A stretch of 64,000 bases of DNA. It comes from Solitalea canadensis DSM 3403 (lineage in GTDB: Bacteria > Bacteroidota > Bacteroidia > Sphingobacteriales > Sphingobacteriaceae). Shown here piece after piece: positions 1 through 64,000 of this stretch. Positions within the stretch are counted from its first letter, which is position 1, and each line of letters begins with the position of its first letter. Both the position numbers and the translations under genes were made by a program. Below the pieces are notes generated by a model. The model did no database searches, was not told the origin of the DNA, and was given only the letters and a program-made list of their open reading frames with translations. The DNA lies in the NCBI RefSeq assembly GCF_000242635.2, contig NC_017770.1, positions 62,001 to 126,000 on the forward strand, in the 5' to 3' direction.

Positions 1-3000
1 CCAACCAACGGAACAGTAACGGTAAATCCGGACGGAGCCTATACTTATACCCCAAACACGAACTTTAACGGAACCGATAGTTTCACGGTAAAAGCAAGTG
101 ATGGAAAAGGTGGCGAGTCAACTGCCACAGTAACCATTACGGTTACTCCGGTAAATGATGCACCCGTAGCAGTAAACGATGCTTACTCAGTTAATGAAGA
201 TGCTGTTTTAACCATTGCCGCTAAAGGCGTGTTAACGAATGATACCGATGTAGAAAATGATGCCTTGACAGCAGTTTTGGTTGCAGGTCCGACTCACGGA
301 ACCTTAACCTTAAATGCAGACGGTTCATTTACCTATACACCAACTGCTAACTTTAGTGGAAGCGACAGCTTTACCTATAAAGCCAATGATGGCAGCTCGG
401 ATAGTAATGTAGCAACAGTTGCAATTACTGTTAATTCAGTTAACGATGCACCAGTAGCCAATAACGATGCTAAAACCACCAACGAAGATGTAGCTGTTAA
501 CGGAACCGTTACCGCAACAGACGTGGATGGTGATGCATTGACCTTTACCAAAGGTTCTAACCCAACTAATGGATCGGTAGTTGTAAATGCTGACGGAACC
601 TATACTTATACGCCAAGCGCGAACTTTAACGGAACCGATAGTTTCACGGTAAAAGCTAGCGATGGAAAAGGTGGCGAGTCTACAGCCACAATGACCATTA
701 CGGTTACTCCGGTGAACGATGCACCAGTAGCCAATAATGATGCTAAAACCACCAACGAAGATGTAACTGTTAACGGAACCGTTACAGCAACAGATGTGGA
801 CGGTGATGCATTAACCTTTACCAAAGGTTCTAACCCAACCAACGGATCGGTAGTTGTAAACGCTGACGGAACTTATACTTATACGCCAAACGCAAACTTC
901 AACGGAACCGATAGTTTCACGGTAAAAGCAAGCGACGGAAAAGGTGGTGAGTCAACTGCCACAGTAACCATTACGGTTACTCCGGTAAATGATGCGCCGG
1001 TTGCAGTTAATGACAGCTATTCAGTTAATGAAGATGTGGTATTGACCATTGCAGCCAAAGGCGTGTTAACGAATGATACCGATGTAGAAAATAATACCTT
1101 AACAGCCGTGTTGGTTTCTGGTCCGACTCACGGAACCTTAACCTTAAATGCAGACGGTTCATTTACCTATACACCAACTGCTAACTTTAGTGGAAGCGAC
1201 AGCTTTACCTATAAAGCCAATGATGGCAGCTCGGATAGTAATGTAGCAACAGTTGCAATTACTGTTAATTCAGTTAACGATGCACCGGTAGCCAATAACG
1301 ATGCTAAAACCACCAACGAAGATGTAGCTGTTAACGGAACGGTTACCGCAACAGACGTGGATGGTGATGCCTTAACCTTTACCAAGGGTTCTAACCCAAC
1401 TAATGGATCGGTAGTTGTAAATGCTGACGGAACCTATACTTATATGCCAAACGCAAACTTCAACGGAACCGATAGTTTCACGGTAAAAGCCAGCGACGGA
1501 AAAGGTGGTGAGTCAACTGCCACAGTAACCATTACGGTTACTCCGGTGAAAGATGCACCAGTAGCCAATAACGATGCCAAAACCACCAGTGAAGATGTGG
1601 CTGTTAACGGAACGGTTACCGCAACAGATGTGGACGGTGATACATTAACCTTTACCAAAGGTTCTAACCCAACCAATGGAACAGTTACTGTAAACGCGGA
1701 CGGAACCTACACTTATACGCCAAACGCAAACTTCAACGGAACCGATAGTTTCACGGTAAAAGCAAGCGACGGAAAAGGTGGTGAGTCGACTGCCACGGTA
1801 ACCATTACGGTTACTCCGGTAAATGATGCACCTATAGTTACTACAAATCCTGTAACAACAGAGGAGAATAAACTAGTAAGCGGTAAAGTAACTTCAACAG
1901 ATGTTGACGGAGATACTTTAATAGCAGAAAAAGGTACTGATCCAACTAATGGTACAGTAGTAGTAAATCCTGACGGAACTTACACTTACACTCCGAAGCC
2001 AGGCTTTAACGGCAAAGATTCTTTTGAAATCGTTGTGAAAGATGGTAAGGGAGGAGAAACCAAAGTTGTTGTTGACGTAACAGTAACTCCTGTAAACGAT
2101 GCTCCTGTGGCTAGTAATGATAGTAAAACCACTAACGAGGATACTCCTGTAAATGGAAAAGTTGCTGCAACGGATCCTGATGGAGATACCTTGATCTTCA
2201 CAAAAGGCAATAATCCTTCAAACGGAACTGTAGTAGTAAATCCTGACGGAACTTATACTTACACCCCTAATACTGATTTCAATGGTAAAGATTCATTTGA
2301 GATCGTAATTAAGGACGGAAAAGGTGGTGAAACTACGGTTGTAATTGAAGTAACTGTTAATCCGGTGAATGATGCTCCTGTAGCAAGCAATGACAGCAAA
2401 ACCACTAATGAGGATACTCCTGTAAACGGCAAGGTTACTGCAACTGATGCTGAAGGAGATGCATTAACCTTTACAAAAGGCTCTAATCCTACTAACGGAA
2501 GTGTCGTTGTAAACATTGACGGAACTTATACTTATACACCTAATGCAGATTTCAATGGAAAGGATTCATTTGACTTCATTATTAAAGATGGTAAAGGTGG
2601 GGAAACCAAGGTAGTAATTGATGTTACAGTTACTCCGGTGAATGATGCGCCTATAGTTACCGTTGATCCTGTATCAACAGATGAGAATAAACCTGTAACT
2701 GGTAAAGTAACTGCTAAGGATGCTGATGGCGATGCGCCTACAGCTGAAAAAGGTACCGATCCTACAAACGGAACAGTGGTTGTAAATCCTGATGGGACTT
2801 ATACCTACACCCCGAAACCGGGCTTTAATGGCAAAGATTCATTTGAGATTGTTGTTAAAGATGGTAAAGGTGGTGAAACTAAGGTTATTGTTGATGTAAC
2901 TGTTAGTCCTGTAAATGATGCTCCGGTTGCAAGTAATGATAACAAAACCACTAATGAGGACACTCCGGTAAGCGGAAAAATTACTGCTACGGATGCTGAT

Positions 3001-4110
3001 GGTGATGCAATGACCTTTATCAAAGGTTCAAATCCATCAAACGGAACGGTGGTAGTAAATGCTGATGGTACTTACACTTACACTCCAAATGCTGACTTTA
3101 ATGGAACAGATAGTTTCACTGTGAAAGTAAGCGATGGAAAAGGTGGTGAAACTACAGCAACAATTACGATCACTGTTAAAGCAGTAAACGATGCTCCTGT
3201 AGTAACTGCAGGTCCTGTTACAACAACCGAAAATACACCTGTAAGTGGTAAAGTAACTTCTACAGATGCAGATGGGGATCCATTAACAGCAGAGAAGGGA
3301 ACTGACCCTGCTAATGGAACGGTTGTAGTAAATCCTGACGGAACTTACACTTACACTCCGAAACCTGGCTTTAATGGAAAGGATTCATTTGAAATCGTAG
3401 TTAAAGACGGTAAAGGTGGAGAAACCAAAGTTGTTGTCGACGTAACAGTTGATCCTGCAAATAACACCGCTGATTTAATGATTGAAAAGAGAATTGTTAA
3501 GTCAACAAGCGACTTGAAAGTGGGTGACTGGGTGCAGTATGAAATTGTAGTAACCAGTAAAGGTCCTGCAAAAGCAACGAATGTAAAAGTAGCCGATAAA
3601 CTGATGACTCTCCTAGGTAAACCTGAAGATGTTAAGTCAGACATAGGTAACGTTACTTATTCAGATGCTGCTCATGGCATTGATTGGGTAATTGGTATAA
3701 TGGATGCAAATACAAAAGCGACCCTGACATTCAAATCGCAAATTGTTAAGGCAGGTAAATTAACTAACTCGGCGACTGTTTCATCTGATGTTAAAGATGA
3801 TAATACCGTAAATAATACAGGTACAACTCCTGTAGATGTGGTGGATAATAAACCGGTGTTTGTTCCTAATGCATTTACTCCGAATGGTGATGGTAAAAAT
3901 GAACGCTTCACTATTCCTGGAATTGAGCAATATCCTGGAAGTACGCTCCATATTTTCAATCGTTGGGGTAATGAGGTGTTTTACTCTGGTAGTTACGACA
4001 ATGAATGGGTCGGACAAGGTTTAAGTGAAGGAACTTATTTCTATATCCTGACGATCAATAAACTTGAAGGTAAGACCATTCAAAAAGGCTGGGTCTTATT
4101 AAAACGCTAA
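1..4110 (+). CDS. Giant tandem-repeat surface adhesin, 3' part, with T9SS gliding-type C-terminal domain
   Basis: The reading frame is open from base 1, so the gene starts upstream; 1369 residues are visible. Thirteen cadherin/Big_9-like modules, the first partial, each end in V(N/K)DAP and carry DGTYTYTP-like strands. Twelve complete modules of 91 or 96 residues fill residues 56 to about 1157. A DUF11-type domain follows (about 1157-1280), then a gliding-motility type-B C-terminal domain from about 1284 with the hallmark FVPNAFTPNGDG, FNRWGNEVF and GTYFY motifs. Proteins of this kind are exported by the type IX secretion system and held on the cell surface; SprB of Flavobacterium is the model. 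The PorP/SprF gene 17 bp downstream fits the usual adhesin/partner pairing. The sorting domain and repeats are seen directly; an adhesin role is inferred. Confidence 0.93.
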   Translation, partial: PTNGTVTVNPDGAYTYTPNTNFNGTDSFTVKASDGKGGESTATVTITVTPVNDAPVAVNDAYSVNEDAVLTIAAKGVLTNDTDVENDALTAVLVAGPTHGTLTLNADGSFTYTPTANFSGSDSFTYKANDGSSDSNVATVAITVNSVNDAPVANNDAKTTNEDVAVNGTVTATDVDGDALTFTKGSNPTNGSVVVNADGTYTYTPSANFNGTDSFTVKASDGKGGESTATMTITVTPVNDAPVANNDAKTTNEDVTVNGTVTATDVDGDALTFTKGSNPTNGSVVVNADGTYTYTPNANFNGTDSFTVKASDGKGGESTATVTITVTPVNDAPVAVNDSYSVNEDVVLTIAAKGVLTNDTDVENNTLTAVLVSGPTHGTLTLNADGSFTYTPTANFSGSDSFTYKANDGSSDSNVATVAITVNSVNDAPVANNDAKTTNEDVAVNGTVTATDVDGDALTFTKGSNPTNGSVVVNADGTYTYMPNANFNGTDSFTVKASDGKGGESTATVTITVTPVKDAPVANNDAKTTSEDVAVNGTVTATDVDGDTLTFTKGSNPTNGTVTVNADGTYTYTPNANFNGTDSFTVKASDGKGGESTATVTITVTPVNDAPIVTTNPVTTEENKLVSGKVTSTDVDGDTLIAEKGTDPTNGTVVVNPDGTYTYTPKPGFNGKDSFEIVVKDGKGGETKVVVDVTVTPVNDAPVASNDSKTTNEDTPVNGKVAATDPDGDTLIFTKGNNPSNGTVVVNPDGTYTYTPNTDFNGKDSFEIVIKDGKGGETTVVIEVTVNPVNDAPVASNDSKTTNEDTPVNGKVTATDAEGDALTFTKGSNPTNGSVVVNIDGTYTYTPNADFNGKDSFDFIIKDGKGGETKVVIDVTVTPVNDAPIVTVDPVSTDENKPVTGKVTAKDADGDAPTAEKGTDPTNGTVVVNPDGTYTYTPKPGFNGKDSFEIVVKDGKGGETKVIVDVTVSPVNDAPVASNDNKTTNEDTPVSGKITATDADGDAMTFIKGSNPSNGTVVVNADGTYTYTPNADFNGTDSFTVKVSDGKGGETTATITITVKAVNDAPVVTAGPVTTTENTPVSGKVTSTDADGDPLTAEKGTDPANGTVVVNPDGTYTYTPKPGFNGKDSFEIVVKDGKGGETKVVVDVTVDPANNTADLMIEKRIVKSTSDLKVGDWVQYEIVVTSKGPAKATNVKVADKLMTLLGKPEDVKSDIGNVTYSDAAHGIDWVIGIMDANTKATLTFKSQIVKAGKLTNSATVSSDVKDDNTVNNTGTTPVDVVDNKPVFVPNAFTPNGDGKNERFTIPGIEQYPGSTLHIFNRWGNEVFYSGSYDNEWVGQGLSEGTYFYILTINKLEGKTIQKGWVLLKR
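166..1833 (+). repeat. Two copies of an 834-bp A-B-B higher-order coding repeat
   Basis: Module A (288 bp, 96 residues, begins VAVND.YSVNED) starts at 166 and again at 1000. Each A is followed by two B modules (273 bp, 91 residues, begin VANNDAKTT): 454, 727, 1288 and 1561. The period is exactly 834 bp and the copies are almost the same at the DNA level, including synonymous sites. Bases 1-165 are the end of another B module, so the array probably continues upstream. Confidence 0.9.
1834..3471 (+). repeat. Six diverged 273-bp modules (C-D-D-C-D-C)
   Basis: Modules begin at 1834, 2107, 2380, 2653, 2926 and 3199. Type C starts (I/V)VT..PV.T.EN and type D starts VASND.KTTNED. They keep the 91-residue period of the B modules but have drifted in both protein and codon choice, with GKDSFEIV-like wording replacing GTDSFTVK in most. 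They look older than the near-identical block before them. Confidence 0.85.
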
Positions 4111-4127
4111 ATCAAAGTTAACAACAG

Positions 4128-5132
4128 ATGAAAAGAATATATAAAGTGGTAGCAACAGTATTATTGGCGATTTCTGCCAATAGCACCTTTGCTCAACAAA
4201 ATGTACAATTCAGCCAGTATGTTTTTAACGGGTTGGCTGTAAACCCTGCCTACGCTGGATACAAAGAAGAGTGGACTGCTCAGGTGTTATATCGTACCCA
4301 ATGGGTTAATTTACCGGGCGCTCCTAAAACAGGTACTTTGTCGATTGACGGACTTACCGATTTCAATCGCAAGAATATGGGCCTAGGTTTCCAGGTAACA
4401 ACGGATCAGCTTGGCCCTCAGAAAACATTTTCTGCTTATGCAAATTACTCTTACCGTTTACGGTTAGATGAGTATGATACCAAACGTCTATGCTTCGGTT
4501 TAGGTTTAGGAATCTCCCAATACTCATTGACAGGTGATGATTTAACCTACATAGATCTTGATGATCAAGGGATTCCGGTTGGTACTCAATCTACAATGTC
4601 TCCGGATTTGCGCTTTGGGGTTTATTACTACTCGCCTAATTTTTATGCAGGAGCGTCAGTAATGGATCTGTTTGCAGATTATATGGCAACCAAACTTCAG
4701 GGTGTTGATGCTACTTTTCCTGTTATTAAGAAAACGAGGCACTATTATGTAACTGCAGGAGGTTTAATCCAGCTAAATGAAAAGATCAGTTGGAAACCAT
4801 CATTCCTTGTTAAGGATGATTTCAATGGACCGACCAACCTGGATCTTACTTCATTTTTGGCGTACGATAATAAAGTATGGTTAGGTGCATCATGGAGAAC
4901 GGGAATTAAATTATGGGGTCAGGATCACCTGAAGTCGAACCTCCGAATGGCCGATGCTTATTCAATATTAGCTCAGTTTTATGTAAGCGACCGTTTCAGA
5001 GTAGGTTATGCATATGACCATTCACTGAATGATTTAAGTAGTTATGAGGATGGTTCACATGAGATCTCTTTATCATTTAGTATTCCATCAAGGAAAAGAG
5101 CAGAGAAGGTGTTAAGTCCAAGATATTTTTAA
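4128..5132 (+). CDS. PorP/SprF family type IX secretion outer-membrane protein
   Basis: 334 residues with a Sec signal peptide ending at TFAQ. The mature start (QFSQYVFNGLAVNPAYAG) is the family signature, followed by a beta-barrel-like alternating pattern ending in aromatic residues. PorP/SprF proteins sit in the outer membrane; SprF is needed to place the adhesin SprB on the surface, and PorP-type proteins tether T9SS substrates that carry type-B sorting domains. The gene starts 17 bp after the adhesin stop and 16 bp before the PorE-like gene, so all three are probably cotranscribed and this copy is likely dedicated to the adhesin upstream. The family is firm; the partnership is inferred from order. 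Confidence 0.93.
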   Translation: MKRIYKVVATVLLAISANSTFAQQNVQFSQYVFNGLAVNPAYAGYKEEWTAQVLYRTQWVNLPGAPKTGTLSIDGLTDFNRKNMGLGFQVTTDQLGPQKTFSAYANYSYRLRLDEYDTKRLCFGLGLGISQYSLTGDDLTYIDLDDQGIPVGTQSTMSPDLRFGVYYYSPNFYAGASVMDLFADYMATKLQGVDATFPVIKKTRHYYVTAGGLIQLNEKISWKPSFLVKDDFNGPTNLDLTSFLAYDNKVWLGASWRTGIKLWGQDHLKSNLRMADAYSILAQFYVSDRFRVGYAYDHSLNDLSSYEDGSHEISLSFSIPSRKRAEKVLSPRYF

Positions 5133-5148
5133 AGGCCCGTAAGTTATT

Positions 5149-7125
5149 ATGAAAACAAGAAGTTTTTTACAAATTATGCTCTTCGGGTTTGCTTCTTTTC
5201 CTATCCTGGCTTTTTCGCAAGAACAACCTGGACTAAAACAAAAAGGAGATCAATTTTATAACCAGTATAATTATTCTAAAGCAGTTGTTCTTTATGAACA
5301 AATTGCTAAGAATAAGAAAAACGATAAACAATCGGTAGCCCGTTTAGCAGATAGCTACAGGTTAATGAATAATTACGATGCAGCCGAAAAATGGTATGAA
5401 CAATTGTACCAGTCAAGGCAGCTTAAAAACAGCGAAGTGCTGAATTATGCAGAAGTACTTCGGAATGTTGGTAAGTTCGATCAGGCTAAAAGTGTACTGC
5501 GTGAATACGAGCAAACATATGGAACATCGCCTACTGTAAAGGCAATGATCAAAGGCTGTGATTCGGCCATGATATGGATGCAAACTCCGTCTTTGATCAA
5601 GGTTAAAAATGAGGGCTTTTTAAATACAGACAGAAGTGAGTGGGGAGCATTTTCATTTAATGATAAAGTGCTCTATACAGCTGAAAGAATTGGAAAGAAG
5701 GATGCTACTTACGGGTGGACCGGGCAGCCATATCTTGGATTATATGAGGCTGATGCCACCCTTCGACTGACCCAAAGTGAACTTGAAACAAAATTTAACA
5801 ATACGGAATATCATTCTGGTCCGGTTGTGTTCAGTTCCAAAGGTGATACAGCCTATGTTACGAGAACTTTTGTCGGAGAAAAGGCAGCTAAAGAAAAGGT
5901 AAAGAATAAAATAAACCTGATTCGTCGTCTTGAGTTATGGTATACTGTAAAAAAAGACGGAGCCTGGGGTGAATTAATTCCTTTTCATTACAATAATGCA
6001 CAGCAATATTCAACCGGACATGCGGCATTGAGCAAAGATGGTAATATCCTGTATTTTGTAAGCGATATGCCTGGTTCTACCGGTAAATCAGATATCTGGT
6101 TTTGTATAAAAGATCAGAGTGGTGAATGGTCAAAACCGGTTAATTGCGGCGCAGAGATTAATACTCTTGAAGAAGAGTTATTTCTGACCATTGGCAAAAA
6201 AGGAGAACTTTATTTCTCATCAAATGGATTAGCAGGTATGGGAGGCTTAGATATCTATAAAGCGATCGGACAAAAAGAAAACTGGTCGAGCGTTGTTAAC
6301 ATGCATTATCCGGTTAACTCTATGGTAGATGATTTTATGTTCACTGCTTCTACTGATACTACCGGATTCTTTTCGTCCAACAGAAAAGAAGGTAAGGGAG
6401 GAGATGATATTTATGTCTATACTATTGTGATTCCACCACCACCTCCGGCGCCAAAACCTGAACCTGTTATCGTGGTGGAGGAGCCTAAAGAAGGAAATGC
6501 GCTTCATGTGTTTGTTATAAATAAGCAAACAGGATTACCGGTTGCAAATGCGACCTTAAACCTTATGAATAACAAGGGTAAGGAAAAAGTGGTAGTTGAA
6601 ACCGATGGAACAGGATTGTTTAGTTTTGCCCTGAGTGATGAACCAATTTATGAGGTAAAAGCTGAAAAAAATGGCTTTTTGAGCGATCATAAAAATGGCA
6701 TCAAGAACAAGACGATTCAAAAAGCAGGAGCCAAAGTTGTTCTTCAATTAGATTCTATCATATTAAATAAAGCAATCAAGCTGGATAATATTTACTATGA
6801 TTCGGGAAAATGGAATTTACGTGCAAAATCAAAAACAGAACTTAACAAGCTGATCGAGATTTTGAAAGAAAACCCAACGATCAAGATAGAGTTGAGTTCA
6901 CATACCGATTCACGTGGCTCAGATCAGTCCAATCTGATACTGTCTCAGAAAAGAGCAAAATCAGCAGTTGATTATATAATCTCAAAAGGAATTGCCAAGA
7001 GTCGCATTATTGCGAAAGGATATGGTGAAACCAAATTATTGAATAAATGTACGAACGGTGTAAAATGTTCCGACAAGGATCATCAGGTCAATCGTCGTAC
7101 AGAGTTTGCTATCCTAAGTTTTTAA
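5149..7125 (+). CDS. PorE-like OmpA family protein (TPR, beta-propeller, CRD, OmpA_C)
   Basis: 658 residues. Signal peptide to about residue 23 (FSQ), TPR helices at about 30-150, a PD40/WD40-like beta-propeller at about 155-425, a proline-rich linker, a carboxypeptidase-regulatory-like beta-sandwich at about 452-530, and an OmpA C-terminal peptidoglycan-binding domain at about 540-658 with the SSHTDSRGS and NRRTEF motifs. The same domain order is described for PorE of Porphyromonas gingivalis, which links the T9SS to peptidoglycan. Several such paralogs per genome are common beside PorP/SprF genes, so this is probably a substrate-specific partner of the preceding two genes and not necessarily the core PorE. 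A strong terminator follows the stop. Confidence 0.88.
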   Translation: MKTRSFLQIMLFGFASFPILAFSQEQPGLKQKGDQFYNQYNYSKAVVLYEQIAKNKKNDKQSVARLADSYRLMNNYDAAEKWYEQLYQSRQLKNSEVLNYAEVLRNVGKFDQAKSVLREYEQTYGTSPTVKAMIKGCDSAMIWMQTPSLIKVKNEGFLNTDRSEWGAFSFNDKVLYTAERIGKKDATYGWTGQPYLGLYEADATLRLTQSELETKFNNTEYHSGPVVFSSKGDTAYVTRTFVGEKAAKEKVKNKINLIRRLELWYTVKKDGAWGELIPFHYNNAQQYSTGHAALSKDGNILYFVSDMPGSTGKSDIWFCIKDQSGEWSKPVNCGAEINTLEEELFLTIGKKGELYFSSNGLAGMGGLDIYKAIGQKENWSSVVNMHYPVNSMVDDFMFTASTDTTGFFSSNRKEGKGGDDIYVYTIVIPPPPPAPKPEPVIVVEEPKEGNALHVFVINKQTGLPVANATLNLMNNKGKEKVVVETDGTGLFSFALSDEPIYEVKAEKNGFLSDHKNGIKNKTIQKAGAKVVLQLDSIILNKAIKLDNIYYDSGKWNLRAKSKTELNKLIEILKENPTIKIELSSHTDSRGSDQSNLILSQKRAKSAVDYIISKGIAKSRIIAKGYGETKLLNKCTNGVKCSDKDHQVNRRTEFAILSF

Positions 7126-7132
7126 TGAGTTG

Positions 7133-7161
7133 AAAAACGGCCCTGAATAAGGGCCGTTTTT
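7133..7161 (+). terminator. Rho-independent terminator of the adhesin operon
   Basis: A perfect stem of 11 bp (AAAAACGGCCC with its complement) around a 7-base loop ends in a T run, 8 bp after the stop of the OmpA-family gene. The A run before the stem makes it potentially bidirectional. Confidence 0.92.
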
Positions 7162-7179
7162 GGTTTTAAGATAACCCCT

Positions 7180-7318
7180 AAAGTCATTCTCATATATGTG
7201 TCATGCTGAGGAACGAAGCATCTGTTCCTTTTAAGCATTGGAACTAACAGATCCTTCCTCCGTCAGGATGACAAGTTATGTTAGTTTTTTTGGAAACAGA
7301 TTTACTAACTTAATAAGG
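7180..7318 (-). repeat. Degraded copy of a MITE-like intergenic element
   Basis: The core 7200-7272 (73 bp) matches the reverse complement of 44095-44167 at 69 of 73 positions. Similarity continues on both sides, with small gaps, to the remnants of terminal inverted repeats near 7180-7188 and 7306-7316. The core can itself fold into a long imperfect hairpin (GTCATGCTGA at one end, TCAGGATGAC at the other). No coding potential. Confidence 0.75.
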
Positions 7319-7375
7319 AGTTAGGGGGTATTTCACTATGCTCTGTCATTTTCTAAGCTCCCCATTAGGGACGTT

Positions 7376-7816
7376 CTATATTTTTAGCTCATTTTGCTTC
7401 AAAAACTGAACATAATTCTGCTCGTTTTCAAAATAGGCAACATCTCCACCTTCATTTAAAAGTACGATGTAAGCTTTCGCTTTATCAACGAGTTTGGTGG
7501 TATGCGGGTCAACCGCTTTTCTTACTGACTCGTCGGTAGGTATACGTTCCTCACATGCTTTGCAACACCCATAGTACGCTAAACCATTAACAATAACTTT
7601 TAATTGTTTCTTTCCCATGTAAGTATTGTTAACCATGCATACTTCATCGTTTGGCACACGGTCACCTTTTTTAAATGACCGGGTAGCTTTTAGTGTTTTA
7701 TGAGTAATGCTGTCTGTATTAACAACGGAATTACTACTTTCTTGATCATTGGTTGCACAGCCTGTAAGAAGTACCGCAGCTATTGCTGCGATACTTAAAT
7801 TCATTGTTAATTTCAT
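7376..7816 (-). CDS. Small TRASH-like cysteine-rich lipoprotein of the efflux operon
   Basis: 146 residues from the ATG at 7816. That start gives a clean lipoprotein signal (lipobox LTGC) and avoids overlapping the adaptor gene; an in-frame ATG at 7855 would overlap it. The mature part holds Cys-X23-Cys-X3-Cys (EVCMVNN then YYGCCKAC), close to the TRASH heavy-metal-binding pattern, and ends with a YF(E/N)-rich segment. The domain suggests metal handling in the periplasm or on the outer membrane. It is the last gene of the operon, 10 bp after the adaptor stop. No exact family is recognised; the metal role is inferred from the cysteines and the neighbours. Confidence 0.75.
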   Translation of the reverse strand: MKLTMNLSIAAIAAVLLTGCATNDQESSNSVVNTDSITHKTLKATRSFKKGDRVPNDEVCMVNNTYMGKKQLKVIVNGLAYYGCCKACEERIPTDESVRKAVDPHTTKLVDKAKAYIVLLNEGGDVAYFENEQNYVQFLKQNELKI

Positions 7817-7826
7817 AACTGATCTA

Positions 7827-8918
7827 TTATTTTTTAATCGATGTACCATCTTCAATTTCTTCAGATCCTTTTACCAGTATCTGTTCTCCTTCCATAAGTT
7901 CGCCGAAAACTTCTACTTTATCCGCCATCATACGCCCCCTGGTAACCGGAACTTTTTTCGTTTTTCCATTTTCGACACGGATAATATACATCCCCATGTT
8001 AGCATCAAGCAATGCAGTTTTTGGGACGAAAAATGTCGGTTCAGTGTTTTTTAATGGAATAGTGGCCTCAGCTACCATTAAAGGTTTTAAGGTGTTATTC
8101 ATGTTGATAAAATCAGCCTCAATTTTTTCTGAACGAAGTTTGCTGTCCAAAGCACCGGTTTTTCGGGTAATTTTGGCCATATACATTTTTTGAGGAATAG
8201 ACCTCACTCTGAATTTAACGGTGTCACCTAAATGGAGGTAAGGTGTATTAGCTTCAGGTACGGATAAACTAAGGCGCAGTTTATTAACATTTTGAATAAC
8301 CAGCAATGGCTTATCGGCACCCTTACCCATCGGACTTACATAAGCACCTAAGTCTACATTTCTATCCGTAATAACTCCACTAAATGGCGCTCTGATAGTC
8401 AGGTAATTTTGGATAGACTGTAACTCCAGGTATACTGATTTTGCTGAAGCTAACTGTGCTTCGTCTGCCAGCTTTTTTGCTGTTATTTGGTCCAAAGCGT
8501 CCTTAGCTACAGCGCCTTCTGTTTCATTGGCTTTAAACATACGGTCATAATTAGATTTGGTAGCCCTGTAGATCGCTTCCTGTGCCATCCACTTCGATTT
8601 TGCACTTGCTAATTGTGATTGAATTTCTGGAGCCTCTAAAACAATCAATACTTGTCCGGCAGTAACCGTACTTCCTATATCGACATTAATCTTTTGGACA
8701 TAGCTGTTAACCTTCGCATATAATTCAGTTTCCTGATCGGCCTCCAACGTGCCCGCCAGCTTTAATTTAACCAGCGGATTATCTTTTTTGAGTTCGATCG
8801 TTTCAAAATTGTTCATCATCGGCTTTGCCTCTTGATTATTTTTTGCCGACGGTTTATCATTACTGCAGGCACTACTAATAAATGTTGCTGCCAGTAGTAC
8901 ATATAATGTTCTATTCAT
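7827..8918 (-). CDS. RND efflux periplasmic adaptor (membrane fusion protein), lipoprotein
   Basis: 363 residues. Lipobox SSAC at about residue 18, then the HlyD/AcrA-type arrangement: barrel-sandwich hybrid halves (about 45-85 with VNSYVQKINVDIGSTVTAG, and about 165-200 with APFSGVITDRNVDLG), a helical hairpin between them (about 90-160), a beta-barrel and a membrane-proximal domain to the end. Such adaptors link the inner-membrane RND pump to the TolC channel. It lies 8 bp downstream of the pump gene and 10 bp upstream of the Cys-rich lipoprotein, in one operon. No obvious Met/His-rich metal-binding tail is present, so the substrate cannot be told from this protein alone. Confidence 0.92.
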   Translation of the reverse strand: MNRTLYVLLAATFISSACSNDKPSAKNNQEAKPMMNNFETIELKKDNPLVKLKLAGTLEADQETELYAKVNSYVQKINVDIGSTVTAGQVLIVLEAPEIQSQLASAKSKWMAQEAIYRATKSNYDRMFKANETEGAVAKDALDQITAKKLADEAQLASAKSVYLELQSIQNYLTIRAPFSGVITDRNVDLGAYVSPMGKGADKPLLVIQNVNKLRLSLSVPEANTPYLHLGDTVKFRVRSIPQKMYMAKITRKTGALDSKLRSEKIEADFINMNNTLKPLMVAEATIPLKNTEPTFFVPKTALLDANMGMYIIRVENGKTKKVPVTRGRMMADKVEVFGELMEGEQILVKGSEEIEDGTSIKK

Positions 8919-8926
8919 GTGTTTGC

Positions 8927-11900
8927 TTAATTAGTGGTTTCGAAATAAATACTGTCTTTGTCTTCAGGGTCTAATGAAGGTGACTGTGTAGTTGTTTTAC
9001 CCTGTATCCATGTAAATACTAGCGGTAGTAAGATTAAAACAGAGAAAGTGGATGCTGTTAATCCTCCAATTACAGCTCGGCCTAAAGGAGAAACCTGATC
9101 GCCACCTTCTCCATGACCAATTGCCATTGGAAGCATACCTGCTACCATTGCGAGCGTGGTCATAATAATCGGGCGTATGCGTAGGGAAACTGCTTGTAGT
9201 GCTGATAAGTTAGCACTGCCGTTTTCAAGCCTTAGTTTTTCTGCATTTGCAATTAATAATACCGCATTTGCAATCGATACCCCTACAGACATAATAATGC
9301 CCATATACGATTGAAGATTTAAAGTCGATCCTGTAATTTTCAGCAGAATCAACGAGCCTAAAACCACAAAAGGAACTGTTGTAAGGATGACTAACGCTAC
9401 CCTGAATGATTGGAAGTTGGCAGTAAGCATCAGGAATATAACCACAACGGCTAGTAATAGGCCATTGGTCAGGCTTTTCATCGTATCATCTAACACGGGC
9501 GACATGCCTGCTACCATGATATTAATCCCCTTTGGCAATTCTCCCAATGAGGCAATTGCTTCTTCAACATCTTTTTTGGCTTGTTCAAGGTCTTTCTTGT
9601 GTACATTGGCCGTAACGGTTGTATAGGCCATGGTTCCCAGGTTGTAACTTTCGCCAAGTGTAGTTGTTGGAGTGATAGTGGCAACATCTCCCAAAACCGG
9701 ACGGTCGGCATTTTTTGCCAGTGGGATATTGGCTAATTCCTCCTTGGTATTCAGGATGTTTTGTGGGGTCTGAATCTGCACGTCGTATGCAATACCCATC
9801 ATTCCTTCTACCCACATATTTTTGCTGGTGTAACGGGAAGATGCCGTAGATGCAATTAAAGACCGTGAAATATCTTGTGCGTCAATCCCTAGTTGAGCCG
9901 CTCTTTCTCTGTCAATAGTAATATTAAGAGCCGGGTAATTAAGCGATTGTGGAATTTGCTGATCGCGTAAGTAATCAATTTCCTTAAGCTTAGCCAAAAG
10001 CTTGTTGGCATACATTACGTTCATTTTTTTCTTCATTCCCGAAAAGCGAACCTCTATCGGCGTGTTGCTCCCCTGGCTTAGAATCTTCTCCGTAAGTTCT
10101 ATTGGTTCAAATGAAAAATGAAGGTCAGGCATTTTGGTTTTCATATGCTGACGAATAATGTCTTTTAGGTCATCAGTATTTCCATCGAAATCTTTCAGTG
10201 CCACTTGCATTAGCGCTTCATGAGGTCCGGCATTGTATAAATAGATGGGACTTACGGCAAATGAAGACGGATGTTGTCCGATAAACACCGAAGAAATGGC
10301 AATATGATCCTTACCGATTACCTGTTCCAACTCCCTTAAAACTTGTTTGATTTTTTCTTCGGTTTTCTCAATGCGTGTTCCTTCCGGCGCTTTAATACGA
10401 ACCTGGAACTGGCTCGAGTTTACATTCGGCAGTACATCTTTTCCGGTAATTGCAAACATATAAGCTAATGCAATTCCGGTCAGCGCAAAACTGGCTATTA
10501 CAATAGGTTTTTTATTCGGTTGTAATCGGCCAATAAATGATCCAAAACGTTTTTTGAATAGATCAAACCTGTCCTCTTTTTCATGCTCATGATGGGGTTG
10601 AATTTTCATCAACCAGTTGGCCATAACAGGAACAAACGTTTGTGACAGTAAGAAAGAGAAGATCATGGCAAATCCAATAGCCAAGGCTAATGGCATAAAT
10701 AATGCTCCGGGAATGCCTGTCATCATAAAGGCCGGAGCAAAAACGGCAAGAATACAGAGCAAGATCAGTAATTTAGGGAATGCTATCTCTTTACAAGCAT
10801 CCCAAATAGCTTTTGCTTTGGATTTGCCCATCGCAAAATGCTGGTGAATATTTTCAATCGTTACCGTACTTTCATCGACCAGAATACCTATAGCCAATGC
10901 TAATCCTGATAACGACATAATGTTGATCGACTGACCGAACAGTTTTAAGAATAATACGCCGGAAATGATGGAAATTGGAATGGTAAGCACAACAATTAAC
11001 GCGGCCCGTCTGTCTTTCAAAAATAACAACACCATCAAGCCTGTTAACAAAGCACCAAATATTCCTTCAATAATGAGGCTCTTTAGTGCATTTATAACAT
11101 AAACAGATTGGTCAAATTCATAAGAAATCGTTACATCATCCGGTAAATTATTCTGAATAGTAGGAATGGCTTTTTTCAGATTTTTAACCACATCCCAGGT
11201 CGATGCATTGCCTGCTTTGGCAATATTGATATAAACTGAACGTTTACCATCTATCAATGCATAACCAGTGGTAATATCGGCTCCGTCTTTTACTGTCGCA
11301 ACATCACGGATGTATATGTTTTCAACGCCGTCTTTGAAAATCGGGATGTTTCCGAAATCATCAACCGCTTTTATCGTGTTGTTGGTTGGTGTGAGGTAAT
11401 TAATATCGCCTATATACACATTACCCGAAGGTGCAGTAATATTGTTTCGGCTAATCGCTTCTACAATCTGATCGGGTGAAAGCTGGTGAGTGCGCAGTTT
11501 ATTCGGATCAATATTAATCTCCACTGTACGCGGACTTCCCCCAAACGGCGGCGCTGTTGTTAATCCCGGAATTGCAATTAAGAATGGACGAGCCGTAAAG
11601 TTGGCAATATCCTGTAGCTGATTATTGGTTTTGGTATTACTTCTGAACACCAATTGGCCAACAGGTTGTGAGGAGGCATCGAACCGGATAATGAATGGAG
11701 GAGGAGCACCCGGAGGTAAGAACACCTGGGAACGATTGGATAACGCACTAGTTTGAGCGATTGCCTGTCCCATTTCGGTTCCTTCATAAAAGTTCACCTT
11801 CATCAAGGTTAGCCCCTGGGTGTTTTTCGTTTCAATGCTTTTGATGCCATTGGTAAAAAGCATCATGTTTACATACATCTTGGTGAAATAACCTTCCATT

Positions 11901-12073
11901 TGCTGTGGTGTATAGCCATTGAAAGAGTGGGCTACATACACCACCGGAAGATTCATTTCAGGTAGAATATCAACTTTAATTTCTTTTGACGCTTTTATCC
12001 CAAAGAATAAAAGTCCAAGCACCAGTACCATAATGGAAATGGGCTTTCTTAATGCTAAGCGTATTAAATTCAT
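8927..12073 (-). CDS. RND family inner-membrane efflux pump (AcrB/CusA superfamily)
   Basis: 1048 residues, normal length for the family. Twelve transmembrane segments in the 1+5+1+5 layout with two large periplasmic loops. TM1 is near residues 12-30; the TM4 proton-relay region reads SLSGLALAIGILVDES, with one Asp followed by Glu instead of the Asp-Asp pair of hydrophobe pumps. The N-terminal KEIKVDILPEMNLPVV block is typical. The pump exchanges protons for substrate and works with the adaptor and TolC genes beside it (gaps of 8 and 5 bp). The small Cys-rich neighbours favour metal export, but drug or lipid substrates are not excluded. Confidence 0.93.
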   Translation of the reverse strand: MNLIRLALRKPISIMVLVLGLLFFGIKASKEIKVDILPEMNLPVVYVAHSFNGYTPQQMEGYFTKMYVNMMLFTNGIKSIETKNTQGLTLMKVNFYEGTEMGQAIAQTSALSNRSQVFLPPGAPPPFIIRFDASSQPVGQLVFRSNTKTNNQLQDIANFTARPFLIAIPGLTTAPPFGGSPRTVEINIDPNKLRTHQLSPDQIVEAISRNNITAPSGNVYIGDINYLTPTNNTIKAVDDFGNIPIFKDGVENIYIRDVATVKDGADITTGYALIDGKRSVYINIAKAGNASTWDVVKNLKKAIPTIQNNLPDDVTISYEFDQSVYVINALKSLIIEGIFGALLTGLMVLLFLKDRRAALIVVLTIPISIISGVLFLKLFGQSINIMSLSGLALAIGILVDESTVTIENIHQHFAMGKSKAKAIWDACKEIAFPKLLILLCILAVFAPAFMMTGIPGALFMPLALAIGFAMIFSFLLSQTFVPVMANWLMKIQPHHEHEKEDRFDLFKKRFGSFIGRLQPNKKPIVIASFALTGIALAYMFAITGKDVLPNVNSSQFQVRIKAPEGTRIEKTEEKIKQVLRELEQVIGKDHIAISSVFIGQHPSSFAVSPIYLYNAGPHEALMQVALKDFDGNTDDLKDIIRQHMKTKMPDLHFSFEPIELTEKILSQGSNTPIEVRFSGMKKKMNVMYANKLLAKLKEIDYLRDQQIPQSLNYPALNITIDRERAAQLGIDAQDISRSLIASTASSRYTSKNMWVEGMMGIAYDVQIQTPQNILNTKEELANIPLAKNADRPVLGDVATITPTTTLGESYNLGTMAYTTVTANVHKKDLEQAKKDVEEAIASLGELPKGINIMVAGMSPVLDDTMKSLTNGLLLAVVVIFLMLTANFQSFRVALVILTTVPFVVLGSLILLKITGSTLNLQSYMGIIMSVGVSIANAVLLIANAEKLRLENGSANLSALQAVSLRIRPIIMTTLAMVAGMLPMAIGHGEGGDQVSPLGRAVIGGLTASTFSVLILLPLVFTWIQGKTTTQSPSLDPEDKDSIYFETTN

Positions 12074-12078
12074 TGCTT

Positions 12079-13470
12079 TTATTTATTAGGGATAGCGTTT
12101 AAAATAACTGTTAGGTCGCCTTGGGCAGCCGCTTTTAAAAGCAAGGCTTGCCATACATTATTCTGGGCAATTTCATGGTCTATCTCAGCCCTGTTTAACA
12201 AATAATGCGATTGAGTAAGATCAACAATGGTGGTTAAACCATTAGTATAAAGCGCCATGTGCTGACGATACGCATCTGATGCTGCTTTTACCTGTATGTT
12301 GCTTTCATCCAAATCTTTAACAGCATTCGCATATTTGGCCGATGCAAGTAATGCTTGTGCAGATAAGTCTTCTTTTAACAAGTCATAATTGTTTTGTAAG
12401 GCAGAGGTCTGGAATTTTTGCTCTTTAGCCTTTGTTGAATAGCGGAATGCATTAGTAATATTCCAGCTAAGGGTAAGTCCGATCAGGTAATTTCCTCGAC
12501 TAATTTGGGCGCCTTTCCAATAGGAATTTGAGTAGGCATTATTATCCTGCACATAATTCCATTCGAAGCCCGATCCACGTCCTTGCAATACTCCAAATGC
12601 CATTAAGCTGGGCAGCTTATTAGTTTTAACGTATTTTTCATTGGACTGACTCTGTTCGATTTTACTTTTTTGATAGAGTAAATAAGGGTGCTTGTCTGCT
12701 TCAGTTTGATGATCGGATAAAACCAAAGGTGTTTTAGTTGTAAAAACACTGTCGAGGACATACGTCTGGAAAGAATCTCCCAACAATACTGCGAGATTCT
12801 TGGAATAATCCAATTCCTTATCGTAAGCCTTAATTTGAGCAGATTGAGCATTCGAAACTTCTGCTTTGGCAAGTGAAGCATCTACTTCAGGAATTAAACC
12901 ACTTTGAGCCCGACTTACTGTTGTCGACAAAAACACCTTAGCGCGTTCCATATTTTTCTCCTGTACGAACTTGATTCGCTGGCTTGCCAGAAGATTTAAG
13001 TAAGCCGCGGTAACTTTTATCTTATGTTGAAATAATTCCTGATCGAGATCTCTTGTTGCGGTTTGATACTCGGATTCAGCAACAGCTACTTGATTTTTAA
13101 TTCGCCCGAAGGAAAACAGGTTCCAGTTAACATTGGCAAGATAAAGGGAACCGAATGCAGCATTCCAATTTTGTTCTGCCAGCGGCATTGAAGTTGAGGC
13201 AGCGCCTAAACCTCCATAGCTGTATAATGGTCCGTTTTGCGCATTGATAGTTCCATAATTCTGTTGTGCCTGAAAAGTAATATCCGGTACATCCTGATAT
13301 TTTTGAAACTGAATATTTTCTTCAGCGGCTTTTGCCATAGCCTCTTTTGCTTTTATGGTCTGATAGTTCTGAACAGAACGGTCGAGTGCATTTGACAATG
13401 GCAAAACTTGAGCAAGCGCAATTTGGCTTAACCCCAATAGGCCAGTCAACGCAATGAATTTTAATTTCAT
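12079..13470 (-). CDS. TolC family outer-membrane efflux protein
   Basis: 463 residues with a signal peptide ending ALAQ. Two repeats of long coiled-coil helices, as in TolC/OEP proteins, including the N-terminal LPLSNALDRSVQNYQTIKA block and the C-terminal LYTNGLTTIVDLTQSHYLLNRAE block. It forms the outer-membrane channel for the RND pump whose gene starts 5 bp downstream. The gene begins 83 bp after the stop of the HYC_CC_PP gene, and it is the first large gene of the operon. It is distinct from the second TolC-type gene at 37233. Confidence 0.92.
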   Translation of the reverse strand: MKLKFIALTGLLGLSQIALAQVLPLSNALDRSVQNYQTIKAKEAMAKAAEENIQFQKYQDVPDITFQAQQNYGTINAQNGPLYSYGGLGAASTSMPLAEQNWNAAFGSLYLANVNWNLFSFGRIKNQVAVAESEYQTATRDLDQELFQHKIKVTAAYLNLLASQRIKFVQEKNMERAKVFLSTTVSRAQSGLIPEVDASLAKAEVSNAQSAQIKAYDKELDYSKNLAVLLGDSFQTYVLDSVFTTKTPLVLSDHQTEADKHPYLLYQKSKIEQSQSNEKYVKTNKLPSLMAFGVLQGRGSGFEWNYVQDNNAYSNSYWKGAQISRGNYLIGLTLSWNITNAFRYSTKAKEQKFQTSALQNNYDLLKEDLSAQALLASAKYANAVKDLDESNIQVKAASDAYRQHMALYTNGLTTIVDLTQSHYLLNRAEIDHEIAQNNVWQALLLKAAAQGDLTVILNAIPNK

Positions 13471-13553
13471 CGTTACATGGTATTTAGAAAATTGACATAA
13501 GAAGTTGGCCCTATTTGATCAAATACGGCACATACATAAAAGGTGTCAATCGA

Positions 13554-13964
13554 CTAAATCCTATAAACGCAATGTAAAATGTAGAGAGGGTTGCCCGGAA
13601 CAGGCGTATCAGAAGGGGTATAACAGGCAGTGTTTTGATCAGCAATTACTTCGCTGTCAAAAACAGTCCCTATTAGTTGATTGGGAATCGCAAAGCCCCA
13701 AACTTTGAATTTTATATCAAGCGGAGCCGTCTTTTTTACCTCTGCGCTAAGCTTTACCAGCTGTTTCTCATGTTTGCAGCAGTTTTTCTTCTTCTGTTTC
13801 TGATTATACTTTGCTACACAAACAGGGCAGGGTGAATCCGGATTAACATGGTTAAAGATGTTAGCCTCTTGTCGTACTCCCTTACAAAAATGCACACTTG
13901 TGGTAAAGCCGGTCGACAATACCAGGTGCAGGAAGCTGAGTAATATGACAAAAAAACGATTCAT
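13554..13964 (-). CDS. HYC_CC_PP family small secreted protein
   Basis: 136 residues from the ATG at 13964; a longer frame would need TTG at 13973. A hydrophobic N-terminus is followed by HFCKG, CPVC, CCKHE and a C-terminal PLYILHCVYRI block. This His-x-Cys / Cys-Cys / proline / terminal Cys pattern is that of the HYC_CC_PP proteins of Bacteroidota, often found beside metal-efflux genes. The usual double proline is here P-V-P. It leads the RND operon and, with the TRASH-like lipoprotein at the far end, frames it with cysteine-rich proteins. A metal-binding or sensing role is inferred and the molecular function is not known. Confidence 0.72.
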   Translation of the reverse strand: MNRFFVILLSFLHLVLSTGFTTSVHFCKGVRQEANIFNHVNPDSPCPVCVAKYNQKQKKKNCCKHEKQLVKLSAEVKKTAPLDIKFKVWGFAIPNQLIGTVFDSEVIADQNTACYTPSDTPVPGNPLYILHCVYRI

Positions 13965-14294
13965 CGGTCGCAAAGATAATCGATCCCTGTTATCTTGTTT
14001 ATAACATTCCTGTTATTTAAACTGAATAATAACAGCGCTTAATACCTGTTATTGGAGTTGTAGTGAAAATTAGTTTTTCAAATTATCACTGAAGAAAAAA
14101 CAATAAAATTGAACTAGTCAGATAATTAGGTGATTGTAATATATGTTCATTTGCTTGGGAAATGTATCTATTTAGTTAAACTCTGTACAGGTTATTAATA
14201 ATAGTCATAAATTCTACATTTTTGCGACGACGGTTTTCAAGACGGATAATAGTAGGTTCGGGCCGAGAAAAATCGAATAAAAACTGAGGGTAGG
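13965..14294. other. Divergent intergenic region
   Basis: 330 AT-rich bases between the efflux operon (-) and the DUF6377 gene (+). It must hold both promoters, but no convincing TTG/TAnnTTTG pair or operator palindrome was found. Confidence 0.5.
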
Positions 14295-15947
14295 ATGAAA
14301 AACACGTTATTGTTAATTCTGGTGCTATTTGCTGCAATTGCAAGTAAGGCTCAATCTAAAGATGATCCGGTTTTAGAGGAGCTTAACAATGCTGTTAATA
14401 ACAAGCAGCAATATGTGCATGAAAAAGAATTAAGAATTACGAGTTTAAAAAAAGTGAGATCAGGTGCTACTTCCTTATTGCAAGAATACCAGATCAATAA
14501 AAGCCTGCATGATGAGTATAAAAAGTTCAAATTAGACTCAGCTATCCGATATGTAACCCGAAACGTTGAAATTGCCGGATTATTAAAGCGAAACGATTTA
14601 AGTGATGCAGCTAAGATTCAGCTGGCTACCTTATTCTCCTTTACCGGAAAATATCGGGAATCTGAACAAATTCTTGGTGGCATTAATAAACAACATCTTC
14701 CTAAAGAACAGCTTACGCCATACTTTGAGGCTTATTTTCGATTCTTTGAACATTATGCCACCAACAGCAACAGTTATTGGGAAACCTATATTCGTAAGAT
14801 TAGGAATTACCGTGATTCACTGACTGCAGTTTCTGATCCCTCATCTCTTAGCTATAAGATCCATTCGGAGGAAAAGAATATTGAGAACGGACAATTAGAT
14901 AGTTCTGAGAAAAAACTGCTTGAACTGTTGCAGGTAACCAAGCACGATAATCCTGACTATGCAATGGTCGCTTATCTGTTAGGTAATATTTATCAGTTAA
15001 AGCAAAATGATGTGCTGGCGAAAAAATACTTCGCAATTTCTGCTACGGCTGATATCAGGAATGCGGTAAAAGATCAGGCTTCTATTCAGGTACTTTCCCA
15101 GATCTATTATAAAGAAGGTAATATTGATGAAGCTTATAAACTGGTAAAATCGGCTATTGAAGATGCCGTTTTTTGTAATGTACAATTTCGGACAACCCAA
15201 TTGTCTGCCTTTTATACCATTATCAATACAGCCTATCTTGATAAAGAGGCCGAACGCAAAAGTCAGCTGAAGGTTTATCTTTTCTCCATTAGTGTTTTGT
15301 CGGTATTTCTGCTTATGGCAATAGCTTACGTTTATAAGCAGATGAAGAAAGTTTCGCGAATTAAGGAGGAACTCTTTGCTACCAATGAAAAATTAGCCCA
15401 ACTGAATAAGGAAATTACCTGTGCTAATGAGCAGTTGAATGAGCGGAATGCCGAGCTTTCGGAGTCTAACCATATTAAGGAAGAATACATTGCTCATTTT
15501 TTTGATCTATGCTCAACTTATATCAATAAGCTGGAAGGTTATCGAAAAGAATTGAATAAGAAAGTAAGCGACAAAAAACTGGAAGAGTTGTTCAAAATGC
15601 TGAAATCAACTACTGTTGTTGATAATGAATTGGAGGAGCTTTACAGTAATTTCGATACTATTTTTCTAAATCTGTATCCAACCTTTGTTAAAGATTTTAA
15701 TTCATTACTGATTGCTGATGAACAAGTAATTCTGAAACAGGGAGAACTGCTGAATACCGAGTTACGCATTTTTGCACTAATACGTCTTGGTATTACCGAC
15801 AGTGTAAAGATCGCAGCGTTCTTACGCTATTCATTAAGTACTATCTATAATTACCGCACTAAAGCCCGCAACAAAGCGATTGTTTCCCGTGATGAATTTG
15901 AAAAAATGGTGATGCGCATAGGTTCCATTCCCGCAAAGGTGAATTAG
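14295..15947 (+). CDS. DUF6377-type TPR membrane regulator
   Basis: 550 residues. Signal peptide to about residue 19 (SKAQ), a helical TPR-like sensor region at about 60-320, one transmembrane helix at about 335-353 (LFSISVLSVFLLMAIAYVY), a cytoplasmic coiled coil at about 360-400 and a C-terminal DUF6377/HTH-like domain (TELRIFALIRLGITDS then STIYNYRTKARNKA). The C-terminal block matches the LuxR/SpoIIE-like helix-turn-helix wording common in Bacteroidota membrane regulators. It is probably a periplasmic sensor that binds DNA from the membrane. It lies 79 bp upstream of dinB on the same strand; whether it controls that cassette cannot be said. Confidence 0.82.
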   Translation: MKNTLLLILVLFAAIASKAQSKDDPVLEELNNAVNNKQQYVHEKELRITSLKKVRSGATSLLQEYQINKSLHDEYKKFKLDSAIRYVTRNVEIAGLLKRNDLSDAAKIQLATLFSFTGKYRESEQILGGINKQHLPKEQLTPYFEAYFRFFEHYATNSNSYWETYIRKIRNYRDSLTAVSDPSSLSYKIHSEEKNIENGQLDSSEKKLLELLQVTKHDNPDYAMVAYLLGNIYQLKQNDVLAKKYFAISATADIRNAVKDQASIQVLSQIYYKEGNIDEAYKLVKSAIEDAVFCNVQFRTTQLSAFYTIINTAYLDKEAERKSQLKVYLFSISVLSVFLLMAIAYVYKQMKKVSRIKEELFATNEKLAQLNKEITCANEQLNERNAELSESNHIKEEYIAHFFDLCSTYINKLEGYRKELNKKVSDKKLEELFKMLKSTTVVDNELEELYSNFDTIFLNLYPTFVKDFNSLLIADEQVILKQGELLNTELRIFALIRLGITDSVKIAAFLRYSLSTIYNYRTKARNKAIVSRDEFEKMVMRIGSIPAKVN

Positions 15948-15997
15948 GAAGAAGAAAATTAATATCTTTTAATTACTAATTAATTTAGTTTAATTGC

Positions 15998-16005
15998 TAA
16001 ATTTG
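15998..16005 (+). promoter_or_regulatory. Possible Bacteroidota -7 promoter element for dinB
   Basis: TAAATTTG fits the TAnnTTTG consensus 21 bp before the dinB start, giving a short leader. No matching TTG -33 element is visible at 19-21 bp upstream, so the call is weak. Confidence 0.3.
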
Positions 16006-16026
16006 TTGGTAAATTAAAGTATTAAA

Positions 16027-17187
16027 ATGCCTTCGAATCGTCATATCGTCCATTTGGATCTGGATACATTTTTTGTTTCCGTTGAACGATTGAAGAACAA
16101 TGCGTTCAACGGGAAACCCCTTTTGATCGGTGGCTCCTCAGATCGTGGAGTTGTCGCTTCCTGTAGTTATGAAGCCCGACAGTTTGGTGTGAGTTCGGCT
16201 ATGCCGATGAGGATGGCCCGGTTGCTTTGTCCGGATGCCATTGTTGTAAGAGGTGATATGGAGGAATATTCACGCCATTCCAATATCGTTACAGAAATAA
16301 TCAAATCCAGGGCACCTATAGTAGAGAAAGCTTCCATTGATGAACACTACCTGGACCTCACAGGTATGGATAAGTTTTTTGGCTGTCAGAAATGGACGCA
16401 TGAGTTACGTGATTATGTCATTAAAAATACGGGGCTGCCAATTTCTATGGGTTTGTCTGTAAACAAAACGGTGGCAAAAGTTGCGACCGGTGAAGCCAAG
16501 CCAAATGGAGAAAAAAATATTGAACAGGTTGAGGTAAGACCTTTTCTGAATCCTCTTTCAATAAAGAAAATACCTGGAGTAGGAGCCAAAACATATGTAC
16601 AGCTTCGTAATATGGGAGTGGAAACTATTTACACGCTTTCCCAGATTCCTCCCGATTTAATGCACAAGGTTTTAGGTGAAAATGGTATTTCGCTCTGGCA
16701 AAAAGCCAACGGCATTGATGAAACTCCTGTTATTCCTTTCTCGGAACGCAAATCGATAAGCACTGAGTCCACCTTTGATAAGGATACAACGAATATTGAA
16801 TACTTAAATCAATTGCTTACCAAGATGGTAATGGAACTGGCGTTTCAACTTCGAAAAGAATGTCGGTTGACCTCATGCGTAACGGTTAAACTTCGTTATT
16901 CAAACTTCGATACAGAAACAAAACAGCTTCGAATTCCCTATACGGCATTAGATAAAACGTTGATCGATATTGCTAAGTCCTTGTTTCAAACACTTTACTC
17001 CCGCCGCATGCTTATCAGGCTGATTGGCGTCCGGTTTTCTCATTTGGTTTCCGGGTTTGAACAAATAGATCTTTTTGCCGAATCGATTGAACAATATAAT
17101 TTATGCCAGGCTATGGATAAGATCAGGCGACGGTTTGGGGAGAAATCGATCACTGTAGCCGGTGCAGCTAACTTTATTAAGGAGTGA
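16027..17187 (+). CDS. dinB: DNA polymerase IV, Y-family translesion polymerase
   Basis: 386 residues. All Y-family catalytic acids are present: D11 in HLDLDTFF, and D105 and E106 in SIDEHYLD (the usual Ala after the Glu is His107). The helix-hairpin-helix block IPGVGAKTYVQLRNMGV and a little-finger domain follow. QIDLF at 346-350 fits the beta-clamp-binding motif. This is therefore an active DinB and not an ImuB-type inactive homolog. It inserts nucleotides opposite damaged bases. The polymerase III alpha-like gene follows after 19 bp, forming a mutagenesis cassette. No LexA/S24 or ImuA gene is beside it, unlike many such cassettes. Confidence 0.93.
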   Translation: MPSNRHIVHLDLDTFFVSVERLKNNAFNGKPLLIGGSSDRGVVASCSYEARQFGVSSAMPMRMARLLCPDAIVVRGDMEEYSRHSNIVTEIIKSRAPIVEKASIDEHYLDLTGMDKFFGCQKWTHELRDYVIKNTGLPISMGLSVNKTVAKVATGEAKPNGEKNIEQVEVRPFLNPLSIKKIPGVGAKTYVQLRNMGVETIYTLSQIPPDLMHKVLGENGISLWQKANGIDETPVIPFSERKSISTESTFDKDTTNIEYLNQLLTKMVMELAFQLRKECRLTSCVTVKLRYSNFDTETKQLRIPYTALDKTLIDIAKSLFQTLYSRRMLIRLIGVRFSHLVSGFEQIDLFAESIEQYNLCQAMDKIRRRFGEKSITVAGAANFIKE

Positions 17188-17196
17188 ACATAAAAC

Positions 17197-17204
17197 AGGA
17201 GGTG
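17197..17204 (+). promoter_or_regulatory. Strong Shine-Dalgarno site of the DnaE2-like gene
   Basis: AGGAGGTG lies just before the ATG at 17207, with the GGAGG core 4 bases away. It is rare in this window, where most genes lack a Shine-Dalgarno site. It fixes the start at 17207 over an upstream in-frame TTG-type codon at 17162 that would overlap dinB. Confidence 0.8.
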
Positions 17205-17206
17205 AA

Positions 17207-20146
17207 ATGTATCTTAACTGTCATAGCTCCTATAGTCTAAGGTATGGAGTACTATCTGTCGAGCGTCTTATTGAGCTGGCAAAACTTCATAAAGTAGAAT
17301 GCTTGTCGCTAACTGATATTAATAACTCTACCGGAGCCTGGGAATTTGGTAAATTATGCAGGGATGCCGGAATTAAACCGGTAATAGGGATCGAATTTCA
17401 TCATGAAGGCCGTCTGCTTTATATTGGTATAGCGAAGAATATGGAAGGTTTCCGTGAACTGAATGAATTTCTGACGACTTATAACTTATCAAAAAAAACA
17501 CTTCCTGTTCGTCCCGTTGATTTTCCTAACGCTTATGTGATCTACCCATGGAACAATCAAACGTTTCGGGAATTAAGTGAAAATGAATTTATTGGAATAA
17601 GGGCCACCGATGTGAATAAGCTCTTTGGGAAACAGTTGCTGCCTGTAAAACATAAACTTTTGGCACTTCATCCGGTTACTTTTGAAAATAAAAGCGGGCG
17701 TTTTTTGCATGCGCATTTACGTGCTATAGATTTCAATACACTGTTGTCAAAGCTTGATCGTGATGATGTTGCGGCTGCCGATGAGTGCTTTGTATCCCTT
17801 GATGAACTAAGAAAAACATTTGATGGCTATCCTTTTCTGCTAAAGAATACGGAACTGCTCTTAAACAGCTGTTCGATCGATTTTGATTTTGAAGAATCAA
17901 AGAATCGTAAAACATTTACCGGAAATAACTATGAGGACAAGGAATTGCTGCGGAAGCTTGCTTTTGAGGGGCTGGAGTATCGTTATGGCAAGCATAATAA
18001 GGTTGCTGGTGAACGAATCTTGCATGAACTTTCGATCATTGATAATATGGGGTTTGCTTCTTACTATTTAATTACCCATGATATCATCAGTTACACGATT
18101 TCAAGAGGTTTTTATCATGTAGGGAGAGGCTCCGGCGCTAATAGTATTGTTGCCTATTGCTTGAAAATTACGGATGTAGATCCCGTTGATCTCGATCTGT
18201 ATTTTGAACGTTTTTTAAATCCGAAACGTTCATCTCCTCCCGATTTTGACATTGATTATTCCTGGGATGAACGGGATGCAGTGCACGATTATATTTTTAA
18301 GAAGTACGGTCGTGATCATACAGCATTATTGGGCACCATGTCCACTTTTAAAAGTAATTCGATTATCCGGGAGCTTGGCAAAGTATACGGTTTGCCTAAA
18401 GAAGAGATCGATGAACTGGCAGATTTTCCCGAAAAGGTAGGAAACCGAAATGACCTGACTCGTAAAATCCTCTCCTTAGGAAGCTTAATGACCAACATGC
18501 CCAATCAGCGTTCTATACATGCTGGGGGAGTGTTAATTTCGGAAAAGCCGTTGACTTATTATACCGCTTTGGATTTGCCTCCGAAAGGATTACCTACCGT
18601 ACAATGGGATATGTATGCAGCAGAAGACATTGGTTTTGAGAAATTCGATATTTTAAGTCAGCGAGGTATTGGGCACATTAAAGAGTCGGTAGATATTGTA
18701 CAACAGAATTGTGGGGTGAAGGTTGATATTCATAACATTTCTTTGATTAAAGAGGATAAGAAAGTAAAAGAGCAGCTTAAATCAGGCGATAGTATTGGTT
18801 GTTTTTACATTGAAAGTCCGGCTATGCGTGGACTCTTAAAAAAACTTACCTGCGACAATTACCTCACGTTGGTGGCTGCAAGTTCAATTATTCGTCCCGG
18901 AGTAGCTAAATCCGGAATGATGCGACAATACATTCAACGTTTTCATCAACCAGACCAGATTGAATACCTGCATCCGATCATGAAAGAACAATTGTCGGAA
19001 ACTTTTGGCGTGATGGTTTACCAGGAAGATGTATTAAAGATTTGTCATCATTATGCAGGTTTGGATCTGGCAGATGCAGATGTACTACGCAGAGCAATGA
19101 GCGGTAAGTATCGTTCGAGGAAAGAGTTAGAACGTATTATTCAACGGTTTTTCGAGAACAGTAAAGAACTAGGCCGGCCCGAAGACATTACAAAAGAAGT
19201 TTGGCGACAGGTGGAGTCATTTGCCGGATATAGTTTCTCAAAAGCACACTCTGCCTCTTTTGCTGTTGAAAGTTTTCAAAGCCTGTACCTGAAAACATAT
19301 TATCCGAAGGAGTTCATGGTAGCCGTAATCAATAACTTTGGTGGGTTTTATCGTACATGGGTGTATGTGCATGAAGCGCGGCGTGCGGGTTGTACTATTT
19401 TGCTGCCTTGTGTAAACCGAAGCGAAACACATACCACTATCAGCGGCTCAGATGTTTACCTTGGGTTTGTTCACGTGGGTAATCTGGAAGAAAAAATGGC
19501 AAAGCTGATTCCTCAGGAACGGAAAAAGAACGGAGCATACAGTTCTCTGGAGGAGCTTATTGAACGAACTGGAATTACTCTTCAACAGGCTATACTCCTG
19601 ATCCGGGTGGACGCATTTCGATTTACGGGCAAAAGCAAAAAACAGTTGCTGTGGGAGGTGTATGGTTATTTAGGATATAAACATGAAAAACAAGATGTGC
19701 AAAAATTGTTTCTACCCGAAGCAAAGGAGTTCCGCTTGCCCGAACTGATTAACACAACACTTGAAAATACATTTGATGAAATAGAGCTGTTGGGTTTTCC
19801 TGTTACTCAGTCGCATTTCGACCTATTACAAACCCGGCAAAGAGGTGATGTGATGGCTAAAGACCTGATCAGTCATGTTGGAGAGATTGTTAGAATGATT
19901 GGGAATTTTGTCGCACAGAAATCAGTAAAAACGGTTAAAGGGCATATGATGTATTTTGGAACCTTTTTTGACGTGAAGGGAGATTTCTTTGACACTGTAC
20001 ATTTTCCTGATTCGGCAAAAGAGTATCCATTCAGGGGAGGAGGGTGTTACTTAATGCAAGGTAAAGTAGTGGAAGAGTTTGGTTTTGCAAGTCTCGAAAT
20101 AATTAAATTCTATAAGTTGCCTACAGTGAAAGACCCACGGTATTAG
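17207..20146 (+). CDS. dnaE2: DnaE2-like error-prone DNA polymerase III alpha subunit
   Basis: 979 residues, shorter than replicative DnaE (about 1160). An N-terminal PHP domain begins CHSSYSLRYGV; the polymerase core has GRGSGANSIVAYCL and PPDFDIDYSWDERD, where D348 and D350 correspond to the catalytic Asp pair. SIHAGGVLIS and the fingers follow, then helix-hairpin-helix elements and an OB-fold at about 900-970. A long tau-binding C-terminus is absent, as in DnaE2/ImuC. It would extend lesions together with the DinB encoded 19 bp upstream. The main replicative dnaE is expected elsewhere. The start is set by the strong ribosome-binding site. Confidence 0.88.
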   Translation: MYLNCHSSYSLRYGVLSVERLIELAKLHKVECLSLTDINNSTGAWEFGKLCRDAGIKPVIGIEFHHEGRLLYIGIAKNMEGFRELNEFLTTYNLSKKTLPVRPVDFPNAYVIYPWNNQTFRELSENEFIGIRATDVNKLFGKQLLPVKHKLLALHPVTFENKSGRFLHAHLRAIDFNTLLSKLDRDDVAAADECFVSLDELRKTFDGYPFLLKNTELLLNSCSIDFDFEESKNRKTFTGNNYEDKELLRKLAFEGLEYRYGKHNKVAGERILHELSIIDNMGFASYYLITHDIISYTISRGFYHVGRGSGANSIVAYCLKITDVDPVDLDLYFERFLNPKRSSPPDFDIDYSWDERDAVHDYIFKKYGRDHTALLGTMSTFKSNSIIRELGKVYGLPKEEIDELADFPEKVGNRNDLTRKILSLGSLMTNMPNQRSIHAGGVLISEKPLTYYTALDLPPKGLPTVQWDMYAAEDIGFEKFDILSQRGIGHIKESVDIVQQNCGVKVDIHNISLIKEDKKVKEQLKSGDSIGCFYIESPAMRGLLKKLTCDNYLTLVAASSIIRPGVAKSGMMRQYIQRFHQPDQIEYLHPIMKEQLSETFGVMVYQEDVLKICHHYAGLDLADADVLRRAMSGKYRSRKELERIIQRFFENSKELGRPEDITKEVWRQVESFAGYSFSKAHSASFAVESFQSLYLKTYYPKEFMVAVINNFGGFYRTWVYVHEARRAGCTILLPCVNRSETHTTISGSDVYLGFVHVGNLEEKMAKLIPQERKKNGAYSSLEELIERTGITLQQAILLIRVDAFRFTGKSKKQLLWEVYGYLGYKHEKQDVQKLFLPEAKEFRLPELINTTLENTFDEIELLGFPVTQSHFDLLQTRQRGDVMAKDLISHVGEIVRMIGNFVAQKSVKTVKGHMMYFGTFFDVKGDFFDTVHFPDSAKEYPFRGGGCYLMQGKVVEEFGFASLEIIKFYKLPTVKDPRY

Positions 20147-20533
20147 CGCTCCTCCGAATAGGTTGTTTTTATAAGAGAGAGGAATTGAAGTACTCTACAA
20201 TCAATTTTAACAGGTTGAAAATGAAGCCTTATGGGTTCTTAAATTACTACTTTTTTGGGTTGCTAAATACATGTTAATTACTTGTTAGTCAATTTTTTAA
20301 CTGTCTTAAATCGCTACTTTTTTTATTCCGGAAAGTTTACGCCTGTTTTATTTACCTAGTTTTATCCTCGGCTTAACACTAAAAGCCTTTAGTGAATAAC
20401 CAATTTATTTTAAGCCCAATACAAAATCTTACAAGGTGGAAAACCAAATGCTATTGAAAGATAGCTGCGTTGGTGCTACGATTTACATAACAATTTGTAA
20501 TGGGTATTCCGATTACAAAGCAGTGTTTTTATT
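20147..20533. other. Intergenic region before the GH3 cluster
   Basis: 387 AT-rich bases between the polymerase and glycosidase genes. No terminator with a strong stem and no clear promoter or operator could be picked out; a promoter for the GH3 cluster is expected here. Confidence 0.45.
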
Positions 20534-22816
20534 ATGAATAAATTTTTGACAGCAATTATTGTTTGTGCAACAGCATTTAGCGTGCAGGCACAGCAAGTTA
20601 AAGATCCGAAAATGGTGTCATTCATCGACAAACTAATGAGTCAGATGACACTAGAGGAGAAAATCGGACAGTTGAACCTGCCGAGTGAAGGAGATATCAT
20701 CACCGGGTTGGCTAAGAACAGTAACATCGCCGAAAAGATCAAAAAAGGTCAGGTGGGCGGAATGTTTAACATCAAAGGAGCCGACAAAATCAGAGAAATT
20801 CAGCGAATTGCGGTGGAGCAAAGCCGCATGAAAATACCAATGTTGTTTGGTATGGATGTGATCCATGGTTACGAAACAGTATTTCCAATTCCTTTAGGCA
20901 TTGCTTGTACCTGGGATATGAATGCAATTGAGGAATCTGCTCGCATAGCGGCATCAGAAGCAAGTGCAGACGGTATCAGCTGGACATTCAGCCCAATGGT
21001 TGATATCGCAAGGGATCCTCGCTGGGGTCGTGTTTCTGAAGGAAGTGGTGAAGATCCGTACTTAGGCGGACAGATTGCCAAAGCGATGGTTCGTGGTTAC
21101 CAGGGAAAAGGCAATTCATTTTCAGCAAATACCAATATTCTTGCCTGTGTAAAACACTTCGCCTTGTACGGTGCAGGTGAGGCAGGAAGAGATTATAATA
21201 CGGTTGATATGAGCCGTATTCGTATGTATAATGAATATTTATATCCTTATCAGGCAGCAGTTGAGGCCGGAGTTGGTAGTTTGATGGCTTCATTTAACGT
21301 GGTTGATAATGTTCCTGCTCATGGTAATAAATGGCTTTTAACAGATGTACTAAGAAAACAGTGGAAGTTTGACGGATTTACAGTAGCCGATTACGGAGGA
21401 GTCAGTGAAATGGTTAATCACGGAGTGGGTGATATGCAGTCCGTTTCTGCTCAGGCGTTGAACGCCGGTTTGGATATGGATATGGTGAGCGAAGGATTCC
21501 TGTCTACCCTGAAAAAATCATTGGAAGAAGGGAAAGTAAGCATCGATCAAATCAATACCGCTTGTCGACGTGTGTTAGAAGCAAAATATAAACTTGGGTT
21601 GTTTGCGAATCCATATAAATATTGTGACCTGTCTCGTGCTAAAAAAGATATTTATACACAAGCTAATAGAGCGGTTGCCCGCAAAACTGCATCTGAGAGT
21701 TTTGTCCTGTTAAAGAACGAAGGAAATCTGTTGCCATTAGCTAAAAAACAAACCATTGCAGTTATTGGTCCGTTAGCAAATACCCGCTCAAACATGGTTG
21801 GAACCTGGAGCGTTGCAGCTAAGCTTGATGTTCCTGCTACAGTTGTGGAAGGTTTAAAATCTGTGGGCGGCAAAGATGCTTCAATTCTGTACGCTAAAGG
21901 TTGTAACCTGACAAGCGATCCGGTATTGGAGGCTAATTCGACATTATTCGGACGTTCACTGAATCGTGATAACAGAACAGAAGAAGAGCTAAGAGAAGAA
22001 GCAATGAAGATCGCAGCGCAGTCTGACGTTATCGTTGCAGCTATGGGCGAGTCTTCAGAAATGAGTGGCGAATCAAGCAGCCGTACAGATATTGGTATTC
22101 CTGATGTACAAAAACGATTATTAAAAGAATTATTGAAAACAGGAAAGCCAGTTGTATTGGTATTGTTTGCCGGTCGTCCAATGACTTTGGTTTGGGAACA
22201 TGAAAATATCCCTGCAATTATCAACGTATGGTTTGGTGGCAGTGAAGCTGCTTATGCTATCGGAGATGTGTTATTTGGAAATGTAAACCCAGGCGGTAAG
22301 CTAGTGTCAACATTCCCTCGTAATGTAGCCCAAATCCCTTTATTCTATAATCATCTGAATACAGGTCGTCCGGCTGCTGATAAAGGTTTTGAAAAATTCA
22401 GAAGTAACTACATGGATGAGAAAAATGCCTCTCTTTATCCTTTTGGTTATGGTTTAAGTTATACTCAGTTTACCTATAGCGATATTAAATTAAGTTCAGC
22501 TACTATGAATGGTACCGGCGAAATCACAGCATCCGTAACAGTTACGAATAGCGGTAAAAGAGACGGAGCCGAGGTAGTTCAGCTTTACATCAGAGATTTG
22601 GTTGGCAGTATTTCAAGACCTGTAAAAGAATTAAAAGGTTTTGAGAAAATTCAACTGAAAGCCGGAGAGTCGAAAACTGTCAGCTTTAAAATCACTCCTG
22701 AATTGTTGAAATTCTATAACTCAGACCTGGAGCATGTTTTTGAACCGGGAGAGTTTGACCTGATGATCGGCGGTAACAGCCAGGATGTTAAAACAACAAA
22801 ATTCACATTGCAATAA
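20534..22816 (+). CDS. bglX: Secreted glycoside hydrolase family 3 (BglX-like beta-glucosidase)
   Basis: 760 residues, the length of BglX. Signal peptide ends VQAQ; the mature start KMVSFIDKLMSQMTLEEKIGQL is typical. The (alpha/beta)8 domain holds RDPRWGR.SEG.GEDPYL and KHF, with D286 in TVADYGG as the expected nucleophile. The (alpha/beta)6 domain at about 390-610 and a C-terminal fibronectin-III-like domain at about 650-755 complete the fold. It removes terminal beta-linked glucose (or xylose) from oligosaccharides in the periplasm; no T9SS sorting domain is present. The second GH3 gene begins 25 bp downstream, so the two are cotranscribed. Confidence 0.93.
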   Translation: MNKFLTAIIVCATAFSVQAQQVKDPKMVSFIDKLMSQMTLEEKIGQLNLPSEGDIITGLAKNSNIAEKIKKGQVGGMFNIKGADKIREIQRIAVEQSRMKIPMLFGMDVIHGYETVFPIPLGIACTWDMNAIEESARIAASEASADGISWTFSPMVDIARDPRWGRVSEGSGEDPYLGGQIAKAMVRGYQGKGNSFSANTNILACVKHFALYGAGEAGRDYNTVDMSRIRMYNEYLYPYQAAVEAGVGSLMASFNVVDNVPAHGNKWLLTDVLRKQWKFDGFTVADYGGVSEMVNHGVGDMQSVSAQALNAGLDMDMVSEGFLSTLKKSLEEGKVSIDQINTACRRVLEAKYKLGLFANPYKYCDLSRAKKDIYTQANRAVARKTASESFVLLKNEGNLLPLAKKQTIAVIGPLANTRSNMVGTWSVAAKLDVPATVVEGLKSVGGKDASILYAKGCNLTSDPVLEANSTLFGRSLNRDNRTEEELREEAMKIAAQSDVIVAAMGESSEMSGESSSRTDIGIPDVQKRLLKELLKTGKPVVLVLFAGRPMTLVWEHENIPAIINVWFGGSEAAYAIGDVLFGNVNPGGKLVSTFPRNVAQIPLFYNHLNTGRPAADKGFEKFRSNYMDEKNASLYPFGYGLSYTQFTYSDIKLSSATMNGTGEITASVTVTNSGKRDGAEVVQLYIRDLVGSISRPVKELKGFEKIQLKAGESKTVSFKITPELLKFYNSDLEHVFEPGEFDLMIGGNSQDVKTTKFTLQ

Positions 22817-22841
22817 GCTATCACTTTAATAAAGATCAATT

Positions 22842-25061
22842 ATGTTTAAAAGTATTCTAAAGGCTGCGGTTATCGTGTTATGCAGTTCGTTTAGTGTATA
22901 CGGACAGGCCCAATTGCCTGTTTACCTTGATGACACGAAGCCTATTAAAGACCGTGTGGAGGATGCCCTTTCACGGATGACATTGGAAGAGAAGATTGGA
23001 ATGGTTCACGCACAGTCCAAATTTAGTTCAGCCGGAGTTCCGCGCTTAGGAATTCCTGATATCTGGATGACCGATGGTCCGCATGGTATTCGTCCGGAAG
23101 TATTATGGGATGAATGGTCCCAGGCCGGTTGGACAAACGATTCTTGTATTGCATTTCCGGCACTAACCTGTTTGGCTGCAACGTGGAATAAAGAAATGTC
23201 ATCGTTGTATGGAAAATCAATAGGAGAAGAAGCCCGTTATCGTAATAAAACCGTTTTATTGGGGCCTGGTGTAAATATTTACCGTACACCATTAAACGGA
23301 AGAAACTTCGAATATATGGGTGAAGATCCGTTTTTGTCGGCTAAAATGGTGGTTCCTTATATCAAAGGCGTTCAGCAAAACGGAGTGGCTACCTGTGTAA
23401 AACACTATGCATTAAATAACCAGGAAACCGAACGTCATTCAATTAATGTAAATGTTGATGATCGTGCATTGTATGAGATCTATCTTCCGGCTTTCAAAGC
23501 TGCTATACAGGAAGGCGATACCTGGGCAATTATGGGTTCTTATAATAAATATAAGGGTCAGCAATGCTGCCATAACCAATATTTGTTAAATGATATTTTG
23601 CGCAAGGAGTGGGGGTTCCAGGGAGTTGTTGTGGCCGACTGGGGTGGCGTGCATGATACGCAACAGGCCATTACCAATGGTTTAGATATGGAATTTGGTA
23701 CCTGGACAGATGGTTTATCATGGGGAACAAGTAATGCCTATGATAATTATTATCTGGCTAAACCATATTTGGCAATGATTAAATCAGGTAAAGTTGGTAC
23801 CAAAGAACTGGATGAGAAAGTGCGTCGCATTTTGCGCTTATCATTCCTTACCAATATGAATAAGAATCGTCCTTTTGGTTCATTCGGAACGGAAGAGCAT
23901 GCATTAGCCGGACGTAAGATTGCGGAAGAAGGTATTGTGCTATTACAGAATAAGAATAATATTCTTCCAATCAATCTGAATAAAACCAAACGCATTGCAG
24001 TAATAGGTGAGAACGCAATTAAAATGATGACTGTTGGAGGTGGTAGTTCTTCATTAAAAGCAAAATATGAAGTGTCTCCGCTTGATGGCTTGAAAAGAAG
24101 AATTGGCTCACAGGCAGAGGTTGTTTACGCACGTGGTTATGTGGGTGATGCTGATGGCAGCTATAATGGTGTTGTGTCAGGCCAAAACCTGAAAGATAAT
24201 CGCTCAGCTGAGGAGTTAATGGCTGAAGCAATTAAAGTTGCTAAAACTGCCGATGTAGTGGTTTTTGTTGGAGGCTTAAATAAAAGTGATTTCCAGGATT
24301 CAGAAGGAAACGACCGTAAAGGTTTGGGCCTTCCTTATAACCAGGATAAACTGATCACTGAATTATTGAAGGCTAATAAAAATCTTGTTTACGTTAACAT
24401 TTCAGGAAATGCAGTGGCAATGCCTTGGGTAAATGAGGTTCCGGGAATTGTACAAGGATGGTTCCTTGGTACTGAAGCCGGCAATGCACTGGCTGCGGTA
24501 TTAGTTGGTGATGTAAACCCTTCAGGTAAATTAACATTTACTTTCCCTGTTAAGTTGAGCGACAATGCTGCTCATGCAATGGGTGACTTCCCTGGTAAAG
24601 ACGGAGAGGTTACTTATAAAGAAGGAATTTTTGTTGGCTACCGCTGGCACGATAAACAGAAGATTAAACCTTTATTCAGCTTTGGTCACGGCTTAAGTTA
24701 TACCACTTTTGAGTACGGAAAAGTAACTGCTGATAAAAAGGAACTCACAGCTGATGATAAAATCACGTTTACTGTAAATGTTAAAAATACGGGTACACGA
24801 GAAGGTTCAGAAGTTGTACAGCTTTACATTAGCGATCTTAAATCGTCATTGCCTCGTCCGGTAAAAGAACTTAAAGGTTTCGAGAAAGTTTCATTAAAAC
24901 CTGGTGAAACCAAAACAGTTACAATTACTGTCGACAAAGCAGCTTTAAGCTTCTTTGATGATAAAAAACATGAATGGGTTGCTGAACCAGGTGATTTTGA
25001 AGCCTTGATCGGCGCTTCATCAGCTAACATTAAAACCAAAACAGCATTCAAACTGAGGTAA
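22842..25061 (+). CDS. Secreted glycoside hydrolase family 3, second copy
   Basis: 739 residues. Signal peptide to about residue 22 (VYGQ), then SRMTLEEKIGMVHAQ, TDGPHGIR and the NFEYMGEDPFL block. The expected nucleophile is D266 in VVADWGG. The second domain and a C-terminal fibronectin-III-like domain with VQLYISD and RPVKELKGFEKV complete it. Sequence wording differs from the first GH3 gene (TDGPHG.R type, as in many beta-glucosidases/xylosidases), so the two probably act on different linkages of one substrate. A short terminator follows 19 bp after the stop. Confidence 0.92.
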   Translation: MFKSILKAAVIVLCSSFSVYGQAQLPVYLDDTKPIKDRVEDALSRMTLEEKIGMVHAQSKFSSAGVPRLGIPDIWMTDGPHGIRPEVLWDEWSQAGWTNDSCIAFPALTCLAATWNKEMSSLYGKSIGEEARYRNKTVLLGPGVNIYRTPLNGRNFEYMGEDPFLSAKMVVPYIKGVQQNGVATCVKHYALNNQETERHSINVNVDDRALYEIYLPAFKAAIQEGDTWAIMGSYNKYKGQQCCHNQYLLNDILRKEWGFQGVVVADWGGVHDTQQAITNGLDMEFGTWTDGLSWGTSNAYDNYYLAKPYLAMIKSGKVGTKELDEKVRRILRLSFLTNMNKNRPFGSFGTEEHALAGRKIAEEGIVLLQNKNNILPINLNKTKRIAVIGENAIKMMTVGGGSSSLKAKYEVSPLDGLKRRIGSQAEVVYARGYVGDADGSYNGVVSGQNLKDNRSAEELMAEAIKVAKTADVVVFVGGLNKSDFQDSEGNDRKGLGLPYNQDKLITELLKANKNLVYVNISGNAVAMPWVNEVPGIVQGWFLGTEAGNALAAVLVGDVNPSGKLTFTFPVKLSDNAAHAMGDFPGKDGEVTYKEGIFVGYRWHDKQKIKPLFSFGHGLSYTTFEYGKVTADKKELTADDKITFTVNVKNTGTREGSEVVQLYISDLKSSLPRPVKELKGFEKVSLKPGETKTVTITVDKAALSFFDDKKHEWVAEPGDFEALIGASSANIKTKTAFKLR

Positions 25062-25080
25062 ATAGTTAAGTTATGTAGGG

Positions 25081-25100
25081 GCCCCAATTATGGGGCTTTT
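25081..25100 (+). terminator. Short hairpin terminator after the GH3 pair
   Basis: GCCCC and GGGGC arms around a 6-base loop, followed by TTTT, 19 bp after the second GH3 stop. The stem is short and GC-rich; partial read-through into the DUF1349 gene is possible. Confidence 0.65.
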
Positions 25101-25118
25101 ACATTTAAACCAAGTATT

Positions 25119-25769
25119 ATGAAGAAACTAATTGTTGTAATTAGCTGCCTTTTCTCATTGCAATCTGCTTTTGCTCAAAGCCTGGATAAAATGCAATGGT
25201 TTAATGAACCCGAAAAATGGGAAATTAAAAACAATGCATTGTCAATGTTTGTAACGCCTCAAAGTGATTACTGGCGGATTTCGCATTATGGATTTACTGT
25301 TGATGATGCCCCATTCTATTACGCCACCTATGGTGGAGAGTTTGAAGCTAAAGTGAAATTAACCGGCGATTATAAAGTAAGATTTGATCAAATGGGATTA
25401 ATGATTCGAACAGATCATGAAAACTGGATTAAAACAGGTGTTGAGTTTGTGGATAATAAGCTTAATGTAAGTACAGTGGTAACACACGGTAAAAGTGACT
25501 GGAGTGTTGTACAGCTTGATAAAGTGCCTCCATTCATATGGATTAAAGTTATCAGGCGCTTAGATGCCGTTGAAATTTATTATTCTTTTGATGATAAATC
25601 TTATATTATGTCGCGAAATGCACCACTTGAGGCTAACCGCCCGGTAATGGTAGGTCTGATGGCCGCCTGTCCGGATGGAAAAGGATTCAATGCTAAATTT
25701 GAAAACTTTACCGTTAAACATCTTCCTGATCAGCGTCGGTTAGAGTGGCTAAAGAATAACGCAGAATAA
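25119..25769 (+). CDS. Secreted DUF1349 (concanavalin-like) protein
   Basis: 216 residues with a signal peptide ending AFAQ. The remainder is a single DUF1349 beta-sandwich: WFNEPEKW near the start, QMGLMIRTDHENWIKTGVE in the centre and the PVMVGLMAACPDG block near the end. The family has a jelly-roll fold like legume lectins and many glycan-active enzymes; no catalytic residues are known for most members. It sits directly after two GH3 genes, so carbohydrate binding or hydrolysis in the periplasm is plausible but unproven. Confidence 0.85.
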   Translation: MKKLIVVISCLFSLQSAFAQSLDKMQWFNEPEKWEIKNNALSMFVTPQSDYWRISHYGFTVDDAPFYYATYGGEFEAKVKLTGDYKVRFDQMGLMIRTDHENWIKTGVEFVDNKLNVSTVVTHGKSDWSVVQLDKVPPFIWIKVIRRLDAVEIYYSFDDKSYIMSRNAPLEANRPVMVGLMAACPDGKGFNAKFENFTVKHLPDQRRLEWLKNNAE

Positions 25770-25814
25770 ATGCAACACTAAACAATTATAAACATCTAAA
25801 AAACCAATTTAAAA

Positions 25815-26909
25815 GTGAAACCTCATTTCCCAATTCTCGATGGGCTTCGTGGCACCGCAGCACTTGTGGTTGTTATCTTCCACTTATTTGAAGCCAAGAT
25901 CATTGATTATTCTATTCATCCCGTTCATCATGGCTACCTGGCCGTTGACTTCTTTTTCCTGTTATCAGGTTTTGTTGTGGGTTATGCCTACGACGACCGT
26001 TGGGGCCGAATGACCGTGAAAGATTTTTTCAAAATCAGGTTGATCCGTTTGCACCCGCTGGTAATTTTAAGTGTGGTCATCGGTGCGTTAGGCGTTTGGT
26101 TAAATCCGTATAGCGACGGGTTTGATAAAATCGGAATGATCAAGTTGATCGGAATTATGTTGTTAAGTTTAACATTGATTCCTTCTCCGGATGTACGTGG
26201 ATGGGGCGAAACCCATTCATTAAATGGTCCCTGCTGGTCGCTGCTCCAGGAATACATTGCAAATATTCTGTATGCATTGATAGGAAGACGCTTGAATAAA
26301 GTGGGATTATGGATTGTTGTAATCATCAGCGGAGCTGTTCTTACGGCAGTAGCCACTTCACGCGGTGATGTAGCAACAGGTTGGGGTTTCGATAATTTTT
26401 GGATCGGAGTGGTGCGGATGATGTTCCCGTTTTTTGCGGGTTTATTATTGTTCCGCATGGGTAAACTGATAAAAATCAAACATGCATATATTGTATGTTC
26501 AGTGCTGTTAGTAGTGCTGATGTGTTTACCTTACTTTAAGTTTAATGGCTTGTATGAGGCAGCTTGTATCATCATTGCTTTCCCGATAATTGTTGCAGCA
26601 GGTGCCGGAGGACAGATAGACGGGAAATGGGCCAAATTATGTAAGTTTTCAGGGGATATTTCGTATCCGATCTATATTCTGCATTATCCGTTCATCTATA
26701 TTTATATATCGTGGGTTAACGGCGCACAAAAACCTTCTTTAGAGCAAATGGTGTATGTAGGAATTGCCTTATTTGCATTCTTTATTTTATTGGCATACGT
26801 AGCATTAAAACTATATGACGAGCCTGTAAGAAACTGGCTTAAACAAAAGTTTTTATCAAATAGTACACAAACCTCTCCTCAGCTAACTTTGGAGGAAACA
26901 CATTCTTAA
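25815..26909 (+). CDS. Acyltransferase 3 family membrane protein (OafA/YrhL-like)
   Basis: 364 residues with about ten transmembrane segments. It starts with GTG, preceded by an A-rich stretch. LDGLRGTAALVVVIFHLFE carries the conserved His of family 3 acyltransferases, and F.LSGFVVGYAYDDRW follows. These proteins move acetyl or other acyl groups onto sugars of surface polysaccharides, cyclic glucans or peptidoglycan. It follows the GH3/DUF1349 genes by 45 bp and may modify or protect a related glycan. The substrate is not known. Confidence 0.88.
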   Translation: MKPHFPILDGLRGTAALVVVIFHLFEAKIIDYSIHPVHHGYLAVDFFFLLSGFVVGYAYDDRWGRMTVKDFFKIRLIRLHPLVILSVVIGALGVWLNPYSDGFDKIGMIKLIGIMLLSLTLIPSPDVRGWGETHSLNGPCWSLLQEYIANILYALIGRRLNKVGLWIVVIISGAVLTAVATSRGDVATGWGFDNFWIGVVRMMFPFFAGLLLFRMGKLIKIKHAYIVCSVLLVVLMCLPYFKFNGLYEAACIIIAFPIIVAAGAGGQIDGKWAKLCKFSGDISYPIYILHYPFIYIYISWVNGAQKPSLEQMVYVGIALFAFFILLAYVALKLYDEPVRNWLKQKFLSNSTQTSPQLTLEETHS

Positions 26910-26936
26910 ATATTAGCAGTCTGATGATAACTTTGG

Positions 26937-26968
26937 AAAGGGCTTTTGTGCAAACAGGAGCTCTTTTT
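26937..26968 (+). terminator. Probable terminator of the glycosidase cluster
   Basis: AAAGGGCT and AGCTCTTT arms (7 of 8 pairs) with a 14-base loop and a T run, 28 bp after the acyltransferase stop. Confidence 0.55.
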
Positions 26969-27007
26969 CTTTGCATTGATGGATGTTCGCCTCAAAGGAA
27001 ATAGATC

Positions 27008-27037
27008 TTGTTAACATTTAATGTTATTTTATACTTT
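27008..27037 (+). promoter_or_regulatory. Possible promoter of the cyclophilin gene
   Basis: TTG at 27008-27010 and TATACTTT at 27030-27037 are separated by 19 bases, close to the Bacteroidota TTG/TAnnTTTG layout. The second element is not a perfect match. If right, it rules out TTG 27008 as a translation start. Confidence 0.3.
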
Positions 27038-27058
27038 TACGATTATACAAACTCCGTT

Positions 27059-27697
27059 ATGAAAAAAACTATACTGCTTTTACTATTCATAGGTACTTTA
27101 CTTAGTGTTAAAGCACAATCTGTTACTGTACGGTTTAGTACTAATATGGGTAATATAGATGTGATGCTTTATGACGAAACCCCCAAACACAGAGATATGT
27201 TTGTGAAGGCAGTTAAAAAGGGTTGGTATAAAAATGCTCAGTTTAATCGGGTGATAGCAAACTTTGTGAGCCAGGGAGGCGAACTTGACGACACTATTCT
27301 AAACAGGGAAAAACAGCATCCAGAGCTCGGCGTAAAACGATTCCCTGCTGAAATAAAAGCCTCATTATTCCATAAAAAGGGAGCTTTGGGAGCAGGTAGA
27401 GATGATAATCATGAAAAAGCGTCTTATTTTACCCAGATTTATTTTGTAGCAGGCAAAAAGAGAAGTGATGAAGAATTGGATGCGATTGAGAAAAAACGAA
27501 ACAGAAAAATTCCTGCAGATCAACGTGAAGTTTACAAAACTATAGGAGGCACCCCGCACCTCGATGGTGATTACACCGTTTTCGGCGAAATTGTTAGTGG
27601 ACTTGAAGTTGCTGATGCCATAAATGCTGTGCCGACTGATAAAAATGATGTACCCTTAAAATCAGTCGTTTTTAATTTAAGTATCATCCGAAAATAA
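27059..27697 (+). CDS. Secreted cyclophilin-type peptidyl-prolyl isomerase
   Basis: 212 residues from the ATG at 27059, which gives a normal signal peptide (to VKAQ); an upstream in-frame TTG at 27008 would add an odd leader. The cyclophilin core is seen in MGNIDVMLYDETPKHRDMF, FNRVIANFVSQGGE and YTVFGEIVSGLEVADAI. The region before the last block carries a charged insertion of about 25 residues. It would speed proline isomerisation during folding of exported proteins in the periplasm. The stop lies 2 bp from the stop of the convergent Lrp gene, with no terminator between. Confidence 0.88.
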   Translation: MKKTILLLLFIGTLLSVKAQSVTVRFSTNMGNIDVMLYDETPKHRDMFVKAVKKGWYKNAQFNRVIANFVSQGGELDDTILNREKQHPELGVKRFPAEIKASLFHKKGALGAGRDDNHEKASYFTQIYFVAGKKRSDEELDAIEKKRNRKIPADQREVYKTIGGTPHLDGDYTVFGEIVSGLEVADAINAVPTDKNDVPLKSVVFNLSIIRK

Positions 27698-27699
27698 TA

Positions 27700-28161
27700 T
27701 TATAACGGATAAGCAGTATCGCTCTTAGCTTCTGAAAGAACGAAGAAACTTTGTACCGTATTAATATTGGGAAGTGCTGCTAGTTTATTCCGATAAAAAT
27801 CATGATAAGTATCCATGTCGTGGGTCGCGATGCGTAGGATAAAGTCAAACGAGCCACTCATTTGTAAGCATTCCATCACTTCCGGAAACTTAATCACTTC
27901 TAGTTCAAACTGATTTAAGGTATCAACCGTATGATCATTTAATAAAACATGCGTAAAGGCAATAAGCTTTCTGTTGATCTTTTTTCGGTCTAAAATGGCT
28001 ACAATTCGCTTAATCACTCCCTTTTCATTCAATCTTCTTATCCGTTCATGAACGGTCGCAATTGACTTACGCAACTGAAAAGCAATCTCTTTATTGGTTA
28101 ATGAAGCATCTTTTTGAAGAAGCTTCAGGATCTCAAGATCAATACTATCTAAATCATTCAT
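27700..28161 (-). CDS. Lrp/AsnC family transcriptional regulator
   Basis: 153 residues, the usual length. The N-terminal winged helix (DSIDLEILKLLQKDASLTNKEIA, then SIATVHERIRRLNEKGVI) is followed by the RAM ligand-binding domain at about 70-150. Lrp-type regulators form dimers to hexadecamers and respond to amino acids. The single gene is convergent with the cyclophilin gene and has 850 bp of non-coding DNA upstream, which may contain its targets. The effector cannot be read from the sequence. Confidence 0.93.
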   Translation of the reverse strand: MNDLDSIDLEILKLLQKDASLTNKEIAFQLRKSIATVHERIRRLNEKGVIKRIVAILDRKKINRKLIAFTHVLLNDHTVDTLNQFELEVIKFPEVMECLQMSGSFDFILRIATHDMDTYHDFYRNKLAALPNINTVQSFFVLSEAKSDTAYPL

Positions 28162-29013
28162 CTGGGTGCTGGTTGATCGGACTGAAAAAAGTCAATTTTA
28201 AAGTTCAAAGATAAGATAAACTGAAAAATAAGATAATTTTCCCTAGATTTTCCGAAAAATTTCCGGATAAATTCAAAAGTATTGACATTTGTGATGGATA
28301 TATGAACCTTTGTTTTAAGATTGTTCATTATGGTATTGGATTGCAACTGGGAATGCAGCTCAATTAAAACACCATAATGAACACATTGATAAACCTTATC
28401 AAGATCTTCTTTATATAACCTAAATCAAGTTTCATTTGTCGGGTTCCGGTGTTTGCCTGGAACCCGTTTTTTTGATAATGACATTCTCTGTTTAGTTTCA
28501 CTCCAAACGGAGTTAACTTTTCAAATCTTTTAATTCTTTAATGCAAGACCTCTCCTAAGTCTTGAAAAGCATCGCAAACTATAAGTTAATTCAAATGACC
28601 GGTTTTGAAGTGAATACTCCATTGGAGTAACAGATCGGTAGCTCCGAGATTGTAAAGCAGTTGTTACGCCGTTAGGTGCAACAACTGGTAAAGCTATACA
28701 AATTCAATCCTCATGTACCTTTCTTGATCTTTCTAAATATGCCGTATTTTGCGCGAAGTTTTCTGTCCGCTCAAAAACAAAGAACTATAAAGTCCCATAA
28801 AACGTGATTTTTGGATTATTTAATGTAATATTATTGTTACGTGCATGTTTGTGCGTGATTTTTAAATATCATTAAGTAATTAATGTGTTACACTTTAAAG
28901 GTGATTGTGACCCATTAATAAAAAAATCTACCTCTCTGTTTTGTCGGTTTGCCTCTTCAAGCATCGCTATTTGCCTCTCCATTAAAACAGTCAACTTCTA
29001 AACTTTTATATCA
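28162..29013. other. Long gene-free region with a possible small transcript
   Basis: 852 bases between the Lrp gene (-) and the large peptidoglycan hydrolase (+). It includes a near-palindrome at about 28242-28258 (CCGAAAAATTTCCGG), a possible regulator site near the Lrp start, a 13-codon frame at 28377-28418 (MNTLINLIKIFFI) and a strong orphan terminator at 28440-28473. The remaining 540 bp show nothing recognisable. The short frame ending 22 bp before the terminator could mark a leader peptide or small RNA. Confidence 0.4.
28440..28473 (+). terminator. Orphan rho-independent terminator
   Basis: CGGGTTCC and GGAACCCG arms, with two further G-C pairs past a one-base bulge, followed by TTTTTTT. 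No annotated gene on the plus strand ends nearby, so it may end a small RNA. Confidence 0.8.
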
Positions 29014-32000
29014 ATGAAAAATGCAACAAGGCTTGCTCTTTTCGGGTTTGGTTTATGCCTGAGTGTTTTTAGCGGAGAATCCGCTTACGGGCAAAAAAAG
29101 CCGTTAAAGAGTCCACAAACCGACAGTGAGTTGCTGCAGCTGGCTGATCGGATGGTCACAACCACTATCAAAAAAAAATCAAATGCAGCCGGAGATGAAT
29201 TTTTACAGCGTGATTTAACCGGTTATCTTAAAAAAACAGTTTTTGCTCAAAAAGGGGATGTAAAAACCGGTGCCGATTACGGTCACGATCACAAAGAAGA
29301 ACTTCTGGAAGAGTACCTCAACCGTCCTCAACCTTCGGTAAAAACAATGACGAAGTATTTTAAGGATGCTGCCAAAGAGTTTAATGTACCGCAAGAATTA
29401 TTGATGGCCATTGGACAGGTACAAAGTAACTGGGCGCAAATCAGTGAATCAATGTATGGTTCATGGGGCGTAATGGGTTTGGTAGAGAATCAATTTACCA
29501 AACAAATAACGGAAGCTTCAGCTATTTTAAAAGTTACTCCTCAGCAAATTAAAGACGATGCTAAAACCAACATCCGCGCTGCGGCAGCGTTGTTGGCGAG
29601 TTACCAGAAAAAAGAGGCAGTAACCATTGAAGATTGGTTTGAGCCAACCAAAGAGCTCACTGGTTTGCAAAATCCTGTTTATAAAGAGAAGCTTGCACTT
29701 CGTTTCTTCGATTTAATGTCGACAGGATCAAAGTCGGTTACCTTGTGGTCCGAAATTGTTGATGTTCCTTCGGTAAAGGTTAACATGAAACAATTGAAAG
29801 GAGTGGAGCAAGAATTTCCAAAGCAAAAAGGAAGTGATGATAGTTATGTAAGTGCCAAACGTATATATACCACAATGGCCGCAGCTGCTGCTCCTCCAAC
29901 CGATTATGCACAGGCTGTATCCGATTTTACCACCTGTAATTATAACAGTCGTAACGGAGCTCCTATCGAATATTATTTCGTTCATTATGTGGCTACAGGA
30001 ACTTATGAAGGTGCAATTGATTGGTTTAAAAACTGTTCTTCGCAAGTTAGTGCCCATTATGTGATCCGAAATTCGGACGGTGAAGTAACGCAGGTAGTGG
30101 CCGAAGCTAATCGCTCATGGTCACAAGGTGTTGGTTATTATAACGACAGAGGTATCGGTACGGAGCATGAAGTATTGGCGACCAATCTGGCTATGTGGTA
30201 CAGCGATCCAATGCTAACCGCTGCCGGACAATTGGCTAATGATGTTTGTACACGCAGAAATATTCCTAAGGTTAGGGCTGTAGCGGCTCCGGGTATCAAT
30301 GGGCATAATGATGTTAAATCTACATCATGCCCAAATATGACAGCCGAAGTATGGAACCTGTTTTTGAACAAGGTTAGCCTTGCCGCCGGCGGAACCAATC
30401 CGGCACGACCAACCCTGTATACATTGACTAATCCGGGAACCGGTTCTGGTGTAAAAGCAACCTGGAAAGCCAATACAGAAAGTAACCTTGTTGGATATCG
30501 TTTGTACTATGCTACTGACGATGCATTGACAACCTGGGCGCTTGCTGCAGATGAGAATACATTAGGCGCAGCCGCTACACAGGTTACCCTGAATAGTTCA
30601 ACAGATTTTATTGTTCCACCGACTGGGAACGTTTACCACTTTAAATTAGTTGCAGTGGGAACCGATGCTCAGTCACAAAAAATTGAAAGTCTTGAAAGTG
30701 ACATTTACTCCAGATCATCAGCTATTACCGGCCCGTCAGTTTTAATCGTTGACGGTTTCGACAGAACTAACGGTTCCTATACTTCTGCTGCCCATTCTTT
30801 TGCAACGGGTTATTTTAAAGCGTTGAGAGATTCCCGTCAGTTAAAGATTAATACCGTTGCAAATGAAAAAGTGGAAGACGGTACTGTACTGCTATCGGAT
30901 TATCAATTAGTAGTTTGGTTTGTAGGAGATGAATCAACCGTTAACGAAACATTTTCAACAACAGAACAAACCAAAGTGCAAACCTATTTAACCAATGGAG
31001 GAAAGCTGATTGTAAGTGGTTCTGAAATTGCCTGGGATTTGGATTCCAATGGTTCAACTGCCGATAAAGCATTTATCAATAATTACCTGAAAGCAAAATA
31101 TGTGGGTGACGGGGCTTCGAACTATACACCGGCTACAGGAGTGAGTGGTACTGCTTTCGCCGGATTATCCATTCCATTTGGTATTACTTACCCTGAAGAT
31201 TTTCCTGATAATATTTCTACTAACGGAGGTTCTGCTTACGTATTGAACTATGCCGTAGCAAGCACTAGAGGTGGAGTAGCTTATAAAGGAACTTTCGGAG
31301 CTGGCACATTGCAAGGAGGTGTGGTATGTGTTACCTTCCCATTAGAAACCGCATCACAAGCAAATCAAACAAGTTTTGCAGATAAAGCGTTAACTTATTT
31401 TGGTATTGGGGCAACTGCTCCTGTGGCTGTTAACGATGCCGGACAAAGCAGTAAAAATACGGCTCTTGTCGTAGATGTATTGGTTAATGATCAGAGCAAT
31501 GGAAATGCATTTGACCTTGCTTCAGTTACTGTAGTTACAGCTCCGGCTCATGGTACTGCCACCGTGAATAATTCAACCGGTAAAATAACGTATACACCTG
31601 CAACCGATTATTTAGGCAGCGATTCATTCGTTTACAATGTAAAAGATGTATTAGGCGTAAGCTCAAATAACGCAACCACAAGTATTGCTGTTGTTGAACC
31701 TACTTTGTGCAGCAATAGTGGTCCGGAGGTTAACAGCTCTTACCCTAAGCGTGATCTACGTGGCTGTTGGATTTCAACTGTGTCAAATATCGATTGGCCT
31801 TCTTCGCCAACAGCGGCTCCAGCTGTACAACAGCAAGAGTTGAAAGTAATGTTAGATTCATTGGCTTCGGCAGGAGTTAATACGGTATTCTTTCAAATCA
31901 GACCTGAAAGTGATGCGTTGTATGCTTCTACAATTGAACCTTGGAGTTATTACTTAACAGGTCAACAAGGTTTAGCTCCTTCGCCAATGTGGGATCCGTT

Positions 32001-34413
32001 GAGTTTTATTATTAATGAAGCTCATGCCAGAGGTCTTGAACTGCATGCATGGATAAATCCATACCGCGCAAAACAGGGCACACCAACTTTAGCTTCAACA
32101 CATGTGGCATCAGTGCATCCGGAATGGACATTTGTAGCCGAATCAAAAACATTCTTGAATCCGGGTATTCCGCAAGTGCGTGATTATTTGCTGAGTGTTA
32201 TCACCGATATCGTAACGCGTTATAATATTGATGGTATCCATTTCGATGATTATTTCTACCCTTATTCGGGTATGACTAATCAGGATGCCACAACTTATTC
32301 TACTTATAATCCTACCAGCTTAAGTCTGGCTGATTGGAGACGTGATAATGTGAATAAGATGGTAGCTATGGTGTATGATAAGATTCAGGAAGTAAACGCT
32401 CAGCAAAATAAAAATATCCGCTTCGGTATTAGTCCGTTCGGAATCTGGAAAAGCGGTGTGCCTTCAGGAATCACCGGATTGTCATCTTACAATGATATTT
32501 ACTGTGACCCGATTGCATGGTTACAGGCAGGTAAGGTAGATTATCTTGCCCCTCAGTTATATTGGGGCTTTGGAGGCGGACAAGATTACTCGGCTTTAGT
32601 AGCATGGTGGGATGATCAGGCCGCACTTTACGGTCGTCACCTGTATCCGGGCTTGGCGCTTTACAGGTTAACTGATTCTAACTGGCCGGCAAGTACGATA
32701 CAAAGCCAGGTAAATGAAAACCGTATCAGTAATAACATGGCTGCTCTTGGCCAGATTTTCTTTACGGCTAATGACCTTATTGGAAATGATAAGAGCATTA
32801 AAACATTATTAAAGCAAAATCAATATAAATACAAATCGATCCCACCGTCTATGAGCTGGAAAGATGGTGTTTGTCCATCAAACCCTTCTAACCTTCATTA
32901 TCAAAATAATAAGCTGATCTGGAATAAAGCGTTAGCAGCAAGTGATGGCGATAAACCCACTAAATATGTGATCTATCGTTTTGGCAGTACAGGCGAAATA
33001 ACTACGAATGCACAAGACGGAACTAAAATCGTAGGAGTAACAGCCGACACGGCCTTTACTGTAACAGCCGGTATGTTAAGCGGCGTAGAAAACTACTTTG
33101 TGGTTAGTTCTATCGATAAAAATAACAATGAAAGTGTATTCAGCTCGCCTGTAAATGTTACCGGAACGCTGGCGTATTGTAACTCGAAAGGGCTTAACAG
33201 TACCTATGAGTGGATTTCAAAAGTAACTATTGGAGCATTTGTTCATTCAAGCGGAAACGATGCCGGTTATGGTGATTTTACCACACAACAAATAAACCTT
33301 GCTAAAGGAAGTACCTATAGCATTAGTTTACAGCCTGCTTATTCATCGACCATTTACAATGAATATTGGAAAATTTGGATCGATTTCAATAAAGATGGTG
33401 ATTTTCTGGATGCAGGTGAGTTAGTGTTTAACCCGGGTGGCGTTAATAAAAATACGGTTACCGGTTCTATTACTATTCCGGCTTCTGCGTTGGATGGTAA
33501 AACCAGAATGAGGGTTTCAATGAATGGTACTTCTGCTGATTATACCACAGAGCCTTGTACCAACTTTGCTTATGGAGAGGTTCAGGATTATACCATCAAT
33601 TTAACACCGGAAGGTTCATGTGTTGCTCCGTCAATAACTGAGAAAATTATTGATGATGCAACTGCCACCTTCACGGGAACTTGGAGTACAGGAACCAGTG
33701 CTGGTTATTATGGAACGGGTTATAAACATGATAGTGGCACCGGACAAGGAACGAAAACGGCTAAGTTTACGCCTACAGTACAAGAAACAGGTTCTTACGA
33801 AGTTTATACGTATTACGTGGCTGGAACAAACCGCGCTACTAATGTTCCTATCGATATTAATCATTTGCAAGGAACAACAACTGTAACCTTAAATCAGCAG
33901 GTAAATGGTAGTACATGGGTTTCATTAGGTACGTTTGATTTTGATGCAAGTGCTAATAGTAACGTAGTGATCAAGAATAACGGAACTAATGGAGTGGTGA
34001 TAGCTGATGCCTTCCGTTGGGTTTATAAAGGTTGTCCGGCTGGTGCTCAACCACTGGCAATGATGGTGCAGCCTGAAGAATTGAAAGTGGTGGAAAGCAG
34101 TGGATTTACCAGCACTACTCAAAATGAAACCGTTAGAGAAGTTGCTCTGGAAGAGTTTGTGAACAGTGTGATTGCTTATCCGAACCCATTCTCGTATGAG
34201 TTAAATCTTGAAATTGTGTCTGATCAGAAAGGGGTGATTGAGTTATCTGTTATCAATGCAAATGGTAAACGAGTAGCTCAATTGAACAAAGATGTAGAAG
34301 TTGGTAAAACCGGACTCATTTTAAATGGAGCACAGTGGGATAAAGGTCTTTATTTCATTTTAGTACACATGCCAAATGGAAAAACCATTCAGGCTAATGT
34401 GATTAAGGAATAA
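29014..34413 (+). CDS. T9SS-secreted multidomain peptidoglycan hydrolase (LT-like + amidase + GHL10)
   Basis: 1799 residues. Order: signal peptide (1-26, AYGQ); lytic-transglycosylase-like helices (about 110-215, FNVPQELLMAIGQVQS); Amidase_2/PGRP-type N-acetylmuramoyl-L-alanine amidase (about 300-455) with zinc ligands H324, H431 and C439 in the same spacing as T7 lysozyme (H and C eight apart); fibronectin-like domain (about 463-566); glutamine-amidotransferase-like domain (573-799); Big_9/cadherin-like domain (802-894); GHL10/DUF187 glycosidase (about 908-1285, DLRGCWISTV and DGIHFDDYFYPY); fibronectin-like domain; GEVED domain (about 1403-1529); golvesin-C-like domain (about 1538-1674); type-A T9SS sorting domain (1719-1799, YPNPFS). 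The GHL10 family includes DigH of E. coli, which cuts peptide-free glycan. The protein is probably exported to cut peptidoglycan outside the cell. Confidence 0.88.
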   Translation: MKNATRLALFGFGLCLSVFSGESAYGQKKPLKSPQTDSELLQLADRMVTTTIKKKSNAAGDEFLQRDLTGYLKKTVFAQKGDVKTGADYGHDHKEELLEEYLNRPQPSVKTMTKYFKDAAKEFNVPQELLMAIGQVQSNWAQISESMYGSWGVMGLVENQFTKQITEASAILKVTPQQIKDDAKTNIRAAAALLASYQKKEAVTIEDWFEPTKELTGLQNPVYKEKLALRFFDLMSTGSKSVTLWSEIVDVPSVKVNMKQLKGVEQEFPKQKGSDDSYVSAKRIYTTMAAAAAPPTDYAQAVSDFTTCNYNSRNGAPIEYYFVHYVATGTYEGAIDWFKNCSSQVSAHYVIRNSDGEVTQVVAEANRSWSQGVGYYNDRGIGTEHEVLATNLAMWYSDPMLTAAGQLANDVCTRRNIPKVRAVAAPGINGHNDVKSTSCPNMTAEVWNLFLNKVSLAAGGTNPARPTLYTLTNPGTGSGVKATWKANTESNLVGYRLYYATDDALTTWALAADENTLGAAATQVTLNSSTDFIVPPTGNVYHFKLVAVGTDAQSQKIESLESDIYSRSSAITGPSVLIVDGFDRTNGSYTSAAHSFATGYFKALRDSRQLKINTVANEKVEDGTVLLSDYQLVVWFVGDESTVNETFSTTEQTKVQTYLTNGGKLIVSGSEIAWDLDSNGSTADKAFINNYLKAKYVGDGASNYTPATGVSGTAFAGLSIPFGITYPEDFPDNISTNGGSAYVLNYAVASTRGGVAYKGTFGAGTLQGGVVCVTFPLETASQANQTSFADKALTYFGIGATAPVAVNDAGQSSKNTALVVDVLVNDQSNGNAFDLASVTVVTAPAHGTATVNNSTGKITYTPATDYLGSDSFVYNVKDVLGVSSNNATTSIAVVEPTLCSNSGPEVNSSYPKRDLRGCWISTVSNIDWPSSPTAAPAVQQQELKVMLDSLASAGVNTVFFQIRPESDALYASTIEPWSYYLTGQQGLAPSPMWDPLSFIINEAHARGLELHAWINPYRAKQGTPTLASTHVASVHPEWTFVAESKTFLNPGIPQVRDYLLSVITDIVTRYNIDGIHFDDYFYPYSGMTNQDATTYSTYNPTSLSLADWRRDNVNKMVAMVYDKIQEVNAQQNKNIRFGISPFGIWKSGVPSGITGLSSYNDIYCDPIAWLQAGKVDYLAPQLYWGFGGGQDYSALVAWWDDQAALYGRHLYPGLALYRLTDSNWPASTIQSQVNENRISNNMAALGQIFFTANDLIGNDKSIKTLLKQNQYKYKSIPPSMSWKDGVCPSNPSNLHYQNNKLIWNKALAASDGDKPTKYVIYRFGSTGEITTNAQDGTKIVGVTADTAFTVTAGMLSGVENYFVVSSIDKNNNESVFSSPVNVTGTLAYCNSKGLNSTYEWISKVTIGAFVHSSGNDAGYGDFTTQQINLAKGSTYSISLQPAYSSTIYNEYWKIWIDFNKDGDFLDAGELVFNPGGVNKNTVTGSITIPASALDGKTRMRVSMNGTSADYTTEPCTNFAYGEVQDYTINLTPEGSCVAPSITEKIIDDATATFTGTWSTGTSAGYYGTGYKHDSGTGQGTKTAKFTPTVQETGSYEVYTYYVAGTNRATNVPIDINHLQGTTTVTLNQQVNGSTWVSLGTFDFDASANSNVVIKNNGTNGVVIADAFRWVYKGCPAGAQPLAMMVQPEELKVVESSGFTSTTQNETVREVALEEFVNSVIAYPNPFSYELNLEIVSDQKGVIELSVINANGKRVAQLNKDVEVGKTGLILNGAQWDKGLYFILVHMPNGKTIQANVIKE

Positions 34414-34459
34414 TAAGAGGGGACATTTTTACCAAGAAAACTTGATGGGGAGTTTTTAG

Positions 34460-34486
34460 GCGCCGGTAAATTACCGGCGCTTTTTA
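34460..34486 (+). terminator. Strong terminator after the peptidoglycan hydrolase
   Basis: A 10-bp perfect inverted repeat (GCGCCGGTAA and complement, one central base) followed by TTTTT, 46 bp after the stop. Confidence 0.88.
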
Positions 34487-34679
34487 TTGGTTTTGATAGA
34501 TAGCCTTGATGGTGAGAATTTTTATATAGTACATTCTTCTTTTGAATATTATCCCGGATTGACTATTTGGCATTCAATTGGTGTCAATGGGCGACGGGAA
34601 GGTAATTTTTAAAAAATTTAGCTATCAACCGATAAAATAAGTGACTGCGAAGCGGTGCAATGCTCAGGAGACAAGGTTG

Positions 34680-35660
34680 TTACTTGCCCCAAAGAGCAAT
34701 TTCGTCGTTTATCTTCGCCAGATTTATCTTCGCCGATTCGTTATTCTTATCGATCGTTAAAATTTGCTGATAGATCTTTTTTGCTTCAGCATAGTTTTGC
34801 TTTTCGAAAAGCAAGGCAGCTTTTTCCTCGAGCTCGTGTATTTCCAGCTGCTGAATGTTTGTTTTTGCAAATGCATTGTTTTTATCACGCTTTATAATCT
34901 CCTTGTATATCAACATGGCTTTGTCCAATTGTTGATGATTATGAAGATCATAAGCCTGGTAAGAAAGAAGTGCTGTTGAAAACGGATTCCAAAAGATTGA
35001 TGAGCCTAAAATAGCAATAGCAGCTATTCCCACGGACCATTGCTTTGAACTGTTGAATCCTGCAAGATAAGCCATCAACATGCCCCATAATAGCCCACCT
35101 GCGTGTGCCGCATTGGCGACTGGAAGAATGTTGGTTTTAGTTAATAAAATACCAACAAGGAGCCAAACGAAAAACAGATTTACAATCTTCTTATCAAGGT
35201 AATTTTCATAGGCAATAGTAGTTTTGCTCCGGATGAAAATAAAGCCAAATAATGCATATCCAACACCCGATAATCCTATTCCCGTTGTGCTCGAAAAAGA
35301 AAGTTGAGCCAATGAACTAACCAACGCAGAAGAAAGAATTAATAGGATGAAATTGACTTTTTTACTTTCAAACTCCACCTTTTTCCCAAGTATCCATATC
35401 CAATAAAGGTTTAGTCCGATATGCCAAAATTCGATATGCAGAAAATTGGAAGAAATAAGGCCCCAATAATTACCCTTGAAAATATCAAAATTGGATGGAG
35501 CTCCCCATTTGTATAAGGCTTCCCATGTATTTGGATCTTCTTCGAGGTTGATCCCAACATAAAGGACAATGCTGATTAAACAGCAAATTAGAGTAAAAAC
35601 CGGTATGTATTTTTTAAAGGATTGATCAGATGATTGTTCAATTGCTTGTGATTCAGACAT
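34680..35660 (-). CDS. Rhomboid intramembrane serine protease with C-terminal TPR tail
   Basis: 326 residues from the ATG at 35660; a longer frame depends on TTG at 35756. Six transmembrane helices form the rhomboid core: Ser in GLSGVGYALFG (GxSG motif) and His in NAAHAGGLLWG form the catalytic dyad. From about residue 235 to the end there are TPR-like helices (LDKAMLIYKEII, YAEAKKIYQQIL). Rhomboids cut membrane-spanning substrates within the bilayer; the TPR part may recruit the substrate or a partner. Single gene, facing the terminator of the hydrolase gene and divergent from the AI-2E permease gene. Confidence 0.88.
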   Translation of the reverse strand: MSESQAIEQSSDQSFKKYIPVFTLICCLISIVLYVGINLEEDPNTWEALYKWGAPSNFDIFKGNYWGLISSNFLHIEFWHIGLNLYWIWILGKKVEFESKKVNFILLILSSALVSSLAQLSFSSTTGIGLSGVGYALFGFIFIRSKTTIAYENYLDKKIVNLFFVWLLVGILLTKTNILPVANAAHAGGLLWGMLMAYLAGFNSSKQWSVGIAAIAILGSSIFWNPFSTALLSYQAYDLHNHQQLDKAMLIYKEIIKRDKNNAFAKTNIQQLEIHELEEKAALLFEKQNYAEAKKIYQQILTIDKNNESAKINLAKINDEIALWGK

Positions 35661-36088
35661 AAATGGTTTTGAAGTCTTTTTATTAGTTAAAAGTTTCTGT
35701 AAGCAGAATTCGGCGAAGATAAAACAAAGAAATTTAACTAAATGGCAAGTTTTCAAACATTGCCCTAAGCCTGAATAATTATTAAATCAAATTCAATTAT
35801 TTCTTTGACTGGAGTAATATTTTGCGCTGTAGGGGAAAGAAAAATCTAATTGAGTTAAAAATAGCCATCAATCTATTATTTTTTGTATATTAATACATAT
35901 TCTGCTTGTGGTAAATTAACTAATAGGCAGAAAGCAATCCTTACAAGACGGTTACTATCTGATCATCCGGCGAAATCACCTCATTAAAACCTTTCTAGGC
36001 AATTCTTTACTTCATACATGCGGTTTAAATAGTTTTTAATTGTATGCAGACAATTTAACTAGTTAATAATCAATAAAATCTGGGAGCT
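35661..36088. other. Divergent intergenic region
   Basis: 428 AT-rich bases between the rhomboid gene (-) and the AI-2E permease gene (+). No stem-loop with a T run and no clear promoter pair were found; nothing suggests a missed gene. Confidence 0.45.
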
Positions 36089-37174
36089 ATGAACTCTGAA
36101 CATGAAAATAATGTTTTAATAGAAAGGAGAACCATCGACCTTTTTATAAAGCTGCTGCTGATATTAACGCTCATTAGTTGGAGTGGATTGATTATTCTAC
36201 CTTTTACCATTCCTTTGCTATGGGCCGTAATTCTTGCTATTACAGTTTACCCAATGTATAGGCGCTTGCTTAAAGTGTTAAATGGGAAAAAAGGACTAAC
36301 GGGCACCATAGTAGTACTGTTACTTCTTTGCATTCTGCTTTTGCCCACTATACTGATGATATCTTCCATCGTTGATGAAGCTAAGGAATTAAAAACTTCA
36401 TTTGAAAATAACACCTTTAAGATACCTCCACCTAATGAGAAAGTGGCAGATTGGCCTTTGGTAGGAGACAAAGTGTACAAAGAGTGGAGTTTGGCATCCA
36501 AGAATTTAGATTCTGCCATGGTCACTCATCGAGATGAAGTAATGGAATGGGGACAAAAAATAGTGAATTCAGTAAAGAGTGTATTTTCTAACATCCTGAT
36601 GTTTGCCTTTTCAATAATCATCTCCGGAATATTTTTGGTTTTTAGTGATGAATGTCAGCGAGCGGCGGGGGTACTTTCTAATAGGCTGGTGGCTAACCGG
36701 GGTGAGGAGTTCAGCAAATTGGTGGTTCAAACGGTCCGGAATGTCTCCAAGGGAATATTGGGTGTAGCATTTATACAATTCATCATAATGGGGATTTGTT
36801 TTGTGCTGGCAGGAGTTCCTTTTGCTGGAATTTGGGCATTGCTAGTGTTCCTACTAGCTCTTGTTCAGCTACCTGGAGCAATTGTGGCAATACCTGTAAT
36901 CATTTATTTGTACTCTGTTAGAGAGCCGTTGCCAGCAACAATATGGGGAATTATTATTCTTATTTGCGGACTAAGTGACAACGTGCTTAAACCGTTGTTA
37001 ATGGGCAAAGGTGCACCGGTTCCAATGGTAGTAATTTTTCTGGGTGCCATTGGTGGATTTATGTTATCAGGGTTTGTGGGTTTATTTACTGGGGCTATTG
37101 TTCTTTCATTAGGGTATAAACTGGCAGGAATATGGGTAAATAATTACGTTGCTCCTCCTGCTAAGAATGAATAA
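36089..37174 (+). CDS. AI-2E family transporter (PerM/TqsA-like permease)
   Basis: 361 residues with about eight transmembrane helices in the family layout: two hairpins near residues 20-50 and 65-95, a soluble loop at about 100-165, then helices to the end. The GLSDNVLKPLLMGKG.PVPM block near 295-315 is the family signature. Members export small molecules or sodium; the name comes from one autoinducer-2 exporter and does not give the substrate here. It begins a possible operon with the TolC/HlyD/MFS genes, 58 bp upstream of the first. Confidence 0.9.
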   Translation: MNSEHENNVLIERRTIDLFIKLLLILTLISWSGLIILPFTIPLLWAVILAITVYPMYRRLLKVLNGKKGLTGTIVVLLLLCILLLPTILMISSIVDEAKELKTSFENNTFKIPPPNEKVADWPLVGDKVYKEWSLASKNLDSAMVTHRDEVMEWGQKIVNSVKSVFSNILMFAFSIIISGIFLVFSDECQRAAGVLSNRLVANRGEEFSKLVVQTVRNVSKGILGVAFIQFIIMGICFVLAGVPFAGIWALLVFLLALVQLPGAIVAIPVIIYLYSVREPLPATIWGIIILICGLSDNVLKPLLMGKGAPVPMVVIFLGAIGGFMLSGFVGLFTGAIVLSLGYKLAGIWVNNYVAPPAKNE

Positions 37175-37232
37175 GAAAAATGATAAATAGGGAGAGATTT
37201 AACGGTCGGTATTCTTAAATGATGTGTCAGCA

Positions 37233-38582
37233 ATGAGAAAACTAAAATCTACCCGAGATATTATTTTTCTATTTATTGCGTCATTAATAATGGGCGGAAT
37301 TCAAACTGTAGCTGCACAAAAAAGAGCCGGATTAACGGTTAGGGAAATCAGCCTTGATGAACTAATCGGACTTGCAACACAAAATAACCTTGATTTAAAA
37401 ATGTCTCAAAAAGACAGTGCCATTGCTGTCGAGAATATTAAAGCCACAAAAATATTAAAAGCACCCTATGTGAATGTGGGTGGCAACTACAACTTTGTTG
37501 GTAATCCAGTTTTGTATCGAGGTTTTTATTCTAATGATACCATCATTGATTATTACCATCATCAGGCGAGTTGGAATGTGGCAGCCGGTCTGCCTGTTTA
37601 CTTGGGAGGAAGGATCAAAACACAGATCGCACAAAGCGAAACATTCAGCAGTATTCAGAACGAACTATTGTTAATGACGGAAAACAAGCTAAAGTTATCG
37701 ATCATTACCCAGTTTTATTTACTTTATAAATTGTACCGCGAAGTTGAAATCATTGAGGAGAACATCAAAAATGTAAAAATCAATATTAAGCAACTGGAGT
37801 CGAGGGTTGCAAATGGACAAAATCTAGTGAGCGATCTTCTCCGTACGCAATTGCAATTATCAAACTTCGAGATCGAAGTTTTTAAGGCATGGAACAGCAT
37901 TGATTTGCAAAGCAATTATTTATGCATTTTGTCTGGCTTGCCAACCAATACACGCATACAACCGCGGTCAGTCGTTTTAGCGATTCCTGCAGATAGTATC
38001 CGATACGATCAATGCTTGCAGGATGCCTTTTTAAATCGGAATGAAATTAAACAATCGCTATTACAAAAGAACTTGTCGGAATTAACACTAAAAGTTACGC
38101 AGAGTGCAGCAAAACCTGCCATTTCGGCCAGTGCAATTTACAGTTCCGAATTTCCTGTTCCCGGCACGTTTCCCCCTCAACCGGATATTTTAAACTATTG
38201 GGCGGTGGGCATAGGTCTAAGTTATGATTTGTCATCGATCTATAATTTAAAACATCGAATAAAAGCCGATAAAATTCAGATCCAAAAAGAAGATGATAAC
38301 ATTAGTAATGTCAGAAATCTGATCGAACAGGATGTAAAAAACTCTTATGTTAATTTTATCGAAAGCAAGACCAACATCGTTGCTTACCGACAAAATGTAG
38401 AACGGGCTGAATTGAACTACCGGATTGTAAAAAGTAAATACGATAATGAGTTTGCCCTGATCATCGATATGATTGACGCCGAACTACAGGTTAATGATTC
38501 AAAATTGTCATTAAATAAGGCCATTATAGAAGCGATCATTCAATATTATTCGCTGTTGTATTCAATGGGTAAACTGAATTAA
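37233..38582 (+). CDS. TolC family outer-membrane protein of an EmrAB-like system
   Basis: 449 residues from the ATG at 37233; GTG at 37224 in the same frame is an alternative. Signal peptide ends VAAQ. Two copies of the long-helix TolC pattern (LDELIGLATQNNLDLKMSQKD and later ELNYRIVKSKYDNEFALIIDM). It would form the outer-membrane channel for the HlyD-type adaptor and MFS pump encoded 6 bp and about 1.1 kb downstream. It differs clearly from the TolC gene of the RND operon at 12079. Confidence 0.9.
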   Translation: MRKLKSTRDIIFLFIASLIMGGIQTVAAQKRAGLTVREISLDELIGLATQNNLDLKMSQKDSAIAVENIKATKILKAPYVNVGGNYNFVGNPVLYRGFYSNDTIIDYYHHQASWNVAAGLPVYLGGRIKTQIAQSETFSSIQNELLLMTENKLKLSIITQFYLLYKLYREVEIIEENIKNVKINIKQLESRVANGQNLVSDLLRTQLQLSNFEIEVFKAWNSIDLQSNYLCILSGLPTNTRIQPRSVVLAIPADSIRYDQCLQDAFLNRNEIKQSLLQKNLSELTLKVTQSAAKPAISASAIYSSEFPVPGTFPPQPDILNYWAVGIGLSYDLSSIYNLKHRIKADKIQIQKEDDNISNVRNLIEQDVKNSYVNFIESKTNIVAYRQNVERAELNYRIVKSKYDNEFALIIDMIDAELQVNDSKLSLNKAIIEAIIQYYSLLYSMGKLN

Positions 38583-38588
38583 ACGGTT

Positions 38589-39653
38589 ATGGCAGAAGAA
38601 AAATATAACGACACAGCTGAAAAGAAACAGGAGAAAAAGAAAAACTTGTTTATTGAAGTTATTGCCATCCTGTTTTTAATAGCAGGAGTAGGCTGGATGT
38701 TGTCGATATTTTTCGACTTCAGTAGTAAAATTAAAACCAACAATGCACAGGTTGATGCAGATATTGCTGCAGTAACATCTCGTGTGGCGGGTACTATTAA
38801 GTCCATAAAATTTACTGAATATGGAAGCGTTCGTGCCGGCGATACGATTGTTTTGCTGGATGATGAAGAGTTTTTGATTAAAGTGGCCCAAGCCGAAGCC
38901 GATTTGGAGATTGCCAGAGCTAATCTGGTGGCTATGCAACAGGGAGTAACTATATCAAAGTCAACAGAGAATGCAACACAAGCACGTTTGCAAGGTAATG
39001 TGGCTAATCTCGAAAGGGCGGAGAAAAATTATAAGCGTTTCACGAATATGTACAGGGATTCGGCGGTTACACTTAATCAGTTCGATCAGGTAACGGCTCA
39101 ACTAAAATCAGAACAAGCCGGCCTTAAAGCCATGCAAAGTGATGTGGCCACCAGCAGATCAGTTACCAAACAAAATCAGCTTAACATTGAATCGGCCAAA
39201 GCAACACTGAAGCGCAAAGAGGCTGATCTTGCTGCGGCGCGACTGCAATTGTCTTATACCAAAATCTTAGCCCCGTTAAATGGTATTATCGGAGAACGTA
39301 CCATTCATTTAGGCGAGTTGGTTAACGTGAACCAGGTATTGGCCGAAGTTGTCATTCAAAACAAAAAATGGGTTATAGCCAATTTTAAAGAGACTCAAAT
39401 GGAAGAGGTTAAAGTAGGTCAGCCTGTTGATATTATGGTGGATGCTTTAGGAGGAAAATCGTTTAAAGGTAAGGTTAGTGAGCTTTCTCCGGCAACAGGT
39501 GCTAAATTTTCGATGGTTGCTCCTGATAATTCAACCGGGAATTTTGTGAAAATAACCCAGCGAATACCTGTTCGAATTGAGTTTACAGACACTCCCGAAA
39601 AACTTACCGGAATAAAACCCGGCATGAATGTTAGTGTGGAAATCAAAAAATGA
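38589..39653 (+). CDS. HlyD/EmrA family efflux adaptor
   Basis: 354 residues. One N-terminal transmembrane helix at about 22-42 anchors it in the inner membrane. A biotinyl-lipoyl-like half (about 55-90, AGTIKSIKFTEYGSVRAGDTIVLLDD), a long coiled-coil hairpin (about 95-215), the second lipoyl half (APLNGIIGERTIHLGELV) and a beta-barrel follow, as in EmrA. It bridges the MFS pump and TolC. The pump gene starts 4 bp after its stop. Confidence 0.93.
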   Translation: MAEEKYNDTAEKKQEKKKNLFIEVIAILFLIAGVGWMLSIFFDFSSKIKTNNAQVDADIAAVTSRVAGTIKSIKFTEYGSVRAGDTIVLLDDEEFLIKVAQAEADLEIARANLVAMQQGVTISKSTENATQARLQGNVANLERAEKNYKRFTNMYRDSAVTLNQFDQVTAQLKSEQAGLKAMQSDVATSRSVTKQNQLNIESAKATLKRKEADLAAARLQLSYTKILAPLNGIIGERTIHLGELVNVNQVLAEVVIQNKKWVIANFKETQMEEVKVGQPVDIMVDALGGKSFKGKVSELSPATGAKFSMVAPDNSTGNFVKITQRIPVRIEFTDTPEKLTGIKPGMNVSVEIKK

Positions 39654-39657
39654 TTAA

Positions 39658-41223
39658 ATGCGGTGGCGAAAAGCAGAGTTGCTAAAAGTAACGGGATTGT
39701 ACTTGTTGATCATTCCTTTTCTGAATGCACTCAACGCAACAGGCTATGTGAATTCACAATTGCAAGGCCATTTTGGAGCCTCATCGGTTGAGTTTATGTA
39801 CATGAACTTTGTCCCCTTGTTTGTAATAGTGGCGGGTTTACCATTAGCACTTGAACTATCTAAAAAGTTTCCGTTAAAGTCCATGATGCTTTTAATAACC
39901 ATTATTTCCATACTAATGAATACCTGCTCCGCATATGCTCCTGATGTTTTCTGGTTTATCTTTTTTCGGTCGATACTTGCTTTTTTTACCATTTTCGGAA
40001 TAGTAGCGGCCATTATTCCCATCGTTCTTTATTACAATCCTACACTTAATATGGCCGTTATGTACGGCATTATTCAGTTTATCATACAGGGAAGCAGTAA
40101 TTTGTATAAGTTTTTAGGGGCACATTTCTCCGGTATTTACGATTGGCGTACGTCATTGCTGATGCTTAATATCAACTTTTTTCTATGCATTCTCTTAACC
40201 TTCGTTTTTATCAGGAAAGACATTGTGCTAGGCAAGCAACCCTTTCGGTTCGATTTTACCGGATGGATTTTGTTGATCCTATTTCTGATTCCGATCCTGT
40301 TTTTAACCGCCGAAGGGCAAAACAGGGAGTGGTTTTCCGATTCAAAAATTAGGATGGCAGCAGCAACGCTGATGATCATGACAGGTATTTATATTTTTTA
40401 TGCATTAAATAAGGTAAATCCGATTATTGATTTTAAAGTGTACGCCTACAAAAATGTAGTGTTAGGAACCCTGTTTTTCTTTCTTATTGGTGTGGCTAAC
40501 GGCACCGGGAGTGTGGTAATGGGATACATGGCCGGTATACTTGGTTTTGATGAATTTTACATAGCGCACACACACCTGTATATCCTGGTGGGCTTGGTAA
40601 TTTCTATTCCTATCTGCACCTACATGATGTATCATAAAGTTTATCTGAATGTGGCGGCGATATTGGGTTTCCTCGCTTTTAGTCTTTATCATTTATTGAT
40701 GTATTTCAGGTTTTATCCCGGTATCGGCGAACAGGATTTTATATTGCCCTTTATTATGAAAGGAATTGGTATTGGCTTTTTGTACCTGTTAAGTGCTTTG
40801 TATATCTCTGAAAATGTACCAAAACCATTAAGTACATCAAGAATGATGAGTGGCATAATAGCCCGGATTGTATTTGCGACAATTTTAGGAGGGGCTGTTT
40901 TAAGCACTATTATAGCTAATACAACTACACTGCACAAAACGGGAATCGGCCAGCAAATAACAACCGGGAATGATGCTGCTGCACAGAAACACAAAAACAC
41001 TAAAAACTATTACCTATCTGAAGGATCCAAGCCAACTGAAGCGGATAAAATGGCTGATAATCCATTGCAATCAGAAATTACCAAGCCAGCTACAATGCTT
41101 ACCTATAAGGATATCTACCTGGTAATGGCAGTGATGAGTTTCCTCCCAATACTGCTGATCTTATTGCTGAGAATAGGAAGGCGCCCTTTGCAACGGATTG
41201 AGGTGGAGCCATTGCCGTTGTAA
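39658..41223 (+). CDS. MFS drug efflux pump (DHA2, EmrB-like)
   Basis: 521 residues with about 14 transmembrane segments, the length and topology of DHA2 pumps such as EmrB. FRSILAFFTIFGIVAAIIPIVL corresponds to the region of motif C, though the sequence is divergent from classical EmrB. The loop before the last helix (about 430-480) is hydrophilic, as in EmrB. With the adaptor and channel it forms a tripartite pump that moves hydrophobic toxic compounds across both membranes. It is the last gene of the operon; palindromic repeats follow 28 bp after the stop. Confidence 0.88.
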   Translation: MRWRKAELLKVTGLYLLIIPFLNALNATGYVNSQLQGHFGASSVEFMYMNFVPLFVIVAGLPLALELSKKFPLKSMMLLITIISILMNTCSAYAPDVFWFIFFRSILAFFTIFGIVAAIIPIVLYYNPTLNMAVMYGIIQFIIQGSSNLYKFLGAHFSGIYDWRTSLLMLNINFFLCILLTFVFIRKDIVLGKQPFRFDFTGWILLILFLIPILFLTAEGQNREWFSDSKIRMAAATLMIMTGIYIFYALNKVNPIIDFKVYAYKNVVLGTLFFFLIGVANGTGSVVMGYMAGILGFDEFYIAHTHLYILVGLVISIPICTYMMYHKVYLNVAAILGFLAFSLYHLLMYFRFYPGIGEQDFILPFIMKGIGIGFLYLLSALYISENVPKPLSTSRMMSGIIARIVFATILGGAVLSTIIANTTTLHKTGIGQQITTGNDAAAQKHKNTKNYYLSEGSKPTEADKMADNPLQSEITKPATMLTYKDIYLVMAVMSFLPILLILLLRIGRRPLQRIEVEPLPL

Positions 41224-41251
41224 GTCGTGGGATATTTTTTATAGCGGTAAG

Positions 41252-41348
41252 AAACACACCCCTACCCCCTCTTAAAGTGGGATTTCTCGGCTTAACGCAT
41301 CAACGTAGTTGATTAGGTTCCCCTCTTGAGAGGGGTTGGGGGTGTGTT
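41252..41348. repeat. Palindromic intergenic repeat, CCCCT type
   Basis: A 97-bp imperfect palindrome: AACACACCCCTACCCC at one end and GGGGTTGGGGGTGTGTT at the other, with an inner CCCCTCTTGAGAGGGG hairpin. It lies just after the MFS gene and may also stop transcription. It resembles, but is not identical to, the palindrome at 42129. Confidence 0.7.
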
Positions 41349-41480
41349 CTAAGTTTTGTTACCCTAATAGAAATTTATCTAATGTTATTAGCCAGACAAA
41401 GTCCTTCGTGTTATATTCACTCTAAAGTGATGCTACACTGAAACAAGTTGGAGCAAGTTTCAAAGCTTGAGGAGCACAGT

Positions 41481-41675
41481 TTAACTCTTTTTCTTAATTA
41501 TTAGTATTATTCCTATAATCACTACAGGGAACCAAAGGATGAAGGAATACATTCCAATTTTACTTAAGAAAGGACTTAGTGGCTTTCCCTGATAAGTAAA
41601 CATGGAAACCCCTGCAACAAACATAAGTAAGCCTAAAACAGTTAGTATAATCCCAATTTTTTTATTAATTGTCAT
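41481..41675 (-). CDS. Small two-helix membrane protein
   Basis: 64 residues. Two transmembrane helices, about 8-28 (GIILTVLGLLMFVAGVSMF) and 42-60 (MYSFILWFPVVIIGIILII), with lysine-rich ends. No family is recognised. The stand-alone gene lies between a palindromic repeat and a truncated hydrolase on the opposite strand. The even spread of hydrophobic residues and charged termini favours a real gene over chance. Confidence 0.55.
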   Translation of the reverse strand: MTINKKIGIILTVLGLLMFVAGVSMFTYQGKPLSPFLSKIGMYSFILWFPVVIIGIILIIKKKS

Positions 41676-41717
41676 GGTGATAATTTAATGTGTCTATACT
41701 GTTAGTTACCAAAATAA

Positions 41718-42110
41718 AGAAATAATAAAGTATTTAGACTATTACTTTCAACATGGGCCGATTTAACAGGAAAGAATGAATCGCTAGTGTATAATGCGGC
41801 GTCTGATCCAATCCTTACGAAAGCAATGATAGAAGAATACACTTCCCTGTATATTCATGATTCTCCAATTTTTGCTGCCAACCCGATTGCATTAATGAAT
41901 GGCGCATTTCCTCCAACAATAATTCTTGTAGGCTCTGATGAAATTCTATTAGATGATAGCAGGGCCGTTTACGATAAAATTTTTGCCCGTCAGCCTCAAA
42001 CAAAATTAAGTCAGTATGAAAAACACGATCATGTGTGGATGTTGGTAGATATCAATAGTGCAGGTGCCCAAAATGGGATAGAGGAGATAAGGAAGTTTAT
42101 TGAAAAGTGA
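41718..42110 (+). pseudogene. 5'-truncated alpha/beta hydrolase (HSL/esterase family)
   Basis: From about 41736 the frame reads LLLSTWADLTGKNES, which matches the segment after the nucleophile in hormone-sensitive-lipase-type esterases, and goes on through YNAASDPIL, the Asp motif VGSDEILLDDS and the His motif KHDHVW. The N-terminal half, with the HGGG oxyanion and GDSAGG nucleophile motifs, is absent; an in-frame TAA lies at 41715. GTG at 41787 could start a 107-residue remnant, but without the Ser it could not be a working esterase. It sits between two palindromic repeats, a likely site of deletion. Confidence 0.8.
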
Positions 42111-42128
42111 GGGATTTATTTATAGTAC

Positions 42129-42235
42129 TCCTAACCTCTAAAGGGGAACTCCTTATTTAATGAAATAAAAATCACACTTCGTGTATTACCTTAATCCGTT
42201 ATGTAGAGAAGTTCCCCTTTAGGGGTTAGGGGTTA
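42129..42235. repeat. Palindromic intergenic repeat, CCCCTAA type
   Basis: A 107-bp imperfect palindrome with arms CTAACCTCTAAAGGGGAACT and the complementary AGTTCCCCTTTAGGGGTTAGG around an AT-rich middle. It lies 18 bp after the truncated hydrolase. Confidence 0.75.
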
Positions 42236-42327
42236 TCCAAAATGAAAGGAAGGAAGTTCCATTTCTTGCACTTTAACCAAAATCACTTTATTTTAGACAT
42301 TGAACATCCTCCAAAAACATAAAAACA

Positions 42328-42816
42328 ATGAAACGATATAAAATTGGCAGAACAGCTGTTGCACTAATCCTGCTTTTGTTATCACTTACTTCTTTCTCTC
42401 AAACTGATGCTTCAATCGTGGAATTTAAAAATCCTTCATCGGTTGTCAACCCTAAAGGATATTCACAAGCCGCAGTCATTGATCTTGGAAATTGTCAAAT
42501 GATCATTCTTTCCGGACAAGTACCTCTTGATAAGAATGGAAACCTTGTAGGAAAGAATGACATGGAAAAACAAACTGAACAGGTTTTTGTCAATATCAAA
42601 AATATACTGACAGATTTGGGAGGAACAATGGATAACATAGTCAAATTGGGAATATATGTGAAAGATGTTTCGCAGATTCAAAGTCTTAGGAATGTAAGAG
42701 ATCGGTTTATTAATACGCAGACACCCCCAGCCAGCACATTGGTAGAGATTACTAAATTATTCAGGGAAGACATCCTGATAGAAATTGAAGCAACAGCGAT
42801 AATACCTAAAAAATAG
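42328..42816 (+). CDS. Exported RidA/YjgF-like protein lacking the catalytic Arg
   Basis: 162 residues. A hydrophobic signal peptide to about residue 25 (SFSQ) precedes a full Rid domain (ILSGQVPLDKNGNLVG, then LGGTMDNIVKLGIYVKD, then VEI and IEIEATAI). In RidA an Arg (105 in E. coli) binds the imine substrate; here the matching position is Ser136 in PPASTLVE. Rid proteins without this Arg do not show 2-aminoacrylate deaminase activity, and RidA normally works in the cytoplasm. The role of an exported, Arg-less Rid protein is not known. It stands alone after the repeat region, 71 bp before the Crp-type gene. Confidence 0.88.
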   Translation: MKRYKIGRTAVALILLLLSLTSFSQTDASIVEFKNPSSVVNPKGYSQAAVIDLGNCQMIILSGQVPLDKNGNLVGKNDMEKQTEQVFVNIKNILTDLGGTMDNIVKLGIYVKDVSQIQSLRNVRDRFINTQTPPASTLVEITKLFREDILIEIEATAIIPKK

Positions 42817-42887
42817 TTCATTGAAGGTTAATAATCTACACCCATAAAATCTCTAACGTTATTATTGTGAGCACATCAGCCTTAGGA

Positions 42888-43469
42888 ATGAATATTGATC
42901 CTATACTTCAAAATATTGCGAAACATATTAAACTCGACCGAGAAGAAACTGATTTTTTTGTGTCGCTACTGCACTATAAAACGCTAAAACGAAAAGAGTT
43001 TTTATTAAGGCAAGGTGATATTTGTAAAGCCGAAAGCTTTATTGTTAAGGGTTGCTTAAGAACGTACACACTTGATAGCGATGGATTCGAGCATATCATC
43101 TCATTTGGCATTGAAGATTGGTGGAAGGGTGATCTTTACAGCTTCCTGACGCAAACCCCTTCTTCCTATTTTATTGATGCATTGGAAGACACTGTGGTTT
43201 TGCAAATCAGCAAAGAGAATTTGGATCTTTTGTATGAACGAGTTCCAAAATTCGAACGTTTCTTTAGGCTTCTTTTTCAAAACGCTTTTATAGCACAACA
43301 AAACCGAATTAACCAAAACCTTTCCTATCCGGCCGAACAACGCTATGTCGATTTTATAAAAAGGTATCCTCAATTAGAGCAACGCATTTCTCAAAAACAA
43401 GTTGCTGCCTATTTGGGTATTACTCCTGTTTTTTTAAGTATGCTGCGGAGAAAATTGGTGAAAAAGTAA
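42888..43469 (+). CDS. Crp/Fnr family transcriptional regulator
   Basis: 193 residues from the ATG at 42888; GTG at 42867 in frame would add seven. The cyclic-nucleotide-binding beta-roll spans about 25-115 (LLRQGDICKAESFIVKGCLRT), followed by the dimer helix and a short C-terminal helix-turn-helix (ISQKQVAAYLGITPVFLSMLRRKL). The cAMP phosphate-binding Arg-Ser motif is not evident, as in many Bacteroidota members. The DoxX gene follows after 70 bp on the same strand and is a likely target or partner. Confidence 0.9.
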   Translation: MNIDPILQNIAKHIKLDREETDFFVSLLHYKTLKRKEFLLRQGDICKAESFIVKGCLRTYTLDSDGFEHIISFGIEDWWKGDLYSFLTQTPSSYFIDALEDTVVLQISKENLDLLYERVPKFERFFRLLFQNAFIAQQNRINQNLSYPAEQRYVDFIKRYPQLEQRISQKQVAAYLGITPVFLSMLRRKLVKK

Positions 43470-43503
43470 TTTGTTAAACTACTTTAATTTTTATCGGCAT
43501 CAG

Positions 43504-43536
43504 GCTTCATTCTTTTGCATTAGTTAATAATGAAGC
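43504..43536 (+). repeat. Hairpin just before the DoxX start
   Basis: GCTTCATT and AATGAAGC form an 8-bp perfect stem with a 17-base loop that ends 3 bases before the DoxX ATG. It could hide the ribosome-binding region or be a regulator half-site pair. Confidence 0.4.
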
Positions 43537-43539
43537 AAA

Positions 43540-44010
43540 ATGAAATACCTAATTTTTAAAACCAATAATGACTGGACTGGTTTGATAACCCGTTTAACAG
43601 TTGGATTAATAATGTTGCCGCACGGTGCACAAAAAGTATTTGGATGGTTTAACGGACCTGGCTATACAAATGAAATGAGCTTTTTCACAGAAACGTTAAA
43701 CCTGCCCTGGTTAATAGCCTTTCTGGTTATCGCCATTGAATTTGCCGGATCAGTTTCGCTTATCATTGGTTTTGCATCCCGTATCTGGAGTATTGCAATG
43801 ATCATTTTATTTATCGGAATTATCTGCACGGCACATCTTGAACATGGCTTTTTTATGAATTGGTTCGGCAACCAAAAAGGAGAAGGATACGAATATCATT
43901 TGTTAATCATCGGACTTTCCCTAACCACAATTATCAATGGAAGTGGTAAATACTCAGTGGATGAAAAGTTAGCTGAAGTGTGCGCAAAAAGGGAAGGATT
44001 GTTAGCCTGA
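43540..44010 (+). CDS. DoxX family membrane protein
   Basis: 156 residues with four transmembrane helices. The DoxX signature LTVGLIMLPHGAQKVFGWF near residues 20-38 is followed by helices at about 60-82, 86-104 and 120-140, with the HGFFMNWFGNQ loop between. DoxX/YphA proteins are small quinone-linked membrane proteins tied to redox balance in a few cases. It follows a Crp-type regulator and precedes the MITE-like element by 28 bp. Confidence 0.9.
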   Translation: MKYLIFKTNNDWTGLITRLTVGLIMLPHGAQKVFGWFNGPGYTNEMSFFTETLNLPWLIAFLVIAIEFAGSVSLIIGFASRIWSIAMIILFIGIICTAHLEHGFFMNWFGNQKGEGYEYHLLIIGLSLTTIINGSGKYSVDEKLAEVCAKREGLLA

Positions 44011-44037
44011 TAATTCAACTAGAAACGAGATTAGGGC

Positions 44038-44197
44038 AATGTTATTAAGTTAATAGATCTGTTTCTCCCCTCTCAAAAAAACTATCATAAGCTTGTCATC
44101 CTGACGTAGGAAGTATCTGTAAGTTCTAATGCTTAAAAGGAACAGATGCTTCGTTCCTCAGCATGACACACATGAAAAAACTTAACTTAATGACATT
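44038..44197 (+). mobile_element. MITE-like element, 160 bp, with 16-bp terminal inverted repeats
   Basis: AATGTTATTAAGTTAA at 44038-44053 and TTAACTTAATGACATT at 44182-44197 are inverted copies with 15 of 16 matches. The core 44095-44167 recurs inverted at 7200-7272 (69 of 73). It has no reading frame of note and no transposase. It is probably a non-autonomous element; its parent transposon is not in the window. Confidence 0.7.
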
Positions 44198-44277
44198 AGG
44201 GTAGAGTATTTCTCTACCTATTTTACTATCAGGATGAAAGTTTGCATCACAATCGTCAATACCTAAGTCTCTGTAAG

Positions 44278-44310
44278 AAAAAAGGCGCCGGATACTAAAA
44301 TCCGACGCCT
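44278..44310 (-). terminator. Terminator of the SusC/SusD/TlpA operon
   Basis: On the minus strand an 11-bp stem (AGGCGTCGGAT with ATCCGGCGCCT, one mismatch) with a 6-base loop is followed by six T, about 95 bp after the TlpA-like stop. Confidence 0.85.
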
Positions 44311-44361
44311 CACTGATTTAGGTTATGAAAGAAAAGATCGTTTACAGTTGTTCAGTTGAAG

Positions 44362-44390
44362 GACAGGCACTTTCCCAGTAGGTGCCTGTC
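44362..44390 (-). repeat. Hairpin after the TlpA-like gene
   Basis: GACAGGCAC and GTGCCTGTC form a perfect 9-bp stem 15 bases past the stop, without a T run. Together with the terminator behind it, it may protect the 3' end of the transcript. Confidence 0.6.
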
Positions 44391-44405
44391 GTATTCAAAA
44401 AGTAA

Positions 44406-45578
44406 TTAATTAGCTTTTACTTTGGCAAGGAGCTCATCAAGGGACAAACCTTCTCCAACTACAACACCTTTTGCATCAAGCAAAAACATGGTTGGAATTG
44501 CTCTTACTTTCCAGGCGTTTGCAGTAGTGCCTTTATCTAAGAAACTAGGCCAAGGCAGTTGCTCTTCTTTTTGAGCTTTTTGCCAGTCGGCTTCTTTCTT
44601 GTCAATTGAAATACTTACGATCTGGAAACCTTTACCGTTCAGTTCTTCGTAAGCTTTTTTCAGATGTGGAATAGACTTTCTGCAAGGAACACACCATGAT
44701 GCCCAGAAATCAACCAATACATATTTATTGCCTTTTAGCAATGAAGCCATATCTGTATTACCTTCCCCTTTTAAATCAAGCAGAGGAGCTTTTTTTCCTT
44801 TGAAACCTTCCGGGTCAATCTGTTCCTTAAGTATTTTTCCGTAGTAGCTAGCTTTCGCCTGCGGAGAAAACATAGCATACAGAGGCTTTTCGTTTGGAGT
44901 AAAGTAACTATACATGTCCAATGCCAAAAATGGTCCCCACCAGGTTTCTTTGTTATCACTGATTATTTTGGAAATCGTTTTTCCTGCCACTGCAAAGAAA
45001 ATACTGTCACTAGTCAGCACCTGTTTGTAAGCTTCAGTTGCTCTCAATTGTTTTACAAGTACAGTATCTTTATTCTTAAAGGCCTCATTTATCTTTTCCG
45101 AAATCTCCCGCCCGGCTTCATTATTGGAAGAATAAAGAGAATCCAGTCCACGGTGAGGGGCCTTTTTTTGCCAGTATTGGGTATGTGCAGCACTCCCTTT
45201 CACCACAACATTTGCGAAATTATAATACTTGGTCCCATTATTTTCTGAGACGCTTGTAGTGCCGGTAATTGTAATAGCTCCATCCTGAGCCATTAAAGAA
45301 TATCCTCCGTAACCATCAGAGGGACGTATAATAAAGAGACGAGGTCCTGCTAATGAACCTTTAAATTCAAAGTTTCCGTTAGTAATAATAGCTTGAGCAA
45401 TCGGTTTTTCGTCTTTGTGAGTTGCTCCTGGAATCAGTTCCATTTTAGTTCCATCCGCTAATCCATTTATGGTTCCGGTAATTGTAAATGGTTTAGACTG
45501 AGCGATTACATTAGTTATATACATGCACAGGAATAATGCAATCCAGGTGCTTTTTAGGTTTAATTTCATGATTTTCAT
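44406..45578 (-). CDS. TlpA-like thioredoxin with DUF4369 N-terminal domain
   Basis: 390 residues. Signal peptide ends VIAQ; a DUF4369-type beta domain covers about 30-130, a helical linker about 130-250, and an AhpC/TSA-TlpA thioredoxin fold about 255-390. The redox motif is WASWCVPCRKS and the cis-Pro lies in RAIPTMFLL. These proteins reduce or exchange disulfides in the periplasm. It is the last gene of the SusC/SusD operon, 12 bp after SusD, as is common in Bacteroidota loci where TlpA-type proteins accompany a SusCD pair. The exact partner protein is unknown. Confidence 0.92.
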   Translation of the reverse strand: MKIMKLNLKSTWIALFLCMYITNVIAQSKPFTITGTINGLADGTKMELIPGATHKDEKPIAQAIITNGNFEFKGSLAGPRLFIIRPSDGYGGYSLMAQDGAITITGTTSVSENNGTKYYNFANVVVKGSAAHTQYWQKKAPHRGLDSLYSSNNEAGREISEKINEAFKNKDTVLVKQLRATEAYKQVLTSDSIFFAVAGKTISKIISDNKETWWGPFLALDMYSYFTPNEKPLYAMFSPQAKASYYGKILKEQIDPEGFKGKKAPLLDLKGEGNTDMASLLKGNKYVLVDFWASWCVPCRKSIPHLKKAYEELNGKGFQIVSISIDKKEADWQKAQKEEQLPWPSFLDKGTTANAWKVRAIPTMFLLDAKGVVVGEGLSLDELLAKVKAN

Positions 45579-45590
45579 GTGTTAAATAGA

Positions 45591-47015
45591 TTATTTACTT
45601 ACGTTTTGTTGAATACTGCCATTTCCATGGTTTTTAATTGCACCCTGTGGGAATGGCATGGTCCACATGTGTGAAGCAGGAGAAAGCGATAAGTTTTTAC
45701 CGTTTTCGGTTTTACTTAGTGTTTGGGCATAATCTTCTTCCTTATTCAATCGACGTCTGTCGGCAAAAGGAGTGATACTAAGTATTAACTCATTTCCTTT
45801 GGTACGGTTAATTAGTCTGATGGCGTCCTGTTTGGTTGCCGCAGTCAGATCAGCATAAACGGTTGGAAGTATTCTTTTTTTGCGAACAGTATTCAGGATA
45901 TTCATAGCACCGGTAACATCTCCCTGACGAGCCAGACATTCTGCTTTAATGAGATAAACTTCTGTTGTTGTTAATCCGCCATAGTTGAAAAAACCGTTTG
46001 TAATACTTTTATAATACGTATCAGCGCCAACTGTTCTTATTTTCCAACGTGAAGCAAATTTGGCGTCACCCGGTTCAAAGCGTGTTGCCCGGTCGGTTCT
46101 GATATTACTTTCATTACTACGGTAAATGCTAACACCGTGTCTGAAATTGTAATTTTCAACATAGTCATAGCCCATTGGTGAAGGAGCATTGGTGTAAACA
46201 TTAACTTGCTCTATCTGTGTTTTATACTGCGTGTAAAACTGTGTCCAGTCATAAAGCTTATCGTTTTGTTTTAATGCTTCATTAGCAGCTGAAAGGGCTT
46301 TGTCAAAATGTCCCATTTGTAAATGGATACGGGCCGAAAGTGCGTACGCTGCTCCAAGGTTAGCATGTAATATGGTAGCTCCGGCTGGCCTTAGATTTGG
46401 TATTGCCTCTTCAATGTCCTTTAACATAAAGTCATACAGCTCCTTAATACTAACCTGCACATAGGGAGCATCAATATCTGCACTCGTAATTAATGGTACA
46501 GAAAGCTTACTGGCCGCCGAGACTTCCTCGTATGTATCTGCATAATAATTAGCCAGCACAAAATAATTTGTAGCCCTAAGTATTTTAGCCTGAGCAATTA
46601 ACTGTGCTTTGTCTGCTTCACTGGCTTCTGTTGCCTCTGCAGCATGTTCAATAATCAGGTTACTGGTAGAAATGGCTGCGTAACCGTTGTAATAAGTACC
46701 TTCATCACTATGATTAAAGGCAATACGGTCTGCATTTTCGTCCCAGTTATAATTTGCACTATATAGCTGATAGTAACTTAAGTTTGAGGCTGATTCAAAT
46801 TTGTCATTCAATAATAGTATTGCCTGGGTAACATTAGTACGCTGATTGCCATACTCATCGCGCAACAGGGCATCAAAATCAGCTAGCGTAGTAGGGATTT
46901 TCTGACCTTTAGGAACAACGCTCAAAAAGTCATTGCAACTGCTCAATCCCGCGGTTATTGCCAGTAAAGCAATCGATATGGTGGTTAATAGATTCTTCTT
47001 CATCTTTTGATTCAT
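45591..47015 (-). CDS. SusD/RagB family nutrient-binding lipoprotein
   Basis: 474 residues; a start at 47003 (MKKNLLTT) is also possible. Lipobox LSSC at about residue 27, then NDFLSVVPKGQKIPTTLADFDALL, the common SusD opening. TPR-like helices with YFVLANYYADTY, ALSARIHLQMG and the C-terminal TTEVYLIKAECLARQGDVTGAMNILN block are seen. SusD proteins sit over the SusC barrel and hand it the ligand. No glycosidase lies in the operon, so the nutrient could be a peptide, glycan or other compound. It starts 31 bp after the SusC stop. Confidence 0.93.
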   Translation of the reverse strand: MNQKMKKNLLTTISIALLAITAGLSSCNDFLSVVPKGQKIPTTLADFDALLRDEYGNQRTNVTQAILLLNDKFESASNLSYYQLYSANYNWDENADRIAFNHSDEGTYYNGYAAISTSNLIIEHAAEATEASEADKAQLIAQAKILRATNYFVLANYYADTYEEVSAASKLSVPLITSADIDAPYVQVSIKELYDFMLKDIEEAIPNLRPAGATILHANLGAAYALSARIHLQMGHFDKALSAANEALKQNDKLYDWTQFYTQYKTQIEQVNVYTNAPSPMGYDYVENYNFRHGVSIYRSNESNIRTDRATRFEPGDAKFASRWKIRTVGADTYYKSITNGFFNYGGLTTTEVYLIKAECLARQGDVTGAMNILNTVRKKRILPTVYADLTAATKQDAIRLINRTKGNELILSITPFADRRRLNKEEDYAQTLSKTENGKNLSLSPASHMWTMPFPQGAIKNHGNGSIQQNVSK

Positions 47016-47046
47016 TTTAATGTTATCAACGGATCATTCATTTCCA

Positions 47047-50000
47047 TTAAAAGTTTAGGTAAATGCCCCATACATAATTCGGTGAGCGAAAACCCTCTAA
47101 AAGATATTTTGCTGTTTTGTTGGTAGCAATTGTAAAGAGGTTTTCAGCATTGAACTGGATACGTGCATTTTGCATCCCTGCTTTCTTGATAAATTTTTGC
47201 GGAAGATTATAAGCCAGTGAAATATTGCGTAAACGGATATTTGAAGCATCCAGCACATTAATGTCTGAATTCTTATAGATCTCATAGCTTTCACTGCTAT
47301 AATTCGGGTCTTCGGCAAAAACGGCTCTTGGAACATTTGTCGTTGCCTCATCACCCGGATTTTTCCACCTGTTAATAATGTCTTTATTAACTGCACCTAT
47401 TTGCGATACATAGCTGAAAAGGGCACTGTTATAGTTATTATTTAACATAGGCAGGAAAGAGTTTCTGATCTTATGTCCACCCTCGAAGGTCAGCAAAAAT
47501 GAAAAAGCGAAGTTTTTATATTCAACCAGGTTGTTAAATGAACCCGAATAGGTCGGAATGGTAGAACCACTATAAACAATGGATGCCAAAGAGCCCGGAG
47601 AATAAAGCATTTTATTTCCATTCTCATCATACACCTGTGGTAATCCCTCTTCATTTAGTCCTGCCCAACGATAACTGTAAATCGCATTATAAGGATTGCC
47701 AATTCGTGGATAAGCTTCAGGGTAATCAAGCTGAAGGAAATAAACCGGCGCCTCCACATTTACATACGTAACCTCATTTTTATTGTGTGCATACTGAACG
47801 GTAGCGTTCCATCTGATGCTACTATTACGAATCACATCGGCTGATAATGAAGCTTCAATTCCGTGGTTAACCATTTCACCATTATTAATTGAGTAGGTTG
47901 AATAACCAAAACCTTCAGTAGGTACACCCATGGTATTAGCCAATAAGTTTTTCCCTTCCTTGTAATAATAGTCGATCGATCCACTCAGTCGGTTCTGTAA
48001 AAGAGCATAATCAATCCCCACATTAGTAGTAGCCGTTTTTTCCCATGAAAGCAATGGATTTGGGCGTGCGGAAATTGATCCTTGCATACCTCCAACAGTA
48101 TTGTTAGCGCTATAGTAGGCAGTCATATAAGGAGCCGCATCTTTAGCAATATTGCCACTTGTTCCGTAAGAAGCCCGAAGCTTTAGCAGATCGACCCATT
48201 TTACATTAAAAAAGGCTTCTCTGTAGATGTTCCAGCCTGCACCAACCGACCATAATGGTTTATTCTGGTATTTTGAATTGGTGCCCCAAAGGTTGGAGCG
48301 ATCCCAACGGATACTACCGGTTGCTAAATATTTGTCGTCATAGGAATAACCCGCGTTTGAATACAAAGACACAAAACGGTTAATGGCTTCACGTTGACTG
48401 GCAACATCTGCTGCCGAAAAGTATTGTCCACCCAATATGGCCCCTTGAACATTGGCCAGTTGCTTGGCGTTGATCAAATCATACGACAAAACCGATGGAT
48501 CATAGTTGTAAAGGTTTTCTGAGTCGTACTCCAGTTTAGTATTCCTGATCTCCGTACCTAAAATCGCAGTAAGGTTATGTTTTTGACCAAATGTTTTGTC
48601 TACGTTAAACTGCTGACGGAAATTATAGGATGAACTATGTTGATTTTCATTATAGAAAATATTTCCATACGGCAGGTTGAAAGCAAATCCCTGATCTGCA
48701 GTATATCCGGCAAAGCCATTTACACGATTCCGAACGTAGTAAGAGTTCTTGTCAAAAATTTGATTAAAACGGTCGTTAGCAAACTCATATTGGAAGGTTG
48801 GACTAAAAGATAACCATTTAGTAATATCTGCTTTTAATTTAATGTATGAGCGATTACTATAGTTTTGAGCTTCTCCCAAATTCATTTGCTGCTCATCAAG
48901 TGCATTGATATCCATGCTGTAAAGGTTGTAATCATTGATCAGCGACATCGTATTAGCGCTTAATCTGGACGAGGCAAGCGAGTTGAAATGACTGCCGTCA
49001 GCATTAACAAGGCGGTCATAAGGGAGAAACGTATATCCGGGAGAAAGCGTAGAATAATCCTGTCTATTGGTTTTACCGTAATCAAAGTAATTACTTAGTT
49101 CGAGCGTAAACCATTTGTTTACATACGTGGTGTTTTTAATATTTAACCCCAGCGTTTGATTATCAGAATACTTGTCTTCCAGCTTGTTGTTACGATAGGT
49201 AACAGAAGAATATAGGGAGTTTTTATCGGTAGCATTCTCAATATTAAGGTTATACTGCTGATAAAAAGGATTACGCTTGCTGTAATTTTTAACGTCATCA
49301 TAATATTGATAACCGCCTGCTGCCAACTGATTCAGTTTTGAGTCCAGATCGTTTTGAGAAAGACTACCAGAATAATAACGTAATAAAGCGTTGATACCCT
49401 GACTAGGATACGCAGCATTTTCTAATAAAGAACTAGCATAGGCCGATGCTCCTGCTCCTTGTAAGTTCGGGTTGCTCGCGGCCCACTCTTTTTCAAGGCT
49501 TACGATATCAGCCGCATTGGTCAGATTGTCTGTGTACAAACGATACGGCGACACGGTGAACGTGCTGGAGAACGAAATCTGAGGCTTTCCTTTTTTACCT
49601 TTTTTAGTAATGATCACCACCACACCGTTTGCAGCCCTTGCTCCATAGATCGATGCTGCAGCAGCGTCCTTAAGTACAGTTATGCTTTCAATATCTTCAA
49701 GGTTTAAGCCCGGGATACTTTCGGTAAGACTACCGGTAGTACTATAGCGGGTGTTTTCTACCGGAAACCCATCCACAACATATAAAGGATTGGTTACACC
49801 GTTCATAGAGGTGGTTCCCCTGATCACCCCATTATTATATCCGGGAATCCGGCCTTCCAATAACGAGTTTAAATTGCTTAATCTTTGTTGTTGCAACTCC
49901 TTAGCTTGTACACTTGAAAATGCTCCGGTAACACGCTCCTTTGATAGCGTTTGGTAACCAGTGGACACCGAAACTTCTTTTAATTCATTGGGTTCAAGCG

Positions 50001-50610
50001 CCAGGTAAATAGTATTCAGCTCTTTTGCTGCTTTTACTTCCCTCGTTCTGTACCCAAGAAAAGAAATGACCAACACGGCATTTTCCTCCACATTGCGTAA
50101 GTAAAACTCTCCGTTTTCATTAGCTGAAGTTTGGATAGAGGTTCCTTTTACCTTTATGCTTGCTCCGGGCAAGGGAAGCCCTTTTTCATCAGCAACTTTT
50201 CCTTTTACCTCTATAGCGGTTAGTTGAGTCGTTAAATTTACTACCGATGAGGTTTCCTTCTTTTTTACCAGAACCGTGTTATTGCTAATGCTGAATTCAA
50301 AAGGTTGATTTCTGAAGATTTGCTCCAATACCTCTTTTAATTCGGTATTCTTAACCTGTAAGGTGACTTTATTGGCACTTTTTAAGATTGAATTGGTGAC
50401 AACAAAGTCATACCCGGTCTGATCACTGATCTGATCAAAAATAGTTACTAGTTCAGCGTTCTTTGCTGTTAAAGTAACCTTTTGTGCATAAGTGGTTGCA
50501 CTAACTTGCATTATCGCTGCGAGCAAAAGCAAAAATGTTAGCTTCATAACTCTCCATGTTTTGAGCCATGCATCTGGTATGCAGAGCATTTGGGTGCATT
50601 TTTTGTACAT
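47047..50610 (-). CDS. SusC/RagA TonB-dependent receptor with STN signalling domain
   Basis: 1187 residues. The signal region is followed by an STN (secretin/TonB short N-terminal) domain at about 45-115, as in FecA-type transducers. A carboxypeptidase-D-like domain spans about 130-210, the plug about 215-340 (NPLYVVDGFPVENTR, then VLKDAAAASIYGARAANGVVVI, the SusC signature), and the beta-barrel runs to the end. It imports its ligand across the outer membrane with TonB energy. The STN domain, together with the sigma factor and FecR genes upstream, indicates ligand-dependent self-regulation. The start at 50610 gives a leader longer than usual; 50547 (MKLTFLLLL) is an alternative. Confidence 0.94.
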   Translation of the reverse strand: MYKKCTQMLCIPDAWLKTWRVMKLTFLLLLAAIMQVSATTYAQKVTLTAKNAELVTIFDQISDQTGYDFVVTNSILKSANKVTLQVKNTELKEVLEQIFRNQPFEFSISNNTVLVKKKETSSVVNLTTQLTAIEVKGKVADEKGLPLPGASIKVKGTSIQTSANENGEFYLRNVEENAVLVISFLGYRTREVKAAKELNTIYLALEPNELKEVSVSTGYQTLSKERVTGAFSSVQAKELQQQRLSNLNSLLEGRIPGYNNGVIRGTTSMNGVTNPLYVVDGFPVENTRYSTTGSLTESIPGLNLEDIESITVLKDAAAASIYGARAANGVVVIITKKGKKGKPQISFSSTFTVSPYRLYTDNLTNAADIVSLEKEWAASNPNLQGAGASAYASSLLENAAYPSQGINALLRYYSGSLSQNDLDSKLNQLAAGGYQYYDDVKNYSKRNPFYQQYNLNIENATDKNSLYSSVTYRNNKLEDKYSDNQTLGLNIKNTTYVNKWFTLELSNYFDYGKTNRQDYSTLSPGYTFLPYDRLVNADGSHFNSLASSRLSANTMSLINDYNLYSMDINALDEQQMNLGEAQNYSNRSYIKLKADITKWLSFSPTFQYEFANDRFNQIFDKNSYYVRNRVNGFAGYTADQGFAFNLPYGNIFYNENQHSSSYNFRQQFNVDKTFGQKHNLTAILGTEIRNTKLEYDSENLYNYDPSVLSYDLINAKQLANVQGAILGGQYFSAADVASQREAINRFVSLYSNAGYSYDDKYLATGSIRWDRSNLWGTNSKYQNKPLWSVGAGWNIYREAFFNVKWVDLLKLRASYGTSGNIAKDAAPYMTAYYSANNTVGGMQGSISARPNPLLSWEKTATTNVGIDYALLQNRLSGSIDYYYKEGKNLLANTMGVPTEGFGYSTYSINNGEMVNHGIEASLSADVIRNSSIRWNATVQYAHNKNEVTYVNVEAPVYFLQLDYPEAYPRIGNPYNAIYSYRWAGLNEEGLPQVYDENGNKMLYSPGSLASIVYSGSTIPTYSGSFNNLVEYKNFAFSFLLTFEGGHKIRNSFLPMLNNNYNSALFSYVSQIGAVNKDIINRWKNPGDEATTNVPRAVFAEDPNYSSESYEIYKNSDINVLDASNIRLRNISLAYNLPQKFIKKAGMQNARIQFNAENLFTIATNKTAKYLLEGFRSPNYVWGIYLNF

Positions 50611-50809
50611 TTGTTCAGTTTAGGTTGATGCTGTTTGCCTTGTATTTTCGAGATCGCGGCATCCAGCGGTTAGTTGATCGATTAACCATATCCATCCTAA
50701 TTGCCAGTTCGATGGCAGTCGAACTGGTTTTATTTTGATTTCTTCACTTCAATTGGATTAGTGATAGTACGGTTAACTGTTACTTTTAAAATGGTTAAAC
50801 GGAATAGTA

Positions 50810-51952
50810 TTATTTCATCACAGTGATCCTCCTTCCTTCAATTTTGAATTTTACAGCGTTAGAATAGCTTAGCATCGCTAACACTTCATTGATATTTTTA
50901 TACCTGGAGATCGTTCCACTGAACCGCTCGTCAGATATTTTACCCTCATAGTTCACTTCAACATCATACCATCGGCTAAGCAGCGGCATTATTTCATCGA
51001 TGCGATCGTCATTGAAACGGAAGTAGCCATTTTTCCAGGCCATTGTCTCCTTAATATTTGCTGTAACAATGTCAACGGTATTATTAGTGAGAATGGACTG
51101 TTGTCCGGGTATGAGTAAATGGGCGTTTCCATTTGCGCTAACTTTTACCGATCCTTCGAGAAGGGTAGTTTTTGCTGCCTTTTCATCAGGATAAGTGTTA
51201 ACGTTAAAATGTGTACCCAATACCTCGACTTCCTGACTACCCGACTGAACTATAAATGGATGCTTTTTGTCTTTTGCTACTTCAAAATAGGCTTCACCAC
51301 TTAGTTCAACTTTTCTATTGGCTAATCCGGTAAAGGAAGCAGGGAATTTTAAGCTACTTGCAGCATTTAATGTTACCACAGTACCATCCGGTAATGTAAT
51401 TTGATGCTGACCTCCACGTGGGGTTTCTATGGTGTTAATTAACGCTGATGCATTTATATCTGTGGAATTACTAAACTTATAAGTCAGCTGACCATCAGCA
51501 GTCTTGGTTATGACAATACCTGATTCGTTAGCAAGAGTTCCTTTAGAAGCATCAGTCAAAGAGATTTTTTGTCCGTTGGAAAGTGTTAGAATTGCTTTGT
51601 TCGAACCCGGAGCAATTTTATTGGCATTAGCTAACTCGGTATTTTCAGATGCTCTTTTGGCTAAATAAGAATTTATACCGATGGAAATTAATAATACAAT
51701 CGATGCCGCCGCTGCAATTTTGGCCCAAAGCGGGAACAACTTCTTTACAGATTTATTCTCCTGTAAACCTGCGCGGTCTAATACCCCATCCCAGATCTCC
51801 TCTTTTAACGAAACAAAATCAGCTTCATCATCAGAAAGTTGTTGCTTAGCTAACTCCTGATGATACCACCGTTCCAACATGATCTGTTCTTGCGGACTGG
51901 CTAATCCTTTATTGTATTTTTCGAAAAGTTTTTCTACCTCCTGTTTGTTCAT
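50810..51952 (-). CDS. FecR family anti-sigma factor
   Basis: 380 residues. A cytoplasmic N-terminal part (about 1-75) binds the sigma factor, one transmembrane helix lies at about 77-95 (IAAAASIVLLISIGINSYL), a periplasmic FecR domain at about 180-280 (TPRGGQHQITLPDGTVVTLNAAS) and a DUF4974 domain at about 305-378. It passes the signal from the STN domain of the receptor to the sigma factor. The gene lies between the sigma gene (103 bp upstream) and the receptor gene (199 bp downstream). Confidence 0.94.
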   Translation of the reverse strand: MNKQEVEKLFEKYNKGLASPQEQIMLERWYHQELAKQQLSDDEADFVSLKEEIWDGVLDRAGLQENKSVKKLFPLWAKIAAAASIVLLISIGINSYLAKRASENTELANANKIAPGSNKAILTLSNGQKISLTDASKGTLANESGIVITKTADGQLTYKFSNSTDINASALINTIETPRGGQHQITLPDGTVVTLNAASSLKFPASFTGLANRKVELSGEAYFEVAKDKKHPFIVQSGSQEVEVLGTHFNVNTYPDEKAAKTTLLEGSVKVSANGNAHLLIPGQQSILTNNTVDIVTANIKETMAWKNGYFRFNDDRIDEIMPLLSRWYDVEVNYEGKISDERFSGTISRYKNINEVLAMLSYSNAVKFKIEGRRITVMK

Positions 51953-52055
51953 ATGTGTATGTCTTTTAGTGTAAGACAGTTGAACAAGGGGGTATGGGGT
52001 AGATGAATTAAGAAAAAATTAACGATTTATTTACGAACTAAGGAAAATGGCCGTT

Positions 52056-52640
52056 TTAGCGCAGGAATAAAAGAAAAGCAACGCCAACCTGAATAGCCTG
52101 TACCTTTGGTTTCAGGATACGTAGTGCGTTTTGCACTTGTTTGCGCACTGTTTGGTCAGAAATATTTAGTTTTTCAGCAATTTCTTTGTGGGTAAGGTTT
52201 GCCTTTCTGCTTAGCTCGAAAATCTCCCGCATTTTTGGGGGTAGATTTTGAATTTCAGATTCGATTGCATTAATAAGATCCTTCTCATCCAGCCGCTCCA
52301 TTGTTTCTGTGCCTGCTTCCGAAATGAACTGAGCCACAGAAGCTAGGTAATCATTTTTAACTTTATTACGCTGAATAAGATTAAACACACGGTTTCGAGC
52401 AGACAAGTATAAATAGCCGGATAATTTAGTTTGCTCATCGATGTCGGCTGCTTTCAGCCAGAGGGAGCTGAACATATCCTGCAAAAGGTCTTTGGATTCT
52501 TCTTGGCTACGCAGCATTTTATAGACATGCGAATACATAGATGCCCAATAACGATTGTATATCTCTGTAAACGCAGCCTGATCTCCTTCCTTTAAAAAGA
52601 GGATAAGTTCCTTATCATCATACTTTCCGTAGCCGCTCAT
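52056..52640 (-). CDS. ECF RNA polymerase sigma factor (FecI-type)
   Basis: 194 residues. Region 2 is seen in FTEIYNRYWASMYSHVYKML and KDLLQDMFSSLWLKA, and region 4 in NLPPKMREIFELSRKANLTHKEIAEKLNISD. It belongs to the sigma-70 group expanded in Bacteroidota that pairs with FecR. It most likely directs transcription of the SusC/SusD/TlpA operon and itself when the receptor is occupied. It is the first gene of the minus-strand locus. Confidence 0.94.
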   Translation of the reverse strand: MSGYGKYDDKELILFLKEGDQAAFTEIYNRYWASMYSHVYKMLRSQEESKDLLQDMFSSLWLKAADIDEQTKLSGYLYLSARNRVFNLIQRNKVKNDYLASVAQFISEAGTETMERLDEKDLINAIESEIQNLPPKMREIFELSRKANLTHKEIAEKLNISDQTVRKQVQNALRILKPKVQAIQVGVAFLLFLR

Positions 52641-52913
52641 AAAACGAAACTAAAAAAAAATTTCAAATCAAAAACAATGCATTGTATTGACGCTGAACAA
52701 AAAACGAATTAAAACGGCCGGATACAAATTGAAAATGAACTCATTTTCCAGTCCCCAAAGGGTTAAATCACATAATTCTGCTAATAAAATAAAGATGAAT
52801 TTGGCTGATGAAAAGCAGAGGTATTGGAATGTTACATGCTCTGTGAAGTTAAGCGGAGCGAAGGTTATGTCCAGTATAAAACAATGTAATCGATAGCTCA
52901 TTAGTTGACGTAA
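52641..52913. other. Intergenic region before the sigma-factor gene
   Basis: 273 AT-rich bases. A 69-codon frame on the plus strand exists here but is Lys/Ser-rich, has no family features and overlaps the likely sigma promoter, so it is taken as chance. No operator palindrome was found. Confidence 0.45.
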
Positions 52914-52969
52914 CAAAAAGCACTTAAAATGATTTCCTGATAGAACTGAAATCATTTTAAGTGCTTTTT
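52914..52969 (-). terminator. Perfect 22-bp hairpin terminator
   Basis: A fully matched 22-bp inverted repeat (52915-52936 and 52948-52969) with an 11-base loop, flanked by A and T runs. It lies 13 bp past the stop of the PepSY-like gene and would end its transcript before the sigma-factor gene. The A/T runs on both sides make it bidirectional. Confidence 0.88.
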
Positions 52970-52982
52970 ATTTACCCTGATG

Positions 52983-53513
52983 TTACTGGTTGTATTTAAC
53001 TATTTTAGTGAGTGCATCTTTATCACCGCCATTTATATAGTTTGCAATTTCTTTCATTGTTCCATTCTCTACCTCGACCGAAATTAAACGTTGGCTATCG
53101 GCTAAACTCACCAGCCATATTCTTCTGTTATCTTGACTAATATGTATGGCAGATGTAATGTTGTAGTCAAAATATTGACTTTTTACCTGGGTTCTTACAT
53201 TTTTAGGCAAGTTTTTCTCAAATCCATAGGTGAGGTGATACACTAATGTTCCGTTTGGGGTAAACACGGCTTGGTTGCGCAGATCATCCATAATGAACTT
53301 GGCGACAAAACACTTATCAGCTTCTACCCATTTTACATCACTTGCACCTTTAAACAATCCATCAAAAGATTTGGCGACTTTCTCTGTTATTGTTTTCTTA
53401 CTACTAGAACCCAAAACCAATACTTCCGGCAGTTTTATCTGGGCTGACATACTGTTTACATAAATTAATGAAAACAGGATTCCTGCAAACAGGGAATAAG
53501 TTAGCTTTTTCAT
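52983..53513 (-). CDS. PepSY-like secreted protein
   Basis: 176 residues with a signal peptide ending MSAQ. The mature part reads like the PepSY-like group: VAKSFDGLFKGASDVKWVE, then FTPNGTLVYHLTYGFEKNLPKNV, then ISVEVENGTMKEIAN. These small periplasmic proteins are often encoded beside two-component systems and may inhibit proteases or sense envelope change. The gene is divergent from the tandem LytS-type sensors (249 bp), which may control it. The function is inferred only from fold-like features. Confidence 0.65.
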   Translation of the reverse strand: MKKLTYSLFAGILFSLIYVNSMSAQIKLPEVLVLGSSSKKTITEKVAKSFDGLFKGASDVKWVEADKCFVAKFIMDDLRNQAVFTPNGTLVYHLTYGFEKNLPKNVRTQVKSQYFDYNITSAIHISQDNRRIWLVSLADSQRLISVEVENGTMKEIANYINGGDKDALTKIVKYNQ

Positions 53514-53762
53514 AGCGTTACGTTTTAGTATTGTACCACATTGCTATTGTTTAGCATAAAGTTAATGTGATCGTAAATCCGGATTTTTTATTTAGCCCGG
53601 AAGCGGTTAAAAGCCAATACTCTTCCCGGTTTTTTCAATAATTGCCATTAATCGTTGAAAAGATCCGTTTGTCATCCAAAAAGTGTTGTTTGTCTAATAA
53701 CTTGCTGAAAAAGAGGTTTTAATGAAATCAATTGGTACTTTTATAAATAAGAACCTTAAAAA

Positions 53763-54944
53763 ATGGGAACGTATGATTTTATATTTTCCGAACGTTTTTC
53801 CAATCGGTTTTTACGGCATTTACTCTTTTGGATAACCTGGTATATCTATTATCTGGTGACTTACTTGCTAACCCCCTGGTGTGTCTGGCTCTATCAAAAT
53901 CACCCTACTGTCTTACAGGAATTTCGGTTTACTCAGTACCATTCAGATTTATTACTTGCAACATCTTCTAATGTGTTTAGGCATATAATTGTGTTTTATA
54001 TTCTTTATCAGTTCTTCGTTTTGAAAGGATCCTTGAGGAAAAAAATGCTTATGGTTGTTGCAGGTTTGTTTGTTGCAATAATAACAGACACCTTTTTGTG
54101 GATTATAAGTCCGGAATTAAAGTCGATTATCGGAACTTATAACTCTATATTCAGTAAAACACTGACTCCACTAATGTTGAGAAATGAAATTGTTCGGGAT
54201 CTTGCCTATAATGTTCCAACGCTTTTCGGATTAGCAGCTGTGATTAAATTCGGGAAACATTGGTATCAAAAACAAAAAGAAAGAGAATTATTAATAAAGG
54301 AAAAGCTCAAAGCAGAATTGCAACTGCTCAAAGCACAAATTCATCCGCATTTTCTTTTTAATACATTAAATAATATTTACTCATTTATCCTTACTTCCAA
54401 TCCAAATGCTTCAGGGTTGATATTAAAATTGTCGAACTTATTGAGGTATATACTCACCGAATGCAATCAACCGAAGGTTCCTTTAGTAAAAGAATTGAAA
54501 ATGATAGAAAACTATATGGAACTGGAGAAAATACGCTATGGAGAACGACTAAATATGCAGGTAACCGTTGTCGGTAATCCTGAGAATAAATCTATTGCAC
54601 CATTGCTATTGTTGCCTTTTATTGAAAATAGCTTTAAACATGGAGCTAGTAATGTGTTACAAAATCCATGGATAGAACTCAATCTTATTATCACAGATCA
54701 AAACTTGTCAATGGAATTGGTTAATAGTCAGGTTGCCGTCTCTCAGGCTTACGATAAAAATAATGGCATCGGACTCGCTAATGTGCAAAAGAGGTTAAAT
54801 CTTTTATACGGTAATCAACATACATTAAAAATAAGTACTGAACGGGAGGTTTTCAAAATCCAACTAACAGTGGGGTTAACAGAAATTGCAGTTATTTCAG
54901 AAGACATAGTCGATATATCCTATTTCAACGTATCAGCTGTTTGA
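53763..54944 (+). CDS. LytS/YehU-type sensor histidine kinase (intact)
   Basis: 393 residues. Four transmembrane helices at about 15-40, 60-85, 95-118 and 150-165 are followed by a short coil and a His_kinase (PF06580-type) domain. The phospho-acceptor motif is intact: QIHPHFLFNTLN with H196. The N box (LPFIENSFKHG) and G box (NNGIGLANVQKRLNLLYG) are complete. It should autophosphorylate and pass the phosphate to the LytTR regulator encoded two genes on. It begins with DFIFSE, shared with the next gene, showing they are duplicates. Confidence 0.9.
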   Translation: MGTYDFIFSERFSNRFLRHLLFWITWYIYYLVTYLLTPWCVWLYQNHPTVLQEFRFTQYHSDLLLATSSNVFRHIIVFYILYQFFVLKGSLRKKMLMVVAGLFVAIITDTFLWIISPELKSIIGTYNSIFSKTLTPLMLRNEIVRDLAYNVPTLFGLAAVIKFGKHWYQKQKERELLIKEKLKAELQLLKAQIHPHFLFNTLNNIYSFILTSNPNASGLILKLSNLLRYILTECNQPKVPLVKELKMIENYMELEKIRYGERLNMQVTVVGNPENKSIAPLLLLPFIENSFKHGASNVLQNPWIELNLIITDQNLSMELVNSQVAVSQAYDKNNGIGLANVQKRLNLLYGNQHTLKISTEREVFKIQLTVGLTEIAVISEDIVDISYFNVSAV

Positions 54945-54986
54945 TGTTGCTAACTAATGATTTTGCCGGATGTTAAAGCGATTAAT

Positions 54987-56186
54987 ATGACAATCAGTGA
55001 TTTTATATTTTCTGAAAAACCATCGGTTCATAAATTCCGCCATCTTGTTTTCTGGTTAGGCTGGGGATTTTACTTTTATGTTATTCCCGGTCTTCTTGAT
55101 GATAAGCCATGTACGGGTTTCGTGCTGAATATTTACGCATTAGCTAATACACTACTTATACTTGTTGTGCAAATTTCGGCCTTTTATAGTGTTGTTTATT
55201 ATTTGATTCCTCGATACCTACTAAAACGAGATTATTTAAGCTTCATACTAGGAATGATTATAGTAGGATTCACCCTTATTGGGTTTGATTATTTTATTTG
55301 GTTGCTGGTCAACGGTCAAGTACACTCTACATTTAATTTTGATAGTAATTCTGTAGAGAAAGGGTTTTCATTGAGATACGTACTTTATAATGGATTATTT
55401 ATTTCGCCTGCAAAAGACTCCTCTCCGCTGATGTACGATCTTCAATGGGGTTTGTTTTCAGCTCCCAAAGTAATTGCAGTCGGTGCGGCAATCACCTTTT
55501 TAAAAAGATGGTACATTAAGCAAAAGGAAAATGAACGTATCGAAAGAGAAAAAGTTAAGGCCGAGTTGGATTTGCTGAAAGTGCAATTGCATCCCCGGTT
55601 TCTTTTTAATACTCTGACTGCTATTTACGCTTATTCGTTAACCGCCTCAGACAAAGCCGAAAACATGATCTTGAAGCTCTCTGAAATGCTGAGTTATATG
55701 CTTTATGATTGCAACCAATCAGTTGTGTTACTAGAGAAAGAATTAAATGTGCTACAGGATTATATAGCGCTTGAGAAAATGAAATGTAAGGGACGTTTAG
55801 ATGTAAATCTTCAAATAACAGGGGATTATAAAAATAAGCTGATTGCCCCGTTATTGTTACTTCACTTTTTAGAAAACAGTATAAAATACAGCACAGAACA
55901 GGCAATAAAGCACCCTTGGATAAGTGTGATCATCAGTATACATGAAACTAAATTAAGTTTTAAACTAACAGGCAGTAAATCGAATGATGAGATAATTCCT
56001 GGGACAGGTGAGCCGGAAGATCTCTATGATCTGAGAAAACGTTTGGACGCATTGTACCCACAAAGGTATGAACTCCTACTATTGAAGGAAGAGGATATTT
56101 ATATGATTTCGCTAGCATTAGAGTTGGAGGTTATTTCAATTAATAGTCCAAGCGAAAAATTTATTGGGGAACCGATACTCACTTAA
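54987..56186 (+). CDS. LytS-type sensor paralog, probable pseudokinase
   Basis: 399 residues from the ATG at 54987, chosen because MTISDFIFSEKPS lines up with the start of the preceding paralog; ATG 54957 adds ten residues. Membrane helices and linker match the first sensor. The motif PHFLFN has become PRFLFN: the phospho-acceptor His is Arg204. The G box is lost (GTGEPEDLYDLRKRL instead of GIGLANVQKRL), while the N-box Glu-Asn remains. It probably cannot autophosphorylate and may modulate the intact sensor by dimerising with it. It lies 42 bp after that gene and 10 bp before the regulator. Confidence 0.85.
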   Translation: MTISDFIFSEKPSVHKFRHLVFWLGWGFYFYVIPGLLDDKPCTGFVLNIYALANTLLILVVQISAFYSVVYYLIPRYLLKRDYLSFILGMIIVGFTLIGFDYFIWLLVNGQVHSTFNFDSNSVEKGFSLRYVLYNGLFISPAKDSSPLMYDLQWGLFSAPKVIAVGAAITFLKRWYIKQKENERIEREKVKAELDLLKVQLHPRFLFNTLTAIYAYSLTASDKAENMILKLSEMLSYMLYDCNQSVVLLEKELNVLQDYIALEKMKCKGRLDVNLQITGDYKNKLIAPLLLLHFLENSIKYSTEQAIKHPWISVIISIHETKLSFKLTGSKSNDEIIPGTGEPEDLYDLRKRLDALYPQRYELLLLKEEDIYMISLALELEVISINSPSEKFIGEPILT

Positions 56187-56196
56187 CTATTCTACC

Positions 56197-56928
56197 ATGA
56201 TAACCGAAAATAAAATACAGTGTTTAATTGTGGATGATGAACCACCCGCAATAGCTATTTTGCAAAAATATATAGAATCAGTGCCGGGGTTAATGCTGAC
56301 TGGTGCTTGCTTCAATGCAGTTGAGGCCTTGACTGTACTTCAACAAAAAAATGTTGATTTACTGTTTCTGGATATACAAATGCCACAGCTTTTAGGGACA
56401 GACTTTATCAGAACGTTGAAAAATCCACCTAAAGTTATTTTTACTACTGCCTATAGAAAATATGCTGTTGAAGGGTTTGAACTGGATGCCGTGGATTATT
56501 TACTGAAACCGGTTTCTTTTGAACGTTTTATCAAAGCCGTTAACAAGGTGATGCAAACCCAGGTGCAACCGGCTGGTGAACCTGTAGAAATAAGTGATGG
56601 TTCTAAAGATGGAGCATTTATCTATTTCCGTGCTGATCGTAAAATGGTGAAGGTTTTTTTAAAAGATATCCTCTATGTAGAGAGCCTTAAAGATTATATC
56701 AAAGTAATTACCAGCTTCAGGCAAATTATCACTAAACAATCTATCTCTTCACTTGAAGCTATGCTGCCTGCTAATCAGTTTGTCAGAATTCATCGTTCGT
56801 ATTTGGTGGCAATTAGTAAGATCGACTCATTTACGGCAGATGATATCGAGATACAAAAAAAGGAAATTCCTATTGGCCGTATGTACCAGCATGAAGTTAA
56901 TAGAGTGTTAAAACTGGCGGTTAAATAA
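56197..56928 (+). CDS. LytTR family response regulator
   Basis: 243 residues from the ATG at 56197; a frame from TTG 56164 would overlap the sensor gene. The receiver domain has D13, D14 and the phospho-acceptor D59 in FLDIQMP, with the conserved Lys in LLKPVSF. The LytTR DNA-binding domain spans about 140-240 (LYVESLKDYIKVIT, then FVRIHRSYLVAI). It should be phosphorylated by the sensor at 53763 and bind direct repeats near its target promoters. Targets are not visible; the divergent PepSY-like gene and the lipoprotein cluster downstream are candidates. Confidence 0.93.
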   Translation: MITENKIQCLIVDDEPPAIAILQKYIESVPGLMLTGACFNAVEALTVLQQKNVDLLFLDIQMPQLLGTDFIRTLKNPPKVIFTTAYRKYAVEGFELDAVDYLLKPVSFERFIKAVNKVMQTQVQPAGEPVEISDGSKDGAFIYFRADRKMVKVFLKDILYVESLKDYIKVITSFRQIITKQSISSLEAMLPANQFVRIHRSYLVAISKIDSFTADDIEIQKKEIPIGRMYQHEVNRVLKLAVK

Positions 56929-56939
56929 GTGTTGCCTTT

Positions 56940-56968
56940 CTTTCATAACGAGTGTGTCGTTATGAAAG
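56940..56968 (+). repeat. Perfect 12-bp hairpin after the LytTR gene
   Basis: CTTTCATAACGA and TCGTTATGAAAG with a 5-base loop, 11 bp past the stop. No T run follows; it may end or stabilise the sensor-regulator transcript. Confidence 0.55.
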
Positions 56969-57329
56969 TAGGAGCAAAATACGCTATAATTGTTTACCCT
57001 AATTTGGGTATGCGCTAACCATCTTCTTATTAAAAAAAAATCAATTGTCCGACTCTATGGAAGCCTGCAGCGGATTTATCATAGCGTGGGTTTCAGTTTT
57101 AAGCTGCAGGAAATCGGTGAATTCGAAAGTGCCTTTGGATTGTTCGTATTGATTCAGATGCATCCCCCAATAAGAACGTAAATTCCAATAAAAAAACTAA
57201 CCCGTTGTGCGATTTGATTTCACATATGTGAATTTAAAACATGAGTTATTGTATAAGCCAAAATCGCCTCTTACATTTCGGAAGAGATGATTTAAATACT
57301 CGCATTAACTGTTGGAGAACTGTACGCAG

Positions 57330-57355
57330 TCTCGGCTGAGCCGAGAGCATTTTTT
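57330..57355 (+). terminator. Terminator-like hairpin without an upstream gene
   Basis: TCTCGGC and GCCGAGA with a 3-base loop, followed by AGCATTTTTT. It lies about 400 bp after the regulator gene, so it could end a small RNA. Confidence 0.55.
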
Positions 57356-57693
57356 GCTTACTTTTTTTTGCTGAAGAAAAACATGCGAAGCATTTTTGAA
57401 TACCTTTAAAATAAAACACTGCATGAAAAAAGTGAGTCCCGCTGAAAGCGGCGGGAGAAAATAATTCATCAAACTGTGATTATTGCACTATTAGGCTTTT
57501 TTTGAGTTATTTTAAATCACACAACGCGTAAAAGCTACTATGTTTAATTGACGATACTAATAACTATCTAAGCAGCCGGATTTAAAACAGATCTCAACGA
57601 ATATCACTTAAACCTTAGCGAATTTATATCAACTTAAAATCACAAGAAATTTTTTTTGAGGTTTGTTTTCAGATAAACTTTTGAACCTTAAAA

Positions 57694-58476
57694 ATGCTTT
57701 TTACCCCCCCAATGTTTTATGTATTTCTTAGCTCATTATTGCTGGGTTATGCCTGTACAAATATGTCGGAAAGCAAAACAACAACTTCTAAAAAACGAAA
57801 GGAATCGGCTCCTGCAGCTAATTATGCACAAGGAAGAACGGTTCAGTCATTTTCAGTAAGAAACGATCATGTAACCGATACTTCAACTTTTAATCTTGCT
57901 CCGTTTCTAAGCAATAATAATTATAGGGTTCAGCATGAAAGTTCGGGTTTTTTAAATAATGATCGTTATGAAGACCGTGTGTTGGTATTGGAAGCGGATA
58001 ATGAAGAAAGTAATTATTTGCCTCGTTTAACCTTAGTTTTATTGGGAAGTCCCAAAGGATTTAAGTTATACATGCGAAGTGAAAGCATTATGCAGGCCGA
58101 AAATACGGTCGAGGGAGGGAAAATGTTTGATACGGAAGATGTCAAAATTGAGGAAAATAAAATCGTATTTGATTTATATGCAATTGGTCCTAATGGTCAT
58201 ATCTCGTATGAATTTGCCTGGATAAATGATCATTTACAATTACATGAACTGATCGGCTATTTTATGGGGGCCGGTTCACACACGGAATATGTGTATCGCC
58301 CTAAATCACCTATTGAAGGTACTTTAGATGAGACGGTAATTAATACCATGGAGGATAACATGCCATCTACTACCAATACATATCGCGTAAAATTCAAAGC
58401 AGCTATTCACTTTGAAACTTTTGATTACAGCAAATGTTTGGAAGAGTTGGTTCAGCAAACAGGAGATACCAAATAG
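57694..58476 (+). CDS. Lipoprotein of unknown function, first of the lipoprotein array
   Basis: 260 residues; a start at 57712 is also possible. Lipobox LGYAC, then a Ser/Thr/Lys-rich spacer. From about residue 75 there is a segment resembling the FNNDRYEDRVLVLE wording of calcium-binding-like DxNxDG blocks in Bacteroidota lipoproteins, followed by LVLLGSPKGFKLYMRSES and an acidic beta-rich tail. No family could be named with confidence. The next lipoprotein gene starts 8 bp after its stop. Surface or periplasmic location is inferred from the lipobox. Confidence 0.7.
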   Translation: MLFTPPMFYVFLSSLLLGYACTNMSESKTTTSKKRKESAPAANYAQGRTVQSFSVRNDHVTDTSTFNLAPFLSNNNYRVQHESSGFLNNDRYEDRVLVLEADNEESNYLPRLTLVLLGSPKGFKLYMRSESIMQAENTVEGGKMFDTEDVKIEENKIVFDLYAIGPNGHISYEFAWINDHLQLHELIGYFMGAGSHTEYVYRPKSPIEGTLDETVINTMEDNMPSTTNTYRVKFKAAIHFETFDYSKCLEELVQQTGDTK

Positions 58477-58484
58477 GAAATCAT

Positions 58485-59198
58485 ATGAACAAAAATACTA
58501 CAACACACTACATTTTGGTCCTTCTATCTATTTTGCTCGTTTCTTGTCAGCCAAAAAATAACACCAATAATAAAAAAACACTAGAGAAGTTAAGCGGACA
58601 TCTCGACACGGTGGGAAATTGTTGGGTTGGAGCAGAACCACTCTATTCGGTTAGTCGGTTTGAGGGTCGGTCTGAGTACACATCTGTATCGAAATTAGAT
58701 GCAAAAGGGGAGTCGATAGGGCTTGGACTTATTAATCGCAAAGGAGAAATTGTAGTGCCTGTTATTTATGATGGACTGGATTTGGGATTCGCAGATGGCG
58801 TTTGCCAGGTGAATAAAGACGATAAGCTCGGACTTGTAAATACTGATGGGATAGAAATTGTAGCACCTACCTATGACTACATTGAAAACGGAGGAGCGGT
58901 AGACGGGCTCCTTCGCGTGGGCAAAAATGATCGTTATGGCATGATTAGCCTTAAAGGCGAAATAGTTATTCCTGTTGAATATCAGGACGTAATAGGAGCC
59001 TATGAAGGAATGATTGCCGTAATGGTTGAGCCTCAACGGTGGGGTTACTTAAACCATAAAAATGAAATGGTGGTAAAACCCGAATTTACGTTTGTCGACA
59101 AATTTGTAAATGGGAAAGTGGTCTTGCAAAAAGCGGATGGGGAAAATTACATCGTTTATAAAGATGGTAGAGTAGTAAAAGAAACCGAGAGTCATTAA
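58485..59198 (+). CDS. WG-repeat lipoprotein
   Basis: 237 residues from the ATG at 58485; a longer in-frame start would overlap the previous gene. Lipobox LLVSC near residue 19. From about residue 70 there are four or five WG/KWG beta repeats: GLGLINRKGEIVVPVIYD, LGLVNTDGIEIVAPTYD, YGMISLKGEIVIPVEYQ and WGYLNHKNEMVVKPEF. Such repeats build compact beta-folds used for binding. The gene is tightly spaced with its neighbours (8 and 21 bp). Partner and function are unknown. Confidence 0.85.
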   Translation: MNKNTTTHYILVLLSILLVSCQPKNNTNNKKTLEKLSGHLDTVGNCWVGAEPLYSVSRFEGRSEYTSVSKLDAKGESIGLGLINRKGEIVVPVIYDGLDLGFADGVCQVNKDDKLGLVNTDGIEIVAPTYDYIENGGAVDGLLRVGKNDRYGMISLKGEIVIPVEYQDVIGAYEGMIAVMVEPQRWGYLNHKNEMVVKPEFTFVDKFVNGKVVLQKADGENYIVYKDGRVVKETESH

Positions 59199-59219
59199 TT
59201 ATCCATTATTGCCCTTTTA

Positions 59220-60485
59220 ATGAGAAAAAAAGTTATTGTATTTATCGCCATCTTGTTATTGTTGTCATCGTGCGCCAGTAGACAATTGGTTACTTACAAC
59301 CCTCGGCCTGCCGAAAACTTATATACGGTTAAGAACAAAGAACAGGTTACATTGCTGTTTTTTGATACAGAAGATGCCGAAGGACTAACGGATCACTTGG
59401 CAATCTATAAACGATTTGCCGAGGCCTTTGCCGATACCGATGAAGTGCTGGTACTGAACATCAATAGCCAAACAGTGATCGAATTTGAAAATTATGGTTA
59501 TTACTATTTCAACAATGATGGTAGTAAACTTAAATCGGGAATGATACTATCAAATGGAGTTGATATGCCGATTATTGAAGCCAATCCTGAAAAATACATC
59601 AAACGCTATGAAGACTATTTTGGAGTGCCTTTTAATGATAAGGTTTATTACGGACAGAAACGAAAAGCAGAAATAGCAACGCATCAAACGGAAGCAGAAA
59701 AACTATTAAAAGAAAGAGTGAAGATAGATAATCGTTACGCAACGCAATTAATAACTAACTCAAATACCTCTTTTTATCCAAAGAAGGTGTTTAACCAAGC
59801 CTGCCGCACCGGAAAAGTAATCATACAATTATTTGAAGATAGCGTCAAAACAAAGAAAGGTGCTGTGCAAATAGAAACAGTGTACAATTCCGAAGGTCAG
59901 ATAAAAAGCAATACTACATTAATCAACGGAGTGGCGTATGCGAATGAAATTTATTACAGAAACGCTTATCAGCTAATTGATAGCATTGTTAAAATAGATG
60001 AGAAAGGGTTAAAATCCAAAAGTGTTTTTAAGTATGGAAAGAATCAATATGCAATTGTTTCTATTGACGGACCCAGTATAATGACTTCAGGCATATTCTA
60101 CCTAAATGATAAGTTTCAATGTGTTAAGAAAGAAACACTGAATGGAAGTGGAGATGTAGTTAGGACAACCGCTTGTAGATACGATGACCGCGGAAGAATT
60201 ATTGAGGAGGTAAGCGAAGATCAACGGTTGGTCTATGAATATAAAAACCGGCAGGATGAATTTTATGCTTCTTTGAAGTCTTACAACACTAAAACGCAAT
60301 CGTTAATGCATGAAAGCACTAGGTTGGATGAAAATGGCAAAGTGATTTTTATTAATAAGGCAAACAATAAGATATTATCGACTTCTGTTTCGGTAAATGA
60401 TTTAAATGGATGTACCAAGACCGTGTACAACTATAACGGAGACCTCACGATAAATGAAGTATACGCGTACTATTATGAAAATTGA
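59220..60485 (+). CDS. Lipoprotein of unknown function with MORN/YD-like C-terminal repeats
   Basis: 421 residues with lipobox LLSSC at about residue 18. The N-terminal half (about 30-190) is mixed alpha/beta with no recognised family and includes LTDHLAIYKRFAEAFADTD. The C-terminal half has loosely repeated beta strands (VYNSEGQIKSNTTLINGVA, RYDDRGRIIEEV) like MORN_2/YwqK or YD repeats. Those repeats occur in some antitoxin-like lipoproteins, but the match is weak. It is followed after 34 bp by an ankyrin protein. Confidence 0.7.
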   Translation: MRKKVIVFIAILLLLSSCASRQLVTYNPRPAENLYTVKNKEQVTLLFFDTEDAEGLTDHLAIYKRFAEAFADTDEVLVLNINSQTVIEFENYGYYYFNNDGSKLKSGMILSNGVDMPIIEANPEKYIKRYEDYFGVPFNDKVYYGQKRKAEIATHQTEAEKLLKERVKIDNRYATQLITNSNTSFYPKKVFNQACRTGKVIIQLFEDSVKTKKGAVQIETVYNSEGQIKSNTTLINGVAYANEIYYRNAYQLIDSIVKIDEKGLKSKSVFKYGKNQYAIVSIDGPSIMTSGIFYLNDKFQCVKKETLNGSGDVVRTTACRYDDRGRIIEEVSEDQRLVYEYKNRQDEFYASLKSYNTKTQSLMHESTRLDENGKVIFINKANNKILSTSVSVNDLNGCTKTVYNYNGDLTINEVYAYYYEN

Positions 60486-60519
60486 GGCAATTGACTCAGT
60501 GAAATACAATTTAACAAGA

Positions 60520-61275
60520 ATGAAAAAGATAAAGCTACTTCTTACATTATTAGTGATGCTTGTTTTCCAGTCGGCAATTGCACAGTCGCAAAAGTCGATT
60601 CCTTCAGATGCGGTGGTTAATGAGTTTTATGATGCAATAGTTGCAGATAACAATGAGAAAATAAAGCAATTGCTAACGAGTAAATTTCCGGGTAATTATG
60701 AACCCAAAAATAAAGTAGAACCAATAAGGGTTGCGATCTGGCAGAAAAATATCATTGCTGTAAAGCTATTGGTTGAAGCAGGTGCAAACATCAATAGCAA
60801 AACACAATCTGCCGTTGAAGAAGCTGCCGGAAGAGGCGAAAAAGCCATTCTGGAGTATTTAATGAGCAAAGGTGGGGATATAAAGAATAACGATGCATTT
60901 AGTCTTGCGGCTGCCAATAATCATTATGACTGTGCAAAACTATTATTGCTAAAAGGGGCCAGCCAGGAATCTGGCGATGTAAGTGGTAAGCTTAAAATGT
61001 ATGAAATGGCAGTGAGCAGAGCTGATTTCGAAGTCTTGAATAAGTTAAAATTGAGCAAGGAAGAATTAGATGCAAACAACTGTGAAGGCGAAACGGCGCT
61101 GATCATTGCGGTAAAACAGAATGACAAGACAATGGTTGAATACTTGCTGAAACGGGGCGTAAACAAAAATAAACCCGAAACATTTGATTGCGGTGATGAT
61201 ACATCATACGGCAAAAAGCCAATTGATATTGCCAAAAAAAGAAACTATTCCAATATAGTTCAGCTGCTTAAATAA
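60520..61275 (+). CDS. Exported ankyrin-repeat protein
   Basis: 251 residues from the ATG at 60520, which gives a proper signal peptide ending AIAQ; a longer in-frame start at 60454 would overlap the preceding gene and bury the signal. Ankyrin repeats cover about 50-250: AIWQKNIIAVKLLVEAGANINS, YDCAKLLLLKGA and ETALIIAVKQNDKTMVEYLLKRGVN are the clearest. Ankyrin domains bind other proteins. Ankyrin proteins sometimes serve as immunity proteins in toxin clusters; no toxin is seen here. Confidence 0.85.
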   Translation: MKKIKLLLTLLVMLVFQSAIAQSQKSIPSDAVVNEFYDAIVADNNEKIKQLLTSKFPGNYEPKNKVEPIRVAIWQKNIIAVKLLVEAGANINSKTQSAVEEAAGRGEKAILEYLMSKGGDIKNNDAFSLAAANNHYDCAKLLLLKGASQESGDVSGKLKMYEMAVSRADFEVLNKLKLSKEELDANNCEGETALIIAVKQNDKTMVEYLLKRGVNKNKPETFDCGDDTSYGKKPIDIAKKRNYSNIVQLLK

Positions 61276-61325
61276 GTAGTTCTCTTTCTACTCACATCAA
61301 ACCTTATTCTGATTCGCTATTAAAT

Positions 61326-62753
61326 ATGAAAAGCTTTTTTACCGTAGCGTTTGTTCTTATTTCAGTACTTGCTTTAGGACAAACAACTATTCAGATAGAA
61401 ATTAATTACGTTAGGAGTTTTCGAAAAGAGAAAGACAGTATGATTGTGGAGCTGGGAAACACTCCCAAATTGTGTAGGTTACCCATTAAAAATAACCCCA
61501 ATTTCGTTAAGTACGCAGCATTGTTAAAACCGTATGAACAAAAAGACTACTTTATAACTAGAAAACTGTTTGAAATAGGAGTTGAAAAAGGGTCAAACAT
61601 GATCAAATCCATCAGGCCTTTGATAAAGAGTGAGGTGGAGGAATATCAATACCTTCAGCCAGAACCGGCTTTAGCTGTTGCTGCGGTTTCAGCAAATCAG
61701 GAACCGGAAAAACTTTATGATGAAGCAATGGAGCTCTTTAATAAGGGTAGTTATGAGGAAGCCACTGCAACAATTAATAAAGCGATCATAATACATACAC
61801 AAAATCCAGATTACCATGAATTAAAAGCATTATGCCTGGGCAATCTGAAGCAATACAATCAGTCAACTGATGAGGCGATGTATGCGCTTGAAATGGATAA
61901 GGCAAATGCCGGATTGTATGAAATAATTGCCAATAATTATTATTTCTTGCAAGACTATGAAAACGCGTGTAAAAATTATGAGAAGGCCATAGAGTATGAA
62001 AGCGAAAATATTCCCCGGATCTATCATAATTACATAAGGTGCCTGATTGAAATACCTGATCCTTATCGGGCAATAGCAATCTATAAGATTTATGAGTATC
62101 GCACAAAAGGCTTAACTGCTTACATCGGTGATGAGGAAAATTTTGATGATGATTTAATTTTCTATACCGGTCAGGCTTACCAGCAACTAAAAAACTGGAA
62201 AAAGGCGCTGGCTATTTACAATAGGTTTATTGTGATGTATCCCGATTTTTATGGCTATTACGCCCAAAGGGGACGACTTTACCAACAAAAAGGAGATTGG
62301 CTTGAAGCGCTGAGAGATTTTGATGCTGCATTAAAGTTAGATAGTTCACAAACCATTCTTCAACTCAATATTGCCCAAGTATATCAAGAACTCAAGGATT
62401 ACCGCCGGACAGCGGATGCTTACGAAAAATACCTTTCAAAGTATCCTGACGATGCTGTTCAACTCGGCAATTATGGATATTGTTTACTGGATGCGGAGCG
62501 ATACAAAGACGCTCAAAAATTATTTGATCAATCGATGATACTTGATACTAAAAGTATAGACACACATATAGGGCGAATACTTGCCGCTCATTTACTTGGA
62601 GATACTGAAAAGAAAAACGAGTACATAGGTGAGGCTAAACGGCAGTTTCCGGAAATCGCCATCAACACAGCAACTTTAAATACACTGATTAAAACGGGTA
62701 ATTATTACTATTCTGATAAAATCATAACCATTTGGGAAGATGCAATTAACTAA
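61326..62753 (+). CDS. Exported TPR protein
   Basis: 475 residues. Signal peptide ends LALGQ; the N-terminal part (about 20-110) is of unknown type. About eight TPR units follow from residue 130 onward (KLYDEAMELFNKGSYEEATATI, NACKNYEKAIEYESE, WKKALAIYNRFIVMYPDFYGYY, WLEALRDFDAALKLD, AQKLFDQSMILD). TPRs form a scaffold for protein binding in the periplasm or on the outer membrane. Spacing of 50 bp on the left and 54 bp on the right fits one transcription unit. Confidence 0.87.
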   Translation: MKSFFTVAFVLISVLALGQTTIQIEINYVRSFRKEKDSMIVELGNTPKLCRLPIKNNPNFVKYAALLKPYEQKDYFITRKLFEIGVEKGSNMIKSIRPLIKSEVEEYQYLQPEPALAVAAVSANQEPEKLYDEAMELFNKGSYEEATATINKAIIIHTQNPDYHELKALCLGNLKQYNQSTDEAMYALEMDKANAGLYEIIANNYYFLQDYENACKNYEKAIEYESENIPRIYHNYIRCLIEIPDPYRAIAIYKIYEYRTKGLTAYIGDEENFDDDLIFYTGQAYQQLKNWKKALAIYNRFIVMYPDFYGYYAQRGRLYQQKGDWLEALRDFDAALKLDSSQTILQLNIAQVYQELKDYRRTADAYEKYLSKYPDDAVQLGNYGYCLLDAERYKDAQKLFDQSMILDTKSIDTHIGRILAAHLLGDTEKKNEYIGEAKRQFPEIAINTATLNTLIKTGNYYYSDKIITIWEDAIN

Positions 62754-62807
62754 CCCAAGTGGTCTGTTGTAAAATGAATAGAAGAAGATTGAGTAAACAA
62801 TTTTAAG

Positions 62808-63470
62808 ATGGTAAAAAGTTTTTCGTTAGTACTGTTGTATATGTTAATGGTTGGGCCATGCTCCAGTCAGCGTAAGGTCAACTTGGCAACACTAGTATTG
62901 GATGAAAAAATAGAACAACTGGTTAAGTTTGGAGATCGAAATTTTATCGGGATCAACACTGTGGAGGTTCCGGTTGCCATCGTTCTTGAATGTAAAAAAT
63001 CAACCGCTTTTACCTTTAACGAGGTGAAGCTTGATGGGGTGAATATTGTATTTCAGATTCAGTCGGATATAACAAAAAAAGATACAAGCCTCCACGACGG
63101 AATGGGCCATTTGCGTATATCTTCCTTTAAAACAAAAGAAGAATTAACGCAGGAATTGTCCAAACTTAATGCGGACAGCGTTATTTATGGCTATCGCATC
63201 GAATTAAATACTCCGGAGCTAAAAGCTCAACTGCTTAAAGAACTTATAAAGCTGTACGGAAAAGGAATTAAGAATCCGAATACGGATAATGGGCTTTATT
63301 GGAATCTTCCCAAAGAAAATAAATACATCTTCTTTGCTCCCGATTATGACCGCTTAATAGTGCTCAATAATAAAAAGCTTTCTAAAACCTGTTATTGGGA
63401 TAATGTTAACGGCTTGATTGATTTTGGTGGTTGTGATCGGGAAAAATACATAGAAGAATTAAGGAACTAA
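62808..63470 (+). CDS. Exported protein of unknown function
   Basis: 220 residues. N-terminal signal with a Cys at 18 (MVGPCSSQ) that could be a lipid anchor, though proline before the Cys is unusual. The rest is mixed alpha/beta, with a Lys-rich centre (TKEELTQELSKLNADS) and an aromatic C-terminus (NKYIFFAPDYDRLIVL). No family recognised. Part of the lipoprotein array; the next gene starts 15 bp downstream. Confidence 0.65.
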   Translation: MVKSFSLVLLYMLMVGPCSSQRKVNLATLVLDEKIEQLVKFGDRNFIGINTVEVPVAIVLECKKSTAFTFNEVKLDGVNIVFQIQSDITKKDTSLHDGMGHLRISSFKTKEELTQELSKLNADSVIYGYRIELNTPELKAQLLKELIKLYGKGIKNPNTDNGLYWNLPKENKYIFFAPDYDRLIVLNNKKLSKTCYWDNVNGLIDFGGCDREKYIEELRN

Positions 63471-63485
63471 CAACCTGCTCGGATA

Positions 63486-63761
63486 ATGAAAACCAGTTTA
63501 ATTATTAAAACACTATTGTTAGTTGTTCTATTAATAGTGATCAGGCTTATCTTTTTGCATGAAGAAGGTGGCCATTCATCGGTTGGAGGGGGCTATTATA
63601 ATTTGGCCAGATTATACTATTTGTTTGCGGTAATTGTGTTTCTGATTATTTATGAAGTGTTTTTGCTGTTTAGCAACCGGCAAGAGAATGGAGTGTTATT
63701 GATCATCGGATTATTGTTGTTGCTTGCCCATATTATTTATGGACTTGTTTTACTTTATTAA
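63486..63761 (+). CDS. Small three-helix membrane protein
   Basis: 91 residues with transmembrane helices at about 6-23, 43-61 and 69-90. A short HEEGGHSS loop follows the first helix. No family recognised. It lies between an exported protein and a lipoprotein with gaps of 15 and 9 bp. Confidence 0.65.
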   Translation: MKTSLIIKTLLLVVLLIVIRLIFLHEEGGHSSVGGGYYNLARLYYLFAVIVFLIIYEVFLLFSNRQENGVLLIIGLLLLLAHIIYGLVLLY

Positions 63762-63770
63762 GCAGTCGTT

Positions 63771-64000
63771 TTGAAAAAGTTCTTTGCATTCATCTCATCA
63801 ACATTATTTTTCATGGCTTGTCAGAATGATCATGAAGTGAAATTCTATTACCTCGAAAAACACACGAAGCAAGCAGATGGGTTCAATATCATCCATAGGG
63901 ATGATTCGTTATATGGTAACAAATTGTATGAAACGGTTTTAGTAAGAAATCCTCCGGCCACAGCAGACAGCCTTAAACAATTAATGCTGCATTATTTTGA
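63771..64000 (+). CDS. Lipoprotein, 5' part only (runs off the window)
   Basis: 76 codons are visible. The start is TTG at 63771: it is directly followed by KKFFAFISSTLFFMAC, a good lipoprotein signal with lipobox FMAC, and no in-frame ATG precedes the signal. The mature start QNDHEVKFYYLEKHT is of no known family. It continues the array 9 bp after the previous stop. Confidence 0.65.
   Translation, partial: MKKFFAFISSTLFFMACQNDHEVKFYYLEKHTKQADGFNIIHRDDSLYGNKLYETVLVRNPPATADSLKQLMLHYF

Follow-up and report, generated by a model that had tools for sequence, protein, structure and literature searches.

A rare fusion of an amidase and a GHL10 domain in one predicted exported protein of Solitalea canadensis

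Stepwise dismantling of peptidoglycan by a single secreted chain is known from Staphylococcus aureus Atl, in which GlcA acts on naked glycan only, after AmiA has stripped the peptides; its authors note that a single protein carries both enzymes, arranged in the correct order for catalysis (PMC7679415). Within the GHL10 family, C. difficile Cwp19 is reported to yield peptide-bearing anhydro-muropeptides (PMC6016235), and the paper on its structure, where the list of pocket residues derives from docking and comparison, not mutation, leaves the precise substrates open (PMC5765458). DigH (YddW) is described as denuded-glycan-specific (PMC12288456), and another GHL10 protein, DogH, has reported activity on starch (PMC9967864). 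The GHL10 family name by itself leaves the substrate unfixed.

The gene described here belongs to Solitalea canadensis DSM 3403 and lies in a stretch of 64,000 nucleotides of NC_017770.1 (the window, whose positions are used throughout unless a locus label is given). Positions 29014-34413 on the plus strand form one frame from an ATG start, 1799 aa long with zero internal stops, as expected of the single polypeptide that an earlier sequence-only reading had seen in it. That reading also thought the stepwise logic within one chain unusual, a view that Atl contradicts: there, as here, an amidase is followed by a glycan-cutting domain in one secreted chain (PMC7679415). The window protein departs from Atl in its T9SS tail, its Gram-negative host and the lysozyme-like (SLT-like) domain in front, which lacks a key Glu. 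Its glycan cutter is also a GHL10 domain and not a member of the family of GlcA (GH73). DigH shares the GHL10 fold family with the window protein and differs in its long loop, in the lipobox-like LLCSC of its leader and in standing alone, whereas Cwp19 has a DP.GSDT loop in the alignment, CWB2 anchors (PMC6016235) and no amidase. No description of an amidase-GHL10 fusion or its kin was found in the literature covered, from which subscription journals are mostly absent.

The reading that we favour, at about even confidence, is that of an exported two-module enzyme digesting non-self peptidoglycan, amidase first and GHL10 second. The protein would be exported by the T9SS and would digest foreign peptidoglycan, be it from dead neighbours, prey or shed wall. 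Amidase_2 would cut the MurNAc-L-Ala bond and GHL10 would then cut the glycan strand, while the N-terminal lysozyme-like domain, itself presumably non-cutting, most likely holds that strand; Golvesin_C and the Ig/FN3-like units would serve as spacers and as anchors on carbohydrate.

Domain layout, export and gene neighbourhood

The features assigned to the gene are listed with their basis in brackets.

29014..34413, plus strand: whole gene, predicted bifunctional exported wall hydrolase (ORF and domain calls)
29014..29094, plus strand: apparent signal peptide, about aa 1-27, without a lipobox Cys (sequence inspected by eye)
29311..29763, plus strand: lysozyme-like (SLT) domain, about aa 100-250, predicted non-catalytic (PF01464 and Gln137)
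29956..30336, plus strand: Amidase_2, aa 315-441, with ligands H324, H431 and C439 and conserved E384 (Pfam, alignment)
30391..30708, plus strand: FN3-like stretch, about aa 460-565 (similarity to L123 and L147-L152)
30706..31407, plus strand: Rossmann/GATase-like accessory stretch, about aa 565-798, name tentative (similarity to L123 and L147-L152)
31417..31665, plus strand: Big_9 Ig-like linker, aa 802-884, where the two halves join (Pfam)
31756..32838, plus strand: GHL10 TIM-barrel domain, about aa 915-1275 (Pfam, alignments, tree)
32881..33183, plus strand: second FN3-like linker, about aa 1290-1390 (named by eye, without a Pfam match)
33364..33600, plus strand: GEVED domain, aa 1451-1529 (Pfam)
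33655..34017, plus strand: Golvesin_C, aa 1548-1668, perhaps carbohydrate-binding (Pfam; match to a Paenibacillus xanthan lyase)
34177..34395, plus strand: T9SS type-A sorting tail, aa 1722-1794 (PF18962, TIGR04183)
34458..34482, plus strand: terminator-like hairpin, 45 bases 3' of the stop (11 pairs, 7 of them G-C)

Domain matches were judged significant by their E-values. On the whole protein, Pfam places GHL10 (PF02638) at residues 915-1221 with 211.2 bits against a cut-off of 27.9, and Amidase_2 (PF01510) at 315-441 with 83.9 against 26. The SLT match (PF01464, 115-200) is marginal at 22.4 bits against 21.3 and rises to 26.5 when the first 250 residues are scanned alone. Pfam gives no Glucosaminidase match on the whole protein, only GHL10, SLT and a sub-threshold GHL6 over GHL10; on the first 250 residues alone Glucosaminidase reaches 13.1 against a cut-off of 30.2 (E 0.16).

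The accessory stretches are known mainly by their similarities. The first FN3-like stretch is 44-54% identical, and the Rossmann-like stretch 48-52%, to the corresponding parts of L123 and of L147-L152 (the proteins of a genus here called g13). Pfam finds no fn3 match anywhere in the window protein, and a sub-cut-off one in one L123 protein; for the Rossmann-like stretch all Pfam matches are sub-threshold (DUF4960 and ABC_transp_aux, with ThuA in L123). Structure models of the FN3-Rossmann part alone (pLDDT 34.5) and of the amidase-bearing N-terminal part with six relatives (pLDDT 37.1) were too poor for use. The second FN3-like linker is 40-43% identical to six Flavobacterium GHL10 proteins. 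The FN3-Rossmann unit also occurs elsewhere: L123:5868-10539 (minus strand) encodes two adjoining T9SS proteins in another family that carry it, one of them an Amidase_3 enzyme, and L154-L161 hold frames of about 700 aa with a Rossmann-like unit, of which seven of the eight were scanned; in these Pfam names nothing but a T9SS tail, apart from one weak fn3 match and one weak CHU_C match in single frames. The hairpin behind the gene is a consensus match, of which the region has 9 against 7.1 expected.

Golvesin_C resembles the end of the Paenibacillus xanthan lyase 6f2p, and this match could mean that GHL10 and Golvesin_C act on exopolysaccharide, the protein stripping capsule or slime plus the wall beneath. 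The starch activity reported for DogH (PMC9967864) and the substrates left open in the Cwp19 structure paper (PMC5765458) agree with such a role. Against it, peptidoglycan is the substrate of both Cwp19 and DigH, and the enzyme fused to GHL10 or encoded next to it is predicted to be a peptidoglycan amidase; moreover, the GHL10 and amidase proteins of one Flavobacterium locus (L065) both carry Golvesin_C, so that the module gives no indication of a substrate peculiar to GHL10. We regard the exopolysaccharide role as doubtful and continue to favour digestion of peptidoglycan.

The export claim of the sequence-only reading is supported. The type-A sorting domain of the protein exceeds the cut-offs of both Por_Secre_tail (PF18962, 1722-1794, 29.1 bits against 27) and TIGR04183 (29.1 against 23), and the host genome encodes SprA, a T9SS part (2540.7 bits against 200). 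Tail and SprA together support T9SS export as predicted for the window protein. Type-A tails match nine times in the genome at E <= 0.001, eight of the matches being over the cut-off, this gene's included; nine in 5.2 Mb is perhaps a small cargo set.

Cargo of the T9SS ends beyond the outer membrane, and because it leaves across that membrane, foreign or shed peptidoglycan is favoured over the cell's own septum. The division-site role entertained earlier is less likely for the same reason. More broadly, the protein might serve its own cell in division, wall turnover or gliding, a thought encouraged by DigH, which is described as conditionally required for E. coli daughter-cell separation (PMC12288456). 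This genome, however, keeps a separate GHL10 at 4.73 Mb with a DigH-like loop, and the N-terminal half with the SLT-like and amidase domains (the LT-amidase half) is absent at E <= 1e-10 from all three congeners sampled, which speaks against a core function. An own-cell role thus appears very improbable beside the favoured action on non-self wall. The same genome holds, at 3.20 Mb, two further divergent GHL10 genes about 2 kb apart (L134:4573-5769, plus strand, and 7616-8947, minus strand).

The next gene downstream encodes a rhomboid protein in the opposite orientation; also encoded nearby are two GH3 enzymes, a DUF1349 protein, an acyltransferase, an AsnC-type regulator, an AI-2E-type transporter and an efflux set. 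There is no hint of a wall-enzyme operon among ten neighbour proteins, and zero PADLOC matches that would link the locus to a defence system. The two GH3 glycosidases are consecutive and lie upstream at 20534-25061. The nearest plus-strand copy of TAnnTTTG, the Bacteroidota promoter motif, is at 27196-27203, 1.8 kb upstream of the gene; with 50 copies, the window has fewer than its shuffled versions (mean 83.5), a count that is uninformative here.

The GHL10 domain and the LT-amidase half

The presence of a GHL10 domain in the chain is well founded. Sequence comparison turned up a single relative of solved structure, C. difficile Cwp19 (5oq2, E 1.9e-83), and of 13 Cwp19 residues mapped by hand on the alignment, namely 12 named active-site residues plus the buried Asp195 (PMC5765458), 12 are identical: W919, Q961, W1013, R1018, D1078, D1079, Y1080, S1140, Q1181, Y1183, G1213 and F1250. 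The sole difference is S368 of Cwp19, which is T1251 in the window protein.

The earlier assignment of the domain to the DigH kind holds as to family, PF02638, and is otherwise weakened. A DP.GSDT loop, which is a marker of the DigH type chosen here and not a published definition, is present in DigH, in Cwp19 and in the genome's own stand-alone GHL10, and absent from the window protein and its nearest relatives; the loop has 14 residues in the window and 18 in DigH. The window domain is no closer to DigH (43.6% identity over 303 residues) than is the stand-alone GHL10 at 4.73 Mb (43.7% over 318), and these two are 44.8% identical to each other. In a GHL10 tree of 77 rows, two of them the identical DigH protein, loop length sorts the sequences into 42 with the short and 35 with the long loop, and the labels need 4 changes, so that they are clustered and not a clean clade marker. 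The window domain and six Flavobacterium GHL10 domains form one clade in this tree (support 100/99); the tree also has three long branches, all of which lie outside that clade.

Denuded-glycan specificity for the window GHL10 is a guess, because the loop is absent and Cwp19 cuts peptide-bearing peptidoglycan. Both domains might instead cut peptidoglycan independently: GHL10 would act like Cwp19, a lytic transglycosylase whose strands still bear peptides, and all that the fusion adds would be a shared export signal and a higher local concentration. The products of Cwp19, the only solved relative, are reported to carry peptides (PMC6016235), as this alternative would have it; the loop common to Cwp19 and DigH is nevertheless absent from the window domain, which makes the transfer of activity from either uncertain.

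The LT-amidase half was compared across 34 proteins: the window protein, 12 close relatives (6 from Flavobacterium, 6 from genus g13) and 21 more distant proteins taken from the class search. All 34 have H324, H431 and E384. C439 occurs in 13, namely the window protein and each of its 12 close relatives, and is replaced by other residues in the remaining 21. H324, H431 and C439 we take, from the amidase family, to be zinc-binding ligands. With the Pfam match over its cut-off and all three residues kept in the window protein and its close relatives, the earlier call of a zinc amidase can be upheld.

The lytic-transglycosylase-like region had been put forward as a third activity, and here the residues point the other way. 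Gln137 aligns with the Glu of the RQES motif of E. coli Slt, which we take to be catalytic, and Gln is found in 12/12 close relatives as well; because Gln replaces this Glu, the SLT-like domain is predicted to be non-catalytic. Its retention across the clade without the Glu suggests glycan binding. The same column in the 21 distant proteins has Gln in 8, Asn in 9, Lys in 2, Met in 1, Ala in 1 and Glu in 0. Pfam at E <= 1 recognises SLT in 13/34 N-terminal stretches, a number equal to the window protein plus the 12 close relatives, and at E <= 0.01 in none of four distant proteins scanned whole; since it does so in 13/34 stretches only, no SLT domain is claimed for the distant proteins. The distant amidases that lack Glu in this column, a less certain set, are L066-L080, L082-L084 and L138-L140.

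Relatives and construction of the fused gene

Relatives of the fusion were sought in the window's phylum and in plasmid and phage records, and all genome counts take in the window's own genome. Among the listed matches of a full-length query against 395 phylum genomes (at most 2 candidates scored per genome), no fused gene besides the window's own appears. Of 100 relative genomes (at most 4 candidates scored in each), 63 contain a match to the full-length protein at 1e-30, and the listed matches except the own gene start at residue 868 or later, in GHL10 or the C-terminal part. The sequence-only reading had advised looking for the domain pair in other genomes; in Flavobacterium the two enzymes were found as neighbouring genes.

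Among 301 family genomes the LT-amidase half is found at 1e-10 in 7, the window's and six of genus g13. Of 295 class genomes, 89 yield a match to the LT-amidase query at 1e-15, in many cases confined to the amidase part, and a near-full match at >50% identity occurs in just the window and one Flavobacterium; the GHL10 profile has no match in 34 amidase loci from the class list (best matches, longest frames favoured). The six g13 frames (L147-L152) are 980-983 codons long, match the window protein over its first 800 residues in the order LT, amidase, FN3-like, Rossmann-like, and differ from it in having no GHL10 half; over the LT-amidase part, the two rows computed give 53.2% and 50.8% identity. 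The one g13 protein scanned by Pfam (L147) has a T9SS tail after a spacer of about 110 aa. There is no GHL10 gene beside the g13 LT-amidase within the 10 to 18 kb fetched in the six genomes, all of which carry GHL10 genes elsewhere.

A contig scan of named genomes, with two peptide patterns that would miss the g13 type, gave six loci (L117-L122), all from Flavobacterium and so closely related to one another that they amount to about one lineage. In 6/6 a GHL10 gene lies directly upstream of an LT-amidase gene on the same strand, the latter running past the contig end in L118. Both enzymes of the window are thus present (GHL10 58-59% and LT-amidase part 57-59% identical), in two proteins instead of one, with the GHL10 gene first and with the amidase lacking the FN3-Rossmann unit. 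In L065, from the same record as L119 and the only locus so measured, 129 bases separate the two genes, start codon to stop codon; both proteins have a T9SS tail and Golvesin_C, as in the window, and both carry PKD domains, which distinguishes them from it.

Across 199 genomes of the Flavobacterium genus, LT-amidase is found in 2 at 1e-30, and 9 have a GHL10 that reaches at least 61% identity to the Flavobacterium query, after which the best match drops to 40%. All nine of these GHL10 proteins are short-loop. Two have LT-amidase next door, one is cut by the contig end, one is a full-length form without LT-amidase beside it and five are shorter forms without it; among these five, one locus is ended by the contig 0.4 kb downstream and one is stop-interrupted. 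The interrupted short-loop gene, L179:6238-8076 (plus strand), has a TAG stop.

The GHL10-LT-amidase partnership is real and optional, and neither half needs the other, since the g13 LT-amidase and most GHL10 genes of the clade stand unpartnered. These single-gene relatives, which show each half without a linked partner, favour independent cutting, against which the Flavobacterium adjacency suggests some functional coupling. Weighing these points with the Cwp19 products and the missing loop, we regard independent cutting as rather unlikely and keep to the ordered action of the amidase and then GHL10. The mostly unpartnered GHL10 clade also counts against this favoured reading, as does the reported action of DogH on starch (PMC9967864).

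The seam of the fusion can be followed in the relatives. Up to about residue 798 the window chain matches the g13 protein, which then has its own spacer and tail; the window protein there enters Big_9, and from about residue 899 it matches the Flavobacterium GHL10 protein. The Flavobacterium similarity begins just past the apparent signal peptides of those proteins, with CSNSGPE in the window and three of the six, and CSNSGAE in the other three. Because the GHL10 part starts after the partner's signal peptide, the fused protein has kept one signal peptide and one tail. In a tree of 34 rows, the LT-amidase half of the window protein falls into one clade (100/100) with those of the six Flavobacterium and the six g13 proteins, within which the Flavobacterium and g13 proteins group without the window (98/97), so that the fusion does not descend in a simple way from either of these living relatives. 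The window gene thus joins an LT-amidase half of this kind to a GHL10 protein without the signal peptide of the latter; the order of events is an interpretation.

Other origins fit less well. Stop loss in a Flavobacterium-type pair is contradicted by the reversed gene order there and by the missing FN3-Rossmann unit of that amidase. Read-through or misassembly is unlikely given one continuous frame, one C-terminal secretion tail and a GHL10 similarity that starts after the signal peptide. As to a phage source, the best 20 of 70 records match only in the amidase part, over 36% of the query, and none of the phage records covers 80% of the LT-amidase query; plasmid-borne GHL10 relatives (154 records) are all below 60% identity. 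The fusion is genuine and rare, while two-step cutting by one chain is already known from Atl.

Implications for the coupling of wall hydrolases

Ordered digestion of non-self peptidoglycan is favoured because Cwp19 (PMC6016235) and DigH (PMC12288456) are both reported to act on peptidoglycan, because GHL10 and LT-amidase adjoin on the same strand in 6/6 Flavobacterium loci, and because Atl likewise has its amidase before its glycosidase (PMC7679415). The two relatives and the fusion form a natural experiment in hydrolase coupling, with one enzyme in g13, adjacent genes in Flavobacterium and one chain in the window. The GHL10 branch concerned differs by its loop from both enzymes with measured peptidoglycan activity.

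The by-product of most interest is the SLT domain retained without its catalytic Glu in an amidase clade. In its boldest form, the window protein may be a Gram-negative, independently evolved, Atl-like extracellular machine, in which the Glu-less SLT domain holds the strand, the amidase strips it and the short-loop GHL10 cuts the stripped glycan. We think this unlikely. If it is true, the chain would grip glycan strands while it breaks down the walls of other bacteria, and the Glu-less SLT domain, which is kept across the whole of this amidase clade, might extend to a much wider set of the amidases of the class.
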